From positions 2,170,001 to 2,234,000 of the forward strand of contig NZ_JAVDQF010000001.1 in the NCBI RefSeq assembly GCF_031454135.1: a DNA stretch of 64,000 nt. The letters are read 5' to 3'. The notes under the pieces were generated by a model. It had not been told where the DNA came from. It made no database searches and saw only the letters and a program-made list of their open reading frames with translations. Positions 1 through 64,000 of the stretch are shown here, in pieces (the stretch's first letter is position 1; every line of letters begins with the position of its first letter). Origin of the DNA: Arthrobacter russicus (GTDB lineage: Bacteria > Actinomycetota > Actinomycetes > Actinomycetales > Micrococcaceae). The position numbers and the translations under genes were made by a program.

Positions 1-303
1 GCCAGCGACGATCCGCGTTCGGTGCTTTCGGTGATCGAGCTTTCCAAAGCCAGCTACCGGAAGATGAAGCAGAACCTCTGGTGGGCCGCCGGCTACAACC
101 TCCTGTCGGTGCCGTTGGCCGCCGGAATACTGGCACCACTCGGGTTCGTCTTGCCGATGTCGGTGGGTGCGATCTTGATGTCGCTGTCCACGGTAGTGGT
201 CGCCGCGAATGCCCAGCTGCTGCGCCGCTTGGACTTGTCACCGGAAGCCAGCACCGCCGCGGTGCTGCGCAAGGCCGGGCTGCCGTCGGGTACTTCCCGT
301 TGA
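1..303 (+). CDS. Copper-type P1B heavy-metal ATPase, C-terminal end (partial)
   Basis: This is the last ~100 residues of a P-type ATPase whose start lies before the window. Two membrane helices are visible. The first carries the M7 signature of Cu(I)-type P1B pumps, N-x6-YN-x4-P (NLWWAAGYN then LLSVP). The second carries an M8-like MSLST, where the classical motif is MxxSS, so one Ser is Thr. These residues form the transmembrane metal site in the family, so copper export or copper supply is the likely role. The phosphorylation and nucleotide-binding domains are outside the window. The gene stops at 301-303 and is followed by a short gap. Confidence 0.8.
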
Positions 304-437
304 CTCCGGGCGCCGGTCGACCCGGCTGAACCTGGGTGCTGCCTGGGAATTCGTCCCGCGTGGAACAAACTCCGGCCGGCCGGAGTTTCCGATGGATGCA
401 AACGCATTTATTGGCAGACGAGGCAAGGAAGCAGCAG

Positions 438-1502
438 ATGACCACGGTATGGGATTCATTCGTTTTGGGGCAGGTTGAGTTGAAGAACCGCCTGGCGATG
501 GCACCGATGACACGGAACCGGGCGACCGTCGGCGGGGTGCCGACCGACCTCATGGTGGATTATTACCGGCAGCGTTCCGGTTTGGGCCTGTTGATCACCG
601 AAGGCACTCAGCCCTCCGCGGAAGGCCAGGGGTACATGCTCACCCCCGGCATTTACAACGATGCGCAGATCGCCGGTTGGTCCAAGGTCGCGGATGCGGT
701 GCACGCCGAAGGCAGTGCGTTGTTCATCCAGGTGATGCATGCCGGTCGGATCAGCCATCCGGACAATACCCAGGACGGCACTCTGCCAGCGGCTCCTTCT
801 GCGGTGAAGCCCGAAGTCCACGAGATGAACACCGCCAATGGACCGCAGGAAATCCCGACTCCGCGCGAGTTGGCGACCGATGAAATCCCCCGCATCGTGG
901 AAGAATTCCGGACCGCAGCGCGATCGGCGGTCGCTGCCGGGGCGGATGGCATCGAACTGCACTCCGCCAACGGCTACCTGCTGCACCAGTTCCTGTCGCC
1001 GAACACCAATCTGCGCAGCGATTCCTACGGCGGCAGCGTCGAAAACCGCGCCCGGCTGATCGTCGAGATCGCCAAAGCCGCAGCCGAGGAAATCGGCGGG
1101 GACCGGGTCGGCATCAGGCTTTCGCCGAACAACGGCGCCGGTGGCACGGTGGAGGGCCCGGATTACGCGGACACCTACCGGCATCTGGTCGGCGAACTGG
1201 CTCCGCTCGGTTTGGCTTATCTGCACCTGATGCATATCGGTGACCAGGAATTGTTGTCCTGGGTCCGGGCCAATTGGCCGCAGGCTTTGATCATCAACCG
1301 GCCCGGACGCGACGCGGCCGAGGTGGGTGCCGATGTCTCGGCCGGGGTGGCCGACCTGGAATCAGTGGGCCAGCTGGCCTTGTCGAACCCCGATCTGGCT
1401 GATCGGCTGAAAGTCGGCGGCCCGCTCAATGCAGCCGATCCGGCGACCTTCTTCGCCGGTGCGGAGCGCGGCTACATCGATTACCCGGCTTTGGTTTCCT
1501 AG
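438..1502 (+). CDS. Old Yellow Enzyme family flavin-dependent alkene reductase
   Basis: A 354-residue FMN-dependent ene-reductase of the OYE/NemA family, expected to be cytoplasmic and to reduce activated C=C bonds (and in some members nitro groups) with NAD(P)H. The N-terminus shows the flavin-contact segment MAPMTRNRA. The middle shows HSANGYLLHQFL, whose His and Asn bind the substrate carbonyl, and YGGSVENRARL further on. The length fits the family. I place the start at 438, not at the open-frame limit 336, because AGGCAAGGAAG lies just upstream of this ATG and the OYE homology begins there. It is a single gene ended by a strong terminator. The physiological substrate cannot be told from sequence. 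Confidence 0.9.
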   Translation: MTTVWDSFVLGQVELKNRLAMAPMTRNRATVGGVPTDLMVDYYRQRSGLGLLITEGTQPSAEGQGYMLTPGIYNDAQIAGWSKVADAVHAEGSALFIQVMHAGRISHPDNTQDGTLPAAPSAVKPEVHEMNTANGPQEIPTPRELATDEIPRIVEEFRTAARSAVAAGADGIELHSANGYLLHQFLSPNTNLRSDSYGGSVENRARLIVEIAKAAAEEIGGDRVGIRLSPNNGAGGTVEGPDYADTYRHLVGELAPLGLAYLHLMHIGDQELLSWVRANWPQALIINRPGRDAAEVGADVSAGVADLESVGQLALSNPDLADRLKVGGPLNAADPATFFAGAERGYIDYPALVS

Positions 1503-1527
1503 GCCGCGACTCGCCCGCAGCTGACCG

Positions 1528-1573
1528 CAGTGTCCCGCCGAGCAACTCGACTCGGCGGGACACTGCTGTTTTT
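1528..1573 (+). terminator. Rho-independent terminator after the OYE gene
   Basis: A perfect 15-bp stem (1528-1542 with 1551-1565, CAGTGTCCCGCCGAG on the left arm), an 8-base loop and a following CTGTTTTT tract. It sits 25 bases after the OYE stop codon. Confidence 0.92.
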
Positions 1574-1893
1574 GGCCGCCTCGGTGGCGGTCCGGGCGGG
1601 CAGAAAACAAGGTGCCGTTGGCAACTAGATTAATCCAGGGTGAAATCAGCGTGAATCTCTACAAGTGGTGTGTCGAGAAAACCGCGTGAATACGCGGAAT
1701 GTAGATGAACATGTCCAATTGGCTCGCAGCAACCCTGCGTATATTCAACTCGGATGATCACACTTGTATAGACATATTGAGGTGATCTGAACACTTTTTC
1801 GCCGCGACGGTTGCTTCAGCTTTGATTTAATGTGATTGTTTTGTCTGTACTTGATTCAAATCTGTTCACTGTCGAATGATTTGGGAGTTGCTG
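1574..1893 (+). promoter_or_regulatory. AT-rich upstream region of the EEP-like/phospholipase C operon
   Basis: About 320 bases without a gene and clearly AT-richer than the surroundings. It should hold the promoter of the downstream pair, but I cannot fix the -35/-10 boxes. Two GTTCA-like words (TGAACAC at about 1786 and GTTCACT at about 1864) loosely recall PHO-box half-sites, which would suit a phospholipase operon. Their spacing is not that of a PHO box, so this is weak. GGGAG at 1883 followed by 6 bases decides the ATG at 1894. Confidence 0.4.
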
Positions 1894-4032
1894 ATGCGTC
1901 GCCTCGTCGCCGTCTTGGTCGCGGTTTTCGTCACGATGCTGGCTGTGCTGCAGCCAGTGCATGCCGAGCCGGCCGGGAGCTTTTCATTGCAGAACCAAGT
2001 GGCCGTCGTCGGCGACACGCTGACCTTCAACTACCGCACCGGGCTGCCGGATGCACTGAACTGGATCGCGCTCTACGACGATCCGGGCAAGGGCCCAAGC
2101 GACCAGAAGTACCACGCGCCGTCGAGCACCTGGGACCGTGCGCCGAAGGCTTCCGGAAGCCTGAGCCTGAGCAGTGCGAAACTCACCGCCGGGCACGACA
2201 TCGCCGCGTACTTCCTAGCCAAGGACGGTTACACCTGGCTTGCCCCGCCGATTACTTTCCGGCTGACCTACGCCGGTGCCAGCGGAAGCCTGGTGCTGAC
2301 CAATCCGGCGCCCAGCCAAGGCGATGGGCTCAGCTTCAGCTACCGTACGGACCGGCCGAACCCGATGAACTGGATCGGCCTGTACGACCCGCCCAGCGGC
2401 GGGCCGAGCGACCAGAAATACCATTCCGGGTCCACCACCTGGCTACGTGCCCCGGAGGCGTCCGGCACGATCACGATTCCTTCCGGCGCTTTGCGGGACA
2501 GCCGCGACATCGCCGCCTACTTCCTGTTCGACGACGGATATTCCTGGCTTGCCCCGCCGGTCACCTTCCAGCTCAAACCCCAACCCCCGTACGACGGCGG
2601 TCCGCGCGGTCCGCACTGGGTGACCGATGCCTTCACCACGGCGACTTCGGCACCTGGTTCCAAGGTATCCGTTCCAGTGAGCGGACTGTGGTTCGGTACC
2701 GACGACCGGCCGCCCGCCGCTCCCGTGCTGAGCAAGACCGGGGGCGACGATTGGTTGTCCCTGGGCCCGGACGGGGTGATCACTGGCACTGCCCCCGAGG
2801 CCCGCGACGAGCCCTACCGGATCGAGGTCGCCGCAACGGATCCCGCCGGGGCCAAGGCCAGATTGCTGGTCGACGTTCCAGTGGGCCGAGATGCCGTGAC
2901 GCTCAAAACCGCGAGCCTGAATGCCTGGAACGGCGGGGGCCACGTCAACAACCCGGTGGAAAAGCTGGCCAAAACGGTGCTGCTCAACCGATTCGACGTG
3001 GTGGGCCTGCAAGACTCGTCGGGCCTCGCCGCCAAGCTGGCTGCCCGGCTCGCCGGGAACACTGCAGCGGCTTCCTGGCAGTCCAGTGAGGACCGGGCCG
3101 GGAATGCGCTGCTCAGCCGGTACCCGATGCAGACCAGTGCCGATCAGCAGCCCGCGGCATCGGCGGCAAGCAGTGCGGCAGCCGCCGACCTGCCTGCAAT
3201 TCACGCCAGTGTGCAGATCGGCGACCGCGCGGTTTCGTTGTGGTCTGCGGCTTTGGACCCTGCGGACTATGGGCCGGCGATTGCTTGCGGGCCGGATGCG
3301 CCGACCTCGGACGCTCTGATCCAGCGGGAAAAGAACACCAAGCGCTTCGCCCAAGCCCAATCATTGGCCAAGGTTCTGGCCTCGGATATCGCAGCCAAGA
3401 CGCCCACCATTGTGTTTGGCTCCTTGGCCTCGCCCAGTGCTGCCGACTGGACCGCGGCGACCGACCGGTGCGCAGCCGGCGCAGTTGCCTGGCCGGTTCC
3501 GGAGCAGCTTTCCGGAGCCGGACTGCACGACGCCTTCCGGGCGCTGAACCCGGATCCGCAGGCCCAGCCGGGCAACACCAACAATGCAACCGGCCCCACG
3601 GCGGTTCCGGACCGCACCGATTACGTGTTTGCTGCGGGAGCGCTCAGGCCACTCGAGGCGCATGTGCTCGTCGACGGGTTCCCGAAACCGCAACCGGACG
3701 TGTTGGCCAATTCCTGGATTTCCGACCACGCTGCGGTAGTGGCCAGTTTCGAGTTGTCGGCCGTGCCGGAAACCGTGAATCCCGGTACCGGGGACCCCAG
3801 CGCCGGAGACCCTGGCAGTGGTTCCGCAGGTGCTGTACCGGGCAGCCGGCCGGATGGCTCGCCGACCGCCGACCGCCTCGCCCAGCCGGATGCCGAGGCC
3901 TTCGCTTTCACCGGTGCGGAGGCCTGGCTGTGGCTGGTCGCCGCAGTCGTCCTGATCACCCTGGGCGGCACGGTATTGATCGCCAAAGGAAATTTCCCCG
4001 CCAGATTCCGCCGCTCCGCCGGCCGCAAGTAG
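1894..4032 (+). CDS. Secreted, C-terminally anchored protein with duplicated N-terminal domain and degenerate EEP-phosphatase fold
   Basis: 712 residues. Residues 1-24 are a signal peptide (cleavage near HAEP). Two ~97-residue homologous domains follow (about 29-124 and 131-227; both contain LNWI/MNWI...LYD...GPSDQKYH...AAYFL..DGY.WLAPP). A putative Ig-like domain spans about 238-330 and an endonuclease/exonuclease/phosphatase (EEP) domain about 336-621. The EEP domain keeps N343, the DRTDYVF motif (573-579) and the SDHAAV motif. It has D374 where the catalytic Glu is expected (GLQD), A453 where the His is expected (SAALD), and GSL at 509-511 where GDFN normally lies. It may therefore be a pseudoenzyme. 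The C-terminus has a Pro/Gly/Ser linker, FAFTGAEAW, a hydrophobic helix (~677-697) and a basic tail, resembling a class E (LAxTG) sorting signal with Phe for Leu. It lies 13 bases upstream of the phospholipase C gene. Earlier ATG 1876 is rejected because the Shine-Dalgarno sequence fits 1894. Confidence 0.8.
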   Translation: MRRLVAVLVAVFVTMLAVLQPVHAEPAGSFSLQNQVAVVGDTLTFNYRTGLPDALNWIALYDDPGKGPSDQKYHAPSSTWDRAPKASGSLSLSSAKLTAGHDIAAYFLAKDGYTWLAPPITFRLTYAGASGSLVLTNPAPSQGDGLSFSYRTDRPNPMNWIGLYDPPSGGPSDQKYHSGSTTWLRAPEASGTITIPSGALRDSRDIAAYFLFDDGYSWLAPPVTFQLKPQPPYDGGPRGPHWVTDAFTTATSAPGSKVSVPVSGLWFGTDDRPPAAPVLSKTGGDDWLSLGPDGVITGTAPEARDEPYRIEVAATDPAGAKARLLVDVPVGRDAVTLKTASLNAWNGGGHVNNPVEKLAKTVLLNRFDVVGLQDSSGLAAKLAARLAGNTAAASWQSSEDRAGNALLSRYPMQTSADQQPAASAASSAAAADLPAIHASVQIGDRAVSLWSAALDPADYGPAIACGPDAPTSDALIQREKNTKRFAQAQSLAKVLASDIAAKTPTIVFGSLASPSAADWTAATDRCAAGAVAWPVPEQLSGAGLHDAFRALNPDPQAQPGNTNNATGPTAVPDRTDYVFAAGALRPLEAHVLVDGFPKPQPDVLANSWISDHAAVVASFELSAVPETVNPGTGDPSAGDPGSGSAGAVPGSRPDGSPTADRLAQPDAEAFAFTGAEAWLWLVAAVVLITLGGTVLIAKGNFPARFRRSAGRK

Positions 4033-4045
4033 AAAGCACCCAATC

Positions 4046-6229
4046 ATGAGCACCAAGAAACCCGAACACGGCAGCCCCGAGATCAGCTGGCCGGAAAACC
4101 GATTGCCAACCGCCGAACAACTCGCGGCCCCGCCCCTGGCACCGCAGTTGAAGCATGCTTCGACGGTACCGGCCGGACTGAGCCGCCGGGCCGCCTTGGC
4201 GCTCGGCGCTGCCGCCATCGCCGCCGGTGTGACCGGGGTGCAGGCACTGCGCCAGGCCGCACCGGCAAGCGCCGCGGATCTGAGTGCAGCGCCGCTCACC
4301 GGAACCATCAAGGACGTCAAGCACATCGTGGTGCTGATGCAGGAAAACCGGTCGTTCGACCACTATTACGGCAGCATGGCGGGAATCCGCGGGTTCAGCG
4401 ACAAGCAGGCCCTGGAGTTGCCGCCGTCGGGCTCGTATCCGGGCGGAACCGTTTTCCAGCAGCCTTCCAGCTCGCGCAGCGACGGCGGCGCGGTTTTGCC
4501 TTTCCACATGGATTCGGCCAAGTTCAATGCGCAGAACGCCGACGGACTGGACCACTCCTGGTCCGGTGGCCATTCGGCTTCGAACAAGGGTGCCTGGAAC
4601 CGCTGGATCGACGCCAAGTCCCCGCAGACCATGGGCTATTTCACCCGGGATGACCTGCCCTACCACTACGCGGTCGCCGATGCTTTCACGATCTGCGACC
4701 ACTACCACTGTTCGGTCACCGGCCCCACCACGCCGAACCGGCTCTACCAGTGGTCCGGCACGATCAATGCCGAAGGCGGCAAAGGCGGCCCGGCGAACAG
4801 CAATCCCGCCGACTACAATCCGGTGTACTCCTGGGGCACCTACGGCGAGGAGCTGGAAAAGGCGGGCAAGACCTGGAAGACCTACGCCAATGACGAGGTC
4901 GGCGACTCCGGGTCGCACCCCTATGTGGGCGACTACGGCGACAACCCGCTCTGGCTCTTCCAGGCCTACCACGATGCGCTGGCCTCGAAGGATCCGAAGC
5001 AGCGCCAGCTCGCCGAGCACGGCGGCCTGCACGACGGTTGGAAGCCGGATTCCGGCAAAGGCCTGGACGTGAACTACCTGCTGCGCGATTTCGGTGCCGA
5101 CTGCGCTGCGGGCACGCTCCCGGAGGTCAGCTACGTGGTGGCGCCGTACGGCTGGAGTGAACACCCGGCGGCCAGCCCGGACTACGGCGCGCATTTCACG
5201 AATGCGGTGGTACAGGCGATTTTGAGCAACGAACAGACCTGGCGGAACACCGTGCTGTTGCTCAACTTCGACGAAAACGACGGCTACTTCGACCACGTGG
5301 TGCCGGCTACGCCGGAGCCGGGAACGGTCAATGAATTCGTCGAGGGGCTGCCGATCGGCCTCGGCGTGCGCGTGCCGATGACCGTGGTTTCGCCGTGGAG
5401 CCGCGGCGGCTGGGTCAATTCGCAGGTCTTCGACCACACCTCGGTGATCCGTTTCATGGAAGCCTGGAGCGGCGTCAAGGACAAGAACATTTCGGCCTGG
5501 CGCCGGTCCATCTGCGGCGATCTGACCAGTTGCTTCGACTTCGCGAATCCGGACTTCAGCATTCCGAAGCTGCCGGATACCGCGCCACTGCTGGCTGCCG
5601 CCGACGCGGACAACGGCAAACCCCGGGTCAAGGCGCCGGCGGCCGGAGAGCAGAAACTGCCAGCCCAGGAACCCGGCAGCAAACGCCGTCGGCCGATCCC
5701 GTACGCGCAGAACGCGAATGTCCGGGTGGACCGGAGCACCGGCCTGGTCGAGGCGACGCTGTCCAATGACGGTTCGACGGCGGTCTCCATGGGCGTCTAC
5801 CCGAATGCCTATCTGCCGTTCCAGATCACGCCGTTCGACGTGGCCAAGGGCAAAGCGCGCAGTTACCAATGGCAGGCGGCGAGCCATGATGGCCGCTACG
5901 ATTTCAGCATCTACGGGCCGGACCGGTTCCTCCGGCGGTTCGCCGGAACCGTGATTTCGGGCAGCCACACGGATCTCGGACTGCCCGCCGTGAGCGCGGA
6001 ATTGCTGCCCGGCGGCGGGTTGCGTTTGACGCTCGGCAACACCGGCTCGGCAGGGGTGCGGTTCAGCTTGGCCGCGAATGATTTCGTCGACCGCAAGGAA
6101 GACTCCTGGGTGCCGGCGAATTCCAGCAAAACCGTGGACTGGACGCTGGCCGGCGGCTATTACGACGTCGTGGTCACGGCGAATACCGGTACCGGATTCC
6201 GCTACCGCTTCGCCGGTTACGCCGGCTGA
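4046..6229 (+). CDS. Phospholipase C, phosphocholine-specific type (Tat-exported)
   Basis: 727 residues, the usual size for the bacterial phosphocholine-preferring phospholipase C family, which hydrolyses phosphatidylcholine and sphingomyelin outside the cell. A twin-arginine motif (SRRAAL, Arg 47-48) is followed by an Ala-rich helix and ASA at the likely cleavage site. The 46-residue stretch before the Arg pair is unusually long for a Tat signal. The catalytic core shows MQENRSFDHYYG, the GPTTPNR segment around the nucleophile and NFDENDGYFDHV. Two beta-rich C-terminal repeats typical of the family follow (about 560-725). It is probably cotranscribed with the upstream EEP-like gene. Together they suggest release of phosphate or choline from membrane lipids. 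Confidence 0.92.
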   Translation: MSTKKPEHGSPEISWPENRLPTAEQLAAPPLAPQLKHASTVPAGLSRRAALALGAAAIAAGVTGVQALRQAAPASAADLSAAPLTGTIKDVKHIVVLMQENRSFDHYYGSMAGIRGFSDKQALELPPSGSYPGGTVFQQPSSSRSDGGAVLPFHMDSAKFNAQNADGLDHSWSGGHSASNKGAWNRWIDAKSPQTMGYFTRDDLPYHYAVADAFTICDHYHCSVTGPTTPNRLYQWSGTINAEGGKGGPANSNPADYNPVYSWGTYGEELEKAGKTWKTYANDEVGDSGSHPYVGDYGDNPLWLFQAYHDALASKDPKQRQLAEHGGLHDGWKPDSGKGLDVNYLLRDFGADCAAGTLPEVSYVVAPYGWSEHPAASPDYGAHFTNAVVQAILSNEQTWRNTVLLLNFDENDGYFDHVVPATPEPGTVNEFVEGLPIGLGVRVPMTVVSPWSRGGWVNSQVFDHTSVIRFMEAWSGVKDKNISAWRRSICGDLTSCFDFANPDFSIPKLPDTAPLLAAADADNGKPRVKAPAAGEQKLPAQEPGSKRRRPIPYAQNANVRVDRSTGLVEATLSNDGSTAVSMGVYPNAYLPFQITPFDVAKGKARSYQWQAASHDGRYDFSIYGPDRFLRRFAGTVISGSHTDLGLPAVSAELLPGGGLRLTLGNTGSAGVRFSLAANDFVDRKEDSWVPANSSKTVDWTLAGGYYDVVVTANTGTGFRYRFAGYAG

Positions 6230-6291
6230 GCTCGACGGAGCCCAAAGCTCTCCGCTCTCCGCTCCCTTCCATCCCTACCCTCCCCGCCCCA

Positions 6292-6354
6292 GCGCGAGTG
6301 CACAGTTGTTGCGGGTGTTTTCCGAAAACACCCGCAACAACTGTGCACTCGCGC
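6292..6354. repeat. Long perfect intergenic palindrome between convergent genes
   Basis: 30-base arms (6292-6321 and 6325-6354) are perfectly complementary around a 3-base centre (CCG). The arms begin GCGAGTGCACAGTTGTTGCG. The palindrome fills the gap between the phospholipase C stop and the stop of the minus-strand citrate synthase, so it could act as a bidirectional terminator. There is no run of T on the plus side beyond the stem. Its outer CGAGTG..CAGTT pattern recurs in the palindrome at 21087. Confidence 0.9.
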
Positions 6355-6368
6355 GAAATAGTTGCGGG

Positions 6369-7529
6369 TTACGGTAGCGGTTGTGGGGCTGCTGGACCGA
6401 CGTATCGGGCGGTGGGCCGGATGATCTTCGGGTCTTCGCATTGCTCGATGATATTGGCGCACCAGCCCAGCACTCTGGCCACCGCGAAGGTGGGGGTAAA
6501 AAGTGCTCGGTCCAAACCGCAGATTTCCATCACAATGGCGGCGTAGAACTCCAGATTGGTGTGCAGTTCACGCCCTGGTTTGAGCTGCGCCAACAGTTGC
6601 GGAATCCGTTCCTCTACTGCCACCGCGAAATCGACCCGGGGACCGCCGAATCGCAACGCCACGCTTTTCAGCAGTGCCGAGCGGGGATCTTCGGTTCGGT
6701 AGACCGGATGGCCGAAGCCCATAATCCGATGCCCGGCAAGGACCTGCTCGGTGATCCAGGGGTCGATGTTAGCCAACGAACCGATCGCATCCAGTGTGTC
6801 CAAGGCTCGGCTCGGCGCTCCACCGTGCAGCGGTCCGGACAGCGAGCCGAGCGCCCCGAGCAGGCAGGAAACGGCGTCAGCTCCAGTGGAGGCGATCACC
6901 CGGGCGGTAAAGGTCGAAGCATTCAAGCCATGGTCGACGGCGGCCACCAAGTAGGTGCCGAGGGCATCGGCGTGCGCCGGGTCCGGCCGTACTCCGTTGA
7001 GCATGTAAAGATAATTCGCCACGTAGCCGAGCTCCGGGTCCGCCGGGATCGGCTGTGAACCTCGCCGCAGCCGGTGCAATGCCGCGATGATCACCGGCAC
7101 TCGGGCGGCTAGCGCGAGCAGGGCTTCGGAGCGGGCGTCCCGGTCGAGGTCGAAAAGCGGCACGCCCCATGATCCCGGCGCCGTTATGGACTCGAAAGCC
7201 AGGGCCGCTTTAAGCCCGGCCAAATAGTCACCGTTTGCAGCCAGCCTGGGCAAGACGCCCTGTAGACCGACAGAGAGCCGGGATTGGGCGGCAATCCGCG
7301 CGGTAAACGCTTGAAGCTGCCCTGCTGATGGCAGATTCCCGGCCATCAGCAGGAACCAGACTTCCTCGAGGCTTCGGTGCTCTGCGAGCTCGATTGCTGA
7401 GTACTGCCGGTAATGGTAAAAGCCCTCGGTCCCCCGGACGTCGCTCAGCGCGGTTTCGGTAACGATCACGTTGGCCAGTCCGCGAGGAACCTCGATCGGG
7501 GTCTTGTCGAGTCTGGAAGGTGTTTGCAT
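6369..7529 (-). CDS. Citrate synthase / 2-methylcitrate synthase family protein
   Basis: 386 residues, the length of short bacterial citrate synthases, which condense acetyl- or propionyl-CoA with oxaloacetate. The histidine motifs DHGLNASTF and MGFGHPVYR are present, as is ARVLGW near the C-terminus. The third catalytic position, normally the Asp of NVDFY, is NLEFY here (Asp to Glu). Some actinobacterial citrate synthases may carry Glu in this position, so loss of activity is not implied. It is transcribed divergently from an HTH-citrate synthase fusion across 67 bases that hold an inverted repeat, which suggests coupled expression. Whether the product is citrate or methylcitrate cannot be decided from sequence. 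No prpB or prpD genes are nearby. Confidence 0.85.
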   Translation of the reverse strand: MQTPSRLDKTPIEVPRGLANVIVTETALSDVRGTEGFYHYRQYSAIELAEHRSLEEVWFLLMAGNLPSAGQLQAFTARIAAQSRLSVGLQGVLPRLAANGDYLAGLKAALAFESITAPGSWGVPLFDLDRDARSEALLALAARVPVIIAALHRLRRGSQPIPADPELGYVANYLYMLNGVRPDPAHADALGTYLVAAVDHGLNASTFTARVIASTGADAVSCLLGALGSLSGPLHGGAPSRALDTLDAIGSLANIDPWITEQVLAGHRIMGFGHPVYRTEDPRSALLKSVALRFGGPRVDFAVAVEERIPQLLAQLKPGRELHTNLEFYAAIVMEICGLDRALFTPTFAVARVLGWCANIIEQCEDPKIIRPTARYVGPAAPQPLP

Positions 7530-7540
7530 AAGCTCATGAG

Positions 7541-7573
7541 AACATTGATATTGATTGCCATGTAGTCAATGTT
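7541..7573. promoter_or_regulatory. Candidate operator between the divergent citrate-synthase genes
   Basis: A perfect inverted repeat, AACATTGA (7541-7548) and TCAATGTT (7566-7573), is separated by 17 AT-rich bases that contain further TTGAT words. It lies midway in the 67-base divergent gap and would overlap both promoters. The HTH domain of the neighbouring fusion protein is the obvious candidate ligand (inference). Confidence 0.55.
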
Positions 7574-7596
7574 GATTCGGTCAAGATCGGAACCGG

Positions 7597-8847
7597 ATGG
7601 ATTCGCAACCGAGATTGAGCACTGCCCAGGCGGCATCCCGGCTGGGCATCAAGCCTGCGACCCTGTACGCCTATGTCTCCCGCGGCTTGATTTCGAGCGA
7701 GCCGGCGGTCGACGCATCCGGTTCCACGTTCGATGCTCTGGACGTGGAAGCGCTGGCCCGGTCTCGGAGCAACGCTTCCCGCAGCAGTGGTGTCAAGAGC
7801 GGAGCGCCCCGGCCCGCAACGGCCACCGGTGTGCCTTTGATGGTCCTGGACGCACCCTTCGCCTTGTTGAGCGATGAGGCGCTCTACTACCGGGGCCTGT
7901 CGGCTGATCGACTGGCGCGCGAGTACAGCTTCGAGCAAATCGCTGTCTGGCTGTGGGGAGATGGGCCGGCTCCCAGCGCCGATCCGGTGTTGTTCCGGGC
8001 AACCGCCGCGGGTGCCCGTGCCGCAACGGCGGCCGGTCGATTGCTGGGTCCCGGGGCGCGGGGCATCGATTTCATGCTTCAGGCCTTGCTCTCGGCGGCA
8101 AGCCACGATCCGCTGAAGCGAGATCTCCGTGATCGATCCACGGCAGCCCTGGGCGGTGATCTGATTGCGCAATTGGTGGCGGCCCTCCCGGGCGGACGAA
8201 GTTCCCGGGCCGGCATTGCGGAGTCCCTTTGGCGCAAACTGACCGGGCGGGAGTCCCGGCCCGTCGAGTTGCGATTGGCCACCATGGCGTTGGTGCTTTC
8301 GGTCGATCACGATCTGGCCGCCTCGACGTTTGCGGGCCGGGTCGCCGCCAGTGCCGGAGCCCACCCGTATGCGGCCATGATCAGTGCGTTGGCTGCAGCG
8401 GATTCAAGTCGGCACGGATCTGCCAGCGTCGCTGCTTGGGAGATGTTGTGCGCGGTGCATTCCGGACAGTCTCCGGAACAGGCGATTTCACATGAATTGA
8501 GCCGTGGCAACGGCATTCCCGGATTCGGACACCGAATCTACCGACGCCAAGACCCGCGGGCTAAGGCGTTGCTGACGGCTTTGCAGCAGGCACCCGAATA
8601 CCGGCCGGCGCTGAAGGCTGCCGCGGCTTTGATCGCCGTCGTGCATTCTCGTACGAATTACCCGGCGAACATCGATTTAGCATTGGCGGTTCTGATGCTG
8701 GGTTCCGGCATGCGCGAGGACGCCGGGCAAACGTTGTTCACCGTTGCCCGGAGTGCCGGCTGGTTGGCGCACATCATGGGCGAATATCGGCAGAAACCGC
8801 TGCGTTTGCGGCCGATAGGCGAATACACCGGCCCGATGCCGGCTTAG
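7597..8847 (+). CDS. Helix-turn-helix / citrate-synthase-like fusion protein
   Basis: 416 residues. Residues ~7-30 form a MerR/excisionase-like helix-turn-helix (STAQAASRLGIKPATLYAYV) followed by a wing-like segment. From about residue 80 the rest is a diverged citrate synthase fold. It keeps the His motifs (DHDLAAST, GFGHRIYRRQDPRA), an Asp in NIDLALAV and Arg in ARSAGW, but the segment around the Asp lacks the usual aromatic residues. Such fusions are known as paired genes beside a plain citrate synthase in actinobacteria. I infer either a metabolite-sensing regulator or a subunit partner. It overlaps the end of crgA on the other strand by four bases. Confidence 0.8.
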   Translation: MDSQPRLSTAQAASRLGIKPATLYAYVSRGLISSEPAVDASGSTFDALDVEALARSRSNASRSSGVKSGAPRPATATGVPLMVLDAPFALLSDEALYYRGLSADRLAREYSFEQIAVWLWGDGPAPSADPVLFRATAAGARAATAAGRLLGPGARGIDFMLQALLSAASHDPLKRDLRDRSTAALGGDLIAQLVAALPGGRSSRAGIAESLWRKLTGRESRPVELRLATMALVLSVDHDLAASTFAGRVAASAGAHPYAAMISALAAADSSRHGSASVAAWEMLCAVHSGQSPEQAISHELSRGNGIPGFGHRIYRRQDPRAKALLTALQQAPEYRPALKAAAALIAVVHSRTNYPANIDLALAVLMLGSGMREDAGQTLFTVARSAGWLAHIMGEYRQKPLRLRPIGEYTGPMPA

Positions 8848-9104
8848 CGCCAGCGGGTGGTCATCAAGAAGCCGACAATGACGATGCCGAAGCCCACCGC
8901 GATGTTCCAGGCGCCGATGCCGGGAATGGGCAGCGGGGTCGCCGTGTTGGAGGTGATGTAGAAAGCGATGATCCACAGGAGCCCGATGATCATCAAGCCG
9001 AACATGACCGGTTTGTACCAGACCGGATTCGGCTTGATGGCTTTGCTCGCGCCGGAATCCGGCTGCGGGCGGTTGGAACGGCGGCGCGACTTCGATTCGG
9101 GCAC
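8844..9104 (-). CDS. crgA: Cell division protein CrgA
   Basis: 86-residue membrane protein of the CrgA family, which links FtsZ-ring and peptidoglycan synthesis proteins at the actinobacterial septum. It has a basic N-terminus (SKSRRRSNR), a conserved NPVWYKPVMFGLMIIGLLWI first helix and a second helix ending FLMTTRWR. The start is a GTG at 9104 with AAGGAG seven bases ahead. A longer open frame to 9239 has no such signal and no homology. Its position beside pabA/trpG, pknB and pknA matches the conserved locus in other actinobacteria. The last four bases overlap the convergent HTH-citrate synthase gene. Confidence 0.95.
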   Translation of the reverse strand: MPESKSRRRSNRPQPDSGASKAIKPNPVWYKPVMFGLMIIGLLWIIAFYITSNTATPLPIPGIGAWNIAVGFGIVIVGFLMTTRWR

Positions 9105-9284
9105 AGGTTCTCCTTGACGGGCGGGCGGCACCGGCCGACCACCGAACTGGGGCGCTGACCAAAGCTGTTGATATCCTGCTAAAGGACATCGACTGCCGGT
9201 CCACACGGTTTCTCGCAGCAATTCTAGCGGCAAAACCAAAGTACGGCCTTAGCCGAAGAGGCAGAGTGGACATCAGGAGCGGTA

Positions 9285-10127
9285 TTGGGCACCTCCAGGA
9301 GCAGCCAATCGGCTGACGTGGGCATGGACGAACTGATTTCGTCTGCCCAGAAACGGGATCGCTCGAATCGTTCCGGCACCCGGAAGACCCGACCCAAAAA
9401 AGGCGTGTTCCGCACCATCGTGCAGGTTTTCGGCGAGCTCCTGATCACGGTCGGCGTGGTGCTGATGCTGTTCGTGGGCTGGGAGTTGTGGTGGACTAAT
9501 ATCCAGGCCGATCAAACCCAGCAGGCCGCGGTGCAGGAATTCGCCAAGGGCTTCCAAGGGCCGGTCACCCCGCAGGATCCAGGGAAAACCGACTACGGCG
9601 AGCCGGTAGTGGCGCAAGCGCCGAGCACCGCCGGCGAAACACTCGGCTTGGTTTACATTCCCCGGTTCGGTGCCGACTACAAGCCGCGTCCGGTGGTGCA
9701 GGGCACGGCGTTGCGCGAACTGAACACTTTGGGCTTGGGGCATTACACCTCTACCGCGATGCCGGGAGCCGTGGGCAACTTCGCCGTGGCCGGGCACCGG
9801 CAGACCAACGGCGCCACTTTGGACGCGATCCACACCCTGGTGCCGGGCGACCGCATTTATGTGCAAACCGCGGACGGTTACTACACCTACGTGTACCGCA
9901 ACAATGAGATCGTGCTGCCGAATCAGACCAATGTGCTCGCCGCGGTGCCGACCCAAGCCGGGGCGCCGCCGAACGGAAGGTACATGACCCTGACCAGTTG
10001 CAACCCGCGCTTCGGTTCGGCCGAACGCTTCATCGCCTACGCGGTAATGGAGTCCTGGCAGCCGATCAGTGCCGGCCCGCCGCAGGAGATCGCGCAACAG
10101 GTCCAAGCAACCGTCGGGAAGGGCTGA
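9285..10127 (+). CDS. Class E sortase
   Basis: 280 residues. A cytoplasmic N-terminus, one membrane helix (about 53-70, LLITVGVVLMLFVGW) and an extracellular sortase domain. Catalytic residues are visible: His in NFAVAGHRQT, Cys in MTLTSCNPRFG and Arg in SAERFIAY. Class E enzymes of actinobacteria attach LAxTG-bearing proteins to the cell wall; the giant surface protein at 24716-29110 ends with LANTG and is a plausible substrate. The start is a TTG at 9285 preceded by AGGAG with 5-base spacing. The internal ATG at 9324 lacks this spacing. It heads a run sortase - small membrane protein - amidotransferase with near-zero gaps. Confidence 0.93.
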   Translation: MGTSRSSQSADVGMDELISSAQKRDRSNRSGTRKTRPKKGVFRTIVQVFGELLITVGVVLMLFVGWELWWTNIQADQTQQAAVQEFAKGFQGPVTPQDPGKTDYGEPVVAQAPSTAGETLGLVYIPRFGADYKPRPVVQGTALRELNTLGLGHYTSTAMPGAVGNFAVAGHRQTNGATLDAIHTLVPGDRIYVQTADGYYTYVYRNNEIVLPNQTNVLAAVPTQAGAPPNGRYMTLTSCNPRFGSAERFIAYAVMESWQPISAGPPQEIAQQVQATVGKG

Positions 10128-10131
10128 GCTC

Positions 10132-10335
10132 ATGTACGGCTGGATTTTTCGGATGCTGCCCGGTCCGCTGTGGCTGCGGATCATCTTCGCGTTGCTCCTG
10201 ATTGCCGCGGTCCTCGCGGCCCTGGTCACCTGGGTGTTCCCTTGGCTGTCGCAGTTCAACCCCTTTACCGACTCCACGATTGGACAAGCTTCGATGATCG
10301 GACAGGCACTCGACGAGCCGGGGATGCTGCGATGA
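10132..10335 (+). CDS. Small single-pass membrane protein of the division locus
   Basis: 67 residues with one strong hydrophobic helix (about 13-36, LWLRIIFALLLIAAVLAALV) and a polar tail. No enzymatic motif. It starts 4 bases after the sortase stop behind GGGAAGGG and overlaps the amidotransferase start by ATGA. Translational coupling shows it is a real gene. Function unknown; the context suggests the cell envelope. Confidence 0.75.
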   Translation: MYGWIFRMLPGPLWLRIIFALLLIAAVLAALVTWVFPWLSQFNPFTDSTIGQASMIGQALDEPGMLR

Positions 10336-10970
10336 GCGCGCGAATCCTGGTCATCGACAACTACGACTCCTTCGTCTACACGTTGGTGGGCTATCTCCAG
10401 CAGCTCGGCGCGGAGACCACCGTGGTCCGCAATGACGACGTCACGCTCCAGGAAGCGGTCGCACTGGCCGAGGCCCGGGACGGCGTGCTGCTTTCACCGG
10501 GGCCGGGCAACCCGGCCGAGGCCGGAGTCTGCATCGAACTGATCCGCTGGTGCGCCGAGAGCCGGAAACCGATGTTCGGCGTCTGCCTGGGCCACCAAGC
10601 GCTCGCGGAGGCCTTCGGCGGCACCGTGGGGCACGCTCCGGAGTTGATGCACGGGAAGACTTCGTTGGTCGAGCACGACGGCGCGGCGATCTTCCGGGGC
10701 GTGCCCTCGCCGTTTACGGCCACCCGCTACCACTCGCTGACCGCGGAGCGCGACAGCATCCCCGCGGAACTCGAAATCACCGCGCAGACCGCCAGCGGGA
10801 TCGTGATGGGGTTGGCGCACCGCGAAGCCCCGCTGGTGGGCGTGCAGTTCCACCCCGAATCGGTGCTCACCGAGGGCGGCTACCGGATGCTGGGCAATTG
10901 GTTGGAATCCCTCGGCCAGACTGGGGCCGCGGAACTCTCATCCGGGATGAGTCCGCTGATCCACCGCTGA
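10332..10970 (+). CDS. pabA: Glutamine amidotransferase, aminodeoxychorismate/anthranilate synthase component II
   Basis: 212 residues of a class I (triad) glutamine amidotransferase that supplies ammonia to chorismate-using enzymes for folate (PabA) or tryptophan (TrpG) synthesis. The start shows LVIDNYDSFVYTL, the oxyanion region LLSPGPGNP, the nucleophile Cys in FGVCLGHQALAEAFGG and the catalytic His-Glu in GVQFHPES. The same gene sits beside pknB in other actinobacteria, annotated either trpG or pabA, and sequence alone does not decide. The ATG overlaps the preceding stop (ATGA). Confidence 0.92.
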   Translation: MSARILVIDNYDSFVYTLVGYLQQLGAETTVVRNDDVTLQEAVALAEARDGVLLSPGPGNPAEAGVCIELIRWCAESRKPMFGVCLGHQALAEAFGGTVGHAPELMHGKTSLVEHDGAAIFRGVPSPFTATRYHSLTAERDSIPAELEITAQTASGIVMGLAHREAPLVGVQFHPESVLTEGGYRMLGNWLESLGQTGAAELSSGMSPLIHR

Positions 10971-11016
10971 CCCGCAGGGCCGGCCGACCGCTTCCCACGC
11001 CCGTCTAATCGGCGGC

Positions 11017-11048
11017 TTCAGTGGGCTGGGCTGTCTGTGCCCACTGAA
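11017..11048. terminator. Hairpin between convergent pabA and pknB
   Basis: Perfect 10-bp arms (TTCAGTGGGC, 11017-11026; GCCCACTGAA, 11039-11048) with a 12-base loop, between two converging genes. It lacks a long T tract, so termination is probable rather than certain. Confidence 0.6.
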
Positions 11049-11083
11049 CCTGGGAATGGGACCGGCCTGGTGCTCGCGTCCGG

Positions 11084-13030
11084 TCAGGGTTTGCTGGTCG
11101 GACAGCCAGGCGGGGCCCCGGGAGCCGGCACTGCCGGGCAGCTCGGCGTGCCCGACGTCGAAGGGCTCGTCGGCGGACTCGGCGGCGGCGACGGCGGCGC
11201 CTTGGCGATCGTGATGTTCACCGTGGAACCCAGCGCGACTTCGGTGTCGGATTGCGGCGTCTGGCTGGTCACATTGCCCGGAGCCACCTGACTGTTCTCT
11301 TCCTCGGTGAAGTTGGGCACCAGGGTCGGTGAGGCCGCTTTGAGCGCTTGGGTCGCCTCGTCCTTGGTCTTGCCGTACAGCGCGGGCAACTTGACCTTGC
11401 CGGTGGCGATGTTCAAGGTGACTCTGCTGTTCGGCGCGACGCTCTGCCCGATTGCGGGCGATGTCGAGACCAGTTGCCCTTGCGGGATCAACGGGTCGTC
11501 GATCTGGTTGGTGTCTCCGGGTTGCAGGCCGAGCTGGCGGAGCGCATCCCGGGCCTGGGCTTCGGTCATTTTCAACAAGCTGTCCGGGATCAGCACGCTG
11601 GAGGGCCCGCTGGAGACCCGCAAGGCGACCGTGGAGCCCAGTGTCACGGAACTTCCTTCGGCCGGATTGGTGTCGATGACCAAGCCGGTGCGAACGTTGC
11701 TCGAGGTGACTCGTTCGACGTTCACCTTCAAGCCGAGATTGTAAATCGCCGAGAGCGCGTCGGTCTCGGACTTTCCAGCGACCGATGGAATCGACACCGT
11801 CTCCGGCGCCGGTGGTTTGGCGTTGAGCTGGTTGACCAGCAGAAAACCGCCGCCACCGAGGATCAGGATCAAGACCACGAAGAGCGTGATGATCCAGGCT
11901 CGGCGTTTCCGCTTGGCGCCTTTGCTCAGTTCCCTTTCGTCGAGCAGCCCGAGCGGCATCTGTTCCGGCTCGTCTTCGTGCGGCTCGCCGGTGGTCAGAG
12001 GTCCTCCGCTGATCACTTTGGCCATCGCCCGGGTTGCCGGGCCGTTGTCCGGATTCTGATCGTCCGGGGTTTGGTTGTCCGGGGTGGCAACCAGGACCGT
12101 GGCGGGAAGCTTGGTGGGGATTTCCGAGGCCAACTGGTCGGTGGTGGGTTCCGGTGGTTTGACCGGGCTCAGTTCGACGCCTGCTTTTGCCGCACGTAGC
12201 GCGCGACGGAATGAGGCGGCGTCCTGGAAGCGGTCTTGCCGGTCCTTTTGCAGGGCCCGCAGGAGCACGCTGTCCAGGGCCGGGCTGACCTCCGAATTGA
12301 AGTGGCTGGGCGCTTCTGCGGCTTCACGGACGTGCTGGTAAGCCACGGACACCGGGCTGTCGCCGATGAACGGCGGCCGTCCGGTCAGCATTTCATAGAA
12401 CAGGCAGGCCGCGGAGTACAGATCGCTGCGCGCATCCACGGTCTCGCCGCGGGCCTGCTCCGGGGAGAGGTACTGCGCGGTGCCGATCACGGCCTGGGTT
12501 TGGGTCATGGTGGCGGAAGAGTCGGCGATCGCCCGTGCGATGCCGAAGTCCATGACTTTGACCGCGCGTCCCTCTTTGGTCACCATCACGTTCGCCGGTT
12601 TGATGTCCCGGTGCACGATCCCGGCCCGATGGCTGTACTCGAGTGCGGAAAGCACGCCCAAGGTGTATTCGATGGCGTGATCGATGCTCAGATCACCGGC
12701 GCGGATCAAGGTCCGCAAGGTATCGCCTTCGACGTACTCCATGACGATGTACGGCAGATGGGTGTGCTCGGTCGAATCGATGTCCGGCAGGGAATCCCCG
12801 GTGTCGTAGACGGCCACGATCGAGGGGTGGTTCAATCCGGCGACAGCTTGTGCTTCGCGCCGGAATCTGGCCTGGAATTGCGGATCCCGGGCCAGATCCG
12901 AACGCAACAGCTTGATCGCGACGGTGCGGCCGAGCCGGATGTCTTTGCCCAAGTAGACATCGGCCATACCTCCGCGGCCCAGCAACTTGCCGAGTTCGTA
13001 GCGACCATTGAGCACGCGCGGTTCACTCAT
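11084..13030 (-). CDS. pknB: PASTA-domain serine/threonine protein kinase PknB
   Basis: 648 residues. The cytoplasmic kinase domain (about 10-280) has the Gly-rich loop GRGGMADV, Lys40, HRDIKPAN (140-147), DFG (161-163) and the activation loop TMTQTQAVIGTAQYLSPEQ with phosphorylatable Thr. A juxtamembrane linker and a single helix (~379-400) follow. Three extracellular PASTA domains (about 411-476, 478-543, 545-609) and a Pro/Ser tail complete it. PASTA domains sense muropeptides or lipid II in this family. The kinase controls wall growth and division through phosphorylated FHA-protein partners. It is the last gene of the fhaA-to-pknB operon and starts 55 bases after pknA. Mycobacterial PknB has four PASTA domains, so three is slightly shorter. 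Confidence 0.96.
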   Translation of the reverse strand: MSEPRVLNGRYELGKLLGRGGMADVYLGKDIRLGRTVAIKLLRSDLARDPQFQARFRREAQAVAGLNHPSIVAVYDTGDSLPDIDSTEHTHLPYIVMEYVEGDTLRTLIRAGDLSIDHAIEYTLGVLSALEYSHRAGIVHRDIKPANVMVTKEGRAVKVMDFGIARAIADSSATMTQTQAVIGTAQYLSPEQARGETVDARSDLYSAACLFYEMLTGRPPFIGDSPVSVAYQHVREAAEAPSHFNSEVSPALDSVLLRALQKDRQDRFQDAASFRRALRAAKAGVELSPVKPPEPTTDQLASEIPTKLPATVLVATPDNQTPDDQNPDNGPATRAMAKVISGGPLTTGEPHEDEPEQMPLGLLDERELSKGAKRKRRAWIITLFVVLILILGGGGFLLVNQLNAKPPAPETVSIPSVAGKSETDALSAIYNLGLKVNVERVTSSNVRTGLVIDTNPAEGSSVTLGSTVALRVSSGPSSVLIPDSLLKMTEAQARDALRQLGLQPGDTNQIDDPLIPQGQLVSTSPAIGQSVAPNSRVTLNIATGKVKLPALYGKTKDEATQALKAASPTLVPNFTEEENSQVAPGNVTSQTPQSDTEVALGSTVNITIAKAPPSPPPSPPTSPSTSGTPSCPAVPAPGAPPGCPTSKP

Positions 13031-13085
13031 GTGGTTGCTCCTTTCCGGTCAAGTCGATGGTTTTGCGGTGTTGCGGCCGGGGGCT

Positions 13086-14816
13086 TCACCTGCCCGAGTT
13101 GCCTGAAGGCGGCGTCGTCGGAGTGGTCTGCGCGGCCACGATGGTCACGGTGCTGCCCTTGGCGACTTGGCTGCCGACTCCGGGGCTGACGTCGGAAACC
13201 AGTCCGGTAGTGGCGCCGGCGGCGGTCAAGCCCAGACCGCGCAGAGTGGATCGGTACTGTTCCACCGTGGTCTGCGATGTGAAGCTCGGCACTGCAATGG
13301 TTTCCGGGCCCTTCGAGTAGGTCACGGTGACCTCGGAACCCTTTTTCACCACGCCGGTCGGATCCACTGAAGTGACGATTCCAACCGGAGTGCTGGCGTC
13401 GAAGACTTCGTTTGCCTTGACCGTCAGCCCGAGGTTGATCAACTGGGCCTGCACCGTGGAGAACTGTTGGCCGCGGTAACGGTCCGGGTAGATCGTCACG
13501 GTATCGTCCGGGGTCGGCGATGGGGTGGTCGGCGTGCTGCTCGGGGTGGTCGGCGTGCTGCTCGGGGTGGTCGGCGTGCTGCTCGGGGTGGTCGGAGACG
13601 CCGAGGTGCTGGTCGAGCTGGACATCGTGGCCGAATCGGAGGTGGTCGGCCTGGGGTTGAACACGCCGAGCGAGTTCAGCAGCAAGGCGACGAGCACGAA
13701 GACCACGAGCACGATCAAGGCGACGAGCGGCCAGGTCCACGGGCTGCGGCCGCGGCGGACCGGCTCTTCGGCCTCATCCTCCAAATCTTCGGGACTCCAA
13801 TCGCGTTCCGCTGCAAGCTGCGCTTCGCTGCCCACGGCCGGCATCGCCGAGGTCGCCGGCGCCGAACTGCCGACCGGAAGCGGAGAGCTCACTACCGAGG
13901 TGGGCGCGGTGCCACCGAGGTCGACCGGCGCAGTGATCGGGCCGGTCATCGATTCGAAGAGCAGCATTCCCGGCACTGCGGCGTGGGCGGCGTCGATGTC
14001 CCCATTGCGGATCGCATCCGCCGCGTCCGCGAGCTTGTCCGCATTGGCCGGCCGGTTGGCCGGGTCTTTGGCGAGCATCGACATCAGCAGCGCCCGGACC
14101 GGCGTCGGCAAGGATTCGGGCAGCGGCGGCGGTGCATCGTTCACCTGGGCCAGCGCGATCGCGATCTGCGACTCGCCGGAGAACGGACGATGGCCGGTGA
14201 GGCACTCGTAGCCGATCACGCCGAGCGAATAGATATCGCTCGAACCGGTGGCCAATTGCCCGGTGGCTTGCTCCGGCGCCAGGTACTGGGCGGTGCCCAT
14301 CACCTGGCCGGTTTGCGTCAACGGCACCTGATCGGCCAGCCGGGCGATGCCAAAATCGGTGATCTTCACCCGGTTGTCCGGGGTGATCAGCAGGTTTCCC
14401 GGCTTGACATCGCGGTGCACCAGGCCCTGGGCATGCGCGGCGGAGAGCGCCCGGGCGGTCTGCGAGATGATGCTCAAGGTCCGGTCCGGGGAAAGCACGT
14501 GCTCTTTTTCGATGATCGAAGAGAGCGGCTCGCCGGGCACCAATTCCATCACCAGGTACGCGGAACCGTCTTCTTCGCCGTAGTCGAAGACATTGGCGAT
14601 GCCCACGTGGTTCAACAGCGCGGTATGCCGTGCCTCGGCGCGGAAACGCTCCAGGAAGCCGGGGTCGCCGGTGTATTCCTCTTTGAGGATCTTGATCGCC
14701 ACGGTTCGGCCCAGGAGCTGGTCCTGGGCCCGCCAGACCTCTCCCATACCGCCGATGGCGATACGAGATGTGAGCTGGAATCTGCCGCCTAAGGTGATTC
14801 CCGACGTCGGTCTCAC
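13086..14816 (-). CDS. pknA: Serine/threonine protein kinase PknA with PASTA-like extracellular domains
   Basis: 576 residues. Kinase domain about 13-270 with GGMGEVWRA, Lys42, HRDVKPGN (134-141), DFG (154-156) and [18 protein letters not shown] membrane helix spans ~359-384, a Thr/Ser/Pro linker ~391-436 is encoded partly by tandem DNA repeats, and two PASTA-like domains lie at ~438-503 and 506-563. Mycobacterial PknA has no PASTA domain, so this form differs in its sensor part. The GTG start at 14816 overlaps the pbpA stop by GTGA, so translation is coupled. It acts with PknB on division and wall-synthesis targets. Confidence 0.92.
13522..13595 (-). repeat. 21-bp tandem repeat in pknA linker
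   Basis: Three full and one half copies of a 21-base unit (plus-strand GGGGTGGTCGGCGTGCTGCTC at 13522, 13543 and 13564, then 11 bases). They encode repeated Thr-Pro-Ser-Ser-Thr-Pro-Thr between the membrane helix and the PASTA domains of PknA. Copies appear identical, so length may vary between strains. Confidence 0.93.
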
Positions 14817-16288
14817 TTTTTCAACACCGCCTCAAAGAGTTTGCTTGCGTTAGGACTGGTCAATTTGTTGCTGTCCAGGATGTTCGCCCCCTGGACCATG
14901 ATCGAAACCACTACTTGGGGATCATTGGCCGGAGCGAATCCGGTGAACCAGGAATTCTTCACCGAATCCGGGATGGTCGGATCGGATTCCGCAGTGCCGG
15001 TCTTTCCGGCTACCGGGATGCCGGGCACCGCAGCGGCCTTGCCGATTCCGTTGTCCACCACGCCCTGCATCCACTGCGTGATCTGCTGGGCGATTTCCGG
15101 AGTGGTGGACTGGCGCAGCACCTCGGGCGTGAAGTCGTATTTCGTGATCGGCTTCAAATCCGGCGTGCGCACGGCCTGGATCAGGTTCGGTTTCATCTGG
15201 GTTCCGCCATTCGCGATCGCCGCGGTCATCATTGCGACCTCGAGCGGGGTCGCCCGGACGTCCTGCTGGCCGATCGCGCTGCGGGCCAGCGAGGCCGGGT
15301 CCAGAGTGCTGTTTTCCTGATTCGGGAACACGCTGCGGACCACCGGCGAGGGCAGCCTCAGGCTGGAGTCGTTGAAGCCGAACTTGGTGGCCTGGTCGGT
15401 GATCGCCTGCTGCCCCAGGTCTGCGGCGATACTGGCGAACGGGGTGTTGCAGGACTGGGCCAGGGCGAAGGCGAAATCCGCCTGGCTGCGTGCCGCGCAA
15501 CCGCCGGAGGTGTAGTTCGGCAGGCCCACCGTGGTGCCCGGGAAGTTGAGCACCGCGGGGTTCGGCAGCACGGAGTCCTTGTTGTACTTCCCGGAGGCCA
15601 GGGCCGCCGCGGTATCGACCAGTTTGAAGATCGAACCCGGGTAATAGGTGTCCCGGTAGGCCCGGGAGCCGTACATGTTGATCTGCGGGACGTTGACCAA
15701 CTGCTGGTAATTGCTGTTGACCGCCGCGAAGTCGTGGCCGGCCAGCAGATTCGTGTCGTAGCTGGGTTTGGAAACCATCGCGATGATCGCCCCGGTCTTC
15801 GGATTCAGCACCACGATCGAGCCCTGGACCCCGTCGGGGAGCATGTCGTAGGCCATTTTCTGGATCGCCGGATCGATGGTCAGCTCGACCGAGGAGCCTT
15901 TGGGCTGGGCCCCGGAGAGGATCTGGCCGACCCGGTCGAAGAACTGGTCCGGCGAATCGCCCACCAAGACGTTGTTCATTTCGTTCTCCAGCCCGGAGGA
16001 CCCGTGGTCGCGGGAGAAGAACCCGGTCAGGCCGGCGTACAGCGCGCCGTCGGTGTACTGCCGGACGAATTTGCAGGAGTCGCCGGAAGGCACGGACTGG
16101 GCGATGGCCTGCCCGCCGACTAGGATCGGCCCGCGTTCATTGCAGTAGTTCTGCGAAATCACCCGGTTGTTCAACGGATTGTTCTTCAGGCTGTCCACGG
16201 CGAAGAACTGCACGTAGGTCACCGAGCCCAAAATGAGCGCGAAGAGGGCGACCGCGACCACCCATGAGGATCGAATTGCCTGGTTCAC
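14813..16288 (-). CDS. pbpA: Penicillin-binding protein (PbpA, class B transpeptidase)
   Basis: 491 residues. An N-terminal membrane anchor (about 9-30), a dimerisation region, then the transpeptidase with SIFK (Ser nucleophile and Lys; many homologues read STFK), SCN as the SxN motif and KTGTAE as the KTG motif. It makes peptidoglycan cross-links and works with the RodA/FtsW-type glycosyltransferase encoded just upstream. The GTG start at 16288 overlaps the rodA stop and its own stop overlaps pknA. Confidence 0.95.
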
Positions 16289-17723
16289 TGTGTCTGCACC
16301 GCCTCAGTCGGTTGGTCTCGGGATTCAGGTTTGCCGCCGGGTGTCCCGGCGTCCCGGCTGGCGCTGATCGTGCCGGGATCGGCATCCAACGGCGCCGGAG
16401 TGGTGGAGATCGGCCGACGCGCGGAATCCGAGATCAGGAGCAGCAGCGCGACGATGATCCAGTTCGCCAGCAACGAGGAGCCGCCGGCGGCCAGGAACGG
16501 CGTGGTCAGGCCGGTGAGCGGGATCAACCTGGTTACTCCGCCGATGACGACGAAGCACTGCAGTGCGATCGCGAAGGAGAGTCCGCAGGCCAGCAGTTTC
16601 CCGAAGGCGTCGCGGGTGCCCAGGGCGGCCCGGAAGCCGCGGGTGATCAACAGCATGTAGAGCATGATCACCGCGAACAGGCCGATCATGCCCAGCTCTT
16701 CGCCGACCGAGGCCACGATCATGTCCGAGTTGGCGAACGGGACCAGATCCGGTTGGCCTTGGCCCAAGCCGGTACCGATGGCTCCGCCGTTCGCCATGCC
16801 GAAGAGTGCTTGCACCACCTGGCCGCTGCCACCGGGGAAGCGGTTGTAAACCGTCGGGTCGAAAGCATTCCACCAGGAATCGATGCGCAGCCCTACGTGG
16901 CTGAAGATCTTCGAGGCGGCGAATCCTCCGACCGCGGCCAGCACCAGACCGATCACGATCCAGGAAACCCGGCTGGTGGCAACGTAGATCATGGTCATGA
17001 AGAGGCCGAAAAACAGCACCGAAGAGCCGATGTCCCGTTGGAAGACCAGGACGCCCACGCTGGCCAGCCAGGCGACGATCATCGGGCCGAGGTCGCGGGC
17101 CCGCGGAAGCTGCAGCGGACCGACTTTCTTGCCAGCCAGCAAGATCAGATCGCGGTTGGAAGAGAGGTACCCGGCGAAGAAGATCGCCAACGTGATTTTC
17201 GCGATCTCACCCGGCTGGAAGGAAGCCCCGCCGATGTTGATCCAGACGCTGGCGCCGTTGATCTCGCCGCCCGAGACGCCGGGCACCAAAGGCAGGATCA
17301 GCAGCATCACGCTGACCGCGAGCGAGATGTAAGTGAACCGGCGCAGGATCTTGTGGTCCCGCAGGTACCAGATCACGGCCACCGCGGCGATCACCGCCAC
17401 CGTGGTCCACATCCACTGCCGCTGCCCGGCGGTGCCGTTGGTCGCCACGTCGATCCGGTGGATCATGGCCAAGCCGATGCCGTTGAGCGCCACCACGATC
17501 GGAAGTATTACCGGGTCGGCATATTTTGCTCGGAAGCGCAGCGTGATGTGCATCGCGAGAGACAGCACGGTGAGCACCGAGGACTGGAAATAGAAGTCGG
17601 CGTCAAGGGTGGCCTGAAGATTTATGTCGACCAGGGCATATGCGCCGATGCCGATGATCAGGGCAAAGATCAGCAAGATCAATTCGGTGTTGCGCCGAGG
17701 TTTGGGAATGGTCAGGACTTGGC

Positions 17724-17727
<4 letters not shown>
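16285..17727 (-). CDS. rodA: SEDS-family peptidoglycan glycosyltransferase RodA/FtsW
   Basis: 480 residues with about ten to twelve membrane helices. SEDS signatures are visible: FQRDIGSSVLFFG, GSGQVVQALFGMANGG and the C-terminal LTTPFLAAGGSSLLANW. It polymerises lipid II in partnership with the class B PBP downstream. The start is the ATG at 17727 behind GGGAGG. The open frame runs on to 18765, but that part is antisense-like and overlaps pstP, so it is not coding. The ATG overlaps the pstP stop (ATGA). Confidence 0.95.
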
Positions 17728-19328
<1,601 letters not shown>

Positions 19329-19330
19329 GG

Positions 19331-19816
19331 CTACGGCCTCAATTCGATGACCGTCTTACCGATCCGGACCGGGACACCGAGTTCCACCGGCAGTGCGCGG
19401 GTGAGTTGCTGGTCAGCGAGATACGTCCCATTGGTCGAGCCGAGGTCTTCGATGAACCAGCGGCTGCCCTGCGGGAAGAGCCGGGCATGCCGTCCGGAGG
19501 CGTAGTCGTCCTCCAGTACCAGGGTGGATTCCTGGGCCCGGCCGAGCAGGATCGGCGTACCGTCGAGGTCGATGACGCGACCGCTCAACGGACCCTCGAC
19601 CACGATGAGTTGCCGGGCGTGCTGCCGCGCGGGGGACTCGTCGACCAACTCCGGGTGCTTGCGCGCCTGCCTGGCGGTCGGCGTTCCGGTGCGGACCTTG
19701 CGGCCGATCACCAGATCCCGCCGCATCGCGGTGACGATGCTGAAAATCAGCACCCACAGGAGCAGCAGGAAGCCGAATCGGAGCACGGTCAGGGTCAGCC
19801 CGTTCAGGTCCAGCAT
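19331..19816 (-). CDS. fhaB: FHA-domain protein FhaB (FipA)
   Basis: 161 residues. A membrane helix at the N-terminus (about 10-30), a linker containing the Thr-rich segment GTPTARQARK that is a kinase target region in the family, then an FHA domain (about 70-158) with LGRAQES, SGRHARL and DLGSTNGTYL. FHA domains bind phosphothreonine, so this protein reads PknA/PknB signals at the division site. The stop/start relation to fhaA is a one-base overlap. Confidence 0.93.
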   Translation of the reverse strand: MLDLNGLTLTVLRFGFLLLLWVLIFSIVTAMRRDLVIGRKVRTGTPTARQARKHPELVDESPARQHARQLIVVEGPLSGRVIDLDGTPILLGRAQESTLVLEDDYASGRHARLFPQGSRWFIEDLGSTNGTYLADQQLTRALPVELGVPVRIGKTVIELRP

Positions 19817-20631
19817 CAGCGGCCGCTTCCCGGGCGCGAGCCGGTTTTCGCAGGCAACAGCCGGAAGGTCATCTTGGTGCGCCCGATGGTGAGCACATCG
19901 CCGTCGCGCAGGGCAAGGCTGCCGTTGATCCGGGAGCCGTTCAGGAAACTTCCATTGGTCGAGCCGAGGTCGACTGCAGTGCCTTGGCCGTCGTCGAGCC
20001 GGATTTCCAAGTGCTTCCGGGATACCCCGGTGTCGTCGACCAGGATGTCGGCTTCCGAGGAGCGGCCCAGGGTGATCGATGAGGCATTGAGCGAGTAGCG
20101 CTGGCCATCGATGTCCAGCACCGGTTGCAGGGCCACCGCCGGCCGCACCGGGCCGGCGGATTCGGGTGCCGCGCTCCTGGGCGCCGGCTGGGCCGGCCGG
20201 GGGGCGCGGGGTGGTTGCATCGCCGGATAGGCCGGTTGCGCTTGTTGCGCCTGGCCGTTGCTCTTCTCGGTATTCGAGAGCACCTGGAATTCGCCGGACT
20301 TGTTTTCCACGGTCTGGGTGAAGGAGACCTTGACCGGCCCCTGCAAGGTGTATCCCTGGGAGCGGGCGTGCCGGATCGCGACATCGCAGAGCTCTTCGGC
20401 TAGCGCGGTTCCCCAGCTCCGGGCACGCTCGAAATCAGGGCCGCTGAGCCGGACGTCGTAGACGTTCGGGGCGAGCGTCCGCCCTGCGGCCATGGTCATA
20501 GCTTTGTCGTCCATTTCGCGACGCAGCCGACTGGCGATCTCCACCGGCTGGACTTGCGATTTGGACCCGCGGGCGAAAGCGCCGCGGACGGCCTTCTCCA
20601 AGCCTCGCTCAACATTGTCGAGTAGTCCCAC
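19816..20631 (-). CDS. fhaA: FHA-domain protein FhaA with N-terminal DUF3662 domain
   Basis: 271 residues. The N-terminal DUF3662 domain (about 1-125) begins GLLDNVERGLEKAVRGAF and contains VQPVEIASRL. A short Pro/Ala/Gln linker and a C-terminal FHA domain (about 175-260, LGRSSEAD, SRKHLE, DLGSTNGSFLNG) follow. It is much shorter than mycobacterial FhaA (long disordered middle). It is the first gene of the seven-gene operon. I choose GTG 20631 because AGGAGG lies 5 bases ahead, rather than the GTG at 20637 that touches the ribosome site. Confidence 0.93.
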   Translation of the reverse strand: MGLLDNVERGLEKAVRGAFARGSKSQVQPVEIASRLRREMDDKAMTMAAGRTLAPNVYDVRLSGPDFERARSWGTALAEELCDVAIRHARSQGYTLQGPVKVSFTQTVENKSGEFQVLSNTEKSNGQAQQAQPAYPAMQPPRAPRPAQPAPRSAAPESAGPVRPAVALQPVLDIDGQRYSLNASSITLGRSSEADILVDDTGVSRKHLEIRLDDGQGTAVDLGSTNGSFLNGSRINGSLALRDGDVLTIGRTKMTFRLLPAKTGSRPGSGR

Positions 20632-20948
20632 GGACACCTCCTCAGGTTCTCGGTTTCCGGTGCACAGGGCACCGTTTGTCGGCTGGTCCGACGAAGCGGC
20701 CAGGTATTGCTTCTGGGCTAGATACTACTTGGTGAGCCCGGCAAAGACCTTAAAGCACAACGTCCGAGGGTTGCCGAAAGTTCTCCGCGCGGCTGCTCCG
20801 CGCCCGCCCGGCCCGCTAAATTCCAGGCCTCCGCGGACTGTTGGGCACCGAGTTTAGGAATATCGGCCGGTTGTCCGCTATGCTTGTTTTCGCTGTGATT
20901 CCGGGATCCGGGCAGAGAAAGTTTCTGTCGGTCCGGAATGAGCACTCT
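20632..20948. promoter_or_regulatory. Divergent upstream region of the fhaA operon and tRNA-Leu
   Basis: About 317 bases without a gene that must contain the promoter of the fhaA-pknB operon (minus strand) and of the tRNA (plus strand). I see a TTGTCC...TATGCT cluster at 20871-20884 and AT-rich words around 20720-20760, but no pair with convincing 16-18 base spacing. No hairpin longer than 8 bp stands out. Confidence 0.4.
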
Positions 20949-21031
20949 GCGCGAGTGGCGGAACGGCAGACGCGCTGGCTTCAGGTGCCAGTATCCGAAA
21001 GGGTGTGGGGGTTCAAATCCCCCCTCGCGCA
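20949..21031 (+). tRNA. trnL: tRNA-Leu (anticodon CAG)
   Basis: A class II tRNA of 83 bases. The acceptor stem GCGCGAG (20949-20955) pairs with CTCGCGC (21024-21030), discriminator A at 21031. The anticodon stem CTGGC/GCCAG encloses the loop TTCAGGT with CAG at 20982-20984. A variable arm (CC GAAA GG core) and the T-arm GGGGG TTCAAAT CCCCC are present. CCA is not encoded. It reads CUG, a dominant Leu codon in this DNA. A tRNA-Leu in front of fhaA is also found in mycobacteria. Confidence 0.97.
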
Positions 21032-21038
21032 CAAAAGT

Positions 21039-21072
21039 GAAGGCCCCGATCTCTGGATCGGGGCCTTCTTTG
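21039..21072 (+). terminator. Rho-independent terminator of tRNA-Leu
   Basis: A 13-bp perfect stem (GAAGGCCCCGATC, 21039-21051, with 21056-21068), tetraloop TCTG, followed by TTTGTGTTTG. It begins 8 bases after the tRNA. Confidence 0.93.
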
Positions 21073-21086
21073 TGTTTGCTTCCGCA

Positions 21087-21143
21087 CGAGTGGCCAGTTC
21101 TGCAGGCTAAATCTGGTTTTTAACCTGCAGAACTGGCCACTCG
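21087..21143. repeat. Intergenic palindrome, CGAGTG type
   Basis: 20-base perfect arms (CGAGTGGCCAGTTCTGCAGG at 21087-21106; complement at 21124-21143) around a 17-base AT-rich centre. It lies between the tRNA terminator and the end of the minus-strand oxidoreductase. Its outer CGAGTG..CAGTT pattern is shared with the palindrome at 6292. Confidence 0.9.
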
Positions 21144-21171
21144 ATGAGGGCAGGGCGGAAGTACGAAGAGC

Positions 21172-22611
21172 TCAGGGGGCCAGGCTGGGCGGCTGCAGCC
21201 CGAAAACCTCGCTGAGTGCCAAATGGGCCGCGTGCATGCCGCCCATGCCGTGTACGCCCGGCCCAGGGGTGGTCGAGGCGGAACCCAGGTACAGCCCGCG
21301 GACCGGGGTCTTCCACGGCGTGCCGCCGAACACCGGACGGGCCAGCAGCTGGCGAAGATCAGTGGTTCCCGCGCCGAAGTCGCCGCCGATGTAATTGGCG
21401 TTGTATTCGGAGAGCTGCTGCGCGGTCGTCGCTTTCGACTGGACGATGGTGTCCCGGAAGCCGGGTGCGAACCGTTCGATCTGGCGTACTACGGCTTCCG
21501 TCATGTCCGTGGTGGAGCCGGCCGGCACGTGGCAATAGGTCCAAAGCACCTGCCGGCCCGACGGCGCCCGGCCGGCGTCGAACTGGCTGGGCTGGGAAAG
21601 CAGCACATAGGGCTTCGCGGGATGCACGCCCCGGGCCACCTCGGCTTCGGCCCGGGCCATTTCCGCGCGGGTTCCGGCGACATGGGCAGTTCCGGTCGCG
21701 GCGATCTCCGGATTCTGCCAGGGGACCGGCTCGGAAAGGATGAAATCGACCTTGCAGGCCGCATTGTTGTACCGGAAGCGTCGCAGCGCATCCGCATACC
21801 GGTCGGGGAGCCGGTCTCCGGCGATCTGGAGCAATGCTTTGGGCGTGGTGTCCAGGAGCACCGCGGAAGCGTCGGAAAGCTCGGCCAGGTCATCGATCCG
21901 GCGACCGGTGTGCAGCCGGCCGCCATGGGCCAGGAAATCGTCCAGCATGGCCTTGGCGATGCTCGCCGAGCCGCCGCGTGGAATCGGCCAGCCGACGGTG
22001 TGCGCCAAATGGCCCAGCACCAGCCCGGCCGCACTGCTGGCCAGCGAAGGCATCGGGCCGACCGGGTGCGCGGCGACGCCGGTGATCAGTGCGGGCGCCG
22101 TCGCCCCACGGAAGCCGGTGTTCCACCAGGGCCCGCCTTGCCACAGCGTGCCCAGGCCCAAGGCCAGCGGGCCGGCGATCCCGGAAGGGACCCGCCACAC
22201 CTGATTCAGCGCCAGATCCAGCACCGCCTCGGTGTTCCGGACCAGCGGTGCCATCAACCGCCGGTACGCCGCGCCGTCCACGCCGAGCGAGGCGACCGTG
22301 CGCGCCAAATCCCGATAGGCCAAACCGGCCTGCCCGCCGTCGAGCGGGTGCGCGTAGGAGATTTCCGGGACGAACCATTCGATCCGTTCGGCGAGGCCGA
22401 ATTCCCGGAAAAACGGCGAGGCCAGGGCCATCGGGTGCACTGCGGAACAGACATCGTGCCAGCTGCCGGGCTCGATCAGTTCTTCGGTCCGGGTGCCGCC
22501 GCCGATTGTGTCTTTGGCTTCGTAGAGGTCCACCGGCACGCCGGCGCGGGCCAGCACGACGGCGGCTGCCAAGCCGTTCGGCCCGGAGCCGACGACGGCG
22601 GCGCCGCTCAC
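21172..22611 (-). CDS. FAD-dependent oxidoreductase, phytoene desaturase-like (CrtI/PYROXD2-type)
   Basis: 479 residues. The N-terminal dinucleotide-binding motif VVGSGPNGLAAAVVLARAG is followed by the GG-doublet region IGGGTRT. The C-terminal FAD-contact segment is GLYLGSASTTPGPGVHGMGG. The family includes carotenoid desaturases and isomerases, but no other carotenoid genes are present, so the substrate is unknown. Cytoplasmic or membrane-associated. Its start overlaps the end of the HTTM gene by four bases, which suggests one transcript with the HTTM/DUF5819 pair. Confidence 0.85.
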   Translation of the reverse strand: MSGAAVVGSGPNGLAAAVVLARAGVPVDLYEAKDTIGGGTRTEELIEPGSWHDVCSAVHPMALASPFFREFGLAERIEWFVPEISYAHPLDGGQAGLAYRDLARTVASLGVDGAAYRRLMAPLVRNTEAVLDLALNQVWRVPSGIAGPLALGLGTLWQGGPWWNTGFRGATAPALITGVAAHPVGPMPSLASSAAGLVLGHLAHTVGWPIPRGGSASIAKAMLDDFLAHGGRLHTGRRIDDLAELSDASAVLLDTTPKALLQIAGDRLPDRYADALRRFRYNNAACKVDFILSEPVPWQNPEIAATGTAHVAGTRAEMARAEAEVARGVHPAKPYVLLSQPSQFDAGRAPSGRQVLWTYCHVPAGSTTDMTEAVVRQIERFAPGFRDTIVQSKATTAQQLSEYNANYIGGDFGAGTTDLRQLLARPVFGGTPWKTPVRGLYLGSASTTPGPGVHGMGGMHAAHLALSEVFGLQPPSLAP

Positions 22612-23804
22612 TGGATCGCTACTGGTTGTTTGCCCATGGATTCACGGTACTTCGTCCGGATCCGGTTGCCCACGTTCTTCCAGGTCCGGTCGCGGATGAA
22701 GATCGAATCGATGGCGATCATGGTCAACGAGAACCAGGGCAGGCCCATCAGGACCGCGATGCCGATGTGGAAGGACAGGATGCCGAACAGCGCCAGGATC
22801 CGGGTCGGCCGGGTCAGCAGCATCAGGGGGAAGGACATCTGGATGATGATCGAACTCCAGCTGATGATCGCGACCATCGGCGCCCAGTAGGTGAACAGCT
22901 GGCTCAGCTCGGGCCAAGTGCCGAAGCGGTCGGTCATCAACGGGTTGTAGATCGCATAGCCGGTGGACCAGGGCGTGCCGCCGGCCTTGTACAGGGCGCC
23001 GGAGACGTAGACGAAACAGACCTGGGCGGTGAGCACGACCAAGGTCAGATTGTGGAACAAGTTGCTGATCTGCGGGTCGAAGAGGCCTTCGCCGCGCCAT
23101 TTGCGCACGATCCAGGGGGTAGCTTCGGTGAACGTGCCGGCGAACTTCCGACGCCGCCGGGCATCGAGTGAGAGCCGGGCGGCGGGGTCGGCGAAGAACA
23201 GGAAGAGCAACGCGATGCGGTACATGTTGTCGCCCTGGTCACCGAGCATGTCGTTGGCTTCGATGAAGGAGACCCAGAGGATGAAATAGACCGGCAGCAC
23301 GAACTTGAAGCGCCAACCGATGGTGAAGAGCACCGCCACGAACATCAGGACCAGGTAGAGGAAGGTGTAAACCGCCCCGTTGGTGATCGCATCATGGAAG
23401 ACCGAGAAGATCCAGATCTTCGGGAAATCGCTTTTCGCCGTGGCGGCTTCGCCGTTCCAGACCGATCCGGGGCCGAAGCTGTACAACCGGGTGGAGAAGT
23501 TGAAGAACAACAGCCCGAAGCCGGTGACGCCGAACACGATCCGGGTCACGGCCAGGCCGTAGAGCGACTTCTTGCTGTCCAAGAGCCAGGCCTCGGTCCA
23601 GAAGTACCCGCGCTTGCCCACGTCGGTGATCACGTCGATCAAATCCTGGAACAAGCCGGTCAAGAACGCCCAGAAGCCGAAGACGAAGCGCAGGAACGGG
23701 TTCGCCGAGGTGCGCGCGGGCTTGGCCGGGGCGGGCCCCTGCGGAGCTTTCTCCGGTGCGGGTTCGGGAGCGGGCTGGGTTTCTTCGGCCTTGGTGCTGG
23801 TCAT
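22608..23804 (-). CDS. HTTM-domain (vitamin K-dependent carboxylase-like) membrane protein
   Basis: 398 residues. A Pro/Ala/Lys-rich N-terminal tail (~1-40) precedes a multi-pass HTTM domain. Recognisable segments include LYGLAVTRIVFGVTGFGLL, WVSFIEANDMLGDQGDN (the usual region after the second helix pair), LLFLFFADPAARLSLD and the C-terminal LPWFSLTMIAIDSIFI. HTTM proteins are related to the membrane part of gamma-glutamyl carboxylase and to SdpB. The start is ATG 23804, overlapping the DUF5819 stop (ATGA). The open frame extends much further upstream, but that part is antisense-like to DUF5819. The gene pair DUF5819-HTTM is common in actinobacteria; its function is not established. Confidence 0.88.
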   Translation of the reverse strand: MTSTKAEETQPAPEPAPEKAPQGPAPAKPARTSANPFLRFVFGFWAFLTGLFQDLIDVITDVGKRGYFWTEAWLLDSKKSLYGLAVTRIVFGVTGFGLLFFNFSTRLYSFGPGSVWNGEAATAKSDFPKIWIFSVFHDAITNGAVYTFLYLVLMFVAVLFTIGWRFKFVLPVYFILWVSFIEANDMLGDQGDNMYRIALLFLFFADPAARLSLDARRRRKFAGTFTEATPWIVRKWRGEGLFDPQISNLFHNLTLVVLTAQVCFVYVSGALYKAGGTPWSTGYAIYNPLMTDRFGTWPELSQLFTYWAPMVAIISWSSIIIQMSFPLMLLTRPTRILALFGILSFHIGIAVLMGLPWFSLTMIAIDSIFIRDRTWKNVGNRIRTKYRESMGKQPVAIQ

Positions 23805-24583
23805 CGCGGAAGCCTTTCGTACGCGGCTTTGAAGACATCGGCGAAATCTTTGTCCGACTGGCCGGGGGCGACCTCCAGGCCGCGCCAGCCGGTGTCCGCA
23901 ATCTGCATCGGTTGCGGCTGCACACCCGGGGTGTTGCGATCCGCGAACGGGATCACGTTTTGCCGGTAGACCTGGAACTGGACCCTGGTCACCGAACTGC
24001 CCCAGACCGCTCGGGCGACCTGGGTGGCGTACTTGATCACGGTGTTCTCGGAGTCCAAATAGGGTGCGATCACGTCCGGGGTGCCGTACGATTGCAGCTT
24101 TTCGTTCAACCGGATCGGCCAGTCGTTCCCGTTGAAGTAGTTCAGCGCGGTGACGACTTTGTGGTCGGCGGTCAAGGCGTCCCACTTCCCTTTGTACTCC
24201 GAAGCCAACTCGCCGGCGCCGATGCCGGCCCGGGGTGGGAAGAGGTTGTGCCGGATCATCGAGGTCTCGACTTCGGTGGCGTCGACCCAGTCGGTGATTT
24301 CTTCCGCACCGTCCTTGGGCAGCGCGGCCCGGACTTTCAAGACGTAATTGCCGTTGATCGGCTCCGGGGCGAAGACGCTCCAGGATTGGCCGAACATCGG
24401 GATCATGTAGGACGAGAGCACTTGCTGCCCGCCCGGGAACAGTGCCCGGGCTCCGGCTGAATACGGTGCTATCCACAAAAAAGAAGCGGCGATGTGCCAT
24501 ACCGCCGCCAGGACCGCGACGACCATCACCGCCCGAACGATTTTCTTCCGTGCCGGTCTTGCCGGCGGCACCGCTTCAGCCAT
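23801..24583 (-). CDS. DUF5819-family protein, SdpA-like partner of the HTTM protein
   Basis: 260 residues with a single N-terminal membrane helix (about 17-40, VMVVAVLAAVWHIAASFLW) and an extracytoplasmic domain. After the helix comes MFGQSWSVFAPEPINGNYVLKVRA, the family's hallmark, which resembles the Q-W-F..P pattern of SdpA. The pairing with an HTTM/SdpB-like gene supports an SdpA/SdpB-type relationship, where SdpAB are needed to mature the SdpC toxin of Bacillus. No SdpC-like gene is adjacent, so any toxin role is speculation. Start ATG at 24583; the gene lies 132 bases after the end of the giant surface protein gene. Confidence 0.8.
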   Translation of the reverse strand: MAEAVPPARPARKKIVRAVMVVAVLAAVWHIAASFLWIAPYSAGARALFPGGQQVLSSYMIPMFGQSWSVFAPEPINGNYVLKVRAALPKDGAEEITDWVDATEVETSMIRHNLFPPRAGIGAGELASEYKGKWDALTADHKVVTALNYFNGNDWPIRLNEKLQSYGTPDVIAPYLDSENTVIKYATQVARAVWGSSVTRVQFQVYRQNVIPFADRNTPGVQPQPMQIADTGWRGLEVAPGQSDKDFADVFKAAYERLPR

Positions 24584-24603
24584 CGATCATTACCCTTCAA
24601 CAC

Positions 24604-24648
24604 GACTGTGTGCTGGCCAGAAATCGCATTCCCGGCCAGCACACAGTC
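24604..24648. repeat. Palindrome between surface-protein gene and DUF5819 gene
   Basis: 15-base perfect arms (GACTGTGTGCTGGCC, 24604-24618; complement 24634-24648) with a 15-base loop. It may end transcription of the giant surface-protein gene (minus strand), although no T tract follows on that strand. Confidence 0.85.
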
Positions 24649-24715
24649 TATTCATTTGTGAGAATGATTCCGCTCTCGAAACACCAGAGCCGGATCATCC
24701 GTGCACGGTTCGGCG

Positions 24716-27700
24716 CTAGCTGCCGATCTCAGTTCCCCGGCGCTTGCGGCTGACCGCAATGCTGACCAGGGCTGCACCGAGCAGGAGCGCGATTCCAGCC
24801 CCGACGAAGATCGAGGTCGGATCGTTGGAGCCGGTGTTGGCGAGGCCGTCACCGGATCCGTTGCTGCTGCCCGAAGCATTGACATTGCCTGCGCCAGCCG
24901 GAACCACCTTGAACGAGACCGAACCGGTCTTGGCGGCATCGACTGTGGAGGTCAAGGTCACCGTGTGGTCGCCGAGTTCGAGGTTCTGGCTGTTGAAGGT
25001 GAACACGACCTGACCATTGGCGTCCGCCACCTGGCTGCCCAGCGGGCTCTGCTCGGAGAACAGGACCCCGGCCACCTTTTCGGTTGCCTTGAATCCGGTA
25101 CCGGTCACCTTGAGCACGACATTCGCACCCTTGTTGACCAGGTTCCGGTCGATGGTCACCTTGATGCCCGAGGCATTGCCGTTGGCGTCCGCTGCGGCAT
25201 TCGACGAGGCGCTGCTCGACGAATTCGCATTGGATGCCGCCGAGGCCGCTGCGCTAGCGTTGGCGTTGGCCGCTGCCGATGCTTTGGCATTCGAATCGGA
25301 CTGCGCTGCGGAGTTCGCGGCTGCGGTTGCCGCAGCTTGAGCCGAGGCATTCGCTGCGCTGGTTGCGTCAGCGGATGCATTGGCGGTGGCATTGGCGGTT
25401 GCTGCGGACTTCGCGGCGGCGTTGGCTGCGGTGTTGGCTGCGGCCGATGCCGTGCTGGTCGCGTCGGCGTTGGCGGCTGCCTGAGCTGCTGCCTGGGCCG
25501 CGGCGTTCGCCTTGGAATCGGCGTTGGCCGAAGCCGCAGCCGAGGCCGAAGCGTTCGCATTCGCGTTCGCCGTGGCATTCGCGTTAGCTGCTGCGGCTGC
25601 CGAAGCATTCGTCGACGAGTTCGCAGTCGCCGCGGCCTTGGAGGCCGCGTTGGCGTTCGCGGTTGCCGCAGCCGAGGCCGTGGCGTTCGTGTCGGACTGT
25701 GCTGCGGAGTTCGCGGCTGCGGTTGCTGCGGCTTGTGCCTGTGCATTGGCTGCGCTGGTTGCGTCAGCTGATGCGTTGGCGGTGGCATTGGCGGTTGCTG
25801 CGGACTTCGCGGCGGCGTTGGCTGCGGTGTTGGCTGCGGCCGATGCCGTGCTGGTCGCGTCGGCGTTGGCGGCTGCCTGAGCTGCTGCCTGGGCCGCGGC
25901 GTTCGCCTTGGAATCGGCATTCGCGGATGCGGACGCCGATGCCGAAGCATTCGTGTTCGCGCTCGCGGTGCCGTCCGCCGGGGTCACGGTCAGCGGAGTG
26001 CTGGTCGTGGTGGCGCCTTGGGTCCCGACGACGGTGTCGTTGCCGGGTTTGGCGTCGGCCGGTACCGGCAGGTCGGTTGCCGGCAGCGAGCCGTCAGCCG
26101 CCGGGGTGATCGAAACCGGGGCTCCGACGTTTGCACCGCTGGGGTCCTTGAGCTGGACCGAGACCGGGGTTCCGGGGGTCCAACCGGTGCCGGTGACGCT
26201 GGTCTTCTTGCCAGCGGGCACCGACGTCGGGTTGACCGTCAGAGCCGGGGTTCCGGCCGGCGTCACGGTCAGCGGCGCCGACTGCGTGTTGCTGCCTTGG
26301 GTTCCGACGACGGTGTAGGCGCCCGGGGTGGCGGTTGCCGGTACCGGGAGGTCGGTTGCCGGCAGCGAGCCGTCGGCAGCCGGGGTGATCGACACCGGAG
26401 TGCCGACTGCAGCGCCCGCCGGGTCGGTCAGCTGGACCGAGACCGGGGTTCCGGGGGTCCATCCGGTGCCGGTGACGCTGGTCTTGGTGCCAGCGGGAAC
26501 CGAAGCCGGATCGGCCTTGATCGTCGGTGCCGCAGCATCGGTGACGGTCAACGGAGCGGTCTGCGTGTTGCTGCCTTGGGTACCGACGACCGTGTAATCG
26601 CCGGCCTTGGTCCCGGCCGGAACCGGGAGATCGGTTGCCGGCAGCGAACCGTCGGTGCCCGGGGTGATCGAAACCGGGCTGCCCACATTGGCTCCGGCAG
26701 CATCCTTGAGCTGGACGGAGACCGGTGAAGCCGGGTCCCATCCGGTGCCGGTGACGCTGGTCTTGCCGCCGGCCGGGACCGAGGCCGGATCGGCCTTGAT
26801 CGTCGGTGCCGCAGCATCGGTGACGGTCAACGGAGCGGTCTGCGTGTTGCTGCCTTGGGTACCGACGACCGTGTAATCGCCGGCCTTGGTCCCGGCCGGA
26901 ACCGGGAGATCGGTTGCCGGCAGCGAACCGTCGGTGCCCGGGGTGATCGAAACCGGGCTGCCCACATTGGCTCCGGCAGCATCCTTGAGCTGGACGGAGA
27001 CCGGTGAAGCCGGGTCCCATCCGGTGCCGGTGACGCTGGTCTTGCCGCCGGCCGGGACCGAGGCCGGATCGGCCTTGATCGTCGGGGTGGCGGCAGCCGT
27101 GACCGTCAGCGGGGTGCTGACCGGCGGTGTGGTGCCTTGGGTGCCGACCACGGTGTATGCGCCCGCAGCCGAACCCGCAGGTACCGGGAGGTCGGTCGCC
27201 GGCAGTGAACCGTCAGCGTTCGGGGTGACCGAAACCGGGGCTCCGACGTTCGCGCCGCTGGGATCCTTGAGCTGGACCGAGACCGGAGTCCCGGTAGCCC
27301 ATCCGGTGCCGGTGACGCTGGTCTTGCCGCCGGCCGGGACCGAGGCCGGGTTGACGGCCAGTGCCGGAGCGGCTGCTGCTGCGCCGAAGTCGGCCGTCGA
27401 CGAGGAGATGCTGACCCGGGCCAGACCATCACGCGGGTCCGGAACCTGGCCGCCGCCGGGTGCCGGCGGGGTCGGGAATCCGGGCAAACCGCCCGGGAAC
27501 AGGACCAAGGTCAGCGCGCGGACCGAGTAGGCGGTCGGGCTGGCAATATCTGCCGGGCGTCCGTCCAGCGTCGGTTGATCGTTGATGATCAGTCGGGCAA
27601 CCTGCTTGATCGCTTGGAAAGCCGGGCTGAGGGCGTCTCCGGCAGCCTTGACAATCGGCTCCACGATGGCTTGGATCGGGCCGGGATTAGCGGTCAGGGT

Positions 27701-29110
27701 GGTATTCAAACCATCGATCGCCGTACCGAGGACCGTCTTCAGCGCGGTCAACAAGACCGGCTTCAGAGCATTGACGATGGTTCCGGCCGGAATGTTCACG
27801 GGAGGAAGCAACGGCGGCTTGATGCTCAGATCGGTTGCCGTGATGGTCGGATCTCCGGCACCGGTCACGCCGGTGAACTGCGCCAGCGTACCCGTGATGT
27901 TGATCGAGGTGTTCGCGCTGGCCACGCCGCCCACCAAATCAACCTTGGCTGCCAAGTCGATGGTCAGCTTCAAGTTGTTCAGCAGAGCGTCTTTCAGACC
28001 GGTATTCAGTTTCTCGATCACGGCATCGGCAACATCTGCGACTCCGTTGACCAGAGCCTCGACCATCTTGTCATCGAGCACATCGGTGTTCGGCGGCAAA
28101 CCGTTCAGATCCTTCGCGCCACCAGTGGCGTTGTAGATCTTGGCGACGTCCACGTCTGCCAGGCCGGTGGTCAAGTCGAGCGTGACGCCACCGTTCTTGC
28201 TGACGATCTTGGTCGGCAAGCTGGCCGCCAGAGCTGCGACGACGGCGTCGGTTCCGGTGATCGAAACCGTGCTGCCGGTGGTCTTCAGGCTCGCTACCAC
28301 CAGGTCCACGTTCAGCGCTGCCAACGCGGCCTTCAGTGCAGTGTTCAGCGCTCCGGTGTCACCGATGACGGCATTGATCGGGGTCTTGAGTTGATCCAAG
28401 CCACTGGTCAGGAGCCCGGTCAGACCAGCCACCGGGGGCAACTGCAGGCGGGCGTGCGCATCTGCGAACGCGTAGCTGGTGTCTGCTGCCGTGATCGGTT
28501 TCTTGGTCGCATTGATCGAGCTGGAGAGCGCGTTGGCGTCGACTTCAGCGGTGCTGATCAGTTGGTGAGCGGTATCGAGGCCGAGCTGATCCAGCAAAAC
28601 GCGCAGATCGATCTTGGCGTTGATGTTCTTGCTCGGATCCTGCGCAGCGCTCGGATCGATCGATCCGCTGTCGGTGATCGCTCCGGCAGCAGCCTTGCCG
28701 GCGGCAGCCTGGGCCGCGGCGTAGCTGTTCAGGGCGCCGACGGCGCCACCGATGTCGAGCAATCCCGGCTGGCCTGGACCGTTCTTCACGATCGGCAGGT
28801 TGATGTTCGGCAGTTGTAGGGCTTTGCCACCGAAGACATTGAGGTTGAGGGGTTGCTTGTCCGGACCGGGGCTCTTGACCGAGCTTGCGCTGGTGAGACC
28901 GGCCTCGGCAAGCGCCATGCCGCCGAGGAAGGCGCCGACGATGGAGCCCCGAGCTTCAACCGGATCACCGGACGGTGACTGGATTGCCTGTGCGGAACCC
29001 GCCAATGGCAGGGCGAGAAGCGATGCGGCTACCGCACCACTCACGATTTTAACGGCTATGCCGCCGGGCGATCTGCCCTGGCGCGCTCGGCGCCTCTCGA
29101 AGATGTTCAA
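24716..29110 (-). CDS. Giant choice-of-anchor G type surface protein with Ig-like repeats, Ala/Ser/Asn-rich stalk and class E sorting signal
   Basis: 1,464 residues. Signal peptide to about residue 46 (AQA). An N-terminal domain (about 47-600) of the choice-of-anchor G type seen in actinobacterial surface proteins. Five ~93-residue Ig/IPT-like repeats follow (each starting A.PASVPAG.KTSVTGTGW and ending PLTVT); the second and third are identical. Then comes a very long Ala/Asn/Ser/Thr/Gln low-complexity region with an internal 132-residue duplication, one more Ig-like domain, and LANTG (about 1423-1427) followed by a hydrophobic helix and RKRR. LANTG fits the LAxTG signal of class E sortases, and a class E sortase lies at 9285. 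The start is probably TTG at 29110 (GAGGG eight bases ahead). It has all the marks of a wall-anchored stalk or adhesin. Ligand unknown. Confidence 0.85.
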   Translation of the reverse strand: MNIFERRRARQGRSPGGIAVKIVSGAVAASLLALPLAGSAQAIQSPSGDPVEARGSIVGAFLGGMALAEAGLTSASSVKSPGPDKQPLNLNVFGGKALQLPNINLPIVKNGPGQPGLLDIGGAVGALNSYAAAQAAAGKAAAGAITDSGSIDPSAAQDPSKNINAKIDLRVLLDQLGLDTAHQLISTAEVDANALSSSINATKKPITAADTSYAFADAHARLQLPPVAGLTGLLTSGLDQLKTPINAVIGDTGALNTALKAALAALNVDLVVASLKTTGSTVSITGTDAVVAALAASLPTKIVSKNGGVTLDLTTGLADVDVAKIYNATGGAKDLNGLPPNTDVLDDKMVEALVNGVADVADAVIEKLNTGLKDALLNNLKLTIDLAAKVDLVGGVASANTSINITGTLAQFTGVTGAGDPTITATDLSIKPPLLPPVNIPAGTIVNALKPVLLTALKTVLGTAIDGLNTTLTANPGPIQAIVEPIVKAAGDALSPAFQAIKQVARLIINDQPTLDGRPADIASPTAYSVRALTLVLFPGGLPGFPTPPAPGGGQVPDPRDGLARVSISSSTADFGAAAAAPALAVNPASVPAGGKTSVTGTGWATGTPVSVQLKDPSGANVGAPVSVTPNADGSLPATDLPVPAGSAAGAYTVVGTQGTTPPVSTPLTVTAAATPTIKADPASVPAGGKTSVTGTGWDPASPVSVQLKDAAGANVGSPVSITPGTDGSLPATDLPVPAGTKAGDYTVVGTQGSNTQTAPLTVTDAAAPTIKADPASVPAGGKTSVTGTGWDPASPVSVQLKDAAGANVGSPVSITPGTDGSLPATDLPVPAGTKAGDYTVVGTQGSNTQTAPLTVTDAAAPTIKADPASVPAGTKTSVTGTGWTPGTPVSVQLTDPAGAAVGTPVSITPAADGSLPATDLPVPATATPGAYTVVGTQGSNTQSAPLTVTPAGTPALTVNPTSVPAGKKTSVTGTGWTPGTPVSVQLKDPSGANVGAPVSITPAADGSLPATDLPVPADAKPGNDTVVGTQGATTTSTPLTVTPADGTASANTNASASASASANADSKANAAAQAAAQAAANADATSTASAAANTAANAAAKSAATANATANASADATSAANAQAQAAATAAANSAAQSDTNATASAAATANANAASKAAATANSSTNASAAAAANANATANANANASASAAASANADSKANAAAQAAAQAAANADATSTASAAANTAANAAAKSAATANATANASADATSAANASAQAAATAAANSAAQSDSNAKASAAANANASAAASAASNANSSSSASSNAAADANGNASGIKVTIDRNLVNKGANVVLKVTGTGFKATEKVAGVLFSEQSPLGSQVADANGQVVFTFNSQNLELGDHTVTLTSTVDAAKTGSVSFKVVPAGAGNVNASGSSNGSGDGLANTGSNDPTSIFVGAGIALLLGAALVSIAVSRKRRGTEIGS
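25356..25918 (-). repeat. 396-bp-offset duplication in the Ala-rich stalk coding region
   Basis: A 167-base block at 25356-25522 recurs at 25752-25918 with two mismatches, and weaker similarity continues on the 5' side (from about 25300 and 25696). The offset of 396 bases is 132 codons, so the reading frame is kept. It doubles the Ala/Asn/Ser-rich stalk. Confidence 0.88.
26511..27068 (-). repeat. Two identical tandem 279-bp repeat units
   Basis: Bases 26511-26789 and 26790-27068 read identical throughout. Each encodes one 93-residue Ig-like repeat of the giant surface protein. The flanking repeats of the same array differ at many positions, so this pair is a recent duplication or was homogenised by gene conversion. 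Confidence 0.93.
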
Positions 29111-29833
29111 GTTATTTTCCCTCGAATCTAACTCTGCATTGATCTGGATTTACGTTCAGCATCGATTCCCGGATCCGTGGATCATGAGCTCCGATGGCCA
29201 GCCACCTGGTTGGTGTACAAGCAGCGCAACTGCACATGAATGCAAAAGCGCCCCAAGTTATGCAAAGAGTATTCCTAACTATTGATTGCCGCAACGGGGC
29301 CGGAAATGCAGCTATGACCTGCAACGAAGTGTCATTTGGGGAACTTTTTCGACATATTCAGATGAATTCCAGAGCGCCTCCCAGCTCCGGTGCAGGTGCG
29401 CTCCAGATTGCCCTGCCAGGGCCTAGCGCCAGCAGCCGGTGCCGTCTGGGTTTACCGGGCAGTAGCAGGATACTTCCCTTTGTTTGCAAGGAATACGTTG
29501 GGGTGAGGCGGTTCTGCCGGCAGCTGCGGCGGGGTGCTGCCGCGAGCCGGTCCCGGTGCTCCACACGCCGGCTCCGGCGGTTTTCTGCCGGTTCTCGGCA
29601 GCTTCATTAACTAAAGGAATGCGGAACCGATGGTTTTTGTAAAAAAGCTCCGGTTCCCGGAGAGCGGATTTTTTAGCCAAAGGGATTGGTTGAACAACCC
29701 TTAAGGCGATCCAATTCCATGATAAATAGACATTCGGTAAACTCGTGACACAAAATATAGCCAATCGGCTATCGAAGAAATATACTGATGGCTATGAATA
29801 TGGGCTCGTCACGGATTGATTCCGAGTGAATTC
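29111..29833. promoter_or_regulatory. Long intergenic region upstream of the giant surface-protein gene
   Basis: About 720 bases with no credible gene. A GC-rich middle (about 29400-29600) holds short hairpins, for example CTGCCG/CGGCAG at 29585-29601 and GGCAGC/GCTGCC at 29519-29541. AT-rich blocks lie on both sides. ATAGCC-AATC-GGCTAT at 29757-29772 is a perfect 6-bp inverted repeat near the end of the TetR gene. I compared the minus strand by eye with c-di-AMP, c-di-GMP and cobalamin riboswitch consensus elements and found no match. A long structured 5' leader for the surface protein is possible. Confidence 0.45.
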
Positions 29834-30520
29834 TCAGGTATCGCCCCGGCGAGCGAGCAGGCCGTCCACGATCGCGTCGAGGCCGAGCGCGAAGGCGCGG
29901 TCGGCGGTGTAGCGGCCGTGCCGCGCTTCCCGGGCCTGCACTGCGCCGGTCAAACCCGGTGCCGCGGGCTGGCCTCCGCCGTCGAAAATGTCTTCCGGTG
30001 CGTTCACGTCGAACGCGGAGCCGTAGATGAACGATTCGAGTGCGACGATGGCGTCCACGATCTCCGATTCGGGCCAGCCGGCCCGGCGGAATCCGTCGGC
30101 CACCGCTTCGTAGCTGCGCAGCGTTTGCGGGGAGTCGGCGATCGGCTGGACCGCGATGATCGGGATCAGCGGAGTGTGCTGCGCGAAGACGTCGCGGTAG
30201 GAGCGGGCCCAGGCCCGGACTGCTTCCGGCCAGGCTGCTTCGGCAAACGCGCTGACGTCCACGAAAGACATCAGGTGGTCCTGGACCAGGGCCAGCACGT
30301 CCTGTTTCGAGCGGACGTGGTTGTAGAGCGCCGAAGGGGCCACATTGAGCCGCTTGGCCAAAGCCGCCATGGTCAGGCCCTTGTAGCCGTCGCGCCGGAT
30401 CAGTTCCAAAGCCGCCTGCGTGATCGGGGCTACCGCGAGGATTGCTTTTGCGGGACGCCCGGCCCTGCGCTTGGCGGGCTGCTGGTGCGCTGGGTCGGGC
30501 ATCGCTTCCTGGTCCGGCAT
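29834..30520 (-). CDS. TetR-family transcriptional regulator
   Basis: 228 residues. The N-terminal DNA-binding domain shows ITQAALELIRRDG, then the helix-turn-helix LTMAALAKRLNVAPSALYNHV and SKQDVLALV. The C-terminal ligand domain is of the TetR_C type. It is divergent from the amine oxidase operon, with an AT-rich palindrome between them, so it most likely represses that operon and responds to an amine or related ligand (inference). The start is ATG 30520 or ATG 30502; neither has a good ribosome site, and I keep the longer. The open frame upstream to 30598 overlaps the operator and is unlikely. Confidence 0.88.
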   Translation of the reverse strand: MPDQEAMPDPAHQQPAKRRAGRPAKAILAVAPITQAALELIRRDGYKGLTMAALAKRLNVAPSALYNHVRSKQDVLALVQDHLMSFVDVSAFAEAAWPEAVRAWARSYRDVFAQHTPLIPIIAVQPIADSPQTLRSYEAVADGFRRAGWPESEIVDAIVALESFIYGSAFDVNAPEDIFDGGGQPAAPGLTGAVQAREARHGRYTADRAFALGLDAIVDGLLARRGDT

Positions 30521-30544
30521 CGTCCAATTATGGCATCCGCGCCC

Positions 30545-30573
30545 TTGCCGGATCGGCGGTCGGGACGTACAGT
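30545..30573 (+). promoter_or_regulatory. Candidate sigma70-type promoter of the amine oxidase operon
   Basis: TTGCCG (30545-30550), a 17-base spacer and TACAGT (30568-30573), upstream of the TetR-type operator and 73 bases before the amine oxidase start. Only the spacing and hexamer match support it. Confidence 0.45.
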
Positions 30574-30580
30574 GGTGATC

Positions 30581-30601
30581 AAAATGAATTATATTCATTT
30601 T
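30581..30601. promoter_or_regulatory. TetR-type operator palindrome
   Basis: AAAATGAAT (30581-30589) and ATTCATTTT (30593-30601) are perfect 9-bp inverted arms with a 3-base spacer. It is a strongly AT-rich island in GC-rich DNA, just downstream of the candidate promoter, between a tetR gene and the operon it faces. Confidence 0.75.
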
Positions 30602-30645
30602 GTGATCCGGGATACATCCGCCGTGCCGGCGGGAAATGAGGAAGC

Positions 30646-32010
30646 ATGAATGCAGAGGCCAAAGACGTCATCATCGTCGGAGCCGGCCCGTCCGGACTCA
30701 CCGCAGCGTGGCGGCTCAAGCAGGCCGGGCTGAGCGTCCAGGTGCTCGAAGCCCGGGACCGGGTCGGCGGACGCACCTGGACCGATACCATCGACGGGGC
30801 GAGCCTGGAGATCGGCGGCCAGTGGGTTTCGCCGGACCAAACCGCGCTGCTGGCCCTGCTCGCGGAGCTGGGCCTGGAGACCTTTCCGCGCTACCGCGAC
30901 GGCGAGTCGGTCTACCTGGCTCCGGACGGCACGCGGACCCGCTTCACCGGCGAAATATTCCCGGCCTCGGCGCACACCGTCGCCGAGATGGAACGGCTCA
31001 TCGGGCTGCTGGACGATTTGGCCGCGGAGATCGGGGCCGGAGCGCCCTGGGCCCATCCGCGGGCACGCGAGCTGGACACCGTCTCCTTCCACCATTGGCT
31101 GCGCGGGCAATCCGATGACGAGGAGGCCTGCAATAACATCGGGCTCTTCATCGCCGGCGGCATGCTCACCAAGCCCGCGCATGCTTTTTCCACGCTGCAG
31201 GCGGTTCTCATGGCCGCCTCGGCCGGCTCCTTCAGCAACCTGGTGGATGACAATTTCATTCTGGACAAGCGCGTCATCGGCGGCATGCAGCAGGTGTCCG
31301 AGCTGTTGGCGGAACGGCTGGGCCCGGATCTGCGCTTGAACGCGCCGGCGCGCACGATCCGCTGGGACCGGGACTCGGTCCAGGTCGAAGCCGACGGTGT
31401 CACGGTGTCCGGTCGCCGGGTGGTCATGGCGGTGCCGCCGAACCTGTATTCCCGGGTCTCCTTCGACCCGCCGCTGCCCCGGCGGCAGCACCAGATGCAC
31501 CAGCACCAGTCCTTGGGCCTGGTGATCAAGGTCCATGCGGTCTATACGACACCTTTCTGGCGCCAGGAAGGGCTTTCCGGGACCGGCTTCGGCGCTGCCG
31601 AGCTGGTCCAGGAGGTGTACGACAACACCAATCACGGGGACCCGCGGGGTACCTTGGTCGGATTCATTTCAGACGAGAAGGCGGATCGGGTGTTCGAACT
31701 CGACGCCGATGAGCGGCGCGCCGAAGTCCTCGCCTCGCTGGCCCGCTACCTGGGCCCGGCGGCCCTGGACCCGGAGGTCTACTACGAATCGGATTGGGGT
31801 TCCGAAGAGTGGACCCGCGGGGCGTATGCCGCGAGCTTCGATTTGGGCGGCCTGCACCGTTACGGCGCGGATCAGCTGACTCCGGTCGGGCCGATCCATT
31901 GGTCCTCTTCGGATTTGGCCGCGGAAGGCTATCAGCACGTCGACGGCGCAGTCCGGATGGGCGAATACACCGCGCAGAATCTGCTGCGCGAACTGGGCCG
32001 GAGCAGCTGA
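30646..32010 (+). CDS. Flavin-containing monoamine oxidase (putrescine oxidase-like)
   Basis: 454 residues, the size of actinobacterial putrescine oxidases. FAD-binding start VIIVGAGPSGLTAAWRLKQAG, then LEARDRVGGRTWT and EIGGQWVSP. The C-terminal FAD segment is GYQHVDGAVRMGEYTAQN. It would oxidise a primary amine to an aldehyde with H2O2 and ammonia released. Substrate specificity is inferred only from overall similarity and from the APC-family permease two genes downstream. The start ATG follows GAGGAAGC. Its stop shares one base with the start of the next gene. Confidence 0.88.
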   Translation: MNAEAKDVIIVGAGPSGLTAAWRLKQAGLSVQVLEARDRVGGRTWTDTIDGASLEIGGQWVSPDQTALLALLAELGLETFPRYRDGESVYLAPDGTRTRFTGEIFPASAHTVAEMERLIGLLDDLAAEIGAGAPWAHPRARELDTVSFHHWLRGQSDDEEACNNIGLFIAGGMLTKPAHAFSTLQAVLMAASAGSFSNLVDDNFILDKRVIGGMQQVSELLAERLGPDLRLNAPARTIRWDRDSVQVEADGVTVSGRRVVMAVPPNLYSRVSFDPPLPRRQHQMHQHQSLGLVIKVHAVYTTPFWRQEGLSGTGFGAAELVQEVYDNTNHGDPRGTLVGFISDEKADRVFELDADERRAEVLASLARYLGPAALDPEVYYESDWGSEEWTRGAYAASFDLGGLHRYGADQLTPVGPIHWSSSDLAAEGYQHVDGAVRMGEYTAQNLLRELGRSS

Positions 32011-32888
32011 TGCGCTACGTCGTCGGCTATACCGCGAATGCCCGTGGCCGGGAGGCGCTCGATTTGGCCGTCGCCCTGGCCAAACGGCAGGACGCCGAGC
32101 TGGATCTGGTGCTGGTCCTGCCGCAGGACTCGCCCTTCAAGGCGGCCTATCCGCCGGCTCCGGGATTCGACCGTGCCTTGCAGCAGCAAGCCCAGAGCTG
32201 GCTGGATGAAGCCCTGGCGATGGTTCCGGCCGAGGTCGTTGCCCGGGGGCAGCTTCGCTTCGCCGAATCCGAAGCCGAGGCGCTCAATGCCGCGGCCGCC
32301 GAACTCGACGCCGGATTGCTGGTGGTAGGTGCGGCCAGCAATGGCCTCTTCAAGCGATTCACGGTGGGCAGTACGGCGAGTTCGCTCCTGCATTCGGCGC
32401 AGATCCCGGTGGCTTTGGCGCCGGGCGGGTATCAGAACACCGAGCCGATCAGCCGGCTCAGTTGCGGCGTGGGTACCCGTCCCGGAGCCGACGAGGTTCT
32501 GGGCTTGGCCTTGGACACCGCGGCCCGGCGTGCCCTGCCGTTGCGCCTGATCTCGCTTTTGGCGCTCGACCAGGACCTCGAGCCGGGGGCCTCTGGAACC
32601 TTGCAGGAGGCGGCCCGGAGCTATCTGGAAGAAAAGCTCCGGACCGAATCGGCGGACCGCCCGCCCCTCGGCTCACCGGTGGAGATCGTGGTGGCACAAG
32701 GCCGCAGCATCGAGCAGGCGGTCGACGCGCTGGCCTGGCAGGACGGTGAGGTCCTGCTGATCGGATCCAGCCGGCTGGCCCAGAACCGGGCGTTGTTTTT
32801 GGGCAGCACCGCGCAACGGATTCTGCGCGCCCTGCCCGTCCCGATGATCGTGCTGCCCCGCGGGCAGCAATCCGAGCAGAGTTACTAG
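32010..32888 (+). CDS. Universal stress protein, tandem UspA domains
   Basis: 292 residues with two UspA domains (about 1-137 and 150-285). The first ends with LLVVGAASNGLFKRFTVGSTASSLLHSAQIPVALAP and the second with LLIGSSRLAQNRALFLGSTAQRILRALPVPMIVLP. These carry the G-2x-G-9x-G(S/T) nucleotide motif in similar form. It is embedded between amine oxidase and permease with a one-base overlap. A role in regulating the transporter or in oxidative stress from the oxidase is inference. The start at 32010 is fixed by this overlap and by the first beta strand MRYVVGYT. Confidence 0.88.
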   Translation: MRYVVGYTANARGREALDLAVALAKRQDAELDLVLVLPQDSPFKAAYPPAPGFDRALQQQAQSWLDEALAMVPAEVVARGQLRFAESEAEALNAAAAELDAGLLVVGAASNGLFKRFTVGSTASSLLHSAQIPVALAPGGYQNTEPISRLSCGVGTRPGADEVLGLALDTAARRALPLRLISLLALDQDLEPGASGTLQEAARSYLEEKLRTESADRPPLGSPVEIVVAQGRSIEQAVDALAWQDGEVLLIGSSRLAQNRALFLGSTAQRILRALPVPMIVLPRGQQSEQSY

Positions 32889-32896
32889 AGGGTGAT

Positions 32897-34435
32897 ATGA
32901 GCCAGACAAAGACGTCTTCAGGCCACGGAGAAGCAGGCCCGAACAGCTCCGGATTGAGCGAGAAGGGCCTGAAAGCCGGATCGGTCGGGCTGCTCGGGGC
33001 GGTGGTGATCGGGATTTCCACCATTGCGCCGGCCTATACCCTGACCGCCGCGCTGGGACCCACGGTGTCCGTCGTCGGCGTGCATTTGCCGGCGATATTC
33101 CTGGTCGGGTTCATCCCGATGATCCTGGTAGCGTTCGGGTACCGCGAACTCAACAACGCGATGCCGGACTCCGGGACCTCCTTTACCTGGGCCAGCCGGG
33201 CCTTCGGCCCCTGGATTGGCTGGATGGGCGGCTGGGGCCTGATCGCGGCGACCGTGATCGTGCTCTCGAATCTGGCCGCGGTCGCGGTGGATTTCTTCTA
33301 CTTGCTGCTGGGCCAGATCTTCGGGAATCCGGAGTTGGGCGAGTTGCGCCACGTGCTCTGGTTGAACATCCTGACCACCCTGGTGTTCATTGCGTTGGCC
33401 TGCTGGGTGTCCTACCGGGGCATGGAAACTACCAAGACCGTGCAGTACGTTTTGGTCGGATTCCAGTTGCTGGTGCTCGGCTGGTTCGCGATTTCGGCCT
33501 TCGCCCACGTGGCCAACGGCACCGCGTTCGACGCGACCATGATCACGCCCGAATGGTTCAACCCGTTCGGGGTGAACTCCTTCTCCGAATTCGCCGCCGG
33601 GGTGTCGCTGTCGATCTTCGTGTATTGGGGCTGGGACACCACGCTGACCATGAACGAGGAGATGAAGAATCCGAAACGGACGCCCGGCAGGGCCGCCATG
33701 CTCACGGTGCTGATCATCGTGGTCATCTACATGACGGTTGCCCTGGCCACGCTGTCCTACGCCGGAGTGGGCGAAACCGGCCTCGGCACCGGGAATCCGG
33801 ACAACCAAGCCAGCATCTTCGCGGTTCTGGCCGGGCCGGTGATGGGTCCGTTCGCGATCCTGATGTCTTTGGGCATCCTCTCCAGCTCGGCGGCGTCGTT
33901 GCAATCGACTTTCGTCTCTCCGGGCCGCACCTTGCTGGCGATGGGCCACTACCGGGCGTTGCCGAAGTCGCTGGGCCGGATCAGCCCCAGCTACAAATCG
34001 CCGTCGACGGCGACGGTCACGGCCGCGGTCGCAGCCGGCGCCTTCTACGCGATCACCCGCGTGGTCTCGGAGAATGCGCTTGCTGACACCGTGACCGCCT
34101 TGGGCATGATGATCTGCTTCTATTACGGGATCACCGCCCTGGCCTGCGTCTGGTACTTCCGCCGGAGCTGGTTCGGTTCGGTGCGCTGGTTCGTCTTCCG
34201 GTTCCTGCTGCCGCTGCTCGGCGGAGTGATGCTGTTGCTGTTCTTCGTCAAAACCGCGATCGATTCGATGGACCCGGAATACGGTTCCGGATCCGAGCTC
34301 GGCGGGGTGGGGCTGGTTTTCATCCTGGGCATCGGAGTGATCCTGCTGGGCGCGGTGTTGATGGTCGTGATGTACTTCCGCGATCCGGACTTCTTCCGGG
34401 GCCGGATCCTGCATCGCGGGGCGGACATCCCGTAA
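32897..34435 (+). CDS. APC-family amino acid/polyamine permease
   Basis: 512 residues with about twelve membrane helices. The first helix carries the APC signature GVVIGISTIAPAYTL-like segment (GAVVIGISTIAPAYTLT), followed by MPDSGTSFTWASRAFGPWIGWMGGW. It belongs with the flavin amine oxidase and likely imports its amine substrate. RBS AGAGGGTGAT precedes the ATG by a short gap, eight bases after the Usp stop. Substrate not determinable. Confidence 0.9.
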   Translation: MSQTKTSSGHGEAGPNSSGLSEKGLKAGSVGLLGAVVIGISTIAPAYTLTAALGPTVSVVGVHLPAIFLVGFIPMILVAFGYRELNNAMPDSGTSFTWASRAFGPWIGWMGGWGLIAATVIVLSNLAAVAVDFFYLLLGQIFGNPELGELRHVLWLNILTTLVFIALACWVSYRGMETTKTVQYVLVGFQLLVLGWFAISAFAHVANGTAFDATMITPEWFNPFGVNSFSEFAAGVSLSIFVYWGWDTTLTMNEEMKNPKRTPGRAAMLTVLIIVVIYMTVALATLSYAGVGETGLGTGNPDNQASIFAVLAGPVMGPFAILMSLGILSSSAASLQSTFVSPGRTLLAMGHYRALPKSLGRISPSYKSPSTATVTAAVAAGAFYAITRVVSENALADTVTALGMMICFYYGITALACVWYFRRSWFGSVRWFVFRFLLPLLGGVMLLLFFVKTAIDSMDPEYGSGSELGGVGLVFILGIGVILLGAVLMVVMYFRDPDFFRGRILHRGADIP

Positions 34436-34522
34436 CCGCAGCGCCGCCGATCATGCGTAGAATGGTGGGCGGCCTGGGTGCAGACGGGCCATCGGATATC
34501 AGCCCAGCCAAAGGATTCTTCC

Positions 34523-35230
34523 GTGAACCCGACCGCACCCCCTGCGCCCAGCCTGCAATACGCCGCCGTCGGCAGCCGGTATTTCGGCATTCTGCTCGCC
34601 ATCATGGGCACGATTGTGATCCTGTCCGGCATCGGCGCGGTCAAAGGCGTGCAGTTCGGTCCGATCATCACCGACGGCGGCTTCTTCCTGTTTCCGTTCG
34701 CGTACATCCTGGGCGATGTGATCAGCGAGGTCTATGGCTTCAAGATGGCGCGGAAAGCGGTTTTCACCTGCTTCGGGCTCTCGATCTTCGCCTCGCTCTG
34801 CTACTGGGTGATCATCATGCTGCCCGGGTTCGACGACGATTTCGGCCGGGCGAAGCAAGCCGCCTTGGAGGGCGTACTGGGTCCGGTCCCGCTTTTGGTG
34901 GCCGGATCGTTGCTCGCCTTCCTGGCCGGGCAATTGCTGAACTCGTTCATCATGGTGCGGCTCAAGGCGCGCCAAGGCGAGCGGCGGCTGTGGGTGCGGC
35001 TGCTCGGCTCGTCCGGAGCCGGCGAGTTCGTGGACACGTTGATCTTCTGCGCCGTCGCCGCGCCGATCATCGGGATCACCGATTTCGGCGGCTTGGTCAA
35101 CTACACCCTGGTCGGATTCGTCTACAAAGTCGCGCTGCAGTACCTGTTGGTACCGGTCACCGCGATGGTCATCGGCTGGATCAAAAAGCGCGAGCCGAGC
35201 TACGGCGCGGCTCCGGCGACCCAGGCCTGA
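34523..35230 (+). CDS. Queuosine precursor transporter (QPTR/YhhQ family)
   Basis: 235 residues, about six membrane helices. Family segments: GIGAVKGVQFGPIITDGGFFLFPFAYILGDVISEVYGF, AGQLLNSFIMVRLK and LGSSGAGEFVDTLIFCAVA. YhhQ-type proteins import queuine or preQ1-type bases for tRNA modification. A tgt gene lies about 4 kb away on the other strand and no de novo queuosine genes are visible, consistent with salvage. GTG 34523 is chosen because AAAGGA lies seven bases ahead. A TAGAAT word at 34457 could be its -10 box. Confidence 0.88.
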   Translation: MNPTAPPAPSLQYAAVGSRYFGILLAIMGTIVILSGIGAVKGVQFGPIITDGGFFLFPFAYILGDVISEVYGFKMARKAVFTCFGLSIFASLCYWVIIMLPGFDDDFGRAKQAALEGVLGPVPLLVAGSLLAFLAGQLLNSFIMVRLKARQGERRLWVRLLGSSGAGEFVDTLIFCAVAAPIIGITDFGGLVNYTLVGFVYKVALQYLLVPVTAMVIGWIKKREPSYGAAPATQA

Positions 35231-35241
35231 GCCGTTCCGGT

Positions 35242-35745
35242 TCAGCGGCCGAGTTGCCCTTTGGCGTAGGCAGCCTGCCCCACATGCTGGGAGCAGTCGG
35301 AAAACACGCTGACCAGCCGGGCGCCCAGGGTGACCGGAGGATTCCACCGGGTGTCCACGATCCGGTCCAGATCCGCGCCCTGCAGGGCGCTGAGATAGTC
35401 CGCGGTCATCCGGTGCACCGCCGCATGGTATTCGGACAGCAGATCCGGCCCGTCGAACCGGACGCCGGCTACTTGTGCTTCGGTGTGGCCGTAGCCGGTG
35501 TCGGTCTCGGGCAGGGGTAGTCGGGCCCGCGCTTGGTAGCCCGAGCCGAGCCAGATCTGCTCCCGGCCGGCGACTTCGCTCAGATGGTCGTCTTGGACCC
35601 GGCTCAAATGCCAGACCAGCCAGCCGATCGAATTCGCACCGTCCGGCCCGGTGTTCAAAGCCTGCTCGTCGAGACCGTGCAATACGTCGCGGACTTCTTC
35701 GTCGATCCGGTTGAAGGCGTCGAGCAATAGTTCTGAGATTTCCAT
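35242..35745 (-). CDS. DinB-superfamily protein (DUF664, thiol-transferase-like)
   Basis: 167 residues, four-helix bundle of the DinB/DUF664 type. The metal-binding histidines are placed as expected: IGWLVWHLSRVQDDHL, then AAVHRM, and HVGQAAYAKGQL at the end. Related proteins in actinobacteria are mycothiol-dependent transferases. The reaction is not known. The ATG is preceded by GGAGGATCGG. It converges on the transporter with an 11-base gap and lies 24 bases after the GGT-like gene. Confidence 0.85.
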   Translation of the reverse strand: MEISELLLDAFNRIDEEVRDVLHGLDEQALNTGPDGANSIGWLVWHLSRVQDDHLSEVAGREQIWLGSGYQARARLPLPETDTGYGHTEAQVAGVRFDGPDLLSEYHAAVHRMTADYLSALQGADLDRIVDTRWNPPVTLGARLVSVFSDCSQHVGQAAYAKGQLGR

Positions 35746-35769
35746 CCGATCCTCCAGTGTCTTCGGCGC

Positions 35770-37563
35770 TCAGCGTCCGGCTGCGTAGCCCTGCATGCCG
35801 CGTGGATTCGCTGCTGCGTAGAGTACTCCGTCGCCGGTCCGCCCGGCCACCGAGAGCCGGCCCAGGCCCCAATCGCCGGCGCGGGCCACCACGTGGCCGC
35901 GACGCTCCAACTTGGCAATGACGTCGGTGCCGATCCGGTCTTCCACGACAGCGCCGCCGGGCTCCCAGGTCCGCGGCCAGAATGAGCCGGCCAGCGACGT
36001 GGTGTGCAAAGCCGGGGCGTCGATGGCTTGCTGCGGTTCGTAGCCGCCGACGATGGTGCGCAGCAGATAGAGCAACTGCCACTGGTCCTGCTGATCGCCG
36101 GGGGAGCCTAACGCCGCGACCGCCCGGCCGTCTTTGAGCACCATGGTCGGAGTGAGCGTGGTGCGTGGCCGTTTGCCCGGCTCCAGGGTTGCCGGGCCGC
36201 CGGTTTCGAGCCAGCTCATCTGCAGCCGGGTGCCCAGGCAGAAGCCGATCTCCGGGATGTAGGGCGAGCTCTGCAGCCAGCCGCCGGACGGTGTCGCGGA
36301 GATGAAGTTCCCCCATTGGTCGACGACGTCGAGGTGGCAGGTGTCGCCCCGGGTTTCGCCGTTGGGCCGTATGGTGGGTTCGCCGACCCCGGCGCCCGAG
36401 CCGTCTATGTCGGAATTGGAATATTCGGTGCGCAGCGGCGGACGGAAGGCCTCGGTTCCGGCGACACGGCCGGGTCTGAATTCGTGGCTCGCGGTCTCCG
36501 CGATGAGCGTACGGCGCTGTGCGGCGTATTCCGGCGAAAGAAGTACGTCAAGCGGAATATTTTCGTCGTCGCCGTAGTAGGCATCCCGATCGGCGAAGGC
36601 GAGTTTTTGCGCCTCGAGGATGGTGTGGGCGCCCAACGCAGTCGAAGGGTCCAGCCGGTCATCGCTGAAGCCGGCCAGGATCTGCAGGGTTTGCAGGAGC
36701 ACCGGGCCCTGGCTCCAAGCACCGACTTTGGCGATCGTGTACCCGCGGAAATCGATGCTGACCGGACGTTCGTAGCCGGCTTCGAAAGCCGCGAAGTCCG
36801 CTGCGGTGATGACCCCGGAATGATCGCGGCCGGAGGAATGCCGGTGCGCAGTAGCGGCGAAATCGCCGGCGGCGCGGCCGGCTTGCTCGCGCCAGAGCGC
36901 CCGTGCGGCGTCGATCCCGGAGACCCGTGCACCGTGTGCGGCGTCGGCCAATCGCTGCAAGGTGCTTGCCCAGGCCGGATTCCGGACCAAATCACCGGCC
37001 TGCGGGACTTTCCCTTCCGGCAGCCATTGCGCGGCCGACGTCGGCCAATGCTCGAGGAAGAAATCCGAAACCGTCGCGATGGTGCGACAGACGCCGGCCG
37101 CAATCGGGTGCCCATCCCGGGCATAGCCGATCGCGTAGGCCAAGACCTCGGCCAAGTCCCAAGTTCCATGATCCCGCAACAGCAGGAGCCACGCGTCCAC
37201 CGCACCGGGGACCGCAGCCGCCAGAACGCCCGATCCGGGAATCAAGTCCAGCCCTTCGGCGAGGAAGTGTTCCCGGGTGGCCGCCGCCGGCGCCGGCCCT
37301 TGGCCCATCAATACCGTTGGCTGCGGATCGGCGCCGGAGACGAAGATCGCGGTCAGGTCGCCGCCGGGACCGTTCAGGTGCGGTTCGACCACGTGCAGTA
37401 CGAAGGCCGCCGCAGCTGCCGCGTCGAAAGCATTCCCACCGCGTTCCAAGACCGATTGCGCCGATGCGGTGGCCAACCAGTGGGTGCTCGCGCTCATGCC
37501 GAACGTTCCGCGCAGGGTCGGTCGGGTGCTGAAAGCCGGTGCGGGCGTGAAGGGCGGGTTCAT
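35770..37563 (-). CDS. Gamma-glutamyltransferase family protein (YwrD-like)
   Basis: 597 residues, no clear signal peptide, so probably cytoplasmic. It follows the Ntn-hydrolase layout: an N-terminal large-subunit part with HWLATASAQSVLERGGNAFDAAAAAAFVLHVVEPHLNGPGGD, then the autoprocessing site GDTCHLDVVDQWGNFISATPSGGW. The Thr of DTCHLD should become the N-terminal nucleophile after cleavage. LVSPGD-like LGSPGDQQDQWQ follows near the end. The Cys after the nucleophile and SATPSGG in place of the usual SLTQT mark the YwrD-like subgroup, whose substrate is uncertain. It could act on glutathione-like or other gamma-glutamyl compounds. Confidence 0.85.
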   Translation of the reverse strand: MNPPFTPAPAFSTRPTLRGTFGMSASTHWLATASAQSVLERGGNAFDAAAAAAFVLHVVEPHLNGPGGDLTAIFVSGADPQPTVLMGQGPAPAAATREHFLAEGLDLIPGSGVLAAAVPGAVDAWLLLLRDHGTWDLAEVLAYAIGYARDGHPIAAGVCRTIATVSDFFLEHWPTSAAQWLPEGKVPQAGDLVRNPAWASTLQRLADAAHGARVSGIDAARALWREQAGRAAGDFAATAHRHSSGRDHSGVITAADFAAFEAGYERPVSIDFRGYTIAKVGAWSQGPVLLQTLQILAGFSDDRLDPSTALGAHTILEAQKLAFADRDAYYGDDENIPLDVLLSPEYAAQRRTLIAETASHEFRPGRVAGTEAFRPPLRTEYSNSDIDGSGAGVGEPTIRPNGETRGDTCHLDVVDQWGNFISATPSGGWLQSSPYIPEIGFCLGTRLQMSWLETGGPATLEPGKRPRTTLTPTMVLKDGRAVAALGSPGDQQDQWQLLYLLRTIVGGYEPQQAIDAPALHTTSLAGSFWPRTWEPGGAVVEDRIGTDVIAKLERRGHVVARAGDWGLGRLSVAGRTGDGVLYAAANPRGMQGYAAGR

Positions 37564-37628
37564 ATCGCCAATCTACGCCGAAGCGGCAGTTTTCTTCGCA
37601 AGCACCTCGGGCAGCGCAGCAGTCCGGA

Positions 37629-39059
37629 TCAGGAGACGGCGAGCGTGAAGCTGCCGATGCTGCCGTAGTCGCTGTAGCCGTCGACCTGGGGATCGCCTTG
37701 GCCGACGCCGTCGATGGTCAGGTAATAGGTGCCGGGGGCCAGCGTCCCGCTGAGCTTGGCGTCGATTCCGGCGGCGGTGCTGCTCGCCGCTTTGGTGGCC
37801 ACCGGGTTGTTGGAGTCGAGCTGGGTGCCGTTGGCATCCAGCAGGCTCAGCTTGATGTCCAGATTGGCGCCCACCGCGGGCGGGGTCGCGGCGAAGGTGT
37901 AAGCTCCGGAAGCGCTGACCACCACCTTGTAGTAAGCCACGTCGGTCCTGCTCAGGATGGTTCCGTTGTAGCTGCTGCCTTTGGCCATCACGCTGGCGGA
38001 GGCGGTGCTGGTGCCGTGATTGGCCGGGATGTAGGACAGGCCGTGCCCGGCGATCACCGAAAGGTCGTCTTCCCTGTTGTTGGCGTCTTTGTAGTCGCCG
38101 TTGCTCCACTGGGACAGTGGTTTCCCGTAAGCGGCGCCCATGATCGGGGCCCAGATCCCCTGCCCGCGGGAATACGACCGCTGGCTGTCGCCGTCATGGC
38201 TCAAGCCGAGGTTGTGCCCGACCTCATGGGTGGCCGCTTCGGCGATATTGCTCGCGACATTGCTGAGGTTGCTGCTGAAGACCCAGGCCGGCTGGTTCTG
38301 GCCGTTGTTGGCACTGTTGAAGGTCCCCACATAGGCCACGCCGCCCACGCCGGGGCGGACGTCGGTGGTCGGCGTGATGACCACGTGCGAGCCGTAGACG
38401 TTGTCGCTTGCCGAGCTGCGGTTCAGCGCGGCGTCACCGGGGTCCGCGGTGGTGACGTCCACGTCGAAGACCGCGTAGTCCTCGGAAACCCGCTGCCAGG
38501 ACTCGATGATGGCCTTGCGTTCACTGTCGCTGAAGCTGCTCGGATCGCCGTCGGTGTCGAAGGGCTTGGCGTCATAGCTCGGGTGGCTGCTGTCGTTCCA
38601 CGCGGTTCCGGTGATCACGGCACCGTCGAAGTCGAGGAAAATCGTTTTCGTGGAACCCGGCCGGGAATGCAGTGCGAAGGCGTCGGCCGGGGCCGGGGCC
38701 GGGGCCGCCGCGCTGCCGGCGGCCGGAGCCGGGCGTTCGGCCGCGGAATCCGCCTTCTGCTGCGGGGTCAGGCTCGGTTCGACGAAGAACGGCGATCCTT
38801 GGCGGTCGATCCACAGGCCATTGTCGCCGCGGAGCAGATTCTTGAGCCGATCGACGCTCAAGCCGGATTTGGCCGAGGCGATGTTGAGCAGGCCGGGGCC
38901 TTTGGCCAGCGCGTCCTGGCCGGTGACTGCGTCCGGGCCGGCGGAGGAGCCGGTGACCGGTGCTGCATTGGCCAGTGGCACGTTGGCGATAGGAGCGAGG
39001 AGGAGGCCGATTGCCGAGGCGAGTACCGTGCCGGGCAGGATGAAGCTGCGCAATTTCAT
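37629..39059 (-). CDS. Secreted zinc metalloprotease with C-terminal pre-peptidase (PPC) domain
   Basis: 476 residues. Signal peptide to about residue 32 (ANA). A propeptide-like region rich in Ala/Pro follows, then a metzincin-type catalytic domain with HEVGHNLGLSHD (HExxHxxGxxHD zinc site) and a likely Met-turn APIMGAAY, and a C-terminal PPC beta domain (~375-476). PPC domains are often removed after secretion. No sorting signal, so it is released. It is an isolated gene with a 114-base gap to tgt upstream. Confidence 0.9.
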   Translation of the reverse strand: MKLRSFILPGTVLASAIGLLLAPIANVPLANAAPVTGSSAGPDAVTGQDALAKGPGLLNIASAKSGLSVDRLKNLLRGDNGLWIDRQGSPFFVEPSLTPQQKADSAAERPAPAAGSAAAPAPAPADAFALHSRPGSTKTIFLDFDGAVITGTAWNDSSHPSYDAKPFDTDGDPSSFSDSERKAIIESWQRVSEDYAVFDVDVTTADPGDAALNRSSASDNVYGSHVVITPTTDVRPGVGGVAYVGTFNSANNGQNQPAWVFSSNLSNVASNIAEAATHEVGHNLGLSHDGDSQRSYSRGQGIWAPIMGAAYGKPLSQWSNGDYKDANNREDDLSVIAGHGLSYIPANHGTSTASASVMAKGSSYNGTILSRTDVAYYKVVVSASGAYTFAATPPAVGANLDIKLSLLDANGTQLDSNNPVATKAASSTAAGIDAKLSGTLAPGTYYLTIDGVGQGDPQVDGYSDYGSIGSFTLAVS

Positions 39060-39173
39060 CAGAAGTTCCCTCGGGTAGAGTCGGGCGATGAGCCGATCCT
39101 ATGGGTTCCCTGTGATTCGGACAATGGAATTCACGGAACTCTCGGGATGCTCCGAGCTTGGCATCACCAAGCC

Positions 39174-40448
<1,275 letters not shown>

Positions 40449-40484
40449 TCAGCCCGGCGCGAGTCGTCCGCTTCGGTTCCGTTT

Positions 40485-40560
40485 TCGGATAGCTGGGCGC
40501 TCTTCGGATAGCCGTTTGACGTGCAAAACGCTATCCAAAAGACATGCGGCTATCTGAAAC
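40485..40560. repeat. Nested intergenic palindrome, GGATAGC type
   Basis: An outer arm TTCGGATAGC (from 40485) faces CGGCTATC (40546-40554) near the right end. Inside, GGATAGCCGTTT (40506-40517) faces AAAACGCTATCC (40525-40536) with one bulged base. It opens with the same TTTCGGATAGC as the palindrome at 50482. It lies in the gap between tgt and the zinc-transport operon. Confidence 0.8.
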
Positions 40561-40583
40561 GAGGGGCGGGCTCCGAAAAGTGT

Positions 40584-40608
40584 TAATGCGAATGAGAATC
40601 ATTAATGA
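40584..40608 (+). promoter_or_regulatory. Zur/Fur-type operator upstream of the zinc ABC operon
   Basis: AATGAGAATCATT at 40591-40603 is an inverted repeat (AATGA-GAA-TCATT) 46 bases before the binding-protein start. It shares the 11-base word TGAGAATCATT with the palindrome at 44944. The sequence resembles actinobacterial Zur boxes (TGAnAATCATTnTCA) in its left and central part; the right half is weaker. No Zur gene is in the window. Confidence 0.65.
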
Positions 40609-40648
40609 TTAGACTGTGCAAGTCGCCTACTTCGGAAAGCTCTGCCAG

Positions 40649-42217
40649 ATGCCCCGTTCATTCCCCGCCTCGCCTGCTCCCGGCCGGGCCATTGGCGCAG
40701 CGCTCGCTGTCCTGCTGCTGCTCTCTGGCTGCTCGGCCACCAGTACCTTCGACGCCGGCGATCACCGGCTCAAGGTGGTGGCCAGCACCGGGATCATCGC
40801 CGACTTGGCGAAAAACGTTGCCGGGAACCGGGCCGAAGTGCTGCCGCTGGTTCCCGAAGGAGCTGATCCGCACAGCTATGAGCCGACTTTGCGCGATGTC
40901 CGGAACATCGCGTACGCGGATGTCGCCTTCACCAACCACCTGCTGCTCGAAGAACACAACCTGATCAAATCGCTGGATGCCAATCTCCGCCCGGGAACCC
41001 CGAATATTTCCTTGGCCGAAGCGAGTGAAAAGTACGGGGCGCACATCATGCCGCTGCTGGAGAATCTGACCCTGGATACGATTTGGCTGGGTTTGCGGGT
41101 GCGCGGCGCCGGCACCGGGCTGGGCGCCGACCGGAACTCCGATGTGCTGCTCAGCGCGGTCTCGGTGGACGGTCCCGGAGCGTTGCTGGCCTACGGCACG
41201 GAGACCTTCGGCAAAACCGAGCTGTACTTCGACTCGACTGACGGGGTGTCGCCGGAGAAGGACCGGACTACGCTCCCGCCGGATGCGCACACGCATTTGA
41301 GCTGGGCCTTCACCGCACCGGGCATTTACCGGCTCACCGTCCAAGCGGACCTGAAAACCGCTGCCGGCACGCAGCGAATCGGCGAGCAGACTTTCAGCTT
41401 CGCGGTAGGCGTCAATCCGGCCGAGGCCGGCCCCGGGAAAAAGGTCCTGGGCAGCGGGCATGCCGATGTCACCGCTGATCTGGACCGCAAGGAACTGTAC
41501 CTCTACGCGGATCCGGAGGGCTCCGGAGATTACACGCAAAGCGAGTTCGACGCCGGCAATACCGTGATCGAAGTGCCCAACAAAGCGCTGCACGAAGTTC
41601 CGGCCGGGCCGGGTTACCGGTTCCTCGGTAGTTCCGGCGCCCAGGTCTACCAACTGCCGCAAGCGGTCCTGGGTAAGCACGTGCATGGCGAAATCGACCC
41701 GCATCTCTGGCAGGACGTCCGCAATGCCAAGGCCTATCTCGGCGTGATCAAGGACGCCTTGATCGCTGCGGACCCGGCCGGCCGGGAGGATTACACGCGC
41801 AATGCGCAGGATTATTCGGTCCAGCTCGACGAACTGGACCGTTATGTGGAAGCCAAGATCGATTCGATTCCGGAGGCAAACCGGCAGCTGATCACCACGC
41901 ACGACGCCTTCGGCTATTTCGCCGACCGGTACCGGCTCAAAGTCGCGGGTTTCGTGACCCCGAACCCGGCCACCGAGCCCAGTGTCCAGGAACGCCAGAA
42001 GCTGACCCAGACGATCCAGAATCTGCAGGTTCCCGCGGTCTTCCTGGAGCCGAATCTGCGGACCCGCTCCGCAACGCTGACCCAGCTGGCCGCCGAGCTG
42101 GGGATCAACGTCTGCAGCATCTACGGCGACAGCTTCGACCAGCAGGTCAGCACGTACCTGCAGATGATGCGGGCCAATGCCGATTCGCTCGCCAATTGCC
42201 TGAACCCGAGGCACTGA
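40649..42217 (+). CDS. Anchored-repeat ABC transporter substrate-binding lipoprotein, zinc type, with inserted surface module
   Basis: 522 residues. Lipobox LSGC with acylated Cys28. A cluster 9 (ZnuA/MntA-like) binding fold is split by an insert. First lobe: VVASTGIIADLAKNV and DPHSYEPT (ligand His75). Second part: EIDPHLWQD (His352), ITTHDAFGYFA (His418) and YGDSFD (Asp494). His at 418 rather than Glu points to zinc, not manganese. Residues ~143-342 are the insert: a 'C-half' with DAHTHLSWAFTAPGIY (His214, His216), then an 'N-half' with SGHADV. This is the reverse order of the module in the neighbouring surface proteins. The ATG at 40649 starts the signal peptide; GTG 40616 lacks a ribosome site. 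First gene of the locus. The family is recognised in databases as the anchored-repeat transporter; zinc is my inference. Confidence 0.88.
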   Translation: MPRSFPASPAPGRAIGAALAVLLLLSGCSATSTFDAGDHRLKVVASTGIIADLAKNVAGNRAEVLPLVPEGADPHSYEPTLRDVRNIAYADVAFTNHLLLEEHNLIKSLDANLRPGTPNISLAEASEKYGAHIMPLLENLTLDTIWLGLRVRGAGTGLGADRNSDVLLSAVSVDGPGALLAYGTETFGKTELYFDSTDGVSPEKDRTTLPPDAHTHLSWAFTAPGIYRLTVQADLKTAAGTQRIGEQTFSFAVGVNPAEAGPGKKVLGSGHADVTADLDRKELYLYADPEGSGDYTQSEFDAGNTVIEVPNKALHEVPAGPGYRFLGSSGAQVYQLPQAVLGKHVHGEIDPHLWQDVRNAKAYLGVIKDALIAADPAGREDYTRNAQDYSVQLDELDRYVEAKIDSIPEANRQLITTHDAFGYFADRYRLKVAGFVTPNPATEPSVQERQKLTQTIQNLQVPAVFLEPNLRTRSATLTQLAAELGINVCSIYGDSFDQQVSTYLQMMRANADSLANCLNPRH

Positions 42218-42275
42218 CCCCGCGGGTCGGAATCCCGGCCCGCCGATACCCGTCCGCAACCTAGAAAGCTGTCCC

Positions 42276-43232
42276 ATGAAACTGCTCGCCCTCCTCCTCG
42301 CCGGGAGTCTGGCCCTCGCCCCGTTCGCCACCGGCCGGTCCGGCTCGATTCCTTCGATCCGTCCGGCCGGGGACCTCGACCAGACCATTTCTGCCCAGGA
42401 GCCGGCGGTCGCCGGGCGCGCGGTGATCGAGCAGGGCCATGTCGACATCGGTCCGCGCTTCGACGGCACGGCTGCGGGCCAGGGCGGAACCGGGAATTGG
42501 CTCATTCAAATCCATGATTCTTCCGGGCCGCAGCCGGTGTGGCGGAACCTGCCCGACGTCGTGCTCAAAGTGGCGGATGCCGCGAAGCAGGTGGTCCCGG
42601 ACGATCCGAGCTATGCCTTCCTGGGCGCGACGCCGGGCAGTGAGGTCTATGTGGTGCCGCAGACCCAGCAGCAGGGCGTGGTCTGGGCCGGTTGGAATAC
42701 CCAGGACCCGCAGGTGATCACCGCGATCAAGCGCCAGGCCCGGTTGAGCCTGACCGGAGTGCAGGGTCCAGGCACGGTGATGATGTATCTGCAAAGCGGA
42801 AATCTGGGCCAACCGCAAGTGCTCTGGGATTCGCGCAGAACCGGCCAGCAGGACGTGTTCATGGATGCGAACGCGCACACCCATGCCAACTGGGTGTTCA
42901 GCACCCCGGGCATCTATTTCTTGTCCGTGGAGTTCACTGCCGAGCTCACCGACGGGAGCACCGCATCGAGCAAGCAGGTGCTCCGTTTCGCAGTAGGCTC
43001 GGCCACGGACCCGGAGCCGGGGTTCGCCCAGCTGGCTCTGGCGAGTAGCCCGGCTGCCGTGCCGGCCGGGTCGGCAGATCCGGCCGGCGGCCAGTTGCTG
43101 TGGGCCGCCGGCGGGGTGCTCCTGGCGCTGTTGCTTGCCGGGCTGCTCATCGGCTTGCTGCGCTCGATCGTTTCCAGCCGGCGGGCCAAATCCGAGGTGG
43201 AAGCCGTTGCGAAGCTGGGGCAGCAACGATGA
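42276..43232 (+). CDS. Membrane-anchored single-module surface protein (choice-of-anchor M / actinobacterial wall repeat type)
   Basis: 318 residues. Signal peptide (about 1-20), one module (about 48-245) opening with EQGHVDIG (His55) and closing with DANAHTHANWVFSTPGIY (His201, His203), with FLG...GSEVYVVPQTQQQG..W.GW in the middle. C-terminal helix ~273-297 and a basic tail keep it in the membrane; no LAxTG motif. It lies between the binding protein and the ATPase gene and overlaps the latter by ATGA. I infer that it captures metal at the membrane surface and hands it to the binding protein. Confidence 0.82.
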   Translation: MKLLALLLAGSLALAPFATGRSGSIPSIRPAGDLDQTISAQEPAVAGRAVIEQGHVDIGPRFDGTAAGQGGTGNWLIQIHDSSGPQPVWRNLPDVVLKVADAAKQVVPDDPSYAFLGATPGSEVYVVPQTQQQGVVWAGWNTQDPQVITAIKRQARLSLTGVQGPGTVMMYLQSGNLGQPQVLWDSRRTGQQDVFMDANAHTHANWVFSTPGIYFLSVEFTAELTDGSTASSKQVLRFAVGSATDPEPGFAQLALASSPAAVPAGSADPAGGQLLWAAGGVLLALLLAGLLIGLLRSIVSSRRAKSEVEAVAKLGQQR

Positions 43233-44032
43233 ACCGGCGGTCCGGAGCGGGGACTCCGGTGGATGAGGTCTTGGCGATCCGCGGCCTGCACGTGGAGTTG
43301 GCCGGCCGCAGGGTCGTCGACGGGGTGGATCTGCGCGTCGCCGCCGGTGAAATGGTGGGCCTGCTCGGCCCGAACGGCGCCGGCAAAACTACGATGCTCC
43401 GGGCGGTGCTCGGCCTGCTCAAGCGGTCCGGTTCGGTGGCGGTCTCCGGGCGGCCGATCGGCAAGGCCCGGGATCTGGTCGGATATGTGCCGCAGCGGCA
43501 CGAGTTTTCCTGGGACTTCCCGATCAGCATTGAAAACGCCGTGATGACTGGTCGGGTGGCCAGAATCGGTTGGTTCCGCCGCCCGGGGGTCACGGATTTC
43601 CGGGCGGTGCACGAGGCGATCGACAGGGTCCGGCTGGCCGATTTGGCCAAGCGGCCGGTCGGCGAGCTCTCCGGTGGGCAGCGCCAGCGGGTGTTGGTCG
43701 CCCGGGCGCTGGCGCTCAATCCCGAGCTGCTGCTCCTGGATGAGCCGTTCACCGGGTTGGACGTGCCGACCCAGGAGCTGCTCACCGGGCTGTTCGCCGA
43801 GTTGGCGGCAGAGGGCCGGGCCATTGTGATGACCACGCACGATCTCTACAGCGCGGCCCTGGAATGCAGCAGGCTCTGCCTCCTGGACCGGCGGATTCTG
43901 ATCGACGGCGAGCCGGCCGAGGTTTTGAACTCGGTGCATTGGCGCCGGCTGTTCGGCGCGAGAGTGCTGCTTCCCGGCGTTGCCGCGGATGTGGCGGCAA
44001 GCCCGGCCGGCGATCCGCGGGGGATCGCATGA
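43229..44032 (+). CDS. Zinc/manganese-type ABC transporter ATP-binding protein
   Basis: 267 residues. Walker A GPNGAGKTT, Q-loop region GYVPQRHEFSWDFPI, signature LSGGQRQR, Walker B LLLLDEP and the switch His in TTHDL. The Q-loop PQR followed by a Trp/Phe-rich stretch is typical of cluster 9 metal ATPases. The ATG overlaps the preceding stop, and its own stop overlaps the permease start, so the three are translated together. Confidence 0.95.
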   Translation: MNRRSGAGTPVDEVLAIRGLHVELAGRRVVDGVDLRVAAGEMVGLLGPNGAGKTTMLRAVLGLLKRSGSVAVSGRPIGKARDLVGYVPQRHEFSWDFPISIENAVMTGRVARIGWFRRPGVTDFRAVHEAIDRVRLADLAKRPVGELSGGQRQRVLVARALALNPELLLLDEPFTGLDVPTQELLTGLFAELAAEGRAIVMTTHDLYSAALECSRLCLLDRRILIDGEPAEVLNSVHWRRLFGARVLLPGVAADVAASPAGDPRGIA

Positions 44033-45006
44033 GTCCGCTGGATTTCCTCAATGACCTGGGCAACCCCACGCTCAGCTTCTTGCCCAAGGCCTTGCTGGTC
44101 TCCTTGTTCTCCTCGGTGATCTGCGGGGTGATCGGTTCCTTCGTGGTGCTGCGCGGCATGGCGTTCATCGGCGACGCGGTATCCCACGCGGTCTTCCCGG
44201 GCCTTGCCGTGGCTTTCGTGCTGCAAGGGAATCTGATGCTCGGCGGAGCCGCTGCCGGTGTGCTCACCGCGGTCCTGGTGGCGCTCTTTTCGCAGAACCG
44301 ACGACTCAAGGAGGACAGTCTGATCGGCGTGATTTTCGCCGCGGCTTTCGCGCTGGGCATCATCGTGATCTCGCGGGCTCCGGGCTACGCCGGCTCGTTG
44401 GAGTCGTTCCTGTTCGGTTCGATCACCGGCATCCCGGCCGAGGACGTCTGGACCGTCGGCATCGGCGGCGCGGTGCTGCTGTTGATCGTCGCGGTGTTCT
44501 ACAAGGAATTCGTCGCGGTGAGCGTGGACCGGGAGATGGCCAGGTCCGTGGGCCTGCCGGTGCTCTGGCTCGACATGGCGCTTTACGTCCTGGTGACGAT
44601 CGCCGTCGTGCTTTCCTTGCAGACGATCGGGAACATCCTGGTGCTGGCTTTGTTGATCACCCCGGCGGCGGCGGCCCGGCTGCTGACTGACCGGATGGGC
44701 CTGATGATGCTGATCGCCCCGTTGATCGGCGCGGCTTCGGCATTGATCGGGTTGTACATCTCCTGGAGCTTGGACCTCCCGGTGGGCGGCACGATCGTGT
44801 TGGTGGCCACCTCGCTGTTCGTCCTGGCTTGGCTGTTCGCACCGAAGCACGGCCTCTTGGGCCGGCTGACTGCGACGAAGAAAGTCCCGGAATCCGGCGG
44901 CGGAGGCCCCGCCTTTGACATTGCACTGGATCTGAACCAGGATGAGGTTGTTGAGAATCATTCTCAACAACCTCGCAACTCCGACGCTAGAAAGAGCGCA
45001 TTGTGA
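44029..45006 (+). CDS. Metal ABC transporter permease (ZnuB/MntB type)
   Basis: 325 residues with about eight to nine membrane helices. Family segments: GVIGSFVVLRGMAFIGDAVSHAVFPGLAVAF, FLFGSITGI and LQTIGNILVLALLITPAAAARLL. The C-terminal ~45 residues are polar and poorly conserved, and their codons contain the perfect 31-base Zur-type palindrome at 44944-44974. The last bases overlap the GTG of the next gene (GTGA). Confidence 0.93.
   Translation: MSPLDFLNDLGNPTLSFLPKALLVSLFSSVICGVIGSFVVLRGMAFIGDAVSHAVFPGLAVAFVLQGNLMLGGAAAGVLTAVLVALFSQNRRLKEDSLIGVIFAAAFALGIIVISRAPGYAGSLESFLFGSITGIPAEDVWTVGIGGAVLLLIVAVFYKEFVAVSVDREMARSVGLPVLWLDMALYVLVTIAVVLSLQTIGNILVLALLITPAAAARLLTDRMGLMMLIAPLIGAASALIGLYISWSLDLPVGGTIVLVATSLFVLAWLFAPKHGLLGRLTATKKVPESGGGGPAFDIALDLNQDEVVENHSQQPRNSDARKSAL
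44944..44974 (+). promoter_or_regulatory. Zur-type palindrome inside the 3' end of the permease gene
   Basis: 15-base perfect arms around a single central base (44959). The core TGAGAATCATTCTCA (44952-44966) matches the actinobacterial Zur-box pattern TGAnAATCATTnTCA at every defined position. It lies 29 bases before the GTG of the secreted module protein and could control a second, internal promoter for that gene and the giant surface protein. Confidence 0.78.
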
Positions 45007-45680
45007 CTATCAGCAAAACCTTTGAATCCGCCACACCCAGCAAGCAGAAGTTCTTCCGGACCGGTTTGGCCAGCACCGTCTTCGCCGGCATCGCGGCACT
45101 GAGCCTGGCGGTCGGCGCACCGGCCCAGGCGGCCACCGCCGTGATCTCCGAAGGACACATCGACATCGCCCGGGCGTCGATCAGCGCCAACGGCAAGAAC
45201 CTGGTCCTGGGCACCAACGACGAGTTCCACGGGAACTATTACACCGCGGCACAGGTCGGCGACGTCGAGTTCGACGTCAGCAAGAAGGAAGGCGGCAACT
45301 GGATCATCCCGGCCACGCAAACCGGCAACGAGCTGTTCACCGGGTTCGCTGGTTCCGGCAACGAAGCCCCCGGTGAAGCGTCCGGAGAGCAGGGCCTGTA
45401 CAACAAACTGTCGGCTGGCGACCATGTGAAGTTCACGGTCGTCCCGGCGGCCGGCAACCCGGGCACGGTGCGCCTGGACTTTCCGGCCAGCACCGGCGTC
45501 GTGACCTCGGGCAACAGCTACACCGCGGCGCTCAAAGCCAATGAGGACGAAGCGTTCCATGCGCACCCGAAGTGGACCTTCAGCGCCAAAGGCACCTACC
45601 TGGTGACCATTTCGGCAAGCAACCCGGAGAACAAGGTCGGTGCTTCCAGCCCGATCACCGTGAAGTTCGTCACCAAGTAA
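45003..45680 (+). CDS. Secreted single-module protein of the zinc locus (no anchor)
   Basis: 225 residues. Signal peptide cleaved near AQA-A (43). One compact module opens SEGHIDIA (His52) and closes DEAFHAHPKWTFSAKGTYLV (His186, His188). Unlike its neighbours it has no C-terminal helix or sorting motif, so it should be released or held by other proteins. The GTG start at 45003 overlaps the permease stop and follows GAAAGAG. The Zur-type palindrome lies just upstream. I infer a soluble metal-capturing (zincophore-like) role. Confidence 0.8.
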   Translation: MTISKTFESATPSKQKFFRTGLASTVFAGIAALSLAVGAPAQAATAVISEGHIDIARASISANGKNLVLGTNDEFHGNYYTAAQVGDVEFDVSKKEGGNWIIPATQTGNELFTGFAGSGNEAPGEASGEQGLYNKLSAGDHVKFTVVPAAGNPGTVRLDFPASTGVVTSGNSYTAALKANEDEAFHAHPKWTFSAKGTYLVTISASNPENKVGASSPITVKFVTK

Positions 45681-45694
45681 TCAGCCCTCCATGC

Positions 45695-45731
45695 GGTTGC
45701 GGGGCCGGACCTGCCGTCCGGCCCCGCAACC
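45695..45731 (+). terminator. Strong GC hairpin between the two distal zinc-locus genes
   Basis: 16-bp perfect arms (GGTTGCGGGGCCGGAC, 45695-45710; complement 45716-45731) with a 5-base loop in the 81-base gap after the secreted module gene. No T tract follows, so it could be a partial terminator or an mRNA 3'-end stabiliser favouring the secreted protein over the giant one. Confidence 0.65.
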
Positions 45732-45761
45732 GGCCCGTTCACCGACGTCGGAAAGCATCCC

Positions 45762-48700
45762 GTGAAAATCCGCTCTGCTCTGCTCGCATCCCTGCTCCTG
45801 ATCGGAGCGGCCGTTGTCCCCGGGCAACTGGCGGCTGCCGTATCGGCTCGGGCAGACAGCCCGCCGCCCACGGTGATCGACTCCGGCTACGCCCAGATCG
45901 CACCACTGGCCAAGGCCTTCGACGGCAATCCGGGGCGGGTCGAGTCGTTCCGGGCCGGGATCGCGCTCACCCAAGGGGCCTGGTCCGACGCCGATGGCGG
46001 CAAGGATTTCAGCAAGCAGACCTTCATTCCGGCGGAACAGGCGATTTTGCACCTGGCCGCCGCGGACCGGCTGCCGCAGGGCGGATTCGGCACTCCGGCC
46101 ACCGAAAACTACCTCGCCGCCGGAACAGTGCTCGGTTCCGCGGAGACCGGCTCGGAATACTCCGGTTCCGGCCGGTTGTTGATCGGCGCGGGCACCTTGG
46201 TGAGCAGAGGAGCCGGGAAGCCGTCCTCCGAGCTCAATGCGCGCGGGGAAAGCACCCGGGATTTCACCGGCACCAATGCGGCAAACGTGTTCGCGCTGCT
46301 CGAAGCGAGCACGCCGGCCGGCGGCAAGGCCGTGCTGACCGGGAAAGGGGCCACTGGCCCGGTTTCATTGGACAGTTCGTTGCTGAACGGGTCGGCACCG
46401 GGCGGCTCCGAGCCGGCCCTGTTCGGCGTCACCTCATCGCTCAGCACCGAATTCACCGTGCCGGGACGGTACTGCTTGACCATCAGCCAAGCGCTGAAGA
46501 CCAAACAGGGCGGGATGCTGACCGCCTCGGGCCGGTACACGGTTTACGTGGGGGACTTGCCCGCCAAGCCGCTCAGTTGCGCCACCGGAAACCCCGACCC
46601 CGGAAACCCTGACCCGGGAAACCCTGACCCGGGAGACCCGGCTAAACCGGCCACCGTCGTGCGTGCCGGTCACCTCGACGTGCGGGCACCGTTGAGCGGC
46701 GACGGGAAGTCGTTGCAGTTGCAGATCGCGAATTCGCAGCAACGCGTGCCGTTCCAAGACCTGGTGCTGACCGGCGTCCGTTCCGGCAGCGTCCCGACTC
46801 CGGACCCCGGCCGGGACTTCAGCGTGGTCGGCGCACCGGGCAGCAAGTACTGGTATTTCGGCCAGGGCGAACCGGATCCCGAGCACTACGTTTGGCCCGG
46901 CTTCAGCGGCGAGGATTTCTCGCCGTCGGACTTGGCCTTCGGATTCCAGGACGCTACCTTGACCGAGGTCTCCGGCCCGGCCGGCGGAAACTTCGCGATG
47001 TTCTACGATGATGCGGTCGCCGACCGGCTGCGTCCGGATGCGGTCTATTTCGATACCCGGCAGGGCATGCCGCAGAGCCTGCCGATCGCTGCCGCCAGCC
47101 ACAAGCACTTCACCTGGAGCTTCACGCAACCCGGGAAATATTGCCTCGCGTTCCAGGCCAAGGCCCTGCGCTCGGCCGGCGACTGGGTCCGGGATAGTGC
47201 GCAGTTGACCATTTGGGTGGGTGATCCGGGCCAGGCCGCGGCGCAGGTCCCGTGCGATCGGGTCGGCGGCACGGCCGGGCTCAGCCTGCTCTCCCATGAC
47301 CGGGCTGCACCGAACCAGGCGCCGGTGGGCCCGGTACTGCGCTCCGGGATGCTCCGCCTGGAACCCACCGTCGACGTGAAAAGCGGTGGCTTGAATGCCC
47401 GGTACCAGGCTGCCAGCAATCTCCCGGCCCGGGATGCTGCGCCGGGCGAACTCGTGGTTTCCGCCACTTTGTACTCCGGCGGGAAATACCTGATCGACGC
47501 CAATGACAGCGAATCGTCGCCGGCCCTGGTATTCGATTCGGGTCGGATCGCCCCGGGTGCGCTCAGTGGCCTCCTGACCGTGTCCTTCGGCCAGGTCCAG
47601 GGTCCTGGCACCGTCCAACTGCTCAACGGCAGCAGCGCACTGCTTTCCAGCAATCCCGCCGATTCGCTCGGCCAAACCCTGTTTGCCGGGCAAAGCCGGG
47701 CTGATGGCTGGCGTTGGTCCTTCGACCAGCCCGGCGTCTACTGCGTGCCCTTGACCATCGACGCGCAACCGCTGGGCAGCGTGCAGCCGGTGCGATCCAG
47801 CAGCATGCTGACCTTCGCCGTCGGCTCGGAGACTCCCGGAACACCCGGGTACCTGGACCGCTCGGCGATCAAACCGTGTGCCGACGGCGGCTCCGCCAGC
47901 AAGCCGGGCGACGTCGCCAAACCCGGAAAGCAACCCGGCGGCGCTGACCGGCCGACCGGCGTGAGCGTGCTCGCCGAAGGGCACATCGACTTGGCCAGCC
48001 GCTTGGGCGCGCATGGTTTGCGCACCGAAATCAAGGACTCCTCGCAAGGCCAAGTGGTCTACCGGGATCCGGCCAAAACCGTGTTGCAGGCGAAGAACCC
48101 GGCCAAGCGGACCATCCGGGGCGGTTCCAGCTTCGGCTTCCTCGGCGCACCGGGTTCCGAGGTCTATGTTCTGGGGCAGACCCAGGAGCCGGGTCTGCTC
48201 TGGCCCGGCTGGTCCACCGAGGAGGTCCCGCAGCTCGGCGCCATCGATTGGACCTTGACCCGGCTCGGCACCGTGGGCGCGGGGCCAGCGCCCGGTGATT
48301 TCGCGATGTACCAGTTGGGCGAATTGGCGCAACCGGAAATCAAATTCAACTCCGCCGCCGGAATCAACCGGTTCACGATCCCGGCCGGTGTGCACCAACA
48401 CGGTTCCTGGGTGTTCTCCGCGCCCGGGGTCTATTGCACCGCGTTCCAGCGCAGCGCGGCCGACGGTCAGAGCAGCGATTTCACGGTGGCCTGGGTGGTC
48501 GGCGAGGAGGTCGACCCGGGCACGGTCGATCCGGCGAGGTGCTTCGACGGGGAACAGGTGCATGGGTTGCCCGACCAGATCAAAAGCGCGGCCGAGGCGC
48601 CGGGCCACGTTCCTACCGGTAATCGGACGGCTCCGGCTCCGGTCTGCCCGGTGCCCGGCGCAGGCTCATCCACCGGACCGGCGCCCGGATCCGCCGTGCT

Positions 48701-49469
48701 CGACCAAGGGCACGTGGACTTCGCTTCCCGGCTGGTGGACGGCAAGTTCCGTTCGCAGATCAAGGACGGCACCACTGGTGCGGTGACCTGGCACGAGCCG
48801 GGCAGTACCGTGATCAAGGTCAAGCCGGAAGCGGCGATTTCGGCCCCGGGCGGAGCCTTCGGATTCCTGGGTCCGGCCGGAACTACGGTGTACCAGATTC
48901 CGCAGACCCAGCGCCCGGGGCTGGTCTGGCTGGGTTGGAATACCGAATCGCTGGCTCCGCAGGAGGTCTCCGGCCCGGTCGACTGGTCGCTGGACGCGGT
49001 CTCCGGCCCGGGCCAGGTGCACGTTTTCGAACTCAGCGCCTTCGGGTCGCCGATCCCCGTGCTCGACGCCGGAGGTTCCTATCGGATCCCGCTCAATACG
49101 CACGCGCACGGGAACTGGTCGTTCAGCGCTCCGGGGCTTTACCGGTTGACCATGACGCAGCGCGCGGTCTTGGCGTCCGGGCAGAGCGTCAGCGACACCC
49201 AGGTGCTCACGGTGCAGGTAGGCGAGCCGACTCCGGCCGCAGACGCCGGCGCTGCGCCGTGCGCTGCAGCAGTGCCGGCTGCCGCCGCGTCGCCGGTGCC
49301 GGCAGACGGAGCGCCGGGCAGCGGGATGAATGCTGCGGCCTTGCCCGTCGACGGCGCCTCCGGTGCCGGGTGGCCGGCTTGGGTCTGGGGCTTGATCATG
49401 GGCGGGGTGCTGCTGCTCGGCACCGGGCTGGGCACCGGCGGAGCGTTCTGGGTGTTGCGCAAACGATAG
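45762..49469 (+). CDS. Giant multi-module surface protein of the zinc locus
   Basis: 1,235 residues. Signal peptide (to about 32, ARA), five modules, four linkers and a C-terminal membrane helix (WVWGLIMGGVLLLGTGLG) with a short RKR tail. Modules 2, 4 and 5 carry the full His set: GHLD (46668) with HKH (47100); GHID (47979) with HQH (48393); GHVD (48708) with HAH (49101). Modules 1 and 3 keep the fold-like PGRYC/PGVYC ends but lack both the GHxD and HxH histidines. The linker after module 1 is a GNPDP repeat. Each Cys of PGxYC faces another Cys about 40 residues on, probably disulfides. GTG start at 45762 with GGAAAG six bases ahead. Last gene of the locus. Confidence 0.85.
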   Translation: MKIRSALLASLLLIGAAVVPGQLAAAVSARADSPPPTVIDSGYAQIAPLAKAFDGNPGRVESFRAGIALTQGAWSDADGGKDFSKQTFIPAEQAILHLAAADRLPQGGFGTPATENYLAAGTVLGSAETGSEYSGSGRLLIGAGTLVSRGAGKPSSELNARGESTRDFTGTNAANVFALLEASTPAGGKAVLTGKGATGPVSLDSSLLNGSAPGGSEPALFGVTSSLSTEFTVPGRYCLTISQALKTKQGGMLTASGRYTVYVGDLPAKPLSCATGNPDPGNPDPGNPDPGDPAKPATVVRAGHLDVRAPLSGDGKSLQLQIANSQQRVPFQDLVLTGVRSGSVPTPDPGRDFSVVGAPGSKYWYFGQGEPDPEHYVWPGFSGEDFSPSDLAFGFQDATLTEVSGPAGGNFAMFYDDAVADRLRPDAVYFDTRQGMPQSLPIAAASHKHFTWSFTQPGKYCLAFQAKALRSAGDWVRDSAQLTIWVGDPGQAAAQVPCDRVGGTAGLSLLSHDRAAPNQAPVGPVLRSGMLRLEPTVDVKSGGLNARYQAASNLPARDAAPGELVVSATLYSGGKYLIDANDSESSPALVFDSGRIAPGALSGLLTVSFGQVQGPGTVQLLNGSSALLSSNPADSLGQTLFAGQSRADGWRWSFDQPGVYCVPLTIDAQPLGSVQPVRSSSMLTFAVGSETPGTPGYLDRSAIKPCADGGSASKPGDVAKPGKQPGGADRPTGVSVLAEGHIDLASRLGAHGLRTEIKDSSQGQVVYRDPAKTVLQAKNPAKRTIRGGSSFGFLGAPGSEVYVLGQTQEPGLLWPGWSTEEVPQLGAIDWTLTRLGTVGAGPAPGDFAMYQLGELAQPEIKFNSAAGINRFTIPAGVHQHGSWVFSAPGVYCTAFQRSAADGQSSDFTVAWVVGEEVDPGTVDPARCFDGEQVHGLPDQIKSAAEAPGHVPTGNRTAPAPVCPVPGAGSSTGPAPGSAVLDQGHVDFASRLVDGKFRSQIKDGTTGAVTWHEPGSTVIKVKPEAAISAPGGAFGFLGPAGTTVYQIPQTQRPGLVWLGWNTESLAPQEVSGPVDWSLDAVSGPGQVHVFELSAFGSPIPVLDAGGSYRIPLNTHAHGNWSFSAPGLYRLTMTQRAVLASGQSVSDTQVLTVQVGEPTPAADAGAAPCAAAVPAAAASPVPADGAPGSGMNAAALPVDGASGAGWPAWVWGLIMGGVLLLGTGLGTGGAFWVLRKR

Positions 49470-49475
49470 AGTTGG

Positions 49476-49503
49476 AGCGCCGGCGGATGCTGCCGCCGGC
49501 GCT
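49476..49503 (+). terminator. Hairpin at the end of the zinc locus
   Basis: 11-bp perfect GC arms (AGCGCCGGCGG, 49476-49486; complement 49493-49503) with a 6-base loop, seven bases after the stop of the giant surface gene. Followed by TCAAAA rather than a T run. Confidence 0.55.
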
Positions 49504-49522
49504 TCAAAAGGGGGGGTGCGCG

Positions 49523-50457
49523 GTGGGCCGGTTCGGTGACTTTTTCCGGATGGGACCGTACCGGGCGGACCACTTCCCCGCGCTGCGGGCCGCCGTCGGA
49601 ATCGCCGTGCCCTTGCTGGTCCTGCTGATTCTGGACCGGCCCGACTTGTCCCTGTACGCGGTATTCGGCGCATTTTCCGGAGTCTACGGCCGGATGTCGG
49701 GCTACCGCGAGCGGCTTTTCCAACAGAGCCAAGCAGCGTTGATCATGTTGGCCACCGTATTCGTGGCGCTTTGGCTGGGCCGGCTGGCTCCGGGGCCTTG
49801 GACCTTGGTGCTGTTGACCGCGCTCGCCGCAGCGGCGGCGACGGTGCTCGCCACCTTGCTCCGATTCGGCCCAGTCGGCGGGTTCTTCGCGATCTTCGCC
49901 TTCGCGGCGATCAGCCACAGCCCGGGGACCGTCCCTGGCAGACGGCCGCGGCAGTTCGGCCGATCGATGGGCGCCACCTGGGCATGCAAGCGCTGCGCTA
50001 TCTACTGGCGGTGGCATTGGCCGGCGCGGTCTCGACCCTGTTGGGGCTGGGGCACAGCTACTGGGCGATGGTCAGCGCCGCAGTCGTGATGATGGGCGCG
50101 GACCGTTGGGGGCGCATGGTCCGCGGTGTGCACCGGGTGGTCGGCACTTTCGGCGGCCTGCTGATTTTCTGGGCCCTGTCGCAGTTCCAGATGCAACCCT
50201 GGCAAGTATTGCTGCTCCTTGTGGCGCTGCAATTCATGGCGGAATTCCTGATCGTGCGGCAATACGGATTGGCGATGCTCTTCATCACGCCGTTGGCCTT
50301 GACCATGATGAATCTGGTGCCGGGGGCAACCCCGGGCAGTCTGATCACCGATCGTGCCTTGGAGACTCTGCTCGGCGTGCTGGCCGGCTTGCTGGTGGCC
50401 TGGTCGATCCACGAGCCGACCCTGCGCCGGTTGAAAAACCAAGTCCAACGGAACTGA
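49523..50457 (+). pseudogene. FUSC-family membrane protein gene broken by a single-base frameshift
   Basis: A GTG at 49523 behind AAAAGGGGGGG starts an N-terminal half with three or four hydrophobic helices (up to AIFAFAAISHSPGTV). From about 49985 the homologous C-terminal half (MQALRYLLAVALAGAVSTLLG to the stop at 50457) is in the next frame. The span is 935 bases, one short of a multiple of three, so one missing base between about 49930 and 49984 explains it. Restored, it would be ~311 residues, a half-size fusaric acid resistance-like (FUSC) exporter. It could be a real mutation, a sequencing error or, less likely, programmed frameshifting. Confidence 0.75.
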
Positions 50458-50482
50458 CGGGCTTTTCGGCTTCAGCGCCCGG

Positions 50483-50555
50483 TTTCGGATAGCCAGATGT
50501 CTTTGGGTTAGCCGGATGCCGGACAACCGGCTAACCCAAAGACAGCACGCTATCT
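50483..50555. repeat. Nested intergenic palindrome, GGATAGC type
   Basis: 17-base perfect inner arms (GTCTTTGGGTTAGCCGG, 50499-50515; complement 50527-50543) with an 11-base loop, flanked by outer GATAGC (50488-50493) and GCTATC (50549-50554). It begins TTTCGGATAGC like the palindrome at 40485. It lies between the convergent FUSC gene and the reductase gene. Confidence 0.88.
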
Positions 50556-50568
50556 CAGGCGCAAGGGC

Positions 50569-51258
50569 TCAGAGGTCTCCCGCCGCGGGAACCCCGCCAC
50601 TCAATTCGGACGGCGACATATCGGCGTAGCGCTTGGCCTTGGCCACCGCTTCCTGGAGTCCTGCCAGATCCAGGTTGGCCACGTAGCCGGGAGTATCCCG
50701 CTGGATCCGCCAGCCTTCGCTGAGCGGGCCGAGGTCCAGGACGTCGAAGCCCCAGCTCCCAAGATGGCCGGCCACTACGGACTTGCTGTCGGGATCGTCG
50801 CCCGCCACGATGAGCGCCCGGGCCGCGCCGGATTCGGGCCGCACCTGCTCGAGCACTTCGGAAGCGTAAATGTGGTTCAGGGCTTTCACCACGGACGACT
50901 CCGGAAGCACGTCCTGCAAGAGTTCGCTGGTGGTCGAGGTCTCTTCTTCCAGATCCGGGATCCGGCCGTCCCGGTCCGGGTAATAGTTGTTGGCGTCGAT
51001 CACGATTTTGCCCCGCAGCTGCTCTGCCGGAAGCGAATCGATTTTATTCAACGGGATGGACACCAGCACCAGGTCAGCCTGGGCCGCGACCTCGGATACC
51101 GTTCCGGCTGACGCATTGTCGCCCAGCCAGGCAACCGTCTCGCCGAGTGATTCCGGCCCGCGCGAATTGCTCATCAGGACTTCGTTGCCGGCGTCCACCG
51201 CCAATTTCGCCACTGCTTTGCCGACATTTCCACTACCGATGAATCCGATTTTCGTCAT
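50569..51258 (-). CDS. NAD(P)-binding reductase (NADPH-dependent F420 reductase-like)
   Basis: 229 residues. Rossmann start KIGFIGSGNVGKAVAKLAVDAG, then VLMSNSRGPESL as the cofactor phosphate-binding segment, VLVSIPLNKI and VIDANNYYP. It is similar to F420:NADP oxidoreductase-like and other small 3-hydroxyacid dehydrogenase-type proteins. The electron acceptor is unknown. The ATG at 51258 begins the first beta strand; the open frame upstream to 51912 is a shadow of the next gene. Confidence 0.85.
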   Translation of the reverse strand: MTKIGFIGSGNVGKAVAKLAVDAGNEVLMSNSRGPESLGETVAWLGDNASAGTVSEVAAQADLVLVSIPLNKIDSLPAEQLRGKIVIDANNYYPDRDGRIPDLEEETSTTSELLQDVLPESSVVKALNHIYASEVLEQVRPESGAARALIVAGDDPDSKSVVAGHLGSWGFDVLDLGPLSEGWRIQRDTPGYVANLDLAGLQEAVAKAKRYADMSPSELSGGVPAAGDL

Positions 51259-51326
51259 ACTGGCTGAGCAACGCGTTCGGGCGCAGTATTCCCGGCAGGC
51301 GGGCTCCGCGGGTGACGTCCCTGTGA

Positions 51327-51869
51327 TCAGGCCGGGTTGAAGCCGGCAAATGCCAGGGCTTGCTTCACCAATTCGCCGCGACCGCCGTCGAATTCGGCCT
51401 GCACCATGGGGCTGAGCACCTCGTAGGGGCTCATCCAGGTGAGTTCCAAAGCATCTTGGCGCGGCGAGCATTCGCCGGTCACCGGGATCACGTAGGCCAG
51501 GGAGACCGCGTGCTGCCGTTCGTCGGTGAAGCCGGTCTGCGACGGTGCCGGGAAGTATTCGGCGACGGTGAACGGCACCGGGCTGAGCGGGAGTTGCGGC
51601 AGGGCCAGTGGGCCGAGGTCCTTTTCGATGTGCCGCATCAACGCGGCCCGGATGGTTTCCCGGTAGAGCACCCGGCCGGAAACCAAGGAGCGGATCATGC
51701 TGGCGTCGTCGTCGGCCTGGAGCAACAGGCCGACCTCGTTGACATAGCCCAAGGGATCCAGCCGGACCGGCACTGCCTCGACGTAGATCATCGGCAGTCG
51801 GCCGCGGGCCTCGTACAAGTCCTCTTCGGAGAGCCAGCCTGGATTGGGGTCGGGAGTGCGAACGCTCAT
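51327..51869 (-). CDS. NUDIX-related protein of the DUF4916 type
   Basis: 180 residues. Conserved start WLSEEDLYEARGRLPMIYVEAVPVR, then VNEVGLLLQAD and SGRVLYRETIRAALMRHIEKDLGP in place of the Nudix box. The canonical GX5EX7REUXEEXGU motif is only partly recognisable, so hydrolase activity is uncertain. The family is widespread in actinobacteria with unknown function. Confidence 0.75.
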   Translation of the reverse strand: MSVRTPDPNPGWLSEEDLYEARGRLPMIYVEAVPVRLDPLGYVNEVGLLLQADDDASMIRSLVSGRVLYRETIRAALMRHIEKDLGPLALPQLPLSPVPFTVAEYFPAPSQTGFTDERQHAVSLAYVIPVTGECSPRQDALELTWMSPYEVLSPMVQAEFDGGRGELVKQALAFAGFNPA

Positions 51870-51933
51870 GCTTCAGTTCTACCCGATCCGCGCGGGATCG
51901 GTGGCATCGCATCGCAGAAGCCCGCGATCTGGA

Positions 51934-52839
51934 TCACTGGAATCCAGGACGGCGCTTCCAGGTGCTCCACAACGGCCGGTACCCTTGCCGGGCCCAGAAC
52001 GGTGTCGCGTACGGATTGTTGCTGGCCTGGTGAAGCAGGGTGAGCGGCACTCCGGCGGCATCGAGGATCTGATGTGCCCGCGCGGCCAGGGCAGCGCCGG
52101 CCCCGCGGCTCCGCAGCCCAGGCTCGACGAACAGATAACCGAAATAGCCGGCACGGTCGCCGGCCGAGCTCATCCGGTGCACCCAGCCGGCCTGCTCGGG
52201 CGGATCCACTTGGGCGAAACCCTGCAACGATCCTCCGGCTGCCAAAACCAGTGTCCAGTCCGGATTCCGGTCGAACTTGCCGCGGAACGATCCGAGCAGG
52301 GTTTCCGCTGCCCCGGCCCGCTCGGTGGCGGACCCGAAGTGCTGGTCGAAGCCCTGCAGGCGGCCCAGCATGGCGCCGATCGCGTCAAGGTCCTCGGGTC
52401 GCGCGGTCCGGACGACGGCCGGACCCGGCCCGACGACGGCCGGGCCGCCGGCGGCGATGGTCCCGGCGGGCCGGGCCGCCAGGGTGGTCACCGGGGCGAA
52501 GCCGCGGGCCAGCAGCGGATTGACGAAGCGCAGATCGCGGCTCGGCACGATCAGGTTGCGCGCGGAATCATGATCTCCGGCGACCAGCGTTCCGGCTGCG
52601 CCGGCAATCCACTGATCGAGCAACCCGCCCAGCACGGGAACCGGATCCCGGCCGTCGAGCCGCACCTCCAGGGTCGATTGACGCAAGGGCTCCCACAGCG
52701 CGGATTCGTCGTGCGGGCCGTCCGCGGTGAATTCGACGCGGCCGACGGCGTTGCCGTCCGGGCCGTGCACCCGGAGCAGGTCCGGGCCGGAGAGCGGTTC
52801 GGCAGCCCAACTCGGCAGCCAATGGTCGATTGCGGTCAT
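51934..52839 (-). CDS. GNAT-family N-acetyltransferase with N-terminal extra domain
   Basis: 301 residues. The C-terminal half (about 142-295) is a GNAT domain with the acetyl-CoA motif FGYLFVEPGLRSRGAGAALAARA, followed by LLHQASNNPYATPFWARQGYRPLW. The N-terminal ~140 residues are probably a degenerate GNAT-like domain. The substrate is unknown. It is the last gene of an operon with a VOC protein and a ribbon-helix-helix regulator; its ATG overlaps the VOC stop. Confidence 0.82.
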   Translation of the reverse strand: MTAIDHWLPSWAAEPLSGPDLLRVHGPDGNAVGRVEFTADGPHDESALWEPLRQSTLEVRLDGRDPVPVLGGLLDQWIAGAAGTLVAGDHDSARNLIVPSRDLRFVNPLLARGFAPVTTLAARPAGTIAAGGPAVVGPGPAVVRTARPEDLDAIGAMLGRLQGFDQHFGSATERAGAAETLLGSFRGKFDRNPDWTLVLAAGGSLQGFAQVDPPEQAGWVHRMSSAGDRAGYFGYLFVEPGLRSRGAGAALAARAHQILDAAGVPLTLLHQASNNPYATPFWARQGYRPLWSTWKRRPGFQ

Positions 52840-53609
52840 CCTCGGGGTTCCTCAGCGGTAGTGCTCCGGTGGTCGAGATATCCGTAGCCGTCGCCCTGGT
52901 TCTCTTCGTTGATCCAGATGGTCGGGCCGGTGGGGTTGTGCGGGACGTCGGCGAAATCCGGATTCGGTACGTGCAGCGTGCGTCCGTAGTTTTCGTCGAT
53001 GATGTGCGCGCCGATGCCCGCGGCGAGGAACTTGTCCAGCAACTCTTCCAAATCGCCGTCGTAGCCGAAGCCCAGGCCGCCGTGTGCTGGTTCATCGGCG
53101 AAGTGCGCCAGGATCCGGCCGCCGTTCTTGGCGCTGAAGCCGCTGATCCGGCCGTCGACCGAGCTGGATTCCCACCGGGCGCCGATATTGCGCAAGTCCT
53201 GGCTGGCTCCGGCCACGTCCGGCGTCAGCCAGATCATGTTCACGGACAGCCTCGGGTCCGCGGCGAGATCCGTCTCCAGACGTTCGGCGCGGTCGACCAC
53301 GAACTCCAGGCCGTCGCATCCGGTGACCCGGACCGCCCGGCCGTGGTCCAGATCCACGGTCTCGGCTTTGCTGCCGGCCTGCATGGTCTGTTCGGCGAAC
53401 ACGTCCAGATCGCGCGCTTCGAAGCCCAGGCAGGTGGTGCCATCGTGCGGGGTGCCCGGGCCCGCGAGGTGCAGCGCGATCCGCCCGGAACCGGCGTCGA
53501 ACTCGTACCAATCCTCGTCCGGATAGCCGGAGGCCAAGCCCAGGAGGTCGAAGATCGGCAGGAAGGCCTCCACTCGGGAGGTGAAATGGATGGGACGGGC
53601 CCGCAGCAT
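52836..53609 (-). CDS. VOC-superfamily (glyoxalase/bleomycin-resistance-like) protein, two domains
   Basis: 257 residues with two vicinal-oxygen-chelate domains (about 1-115 and 120-245). The second contains GFSAKNGGRILAHFADEPAHGGLGFGYDGDLEELLDKF. No clear enzyme signature, so it may be a binding protein. ATG 53609 has AAGGAG seven bases ahead and shares one base with the stop of the regulator gene (TGATG). It is cotranscribed with the regulator and the GNAT gene. Confidence 0.8.
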   Translation of the reverse strand: MLRARPIHFTSRVEAFLPIFDLLGLASGYPDEDWYEFDAGSGRIALHLAGPGTPHDGTTCLGFEARDLDVFAEQTMQAGSKAETVDLDHGRAVRVTGCDGLEFVVDRAERLETDLAADPRLSVNMIWLTPDVAGASQDLRNIGARWESSSVDGRISGFSAKNGGRILAHFADEPAHGGLGFGYDGDLEELLDKFLAAGIGAHIIDENYGRTLHVPNPDFADVPHNPTGPTIWINEENQGDGYGYLDHRSTTAEEPRG

Positions 53610-53761
53610 CAAGAAACTCCTTCGGCTGACTCGAGGTAACGGCGGAGGGCTTTCTCCACCAGAGCGGACAAGCTGATTCCCTCGTCGATGCCGCGGCGCT
53701 TGACCTCGCGGACCAACTCCGGCGGCAAATAGACATTGAACTGGGTCTTGGCATCGGGCAT
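53609..53761 (-). CDS. Ribbon-helix-helix (CopG/Arc-type) regulator
   Basis: 50 residues, found by translating the minus strand between the VOC gene and the AT-rich gap. It reads [20 protein letters not shown], then [20 protein letters not shown] and a short tail: one beta strand plus two helices, the full RHH fold. It starts at ATG 53761 and is coupled to the VOC gene. Just upstream, TGCTAGCA at about 53770 and GCTA..TAGC words could be its operator. RHH genes are often antitoxins, but the partner here is a VOC gene, so autoregulation is more likely. Confidence 0.85.
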
Positions 53762-53859
53762 GTCTAGAATGCTAGCAAGTTAGCTTTCTGGAATTCAGCG
53801 GACCACTCGTTGCCAGGAATTCTGCTCAATCATGACCCGTTGCGGGGTAATCTGGCGGA

Positions 53860-54456
53860 ATGCCTGTGGATCTGCCCGAACTCTTGCTCAAAGATGCAGT
53901 CGAATGGCGTGCCTGGCTGGCCGAGCACCACGCGGACCGCCCCGGGGTCTGGCTGGCGTTGCACAAAAAGGGCGGTTCGGCCACCGAGCTGGACTATGCC
54001 ACGGCTTTGGAACACGCCTTGTGCTTCGGTTGGATCGACGGCCAGGTCAAACGGCGCGATGCGGAGAGCTTCTTCCAACGCTGGACGCCGCGCACCAAGA
54101 AGAGCATCTGGTCGATCAAGAACACCGAGCACATCGCGGATTTGGAAGCCCGGGGGCTGATGCAACCGGCCGGGCGGCTCGCGGTCCAGGCCGCGAAGGA
54201 CGACGGGCGCTGGGCACAGGCCTACCAGCGGCAGTCCGATGCCGAACTGCCGCAGGATCTGCTGGCTGCGGTGGCCTTGGTGCCCGAAGCCCAGCAAATG
54301 CTCGACGTGCTCAATACGCAGAACCGTTTCGCACTGTATTTCCGGCTCAGCCAGCTCAAAACCGACCTCGGTCGGAAGCGCAGAATCGAGGCCTTCGTGC
54401 AGATGCTGGCCCGGCACGAAGCGCCCTACCCGCAAAAGCAGAAGCCGGAAGCATAG
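53860..54456 (+). CDS. YdeI/OmpD-associated family protein
   Basis: 198 residues. Family motifs: WRAWLAEHHADRPGVWLALHKKG, LDYATALEHALCFGWIDGQVKRRD, SFFQRWTPRTKKSIWS and the C-terminal KTDLGRKRRIEAFVQMLA. The family is linked to resistance to cationic peptides or bacteriocins in some bacteria, but the mechanism is unknown. Cytoplasmic. Single gene before the PAP2 gene. Confidence 0.85.
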   Translation: MPVDLPELLLKDAVEWRAWLAEHHADRPGVWLALHKKGGSATELDYATALEHALCFGWIDGQVKRRDAESFFQRWTPRTKKSIWSIKNTEHIADLEARGLMQPAGRLAVQAAKDDGRWAQAYQRQSDAELPQDLLAAVALVPEAQQMLDVLNTQNRFALYFRLSQLKTDLGRKRRIEAFVQMLARHEAPYPQKQKPEA

Positions 54457-54489
54457 CAACTGCTCAGCGGCATCGGGCAAAATAGGCGG

Positions 54490-55230
54490 ATGCCTTCCAA
54501 TGCCAGCCGCCGGACCTTGCTGATCTGGGCGACCCTACTCTTCATCGTCGGCCTCTGCGGTTTCTTCCTGCTCTGGAACATGGTCGATCGCGGCACTGGC
54601 CTGGTTGCCGTTGACCAACCCTTGCTCTCCTGGTTGCTCGGCGAGCGGATTCCGCTGCTGACCGGTGTGCTCGGCGTGATCACCACGCTTGCCAACCCTT
54701 TGTGGTTCACCGTGATCGTGATCGGGCTCGCGCTGAGTTGGGGACTGCTGAAAAAGGAAGTCTGGCGGCCGATGCTTTTGGCGCTTTCGATGGGGCTGGT
54801 GGCCTTGACCAGCACCTTCGTGAAACTGGCGATCGGCCGGCCGCGGCCGCCGGCCCGGGACATGCTGTTCGGCATCAGCACTTCGTTTTCGTTCCCTTCG
54901 GGGCATGCGCTCGCCGCCGGGGTTTTTTTCATCGGCTTGGCCTACTTGCTGATCAGCCGGCGCTCCGGTGCCCGGGTCTGGGTGTTGTGGTGCTCAGTGG
55001 CCGTGCTGGGCGCCTTCTCGGTGTCCTACAGCCGGCTCTACCTGGGCCATCATTGGTTGACCGATGTGCTGGCCGGACTGTCCTTGTCGTTGTCGATCGT
55101 GGCCCTGCTGCTGGCCGCCGATGCGTTCAAGCCGAGGCGAGCTGGTGTGCCGTCTCCAGGATCATCCACGCCTGAAGCTGCGTCGACAGCCCGACTGCAG
55201 CCCCCGGGGGATACGCCTGCTCCGCGCTGA
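54490..55230 (+). CDS. PAP2-family membrane phosphatase
   Basis: 246 residues, about six membrane helices. The three phosphatase motifs are present: KLAIGRPRP, FPSGHALA and SRLYLGHHWLTDV. Substrates of this class are lipid phosphates such as undecaprenyl pyrophosphate or phosphatidic acid. The last ~35 residues (from about KPRRAGVPSPG) are polar and overlap the 3' end of the convergent GH76 gene by about 104 bases, so they may be a recent extension past the ancestral stop. Confidence 0.9.
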   Translation: MPSNASRRTLLIWATLLFIVGLCGFFLLWNMVDRGTGLVAVDQPLLSWLLGERIPLLTGVLGVITTLANPLWFTVIVIGLALSWGLLKKEVWRPMLLALSMGLVALTSTFVKLAIGRPRPPARDMLFGISTSFSFPSGHALAAGVFFIGLAYLLISRRSGARVWVLWCSVAVLGAFSVSYSRLYLGHHWLTDVLAGLSLSLSIVALLLAADAFKPRRAGVPSPGSSTPEAASTARLQPPGDTPAPR

Positions 55231-56203
55231 GGCCGAGCTCTTTGCTGAACACGCCGTCTGCCGACCGGGTGGCCCAGACCGCCTCGGCGGTTCCGAAGAC
55301 CATCCGGCGGGCTGCTTCCCGGGTTTCGTCGGGCAGCTGCGCATTCCGGGCCGCAACGCCCAAATACCGGATCAGGATCCCGGTGAACAGTCCACTGTCG
55401 CCTTCGCCGTGCAGCAGGACCGCGCCGCCGTGCTCGCCGCGGCTCAGCTCGCGCTCGACGCCGTCGATCAGCTGGACGGCGCGGGCGAGGTTGAGTGCGC
55501 TCGGCAGCGCGCAGAATGCGCCGAGCACCGGGCCCTGGTTGTAGGTCCAGACGGTTTCCTCGCGCTCGGGCCCGGTGGGCCGCAAGTGGATTCCGTCGAT
55601 GTACAACTGCTTTTCGGCATCCCAGAGGTTGCCGTCCAACCAATCCAGAATGTGTTGCGCCTGCTCGGCTTCCCCGTCGCGGGCGAAGTACAGTGCCGCG
55701 GGGCCGTTGACCGGGGTGTTTTTGAAATCGCGTTTTTTGGACCAGAACAGGCCGCCGCCCAAGTCGTCGGTGAAGGCTTTGCGCAGTTGCCGGCCCAGTA
55801 CCCGGCGCGCCGACCGGGCACCGGGAAAGGCCCGGCCCAAGGCTTGTTCGGAGAGGGTCTGCCCCCGGCCGACAGCCAGTGCGAGCCAGGCCATGTCGTC
55901 GTAGAAGCTGTTCACCAGGATCAGGAAATTGCGCAACCGGATGCCGCGGAGCAGCGCGCGGGCCAGGCCCAGATCCACCGGTTCGCGGTGCTGGTTCCGG
56001 CGCCAGGCGGCGTCGACCAGGCAGTCCAGGTAGTGCGCCTGCCACCAATAGTGCCACTCGGTCTTCTTCGCCGGGGCGGTGGAGATCTTGGCCAGCCAGG
56101 TGCCGGGAAGGCCGAACGGCCGGCGGCCGAACCGGGTGTTGACCGCGGTCTCAGCCACCGTCGCCCGTTGTGCCCATGCATCAGCCGTGGTTTCCGCGCT
56201 CAT
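55127..56203 (-). CDS. Glycoside hydrolase family 76 (alpha-1,6-mannanase-like), cytoplasmic
   Basis: 358 residues. (alpha/alpha)6-barrel type with the catalytic double Asp in SFYDDMAWLALA and the region WTYNQGPVLGAFCAL that follows in GH76. No signal peptide, so it acts inside the cell or is not exported by Sec. The family cuts alpha-1,6-mannose chains. A role in turnover of cell-envelope mannan glycolipids is a guess from the host type. Its 3' end is overlapped by the PAP2 gene. Confidence 0.85.
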   Translation of the reverse strand: MSAETTADAWAQRATVAETAVNTRFGRRPFGLPGTWLAKISTAPAKKTEWHYWWQAHYLDCLVDAAWRRNQHREPVDLGLARALLRGIRLRNFLILVNSFYDDMAWLALAVGRGQTLSEQALGRAFPGARSARRVLGRQLRKAFTDDLGGGLFWSKKRDFKNTPVNGPAALYFARDGEAEQAQHILDWLDGNLWDAEKQLYIDGIHLRPTGPEREETVWTYNQGPVLGAFCALPSALNLARAVQLIDGVERELSRGEHGGAVLLHGEGDSGLFTGILIRYLGVAARNAQLPDETREAARRMVFGTAEAVWATRSADGVFSKELGLSAEQAYPPGAAVGLSTQLQAWMILETAHQLASA

Positions 56204-56275
56204 ACGGACACTCTAAGCCCCGGCAGGGTCGATTTCAGTTAGGATGCATTAACGGAACTCGACGAGGAGAAGAAC

Positions 56276-57064
56276 GTGGAACTGAAGAACGCCACTGCAT
56301 TGATCACCGGCGGCGCGTCCGGGCTGGGTGCCGCTACCGCTCGCCGTCTGCACGCCCGTGGCGCGGCGGTCGTGATCGTCGACCTGCCCGGTTCGAACGG
56401 CGCGGATTTCGCCGCGGAACTCGATGCCGCCCGCCCCGGGAGCGCCGTTTTCGCAGCTGCCGACGTCACCGATGAAACCCAAGTCCAAGCCGCCGTCGAT
56501 GCGGCCGTGGCGATCGCTCCGTTGCGTGTCGTGGTCAACTGCGCCGGGATCGGCACACCTGGAAAAGTCCTGGGCAAAGAAGGCGTATTGCCGCTGGCGG
56601 CGTTCAACCGGGTGATCCAGGTGAACCTGGTCGGCACCTTCAATGTGCTGCGCTTGGCCGCCGCTGCGATGGCGGAGAGCGAGCCGGTGCTGGGCGAGTT
56701 CGATACCGCCGAACGCGGCGTGATCGTCAACACTGCCTCGGTGGCAGCCTTCGACGGGCAGATCGGGCAGCCGGCGTATTCGGCCTCGAAGGGTGCGGTT
56801 GCCGCGATGACCCTGCCGCTGGCCCGGGAATTCGCCCGTTCGCTGATCCGGGTGATGACTATCGCCCCCGGGATTTTCGGCACTCCGATGGTGGCCGGGC
56901 TGCCGCAGGCCGCGCAGGATTCGCTCGCGCAGCAGATTCCGCACCCCTCGCGTTTGGGCCAGCCGGACGAGTACGCGGCACTCGTGGAGCACATCGTGGC
57001 CAATGCGATGCTCAACGGCGAGACCATCCGGCTCGACGGTGCGATCCGGATGCAGCCCAAATGA
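56276..57064 (+). CDS. Short-chain dehydrogenase, 3-hydroxyacyl-CoA dehydrogenase type 2-like
   Basis: 262 residues. NAD-binding [14 protein letters not shown], acidic residue after beta-2 (IVDLPGS), NCAGIG, catalytic Ser in [14 protein letters not shown] (Tyr and Lys) and [11 protein letters not shown]. It resembles HSD17B10-type enzymes that oxidise 3-hydroxyacyl-CoA (short or branched chain). It is cotranscribed with an acyl-CoA dehydrogenase by ATGA overlap, supporting a beta-oxidation or branched amino-acid role. GTG start at 56276 with GAGGAGAAG ahead. Confidence 0.9.
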
Positions 57065-58236
57065 TCCCAGGCCATGCCGAGCCCGTGCTCGGCTTGCCCG
57101 AGGTGGACTTCTACCAGTTCGAATCCGGACTGACCGGCTTCGAGAAGCAGAAGCTGGTGCAACTGCGGAACTTCCTCGCCGAACATGTCACCCCGTATTG
57201 CGTCCAATGGTGGAACGACGCCGAATTCCCGGCGCATATCCTGCCGGAACTGGCCAAGCTGGGGCTTTCCACCGCGATCCAGCAGGGCTACAGCCCGCTG
57301 TTCGCCGGATTGGTCATCGCCGAGATCACCAAGGTGGACACTTCGTTGGCCACGTTCTTCCTGGTGCACCACGACTTGTTCGTGGAGTCGCTGTATTTGT
57401 TCGGCAATGACGAGCAGCGTTCGCGTTATCTGGCCGATGCCCTGGCGCTGCGCAGCACTGGAGCCTTTGCGCTCACCGAGCCGGAGCACGGCTCCGACGT
57501 GGCCGGCGGGATGACGACGACAGCCCGCCGGGACGGCGAGGAGTGGGTGCTCAACGGCACCAAGCGTTGGATCGGCAATGGGACATTTTGCGATCACATG
57601 CTGATCTGGGCTCGGGACACCGAAGACGGTGCCATGCGCGGGTTCATCCTGAATGCGGAATTGCCGGGGGTCAGCCGGCAGAAAATCGAACACAAAACCG
57701 CGCTGCGCACGGTACAGAACGCGGATATCCGGCTCGACGGCGTCCGGGTTTCCGAAGCGGACCGGTTCCAGGGCATCGATTCGTTCAAAGACACCAATGT
57801 GCTGTTGCAAGGCTCCCGGGTGATGGTGTCCTGGCAGGCCGTCGGCCAGCAACTCGGCGCCTTCGAGATCGCCCGGCAGTATGCGGTGGAACGGATGCAG
57901 TTCGGCCGCCCGATCGCATCCTTCCAACTGGTCCAGGCGCAGCTGGTGAAGATGCTCGGCAACGCCATGGCCTCATTGGCCATGATGGCGCAGCTGACCT
58001 CCTTGCCGCAGATGGGCATGGACCAGGTGGCGTTGGCGAAGGCCTTCACCACCGAGCGGATGCGCGAAACCGTTGCCGCCGGACGCTCGATCCTGGGCGG
58101 CAACGGAATCGTCACCGACTACCGGATGGCCAAGTGCTTCGCGGACGCCGAGGCGATTTACACCTATGAAGGTTCGCACGAAATCAATACGCTCATTGTG
58201 GGGCGGTCGATCACCGGGGTCTCGGCGATCGTTTGA
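57061..58236 (+). CDS. Acyl-CoA dehydrogenase (glutaryl-CoA dehydrogenase-like)
   Basis: 391 residues. FAD/substrate motifs [29 protein letters not shown] and the catalytic Glu in [15 protein letters not shown], in the position used by glutaryl-, isovaleryl- and short-chain enzymes. It introduces a trans double bond into an acyl-CoA. Together with the upstream SDR it covers steps one and three of a beta-oxidation cycle; no hydratase or thiolase is next to them. Confidence 0.9.
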
Positions 58237-58283
58237 GCGATCCCCGTAGCTGGAATCGCGGCCGCCATTGCACTGCGCAGTTG

Positions 58284-58317
58284 AGATTCTTGGGCAGCCC
58301 AGATTCTTGGGCGGCTC
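58284..58317. repeat. Two 17-bp tandem repeats in the gap after the acyl-CoA dehydrogenase gene
   Basis: AGATTCTTGGGCAGCCC (58284-58300) and AGATTCTTGGGCGGCTC (58301-58317) differ at two positions. It sits between convergent genes and touches the stop of the DUF1684 gene. Confidence 0.8.
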
Positions 58318-59101
58318 AGAGCAGCTTTTCGCCCGCCGCGATCCGGACCGGAAGGGTGTTTTCCGGAACCGGTTGCGGGCAGGTTCCGAACGCACTGAAG
58401 CCGCTGGGCCAGTTGAGCGAAAAGTTGAAGTCGAGCAGCACTTCGCTGTCGGCGTCGGGGGCCTCGGTGCTCAAGAACCGCCAACCGGCGGTTTCGGCGC
58501 CGTTGCTGGCGTCCCGGAAATTCAGCAGCAGGCCGCTGCCGTTCTTTTGCGCCAGCAAGGTCTGCCGTTGCCCGTCGAGTTCGAAGACCACCTCGCCGAT
58601 GAACGACGCCCTGCCGGGCACCCGAGGATTCGCGGTGGCGATGTCGCGTTCTTGGGCCTCCGGGAACCGGTGGAATTGGCCGGTCAGCGCGAATTCCGAG
58701 CCGTAATCGAAAACCGGGACTCCGTTGAATCCCTGCAGGGCCGGAGCCTGGGCATCCCGGGTGCGGATCGCATAGGCCCCGCCGCGCATCGCCAGTTCCA
58801 GCAATACGGTTCCGGAACGGAGCCAGTTGAGTGATTCGTCTTCGGCCAGCCGGGCTTCGATGGTTCCGTCCACGGCCTGGTTCTGATTGGCACTGCCGCC
58901 CCGGACCAGAAGCAGCCCGTCGGCGGCTGCCGCGCTCACCCGGGCCACGCCGTCGGCCGCGCTCCACCGGCCGGGAAGCCCGTCGAGCGGCCCCGGTTCG
59001 CCGGGCAGCCATTGCAACGAGGTGAGGCTGAGCCAGCCGTGCGGCGTAGGCAAGCTACGGTTGCGTTCGGCACGGAAATCTTCCCAGGACTGAGCGGTCA
59101 T
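58316..59101 (-). CDS. DUF1684 protein
   Basis: 261 residues. N-terminal SWEDFRAERNRSLPTPHGWLSL is the hallmark W..FR..R...L..P.GWL. C-terminal FNFSLNWPSGFSAFGTCPQPVPENTLPVRIAAGE is the second conserved block with a Cys. Function unknown; the family occurs in bacteria and archaea and is often single. No signal peptide. It is divergent from the ArsR gene, so the ArsR operator may also touch its promoter. Confidence 0.82.
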   Translation of the reverse strand: MTAQSWEDFRAERNRSLPTPHGWLSLTSLQWLPGEPGPLDGLPGRWSAADGVARVSAAAADGLLLVRGGSANQNQAVDGTIEARLAEDESLNWLRSGTVLLELAMRGGAYAIRTRDAQAPALQGFNGVPVFDYGSEFALTGQFHRFPEAQERDIATANPRVPGRASFIGEVVFELDGQRQTLLAQKNGSGLLLNFRDASNGAETAGWRFLSTEAPDADSEVLLDFNFSLNWPSGFSAFGTCPQPVPENTLPVRIAAGEKLL

Positions 59102-59150
59102 GTTCAGCGCAACCGCGATGCGCCGGGAGCTATTCCTATATATTATTGAC

Positions 59151-59162
59151 GCTTATATAAGC
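59151..59162. promoter_or_regulatory. Candidate ArsR-type operator
   Basis: GCTTATATAAGC is a perfect 12-base palindrome inside an AT-rich stretch (TATATTATTGACGC...) that also offers a TTGACG -35-like word. It lies 18 bases before the ArsR-type gene. Confidence 0.5.
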
Positions 59163-59180
59163 TCCAAGTAAATTTAAGTG

Positions 59181-59522
59181 ATGCAAGATGCTTTCGATGT
59201 TTTGGCCGATCCGCAGCGACGGCGGATCGTCGATCTGCTCCGGGCCTCGCCGCGAACCGCGGGCGAGCTCGGGGCCAAACTGGAGTTGAGCCAGCCGGGC
59301 ACCTCGCGCCACCTCCGGATCCTGCGTGAAGCGGGGTTCGTCGAATCGAGGCCCCGGGCGCAACAGCGGATCTATTCGCTCAAACCCGAGCGGTTCGACG
59401 AGCTGGCCGACTGGCTCTCCGGCATCCGGGCGCTATGGAGCGGGCAGCTGGATGCGTTGGGCGAATTCCTGGAGGCAACAGCCGGGCCGGCGGCCACCGA
59501 CACCAAGGCGAAGCGGCGATGA
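59181..59522 (+). CDS. ArsR-family transcriptional regulator
   Basis: 113 residues, winged helix: DVLADPQRRRIVDLLRASPRTAGELGAKLELSQPGTSRHLRILREAGFV is the canonical ArsR helix-turn-helix. No metal-binding Cys, so it is a non-metal type. Translationally coupled to an SRPBCC protein (ATGA overlap), the usual partner of this subgroup. There is no Shine-Dalgarno sequence before the ATG; leaderless translation is possible. Confidence 0.9.
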   Translation: MQDAFDVLADPQRRRIVDLLRASPRTAGELGAKLELSQPGTSRHLRILREAGFVESRPRAQQRIYSLKPERFDELADWLSGIRALWSGQLDALGEFLEATAGPAATDTKAKRR

Positions 59523-60073
59523 TGGACGAGAAATTGGGCACTTTGGAAATCGCCGACGACGGAACCGCGGTGCTGCGCTACCTGCGGCACTATCCGCATC
59601 CGGTGGCTGCCGTGTGGCGGGCGCTGACTGATCCGGAGCAGACCAAGCTCTGGTGGGCGCAAGCCAGGGGCGAGCTGGTCCCCGGCGGGCGATGGGACCT
59701 GCGCTGGCTCAATACCCCGCCGGGCGAAGCGCCGATGGATTGGTGGACCGGCTCGGTGGTCGAGCTGCAGCCGGAGCAATTGTTCGTGGTGCAGAACAGC
59801 GCGCACGGGCTATTGCGCTGGGAATTGCGACCGGTGCCAGGCGCCGGGCGCGACGGCGGCGAAGGCACCGAATTGCGGTTCAGTTGCAGCTTGGCGGTTC
59901 CGGAGCTGGCGAGGGTCGATCTGTCCAGCAATCTGGCTGGCTGGCACGTCCACCTGGACCACCTGGCCTCGGTGCTCGACGGCGGCAGCATCGATTGGGC
60001 GAATTGGTACCGGCTGCATTTGCCGGCTTGGGCCGCGCTCAAGCCGCGGTACGACGATGCGGGCGCTGTCTAG
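59519..60073 (+). CDS. SRPBCC (AHSA1-like) domain protein
   Basis: 184 residues. VLRYLRHYPHPVAAVWRALTDPEQTKLWW is the N-terminal SRPBCC/AHSA1 signature, and LSSNLAGWHVHLDHLASVLDG is near the C-terminus. The ArsR-SRPBCC pair is common in actinobacteria; the protein probably binds a hydrophobic ligand. Start at 59519 (or 59522), overlapping the ArsR stop. Confidence 0.88.
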   Translation: MMDEKLGTLEIADDGTAVLRYLRHYPHPVAAVWRALTDPEQTKLWWAQARGELVPGGRWDLRWLNTPPGEAPMDWWTGSVVELQPEQLFVVQNSAHGLLRWELRPVPGAGRDGGEGTELRFSCSLAVPELARVDLSSNLAGWHVHLDHLASVLDGGSIDWANWYRLHLPAWAALKPRYDDAGAV

Positions 60074-60271
60074 GTCCTCCAGGAGCGGATGGAGATCAGC
60101 ATCTTTGCCGGATTGCACAGCGGATTCGGTCTTCGAGATCGACGCCATGCCCCTTGAGTGCTTGCCGAAGGATTCGGCCCTGAGTTCGGCCGGTCGAATC
60201 CAGTACGGCGTGGACCAAGGGTTGGCACCAAACTCCAGATTTGGCGCATGATGCGTCCAGTTTTCGAGTGC

Positions 60272-60544
60272 CTAGCTTGTGGTCAAGTACCAGGAGGCAG
60301 TTATTCCTACCAATAATGAAAGCGAAAGAGCGGCGATCGCGACGGAGGCGATGAGTAATCCACGTGCGGATCCTGGATTCGATTTTCGGATCAGAAGTGC
60401 GGCGGCTATACCGAGTGCGCCGGTAGCGAGAGAAGCGATCGGGGCGATGAGTCCCGCGACGGAGGCGATTATGGTTCCGACGAGGAGCCAGAGAGCATTT
60501 TTCGCTTGAACTGGTTTCAATAGATCGTTTGTAGAGGTCGCCAT
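60272..60544 (-). CDS. Small two-helix membrane protein (AT-richer pair, second gene)
   Basis: 90 residues. Hydrophobic segments at about 16-52 and 64-84 with a basic loop (RKSNPGSARG) between. ATG 60544 follows AAGGGGATGAG. It lies four bases after the stop of the secreted protein gene, so they form an operon. Base composition is clearly AT-richer than the neighbours. Function unknown; it could be an immunity-like partner of the secreted protein (speculation). Confidence 0.7.
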   Translation of the reverse strand: MATSTNDLLKPVQAKNALWLLVGTIIASVAGLIAPIASLATGALGIAAALLIRKSNPGSARGLLIASVAIAALSLSLLVGITASWYLTTS

Positions 60545-60548
60545 TTTC

Positions 60549-60926
60549 TCATCCCCTTAGATATTGTTTAGCCATGTTCTCACAATACCGGGACCATTGA
60601 CAGTCATTCCCATTTCTTTGTTCAAGGAGATCGAAGATCCCTTGTAGATCAAGCTTCCGTAAAACTTCGTGATGCAGTTGCCAAGACCATTCGCGATCCA
60701 CTTCGAGCTTTGCCAGGATCTGACGCTGCGATTCAAAAGACAGATCATCGAACTTTCCAACGACTTGTTGCTGGATATCCGAGTTGAGCCCGAACGGCGT
60801 CATTTGCTGGTTGAACTCGGCTACGAGGTCGACCGTTGGTGCGGTGGCCGATGCCGGGTTGACTCCTGCGCCAAGAAGGAGCCCAAAGGCGGTGATAAGA
60901 ATTGGGATGTTTGTCAGGAATTTCAC
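60549..60926 (-). CDS. Small secreted protein of unknown function (AT-richer pair, first gene)
   Basis: 125 residues from GTG 60926. Signal peptide KFLTNIPILITAFGLLLGAG ending PASA. The mature part is ~99 residues, charged, mostly helical (FDDLSFESQRQILAKLEVDREW, LHHEVLRKLDLQGIFDLLEQ), with two Cys near the end (DCQWSRYC) that may bridge. I recognise no family. The AT-richer composition and the isolated two-gene operon suggest acquisition. A longer open frame to 61001 lacks a ribosome site. Confidence 0.7.
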   Translation of the reverse strand: MKFLTNIPILITAFGLLLGAGVNPASATAPTVDLVAEFNQQMTPFGLNSDIQQQVVGKFDDLSFESQRQILAKLEVDREWSWQLHHEVLRKLDLQGIFDLLEQRNGNDCQWSRYCENMAKQYLRG

Positions 60927-61272
60927 GGATTCACTTCTCAAATCTAGTAGAAGACCATCAGAAAAAGATTCGAAGAATCTCGATAGCGACTTGTGAGTCA
61001 CAATTATTCAATATTAAATTCAGGATTTTCAATCGAGGGAGCGTTTTTCTTGGCCCGGCTTAAAGCGATTGAGAATCAATAAGCTTTACATAAATGATGA
61101 TCTTGGATAGGTTACTCAACTACATCGATCTGTTGCCGGGATAGGCAGTTTCTGGCTTTGAATACTTTGAATGTCGATGATCGGCCTTTGGGTTTCGGCC
61201 CGCCGGTCCTCGAGAACGACGTCGTTCCTTGACCGTTGCCCGGCGGTCGTCGCCACCGGCTAGGCTGTTCGG
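60927..61272. other. AT-rich intergenic region
   Basis: About 345 bases between the secreted protein gene and the next plus-strand gene, containing the promoters of both. I see an ATTGAGAATCAAT word at 61068-61080 that resembles one half of the Zur-type sites of the zinc locus, but its right half does not match. Nothing else stands out. Confidence 0.4.
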
Positions 61273-61581
61273 GTGCCTTCTTTCCGCGCGGTCTTGAAGA
61301 TCACCGGGCTCCGCCCGGGGAACAAACCCGAAGCCGTGATGGCCACTGCGCTTGCGGCAATGGGTTCCATTCACCTGGTCGAGGCGAATTCACTCGATGT
61401 GGTAGCCGGCGTTCCGGTGATCACGTTGCGCTTCCTGGTGGAGGCGAGCAGCACCGATGACGAAAACCAACGCGCTGCGGCGGCTGCGGCGGCCATGCAG
61501 TCCGCGGTCGACGAGGTGGCGGTGACCGGTCGGCTGACCACGCTGCGCCGGGAGCGCGGGAAGTGGTTGTTCGTTTCCTGA
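61273..61581 (+). CDS. Small conserved hypothetical protein
   Basis: 102 residues, GTG start. Contains FRAVLKITGLRPGNKPEAVMATALAAMGSIHLVEANSLDVVAGVPVITLRFLVEAS, with an alternating beta/alpha pattern, probably one alpha/beta domain with an Ala-rich helix. No catalytic motif recognised. Single gene, converging on the RluA-type gene. Confidence 0.65.
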   Translation: MPSFRAVLKITGLRPGNKPEAVMATALAAMGSIHLVEANSLDVVAGVPVITLRFLVEASSTDDENQRAAAAAAAMQSAVDEVAVTGRLTTLRRERGKWLFVS

Positions 61582-61627
61582 GCTTCCGGTTCCCGGAACA
61601 CCACGCCTGGGGCGTCCGGCGCCGAAA

Positions 61628-62539
61628 TCAGTGCGATTCGGCCAGGCTGAGCCGGCTGGTATAGGCCACCTCGCGGCCGCTCAGCGGATCGGTGAATTCG
61701 AGTTGCCGGGCCAGCAATTGGAGCGGTTTCGCATAGTCGTCCGGAGCTTCCTCCTGCAACACCGGGTAGAACGGATCGTTCACGATGCCCAGGCCCAGGG
61801 CGGCCATGTGCACCCGCAGCTGATGGGTTTTCCCGCTGTGCGGCTCCAGCCGGTACAGCCCGCGCTCCCCGGCCGGAGCGGACCAGGAACGCTGCAGCAC
61901 CACCCGGGTCTCGGCATTCGGGGCCCCGGGGATTTCCTGGCTCAACAGGTAGCTGCGGGATTTGAACATCCGGCTGCGCATGGTCAGCGGCAGGGACAGG
62001 TCGGGGCGTACCGGGGCCACAGCCTGATAACTTTTGCGCACTTCGCGGCGCTCGAAGAGCAGCTGGTACCTGCCCCGGGTTTTGGGGTTCACGGCGAAGA
62101 GCAGTACGCCGGCGGTCATCCGGTCCAGCCGGTGGATCGGGACCAAATCCGGCAACTCCAAGAGGATCCGCAGCCGGACCAGAGCCGATTCGGCCACGTA
62201 CCTGCCGCCCGGTGTGGTGGGCAGGAAATGCGGTTTGTCGACGACCAGCAGATCGTCGTCCTGGTGCAGCACCGACAATTCCACCGGAAGCCGGGTTTCC
62301 ACCGGCAGTTCCCGGTAGTACCAGAGGAAGGTGTGCTCGCCCAACGGCGTCCGGGGAGTGATCGGGACGCCGCCGAGGCCTTGCACCTCGCCGCGCTCGA
62401 ACCGTTCGATGATCCCTTGCGGGTCTACGTGGTCGAAGCGGTCCAGTACGTAGTCCATGGCGGTGGCCCACGGACCCGCATCGGGCAGCCGCAATCTGGT
62501 GGCGTTCACGCCATTGCGCACCGGTAGCGGGGATTCCAT
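61628..62539 (-). CDS. RluA-family RNA pseudouridine synthase
   Basis: 303 residues. Catalytic Asp in HRLDRMTAG, second conserved block PHSGKTHQLRVHMAALGLGIVNDPFYP, and LLVVDKPHFLPTTPGG before it. There is no S4 domain; the N-terminal ~85 residues carry the PRTPLGEHTFLWYYREL segment of this actinobacterial subgroup. It isomerises uridines in rRNA or tRNA; the exact target is unknown. I choose ATG 62539; the TTG at 62545 is an alternative. Confidence 0.9.
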   Translation of the reverse strand: MESPLPVRNGVNATRLRLPDAGPWATAMDYVLDRFDHVDPQGIIERFERGEVQGLGGVPITPRTPLGEHTFLWYYRELPVETRLPVELSVLHQDDDLLVVDKPHFLPTTPGGRYVAESALVRLRILLELPDLVPIHRLDRMTAGVLLFAVNPKTRGRYQLLFERREVRKSYQAVAPVRPDLSLPLTMRSRMFKSRSYLLSQEIPGAPNAETRVVLQRSWSAPAGERGLYRLEPHSGKTHQLRVHMAALGLGIVNDPFYPVLQEEAPDDYAKPLQLLARQLEFTDPLSGREVAYTSRLSLAESH

Positions 62540-62556
62540 CACCAAGCGAGTTTACC

Positions 62557-62593
62557 GGCTCGGTCCCTGCGGCTCGGTCCCTGCGGCCCGGTC
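62557..62593. repeat. Short 14-bp tandem repeat
   Basis: GGCTCGGTCCCTGC at 62557-62570 and 62571-62584, then a partial third copy GGCCCGGTC. It fills the gap between the RluA-type gene and the end of the Nei gene. Confidence 0.8.
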
Positions 62594-63374
62594 ACCAATC
62601 CCGGGGCTGGCAGCGCGGGCAGCTGAAGATGGTCCTGCCGTCGAGCTGCTCCTGCCGGATCCGGGTGCCGCAACGCCGGCAGGGCAGGTGCTCCCGGCGG
62701 TAAACCCAACTGGCGGCATCGGCGCGGGCTGCGCTGCCGGTGGTGCTGCGTTGGCTGCGTGCTTTATTGGCTTCCAGCAGTCTTTTGGCCAGGCCCAGAA
62801 TGCGCGGCAGGTCAACCGAGGCGGTGGGGCGTTCCGGGTGTGCACCGACCAGGAAGCAGAGTTCGTTCCGGTAGATATTGCCGATTCCGGCGAGGTTCCG
62901 TTGATCCAGCAGGGCGGCCCCAATGGGCCGTTGCGGATCGGCCTCGAGCCGGCGCTGCGCTTCCGCGGCATCCCAATCCGGGCCGAGCAGGTCGGGGCCG
63001 AGGAAATCCAGATCCAGCTCACCGGCCGGGAGCACCTCGAGCAATCCCAGGGAAAAGCCGACCGCGACGGCGTCGGCGACCTCCAGCACGGCCCTTGCGG
63101 TGTGTGCCGGTCGGCGCCAGGGCTCGCCGGGCCGGTAGAGCTGCCAGCTGCCTTCCATTTTCAAATGCGAATGGATCACCGTGGTCCGCCCCTCCGCGGA
63201 CGCGGTTTCGATGAGCAGATGCTTCCCCCGCGGATACGCCCGGGAGACGGTGAAGCCGCGGAGATCAACAGTTGCGAAGGCCGGTACCCGGAAATCGCTG
63301 CGCAGGATTTCCTTGCCGCGCAGCGCCGCATCCAGGGCCCGCGTCTGCCGCCAGACGGTGTCGCCCTCAGGCAC
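62592..63374 (-). CDS. nei: Fpg/Nei-family DNA glycosylase (endonuclease VIII-like)
   Basis: 260 residues. GTG start at 63374 gives the N-terminus PEGDTVWRQ after Met removal: Pro2 is the Schiff-base nucleophile and Glu3 the partner acid. The H2TH region shows LLDQRNLAGIGNIYRNELCFLVGAHP. The zinc finger C-x2-C-x16-20-C-x2-C (LPCRRCG, FSCPRCQ) has the Arg of GRTIF. The open frame extends to 63407 but the catalytic Pro fixes the start. It excises oxidised bases and cuts the backbone. It overlaps lhr by eight bases, a common actinobacterial pair. Confidence 0.95.
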   Translation of the reverse strand: MPEGDTVWRQTRALDAALRGKEILRSDFRVPAFATVDLRGFTVSRAYPRGKHLLIETASAEGRTTVIHSHLKMEGSWQLYRPGEPWRRPAHTARAVLEVADAVAVGFSLGLLEVLPAGELDLDFLGPDLLGPDWDAAEAQRRLEADPQRPIGAALLDQRNLAGIGNIYRNELCFLVGAHPERPTASVDLPRILGLAKRLLEANKARSQRSTTGSAARADAASWVYRREHLPCRRCGTRIRQEQLDGRTIFSCPRCQPRDW

Positions 63375-64000
63375 GGATCCGGATTCCGCGCGGGCTGGTT
63401 GCGGCACCGCCAGCCAGCAAGGCCTTGGCCAACGACGTGTCCAGAATGTCCGTGCCGTTCACCTTCTCCATCGCCAGCCGGTCGGCCGCGCCGCGTTTGA
63501 CCAGTGCCACCAAGGCCGCCGCGGCGGACTCCAGGACGGGCAGCTCTTCGCTGAAACAGAGCACGGTCTTCCCGCCCCGTTCCACATAGAGCACCAGGCT
63601 GCCGTCCACCAAGACCACCAGGGCACCGGCTTTGCGGCCCGGCCGGTGCCCGGAGGCGGCAGCCTCCAGCCCGGGCCAGGCCAAAGCCGCGCCATACGGC
63701 TGCGCCGGATCGGTGGCGGCCAGCGCAACCGCTGAATACGGCGGTTTGTCTTCGGTGAAATCGGTACTGAAACTGCGCAGCCGGTCCACCGTGGCCGGGA
63801 CCGCGAATTGGGCGGCGCCGAGTTTTTCGATGAAGTAGCCGCGCCGGCAACGGCCCTGCTCTTCGAGCCGGGAGAGCACCTTGTACATCAAGGCGAAGCC
63901 GCCGGGCTCGCCTTCGAGCGCTACCGGCCCCCGGGTCAGCACGCCGTAGCGGTCCAACAGCAGCTCGGCGGTGGCGTGCGCCCGGATGGTCGGATCAAGT
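63367..64000 (-). CDS. lhr: Lhr-type ATP-dependent helicase, C-terminal end (partial)
   Basis: The open frame runs off the right edge (LDPTIRAHATAELLLDRYGVLTRG at the edge). Only the C-terminal winged-helix/extension part of Lhr is present, with EGEPGGFALMYKVLSRLEEQGRCRRGYFIEKLGAAQFAVPATVDRLR, the typical block of the family. The helicase core lies beyond the window. Overlap with nei supports a joint DNA-repair role. Confidence 0.9.
   Translation of the reverse strand, partial: LDPTIRAHATAELLLDRYGVLTRGPVALEGEPGGFALMYKVLSRLEEQGRCRRGYFIEKLGAAQFAVPATVDRLRSFSTDFTEDKPPYSAVALAATDPAQPYGAALAWPGLEAAASGHRPGRKAGALVVLVDGSLVLYVERGGKTVLCFSEELPVLESAAAALVALVKRGAADRLAMEKVNGTDILDTSLAKALLAGGAATSPRGIRIRA

Follow-up and report, generated by a model that had tools for sequence, protein, structure and literature searches.

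A candidate Zur-controlled zinc importer of Arthrobacter russicus with a circularly permuted partner module in its binding protein

For Gram-positive bacteria it is not settled how zinc passes from proteins of the cell surface to an ABC importer. The closest described case is the znu cluster of Corynebacterium diphtheriae. In what PMC6711530 and PMC12445094 report on it, the znuAECB-znuFG genes (dip0438-0443, in the order A-E-C-B-F-G) are controlled by Zur, and ZnuE, ZnuF and ZnuG bind zinc. There are two Zur promoters, the second of which falls within the permease gene, at its end. HxD and HxH motifs occur in ZnuE, ZnuF and ZnuG, and HxH precedes HxD in ZnuA.

Mutants of this cluster are described in PMC12445094. 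In a znu+ strain, deletion of znuF or znuG singly left growth unaffected, and a strain that had lost the entire znuF-445 operon differed only by a longer lag. Deletion of znuA had a modest effect; znuE was critical. When the transporter is missing, znuF and znuG inhibit growth, and sequestration or storage is among the possibilities suggested by the authors. A ZnuE(3xA) variant was still zinc-responsive in thermal shift, and the result for ZnuG(3xA) was unclear.

Related arrangements can be found elsewhere. In AztABCD of Paracoccus denitrificans, the D-loop of AztC is flexible, contacts the donor and is needed to receive zinc. The streptococcal systems Pht with AdcAII, and AdcA/ZinT, also include zinc proteins of the cell surface in which His motifs recur and which, in the account given by PMC12445094, are proposed to supply a zinc substrate-binding protein (SBP). 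AdcA has an extra zinc domain, as the binding protein described below probably does; the HxxHxH motifs of Pht are unlike those of the modules described below.

A probable zinc-import cluster of six genes occupies positions 40649-49469 of a window from Arthrobacter russicus (the window is the whole stretch of DNA analysed, 64 kb long). The genes encode, in order, a binding protein, a membrane-anchored one-module protein, an ATPase, a permease, a one-module protein that is secreted and a module protein of 1,235 residues (Table 1). All six open reading frames are present at about the positions originally predicted.

Table 1. Features of the candidate zinc-import locus, in window coordinates.
Feature	Positions	Strand	Evidence
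Zur-type palindrome 1, imperfect, 44 bases upstream of ATG 40649	40583..40605	.	PWM 26.6 bits, window rank 2
Substrate-binding lipoprotein, ZnuA-like, TIGR03772	40649..42217	+	705 bits vs cut-off 350.45; ligands H75, H352, H418, D494
Module second half (profile 76-184, HTH 214-216), first in chain	41066..41413	+	HMM 2.2e-22
Module first half (profile 1-75, GHAD 270-273), second in chain	41435..41665	+	HMM 3.7e-11
ZnuE-like membrane-anchored protein, one module (GHVD 54, HTHANW 201)	42276..43232	+	choice_anch_M 188.9 bits; motifs
ABC ATPase, TIGR03771	43229..44032	+	320.9 bits vs cut-off 268.8
ABC permease, TIGR03770	44029..45006	+	431.8 bits vs cut-off 296.8
Zur-type palindrome 2, within permease gene 3' end, ahead of secreted-module gene	44948..44970	.	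PWM 31.8 bits, window rank 1
Secreted one-module protein, divergent (GHID 51, HAHPKW 186), ZnuF position	45003..45680	+	choice_anch_M 46.5 bits; motifs
Giant module protein, 1,235 aa, TIGR03773, ZnuG position	45762..49469	+	495.5 bits vs cut-off 190.3; hydrophobic C-terminus
Giant module 1, His-less, limits approximate	45864..46559	+	only tail fragment recognised; no GHxD/HxH
Giant module 2 (GHLD 303, HKHFTW 447)	46650..47234	+	HMM 4.5e-36; motifs
Giant module 3, His-less, limits approximate	47319..47840	+	HMM 2.1e-11, second half only; no motif
Giant module 4 (GHID 740, HQHGSW 878)	47958..48518	+	HMM 3.8e-54; motifs
Giant module 5 (GHVD 983, HAHGNW 1114)	48687..49238	+	HMM 7.5e-68; motifs

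In profile searches, four of the proteins lie above the curated cut-offs of the NCBIfam anchored-repeat ABC transporter family (TIGR03770-03773), the family to which the original prediction had assigned them. The family as a whole comprises TIGR03769-TIGR03773 together with choice_anch_M. The TIGRFAM entry of this family presumably carries a 'substrate relay' remark. The cut-off of choice_anch_M (NF038134, 55 bits) is exceeded by the binding protein (93.7 bits), the ZnuE-like protein and the giant (377.5 bits). The secreted protein falls below it and is module-like rather than filed as a member; weak as its match is, it still carries GHxD and HxHxxW. No AztD donor model was matched by the ZnuE-like, secreted or giant protein at E 0.01. 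The system itself is not new: by its sequence it is a member of the anchored-repeat family, of the C. diphtheriae Znu type. The original view that the substrate of this family is unassigned has been overtaken by the C. diphtheriae experiments, so far as PMC6711530 and PMC12445094 describe them.

Judged on published text and shared NCBIfam names, the likeness to dip0438-0443 is close: gene order is the same, the window's two Zur-type sites match the two Zur promoters, and the window proteins carry the same motifs, with HxH before HxD in the binding protein. There are also differences. ZnuF is described as having two modules, whereas its window counterpart has one; ZnuG is described with one motif, whereas the giant has five modules, three of them with the site. 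Unlike the C. diphtheriae-type cluster, as described, the giant is without a sortase-type motif: its C-terminus is a hydrophobic stretch followed by RKR, and no LPxTG-like motif occurs in its last 60 residues. Such a motif is present in 49 of 78 multi-module frames (82 sources, with the window and duplicate loci counted).

Zinc as the cargo and Zur as the regulator are supported by sequence and by analogy. With a PF01297 score of 236 bits and an H/H/H/D ligand set, the binding protein appears to be a cluster A-I (cluster 9) zinc SBP. Zinc SBPs of this cluster have an H/H/H/D-or-E set, in which His at the third position points to zinc. The ligand set of the original prediction holds, and none of the four residues (numbering from ATG 40649) varies in 44/44 aligned binding proteins. 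On the other hand, the closest solved structure by sequence is a manganese protein, several further matches are manganese or iron proteins, and by fold such proteins tie with AztC as matches of the binding protein. Fur boxes also resemble Zur boxes. Even so, it is very unlikely that the cargo is another transition metal, manganese or iron, and that a different member of the Fur family acts at the palindromes. The third-ligand His in 44/44 proteins argues against this, as do the high scores of published Zur sites on the family matrix. The C. diphtheriae counterpart, moreover, is zinc- and Zur-controlled in the reports of PMC6711530 and PMC12445094, so that zinc, the cargo originally proposed, had earlier been shown for a related system and is supported here.

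The two Zur-type sites that had been predicted are the best-scoring positions of the window, and the next-best score is 18.1 bits. The matrix was trained on 40 sites from relatives, with the window excluded, and these sites had been selected by a pattern chosen with palindrome 2 already known. The expectation from simulated sequence is about 0.19 sites above 14 bits in 64 kb. Palindrome 2 is an exact TTGAGAATCATTCTCAA, of which 0.07 would be expected at <=3 mismatches. Palindrome 1, the poorer of the two, is not matched by the selection pattern, TGANAATNATTNTCA, at <=2 mismatches; it is conserved in L029, though the sequence directly upstream differs there. On the same matrix, two published Zur sites of C. 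glutamicum score 31.1 and 27.0.

Zur-type palindromes occur at 36 of 80 loci, the window counted, and the other 44 loci are without one. As a control, 40 permuted palindromes gave a mean of 0.4 per 80 loci and a maximum of 9. Of ten places in the A. russicus genome that come within 0-1 mismatch of the palindrome, one is in the window itself and the remaining nine fall in eight neighbourhoods; when these were inspected by eye, only a P-type ATPase resembled a known Zur target. A Fur-family gene adjoins a second znu-type transporter in this genome. Two of the palindrome neighbourhoods, L008 and L012, look like mutual copies.

The binding protein also contains a module of its own, which was absent from the original prediction. 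This module is circularly permuted. In all 82 related binding proteins of a first sample, profile positions ~78-184 come first in the chain and positions 1-75 follow. Two structure models have the same elements, in permuted order. The insert lies at the position of the D-loop of AztC. In AztABCD this loop is short and the donor, AztD, is a beta-propeller; in the window, a copy of the partner module stands at the loop position.

The first sample consists of 80 loci found by the peptide patterns HTH[LMV][SN]WAF or PQAV[LI]GKH. Both patterns are present in 39 of the 82 binding proteins, only the former in 29 and only the latter in 14. All four site residues are kept in the binding-protein module in 82/82, and its first half ends 4 residues before HVHG, again in 82/82, which puts the module at a constant distance from the metal ligand. 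Since the loci were fetched with patterns holding HTHxxWAF or PQAVxGKH, the constancy of HxH and of this spacing is partly due to selection in the first sample.

A second sample, free of the peptide-pattern bias, contains 84 binding proteins collected with the TIGR03772 profile, the window excluded. The module is permuted, with both motifs kept, in 83 of them; the remaining one, L177, has a split frame and is unreadable. Insert-free forms could escape this sample because the profile itself includes the permuted insert. The distance from profile position 75 to DPH is 10 in 79 proteins and 11 in two whose match ends at profile 74. Distances of 55 and 81 in the remaining two arise because an insertion breaks the first half, and the last fragment gives 10. 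In the first sample, two modules per binding protein were rejected as the reason for longer tblastn spans: frames checked at 19 loci comprised 17 binding proteins, each with one module, and two cases of the neighbouring ZnuE-like frame, so the match had continued into the adjacent gene.

On the tree of the first sample, the permuted insert has a single origin. A single origin would also be expected if the module were a functionless structural spacer, left behind by one domain-shuffling accident. Such a relic is improbable, however, given that the two samples show hardly any variation either in the residues of the site or in how far the module lies from the ligand loop.

An intact module is a beta-rich domain in which HxD and HxH very probably form one zinc site. 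Among 251 non-redundant modules, 231 have H, D, H and H, 19 are without all three His and 1 is mixed. The five modules originally predicted for the giant are present, but the zinc-site motifs are confined to modules 2, 4 and 5; modules 1 and 3 are degenerate. The His-less modules do not each count as an independent loss, as the tree puts their joint loss of the three His at only 4 changes.

The locus is, with high probability, best explained overall as a zinc importer under Zur repression, of the C. diphtheriae Znu (anchored-repeat) type, in which modules may hand zinc on to one another. Family, cargo and control are assigned from sequence and analogy and are probable to that extent. Under zinc shortage, Zur would leave two promoters. 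The first would drive the binding protein, the ZnuE-like protein, the ATPase and the permease. The secreted and giant module proteins would be expressed from the second, which lies within the permease gene at its end. Proteins in the wall and in the medium would collect or buffer zinc, and the ZnuE-like module, anchored in the membrane, would hand it to the binding protein, which would take it via its own permuted module at the AztC-loop position. Zinc would then enter the H/H/H/D cleft and pass through the permease. We infer both the transfer between modules and the last step into the cleft. As for its history, it is tentatively suggested that an ancestor's zinc-accepting loop was once replaced by a permuted donor-type module. 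This may have produced a two-site binding protein and a route from wall to ZnuE, to the SBP insert and to the cleft.

The experiments reported for C. diphtheriae do not fit a strict relay in which zinc must pass the binding protein: neither znuF nor znuG is needed in the znu+ strain, the effect of losing znuA is mild and ZnuE(3xA) is still zinc-responsive. The graded chain of the original prediction, which leads from the released protein via the giant and the membrane to the transporter, does not agree with these knock-outs either, and two of the five giant modules are site-less. Alternatively, the wall and secreted modules may be a zinc store or buffer, and the insert may move no metal and only dock the binding protein to ZnuE or the permease. 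This is possible but rather less than probable. It would account for the dispensability of znuF and znuG, for their inhibition of growth without the transporter and for the storage suggested in PMC12445094. Against it, the insert keeps the four site residues in 82/82 and both motifs in 83/84, whereas the site is gone from 20 of 251 modules elsewhere. A domain that only docks would have no need of site residues.

A literature search, with subscription papers and database pages outside its scope, turned up no paper that could be linked to a circular permutation in this family, and in the text of PMC12445094 the strings 'permut', 'insert' and 'relay' have 0 occurrences. Wording on circular permutation occurs once in PMC3688454, on Liberibacter ABC transporters. 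What looks new is the permuted partner module at the zinc-receiving loop position of the binding protein.

The 2025 work on C. diphtheriae, as far as PMC12445094 presents it, leaves open what ZnuF and ZnuG do, why the motif order in ZnuA is reversed and why the znuA phenotype is weak. A copy of the partner module at the acceptor loop is one concrete element that can be mutated, and with it hand-off becomes testable. In evolutionary terms, too, the insertion of a permuted domain is a clean case, with one origin on the tree and presence in every readable binding protein of both samples.

In the binding protein, the module (a beta-rich domain with the motifs GHxD and HxHxxW) is circularly permuted. 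The module profile was trained on 396 full-length modules taken from proteins other than binding proteins, and it was run on six-frame translations of 82 sources: the window and the related loci L027, L028 and L030–L108. These include two duplicate pairs (L067/L068 and L100/L101); L029, a near copy of the window from a Renibacterium MAG, was excluded. A search of genome contigs for relatives of the binding protein gave 433, of which the best 80 were used. In 82/82 binding proteins a block running from profile position 45–79 to 167–187 comes first, followed by one from 1–5 to 75. The NCBI profile TIGR03772 agrees with this order: it matches the ZnuE-like module's second half at positions 123–229, ahead of giant module 5's first half at 229–306.

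The same exchange can be followed in AlphaFold models. The ZnuE-like module (pLDDT 93.3, pTM 0.90) begins with strands 14–16, 19–27, 40–47, 53–56, 60–64 and 69–71, helix 76–81 and strand 88–92, and continues with a second set from 101–106 through 194–205. Compared by eye, the second set leads in the binding protein (145–152 to 240–253) and the first set comes after it (265–267 to 332–336, with helix 321–326). The old module ends are linked by 4–27 residues, 9–11 in 57 of the 82, and the new exit lies 4 residues ahead of HVHG in every one. All 82 retain the H, D, H, H set. A FastTree tree was built from 48 permuted and 251 other modules; a single change accounts for all the permuted ones, hence one origin. 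No description of circular permutation in this family was found in the open-access literature searched.

The position of the insert can be read against AztC, a zinc-binding protein of Paracoccus denitrificans. PF01297 matches the binding protein with profile positions 1–82 and 92–263, the insert lying in between. In the alignment to AztC (5w56), the second block starts at chain residue 109, six residues ahead of the chain's DPH histidine. Since that histidine is His138 by our numbering, the block starts at the end of the D-loop (residues 117–133); the upstream border is less exact than the downstream one. Deletion of this loop is described as abolishing receipt of zinc from the donor AztD, so the alignment places the insert at the acceptor loop, adjoining ligand H352.

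The first 80 loci were retrieved with peptide patterns containing HTHxxWAF or PQAVxGKH, so the constancy of those residues is favoured; the first pattern is missing in 14 of the 82 binding proteins and the second in 29. As a second sample, 84 binding proteins were therefore retrieved with TIGR03772, a profile that itself contains the insert, so that insert-free forms may escape it. In this sample 83/84 are permuted with both motifs present, and the remaining one (L177) has a split frame. Profile position 75 lies 10 residues from DPH in the 83 readable proteins, allowing for match ends. One of the 84 has DPA in place of DPH near H352 (GRSIHGEIDPA, against GxHVHGExDPH or close in the others), and seems from its sequence to be without ligand 2. 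At E 1e-60, TIGR03772 was found in 3/396 genomes sampled across the phylum, 27/394 across the class and 61/396 across the order, counts that each include the own genome.

Outside binding proteins, 402 full modules were reduced to 251 by removal at 80% identity. All four site residues are present in 231; all three His are absent in 19, nine of which retain the Asp, and a single module has one His. Wherever a module has the first His of GHxD it also has that of HxH, and vice versa. The closest covariation with the site His is that of W82 and G84 (r 0.71–0.76), located just beyond the permutation point, along with that of the motif's Asp (0.67–0.73). On a tree built without the motif columns, this comes down to 4 changes, of which 3 fall on well-supported branches, a number too small for significance.

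Motif pairs occur in the ZnuE-like protein (54/201) and the secreted one-module protein (51/186). The giant surface protein has the five modules originally predicted, but pairs in three only (303/447, 740/878, 983/1114); modules 1 and 3 have neither motif and match the profile partially. Its Cys pairs (238/273, 461/498, 661/706, 892/927) suggest one disulfide apiece in modules 1–4. It ends in a hydrophobic stretch followed by RKR. No LPxTG-like motif was found at this end; 49/78 multi-module frames from the 82 sources have one, the window and duplicates counted. The window's own genome has three sortase-domain matches. A sortase domain lies in the window itself, yet the giant protein is without a sortase motif. 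Its L029 counterpart (1,230 aa) has fewer GNPDP repeats in the linker. The ZnuE-like gene lies directly 3' of the binding-protein gene in 80/82 loci, and 72/82 encode a protein with at least two full modules. The most among the 82 sources, eight full modules, are in a surface protein of L055 from Microbacterium marinilacus (ORF of 2555 residues in six-frame translation), where modules 1, 2 and 4 are His-less.

The two predicted Zur-type sites held up. A matrix trained on 40 sites from related loci, window left out, ranks site 2 first in the window (31.8) and site 1 second (26.6), against 18.1 for the third. Site 2 contains the exact palindrome TTGAGAATCATTCTCAA; with as many as 3 mismatches allowed, 0.07 occurrences are expected in the window. 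The training sites were gathered with TGANAATNATTNTCA, a pattern picked with site 2 already known. Site 1 has no match to it at up to 2 mismatches, so its rank is more independent and its palindrome poorer. On the central 21 columns, two published C. glutamicum Zur sites score 31.1 and 27.0 and the window sites 29.4 and 24.3. L029 holds both: TTAATGCGAATGAGAATCATTA is unbroken at site 1, with diverged sequence just upstream, and at site 2 the centre base alone differs. Sites at these same two positions are also seen in the Arthrobacter-type locus L080. Of 80 loci, window counted, 36 carry one or more such palindromes with no more than 1 mismatch (49 sites in 1.65 Mb; non-independent, since close relatives share sites) and 44 carry none; 40 permuted control palindromes gave a mean of 0.375 per 80 loci and a maximum of 9. 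When as many as 2 mismatches are allowed, the pattern is matched 53 times in the own genome and its reversed form 7 times.

Features in the window, its near copy L029 and other loci of its own genome (L004, L006, L024, L026)
Locus	Position	Feature	Remark
Window	9654-10049	sortase domain	98 bits
Window	37629-39059 (-)	secreted-looking protein near zinc cluster	HEVGHNLGLSHD, presumably a zinc-metalloprotease-type motif
Window	40583-40605	site 1	before binding-protein gene
Window	44948-44970	site 2	within 3' end of permease gene; exact palindrome 44951-44967
Window	46587-46640	GNPDP repeats	linker joining giant modules 1 and 2
Window	~49520-50457	membrane protein gene, presumably FUSC-like	broken across two reading frames
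L029	18855-19883	counterpart of the broken gene	one open frame, 342 aa
L026	2378-2400	Zur-type palindrome	25.9 bits, just 5' of next gene
L026	2431-4470	gene with His-rich start	presumably a P-type metal ATPase
L006	1501-1515; 1706-1720	pair of Zur-type palindromes separated by 205 bases	flanked by divergent genes, one for a small protein and one for a protein with long Ala-rich repeats, both secreted-looking
L004	1501-1515	exact palindrome TGATAATCATTATCA	~0.5 kb 5' of an ORF that we take to resemble S1/P1-type nuclease, a zinc enzyme
L024	4472-4903; 5489-8265	Fur-family (Zur-like) gene convergent with second znu-type transporter
L024	8220	best Zur-type match	14.9 bits; matches weak

The cluster belongs to an already known kind of system. 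In C. diphtheriae, zinc represses dip0438–0444 and loss of Zur lifts this repression; three of these genes bear the same anchored-repeat family titles, a second zinc-repressed promoter lies within dip0441, the permease gene, and the cation-efflux protein CztA is also under Zur control (PMC6711530). By this published description the layout is the same, including the second site within the permease gene. A further account describes the znuAECB-znuFG cluster and its HxD/HxH motif, carried in reverse order by ZnuA, with thermal-shift evidence of zinc binding, and finds that ZnuE is required, as are its His residues (PMC12445094). Zinc as cargo, as originally predicted, is supported by sequence and by this counterpart; as a new claim it is anticipated by both papers. 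Zur repression from two promoters and zinc binding by the modules are likewise supported by sequence and by the published counterpart.

The permuted module occupies the acceptor loop's position, and its spacing is fixed. A partner module would pass zinc to the module within the binding protein, from which the metal would reach the cleft. The reports that ZnuF and ZnuG are dispensable in C. diphtheriae and that the znuA phenotype is mild (PMC12445094) speak against a simple linear relay, and the module proteins may instead serve in storage. Passage by way of the binding protein's own module is a question that its permuted form makes testable.
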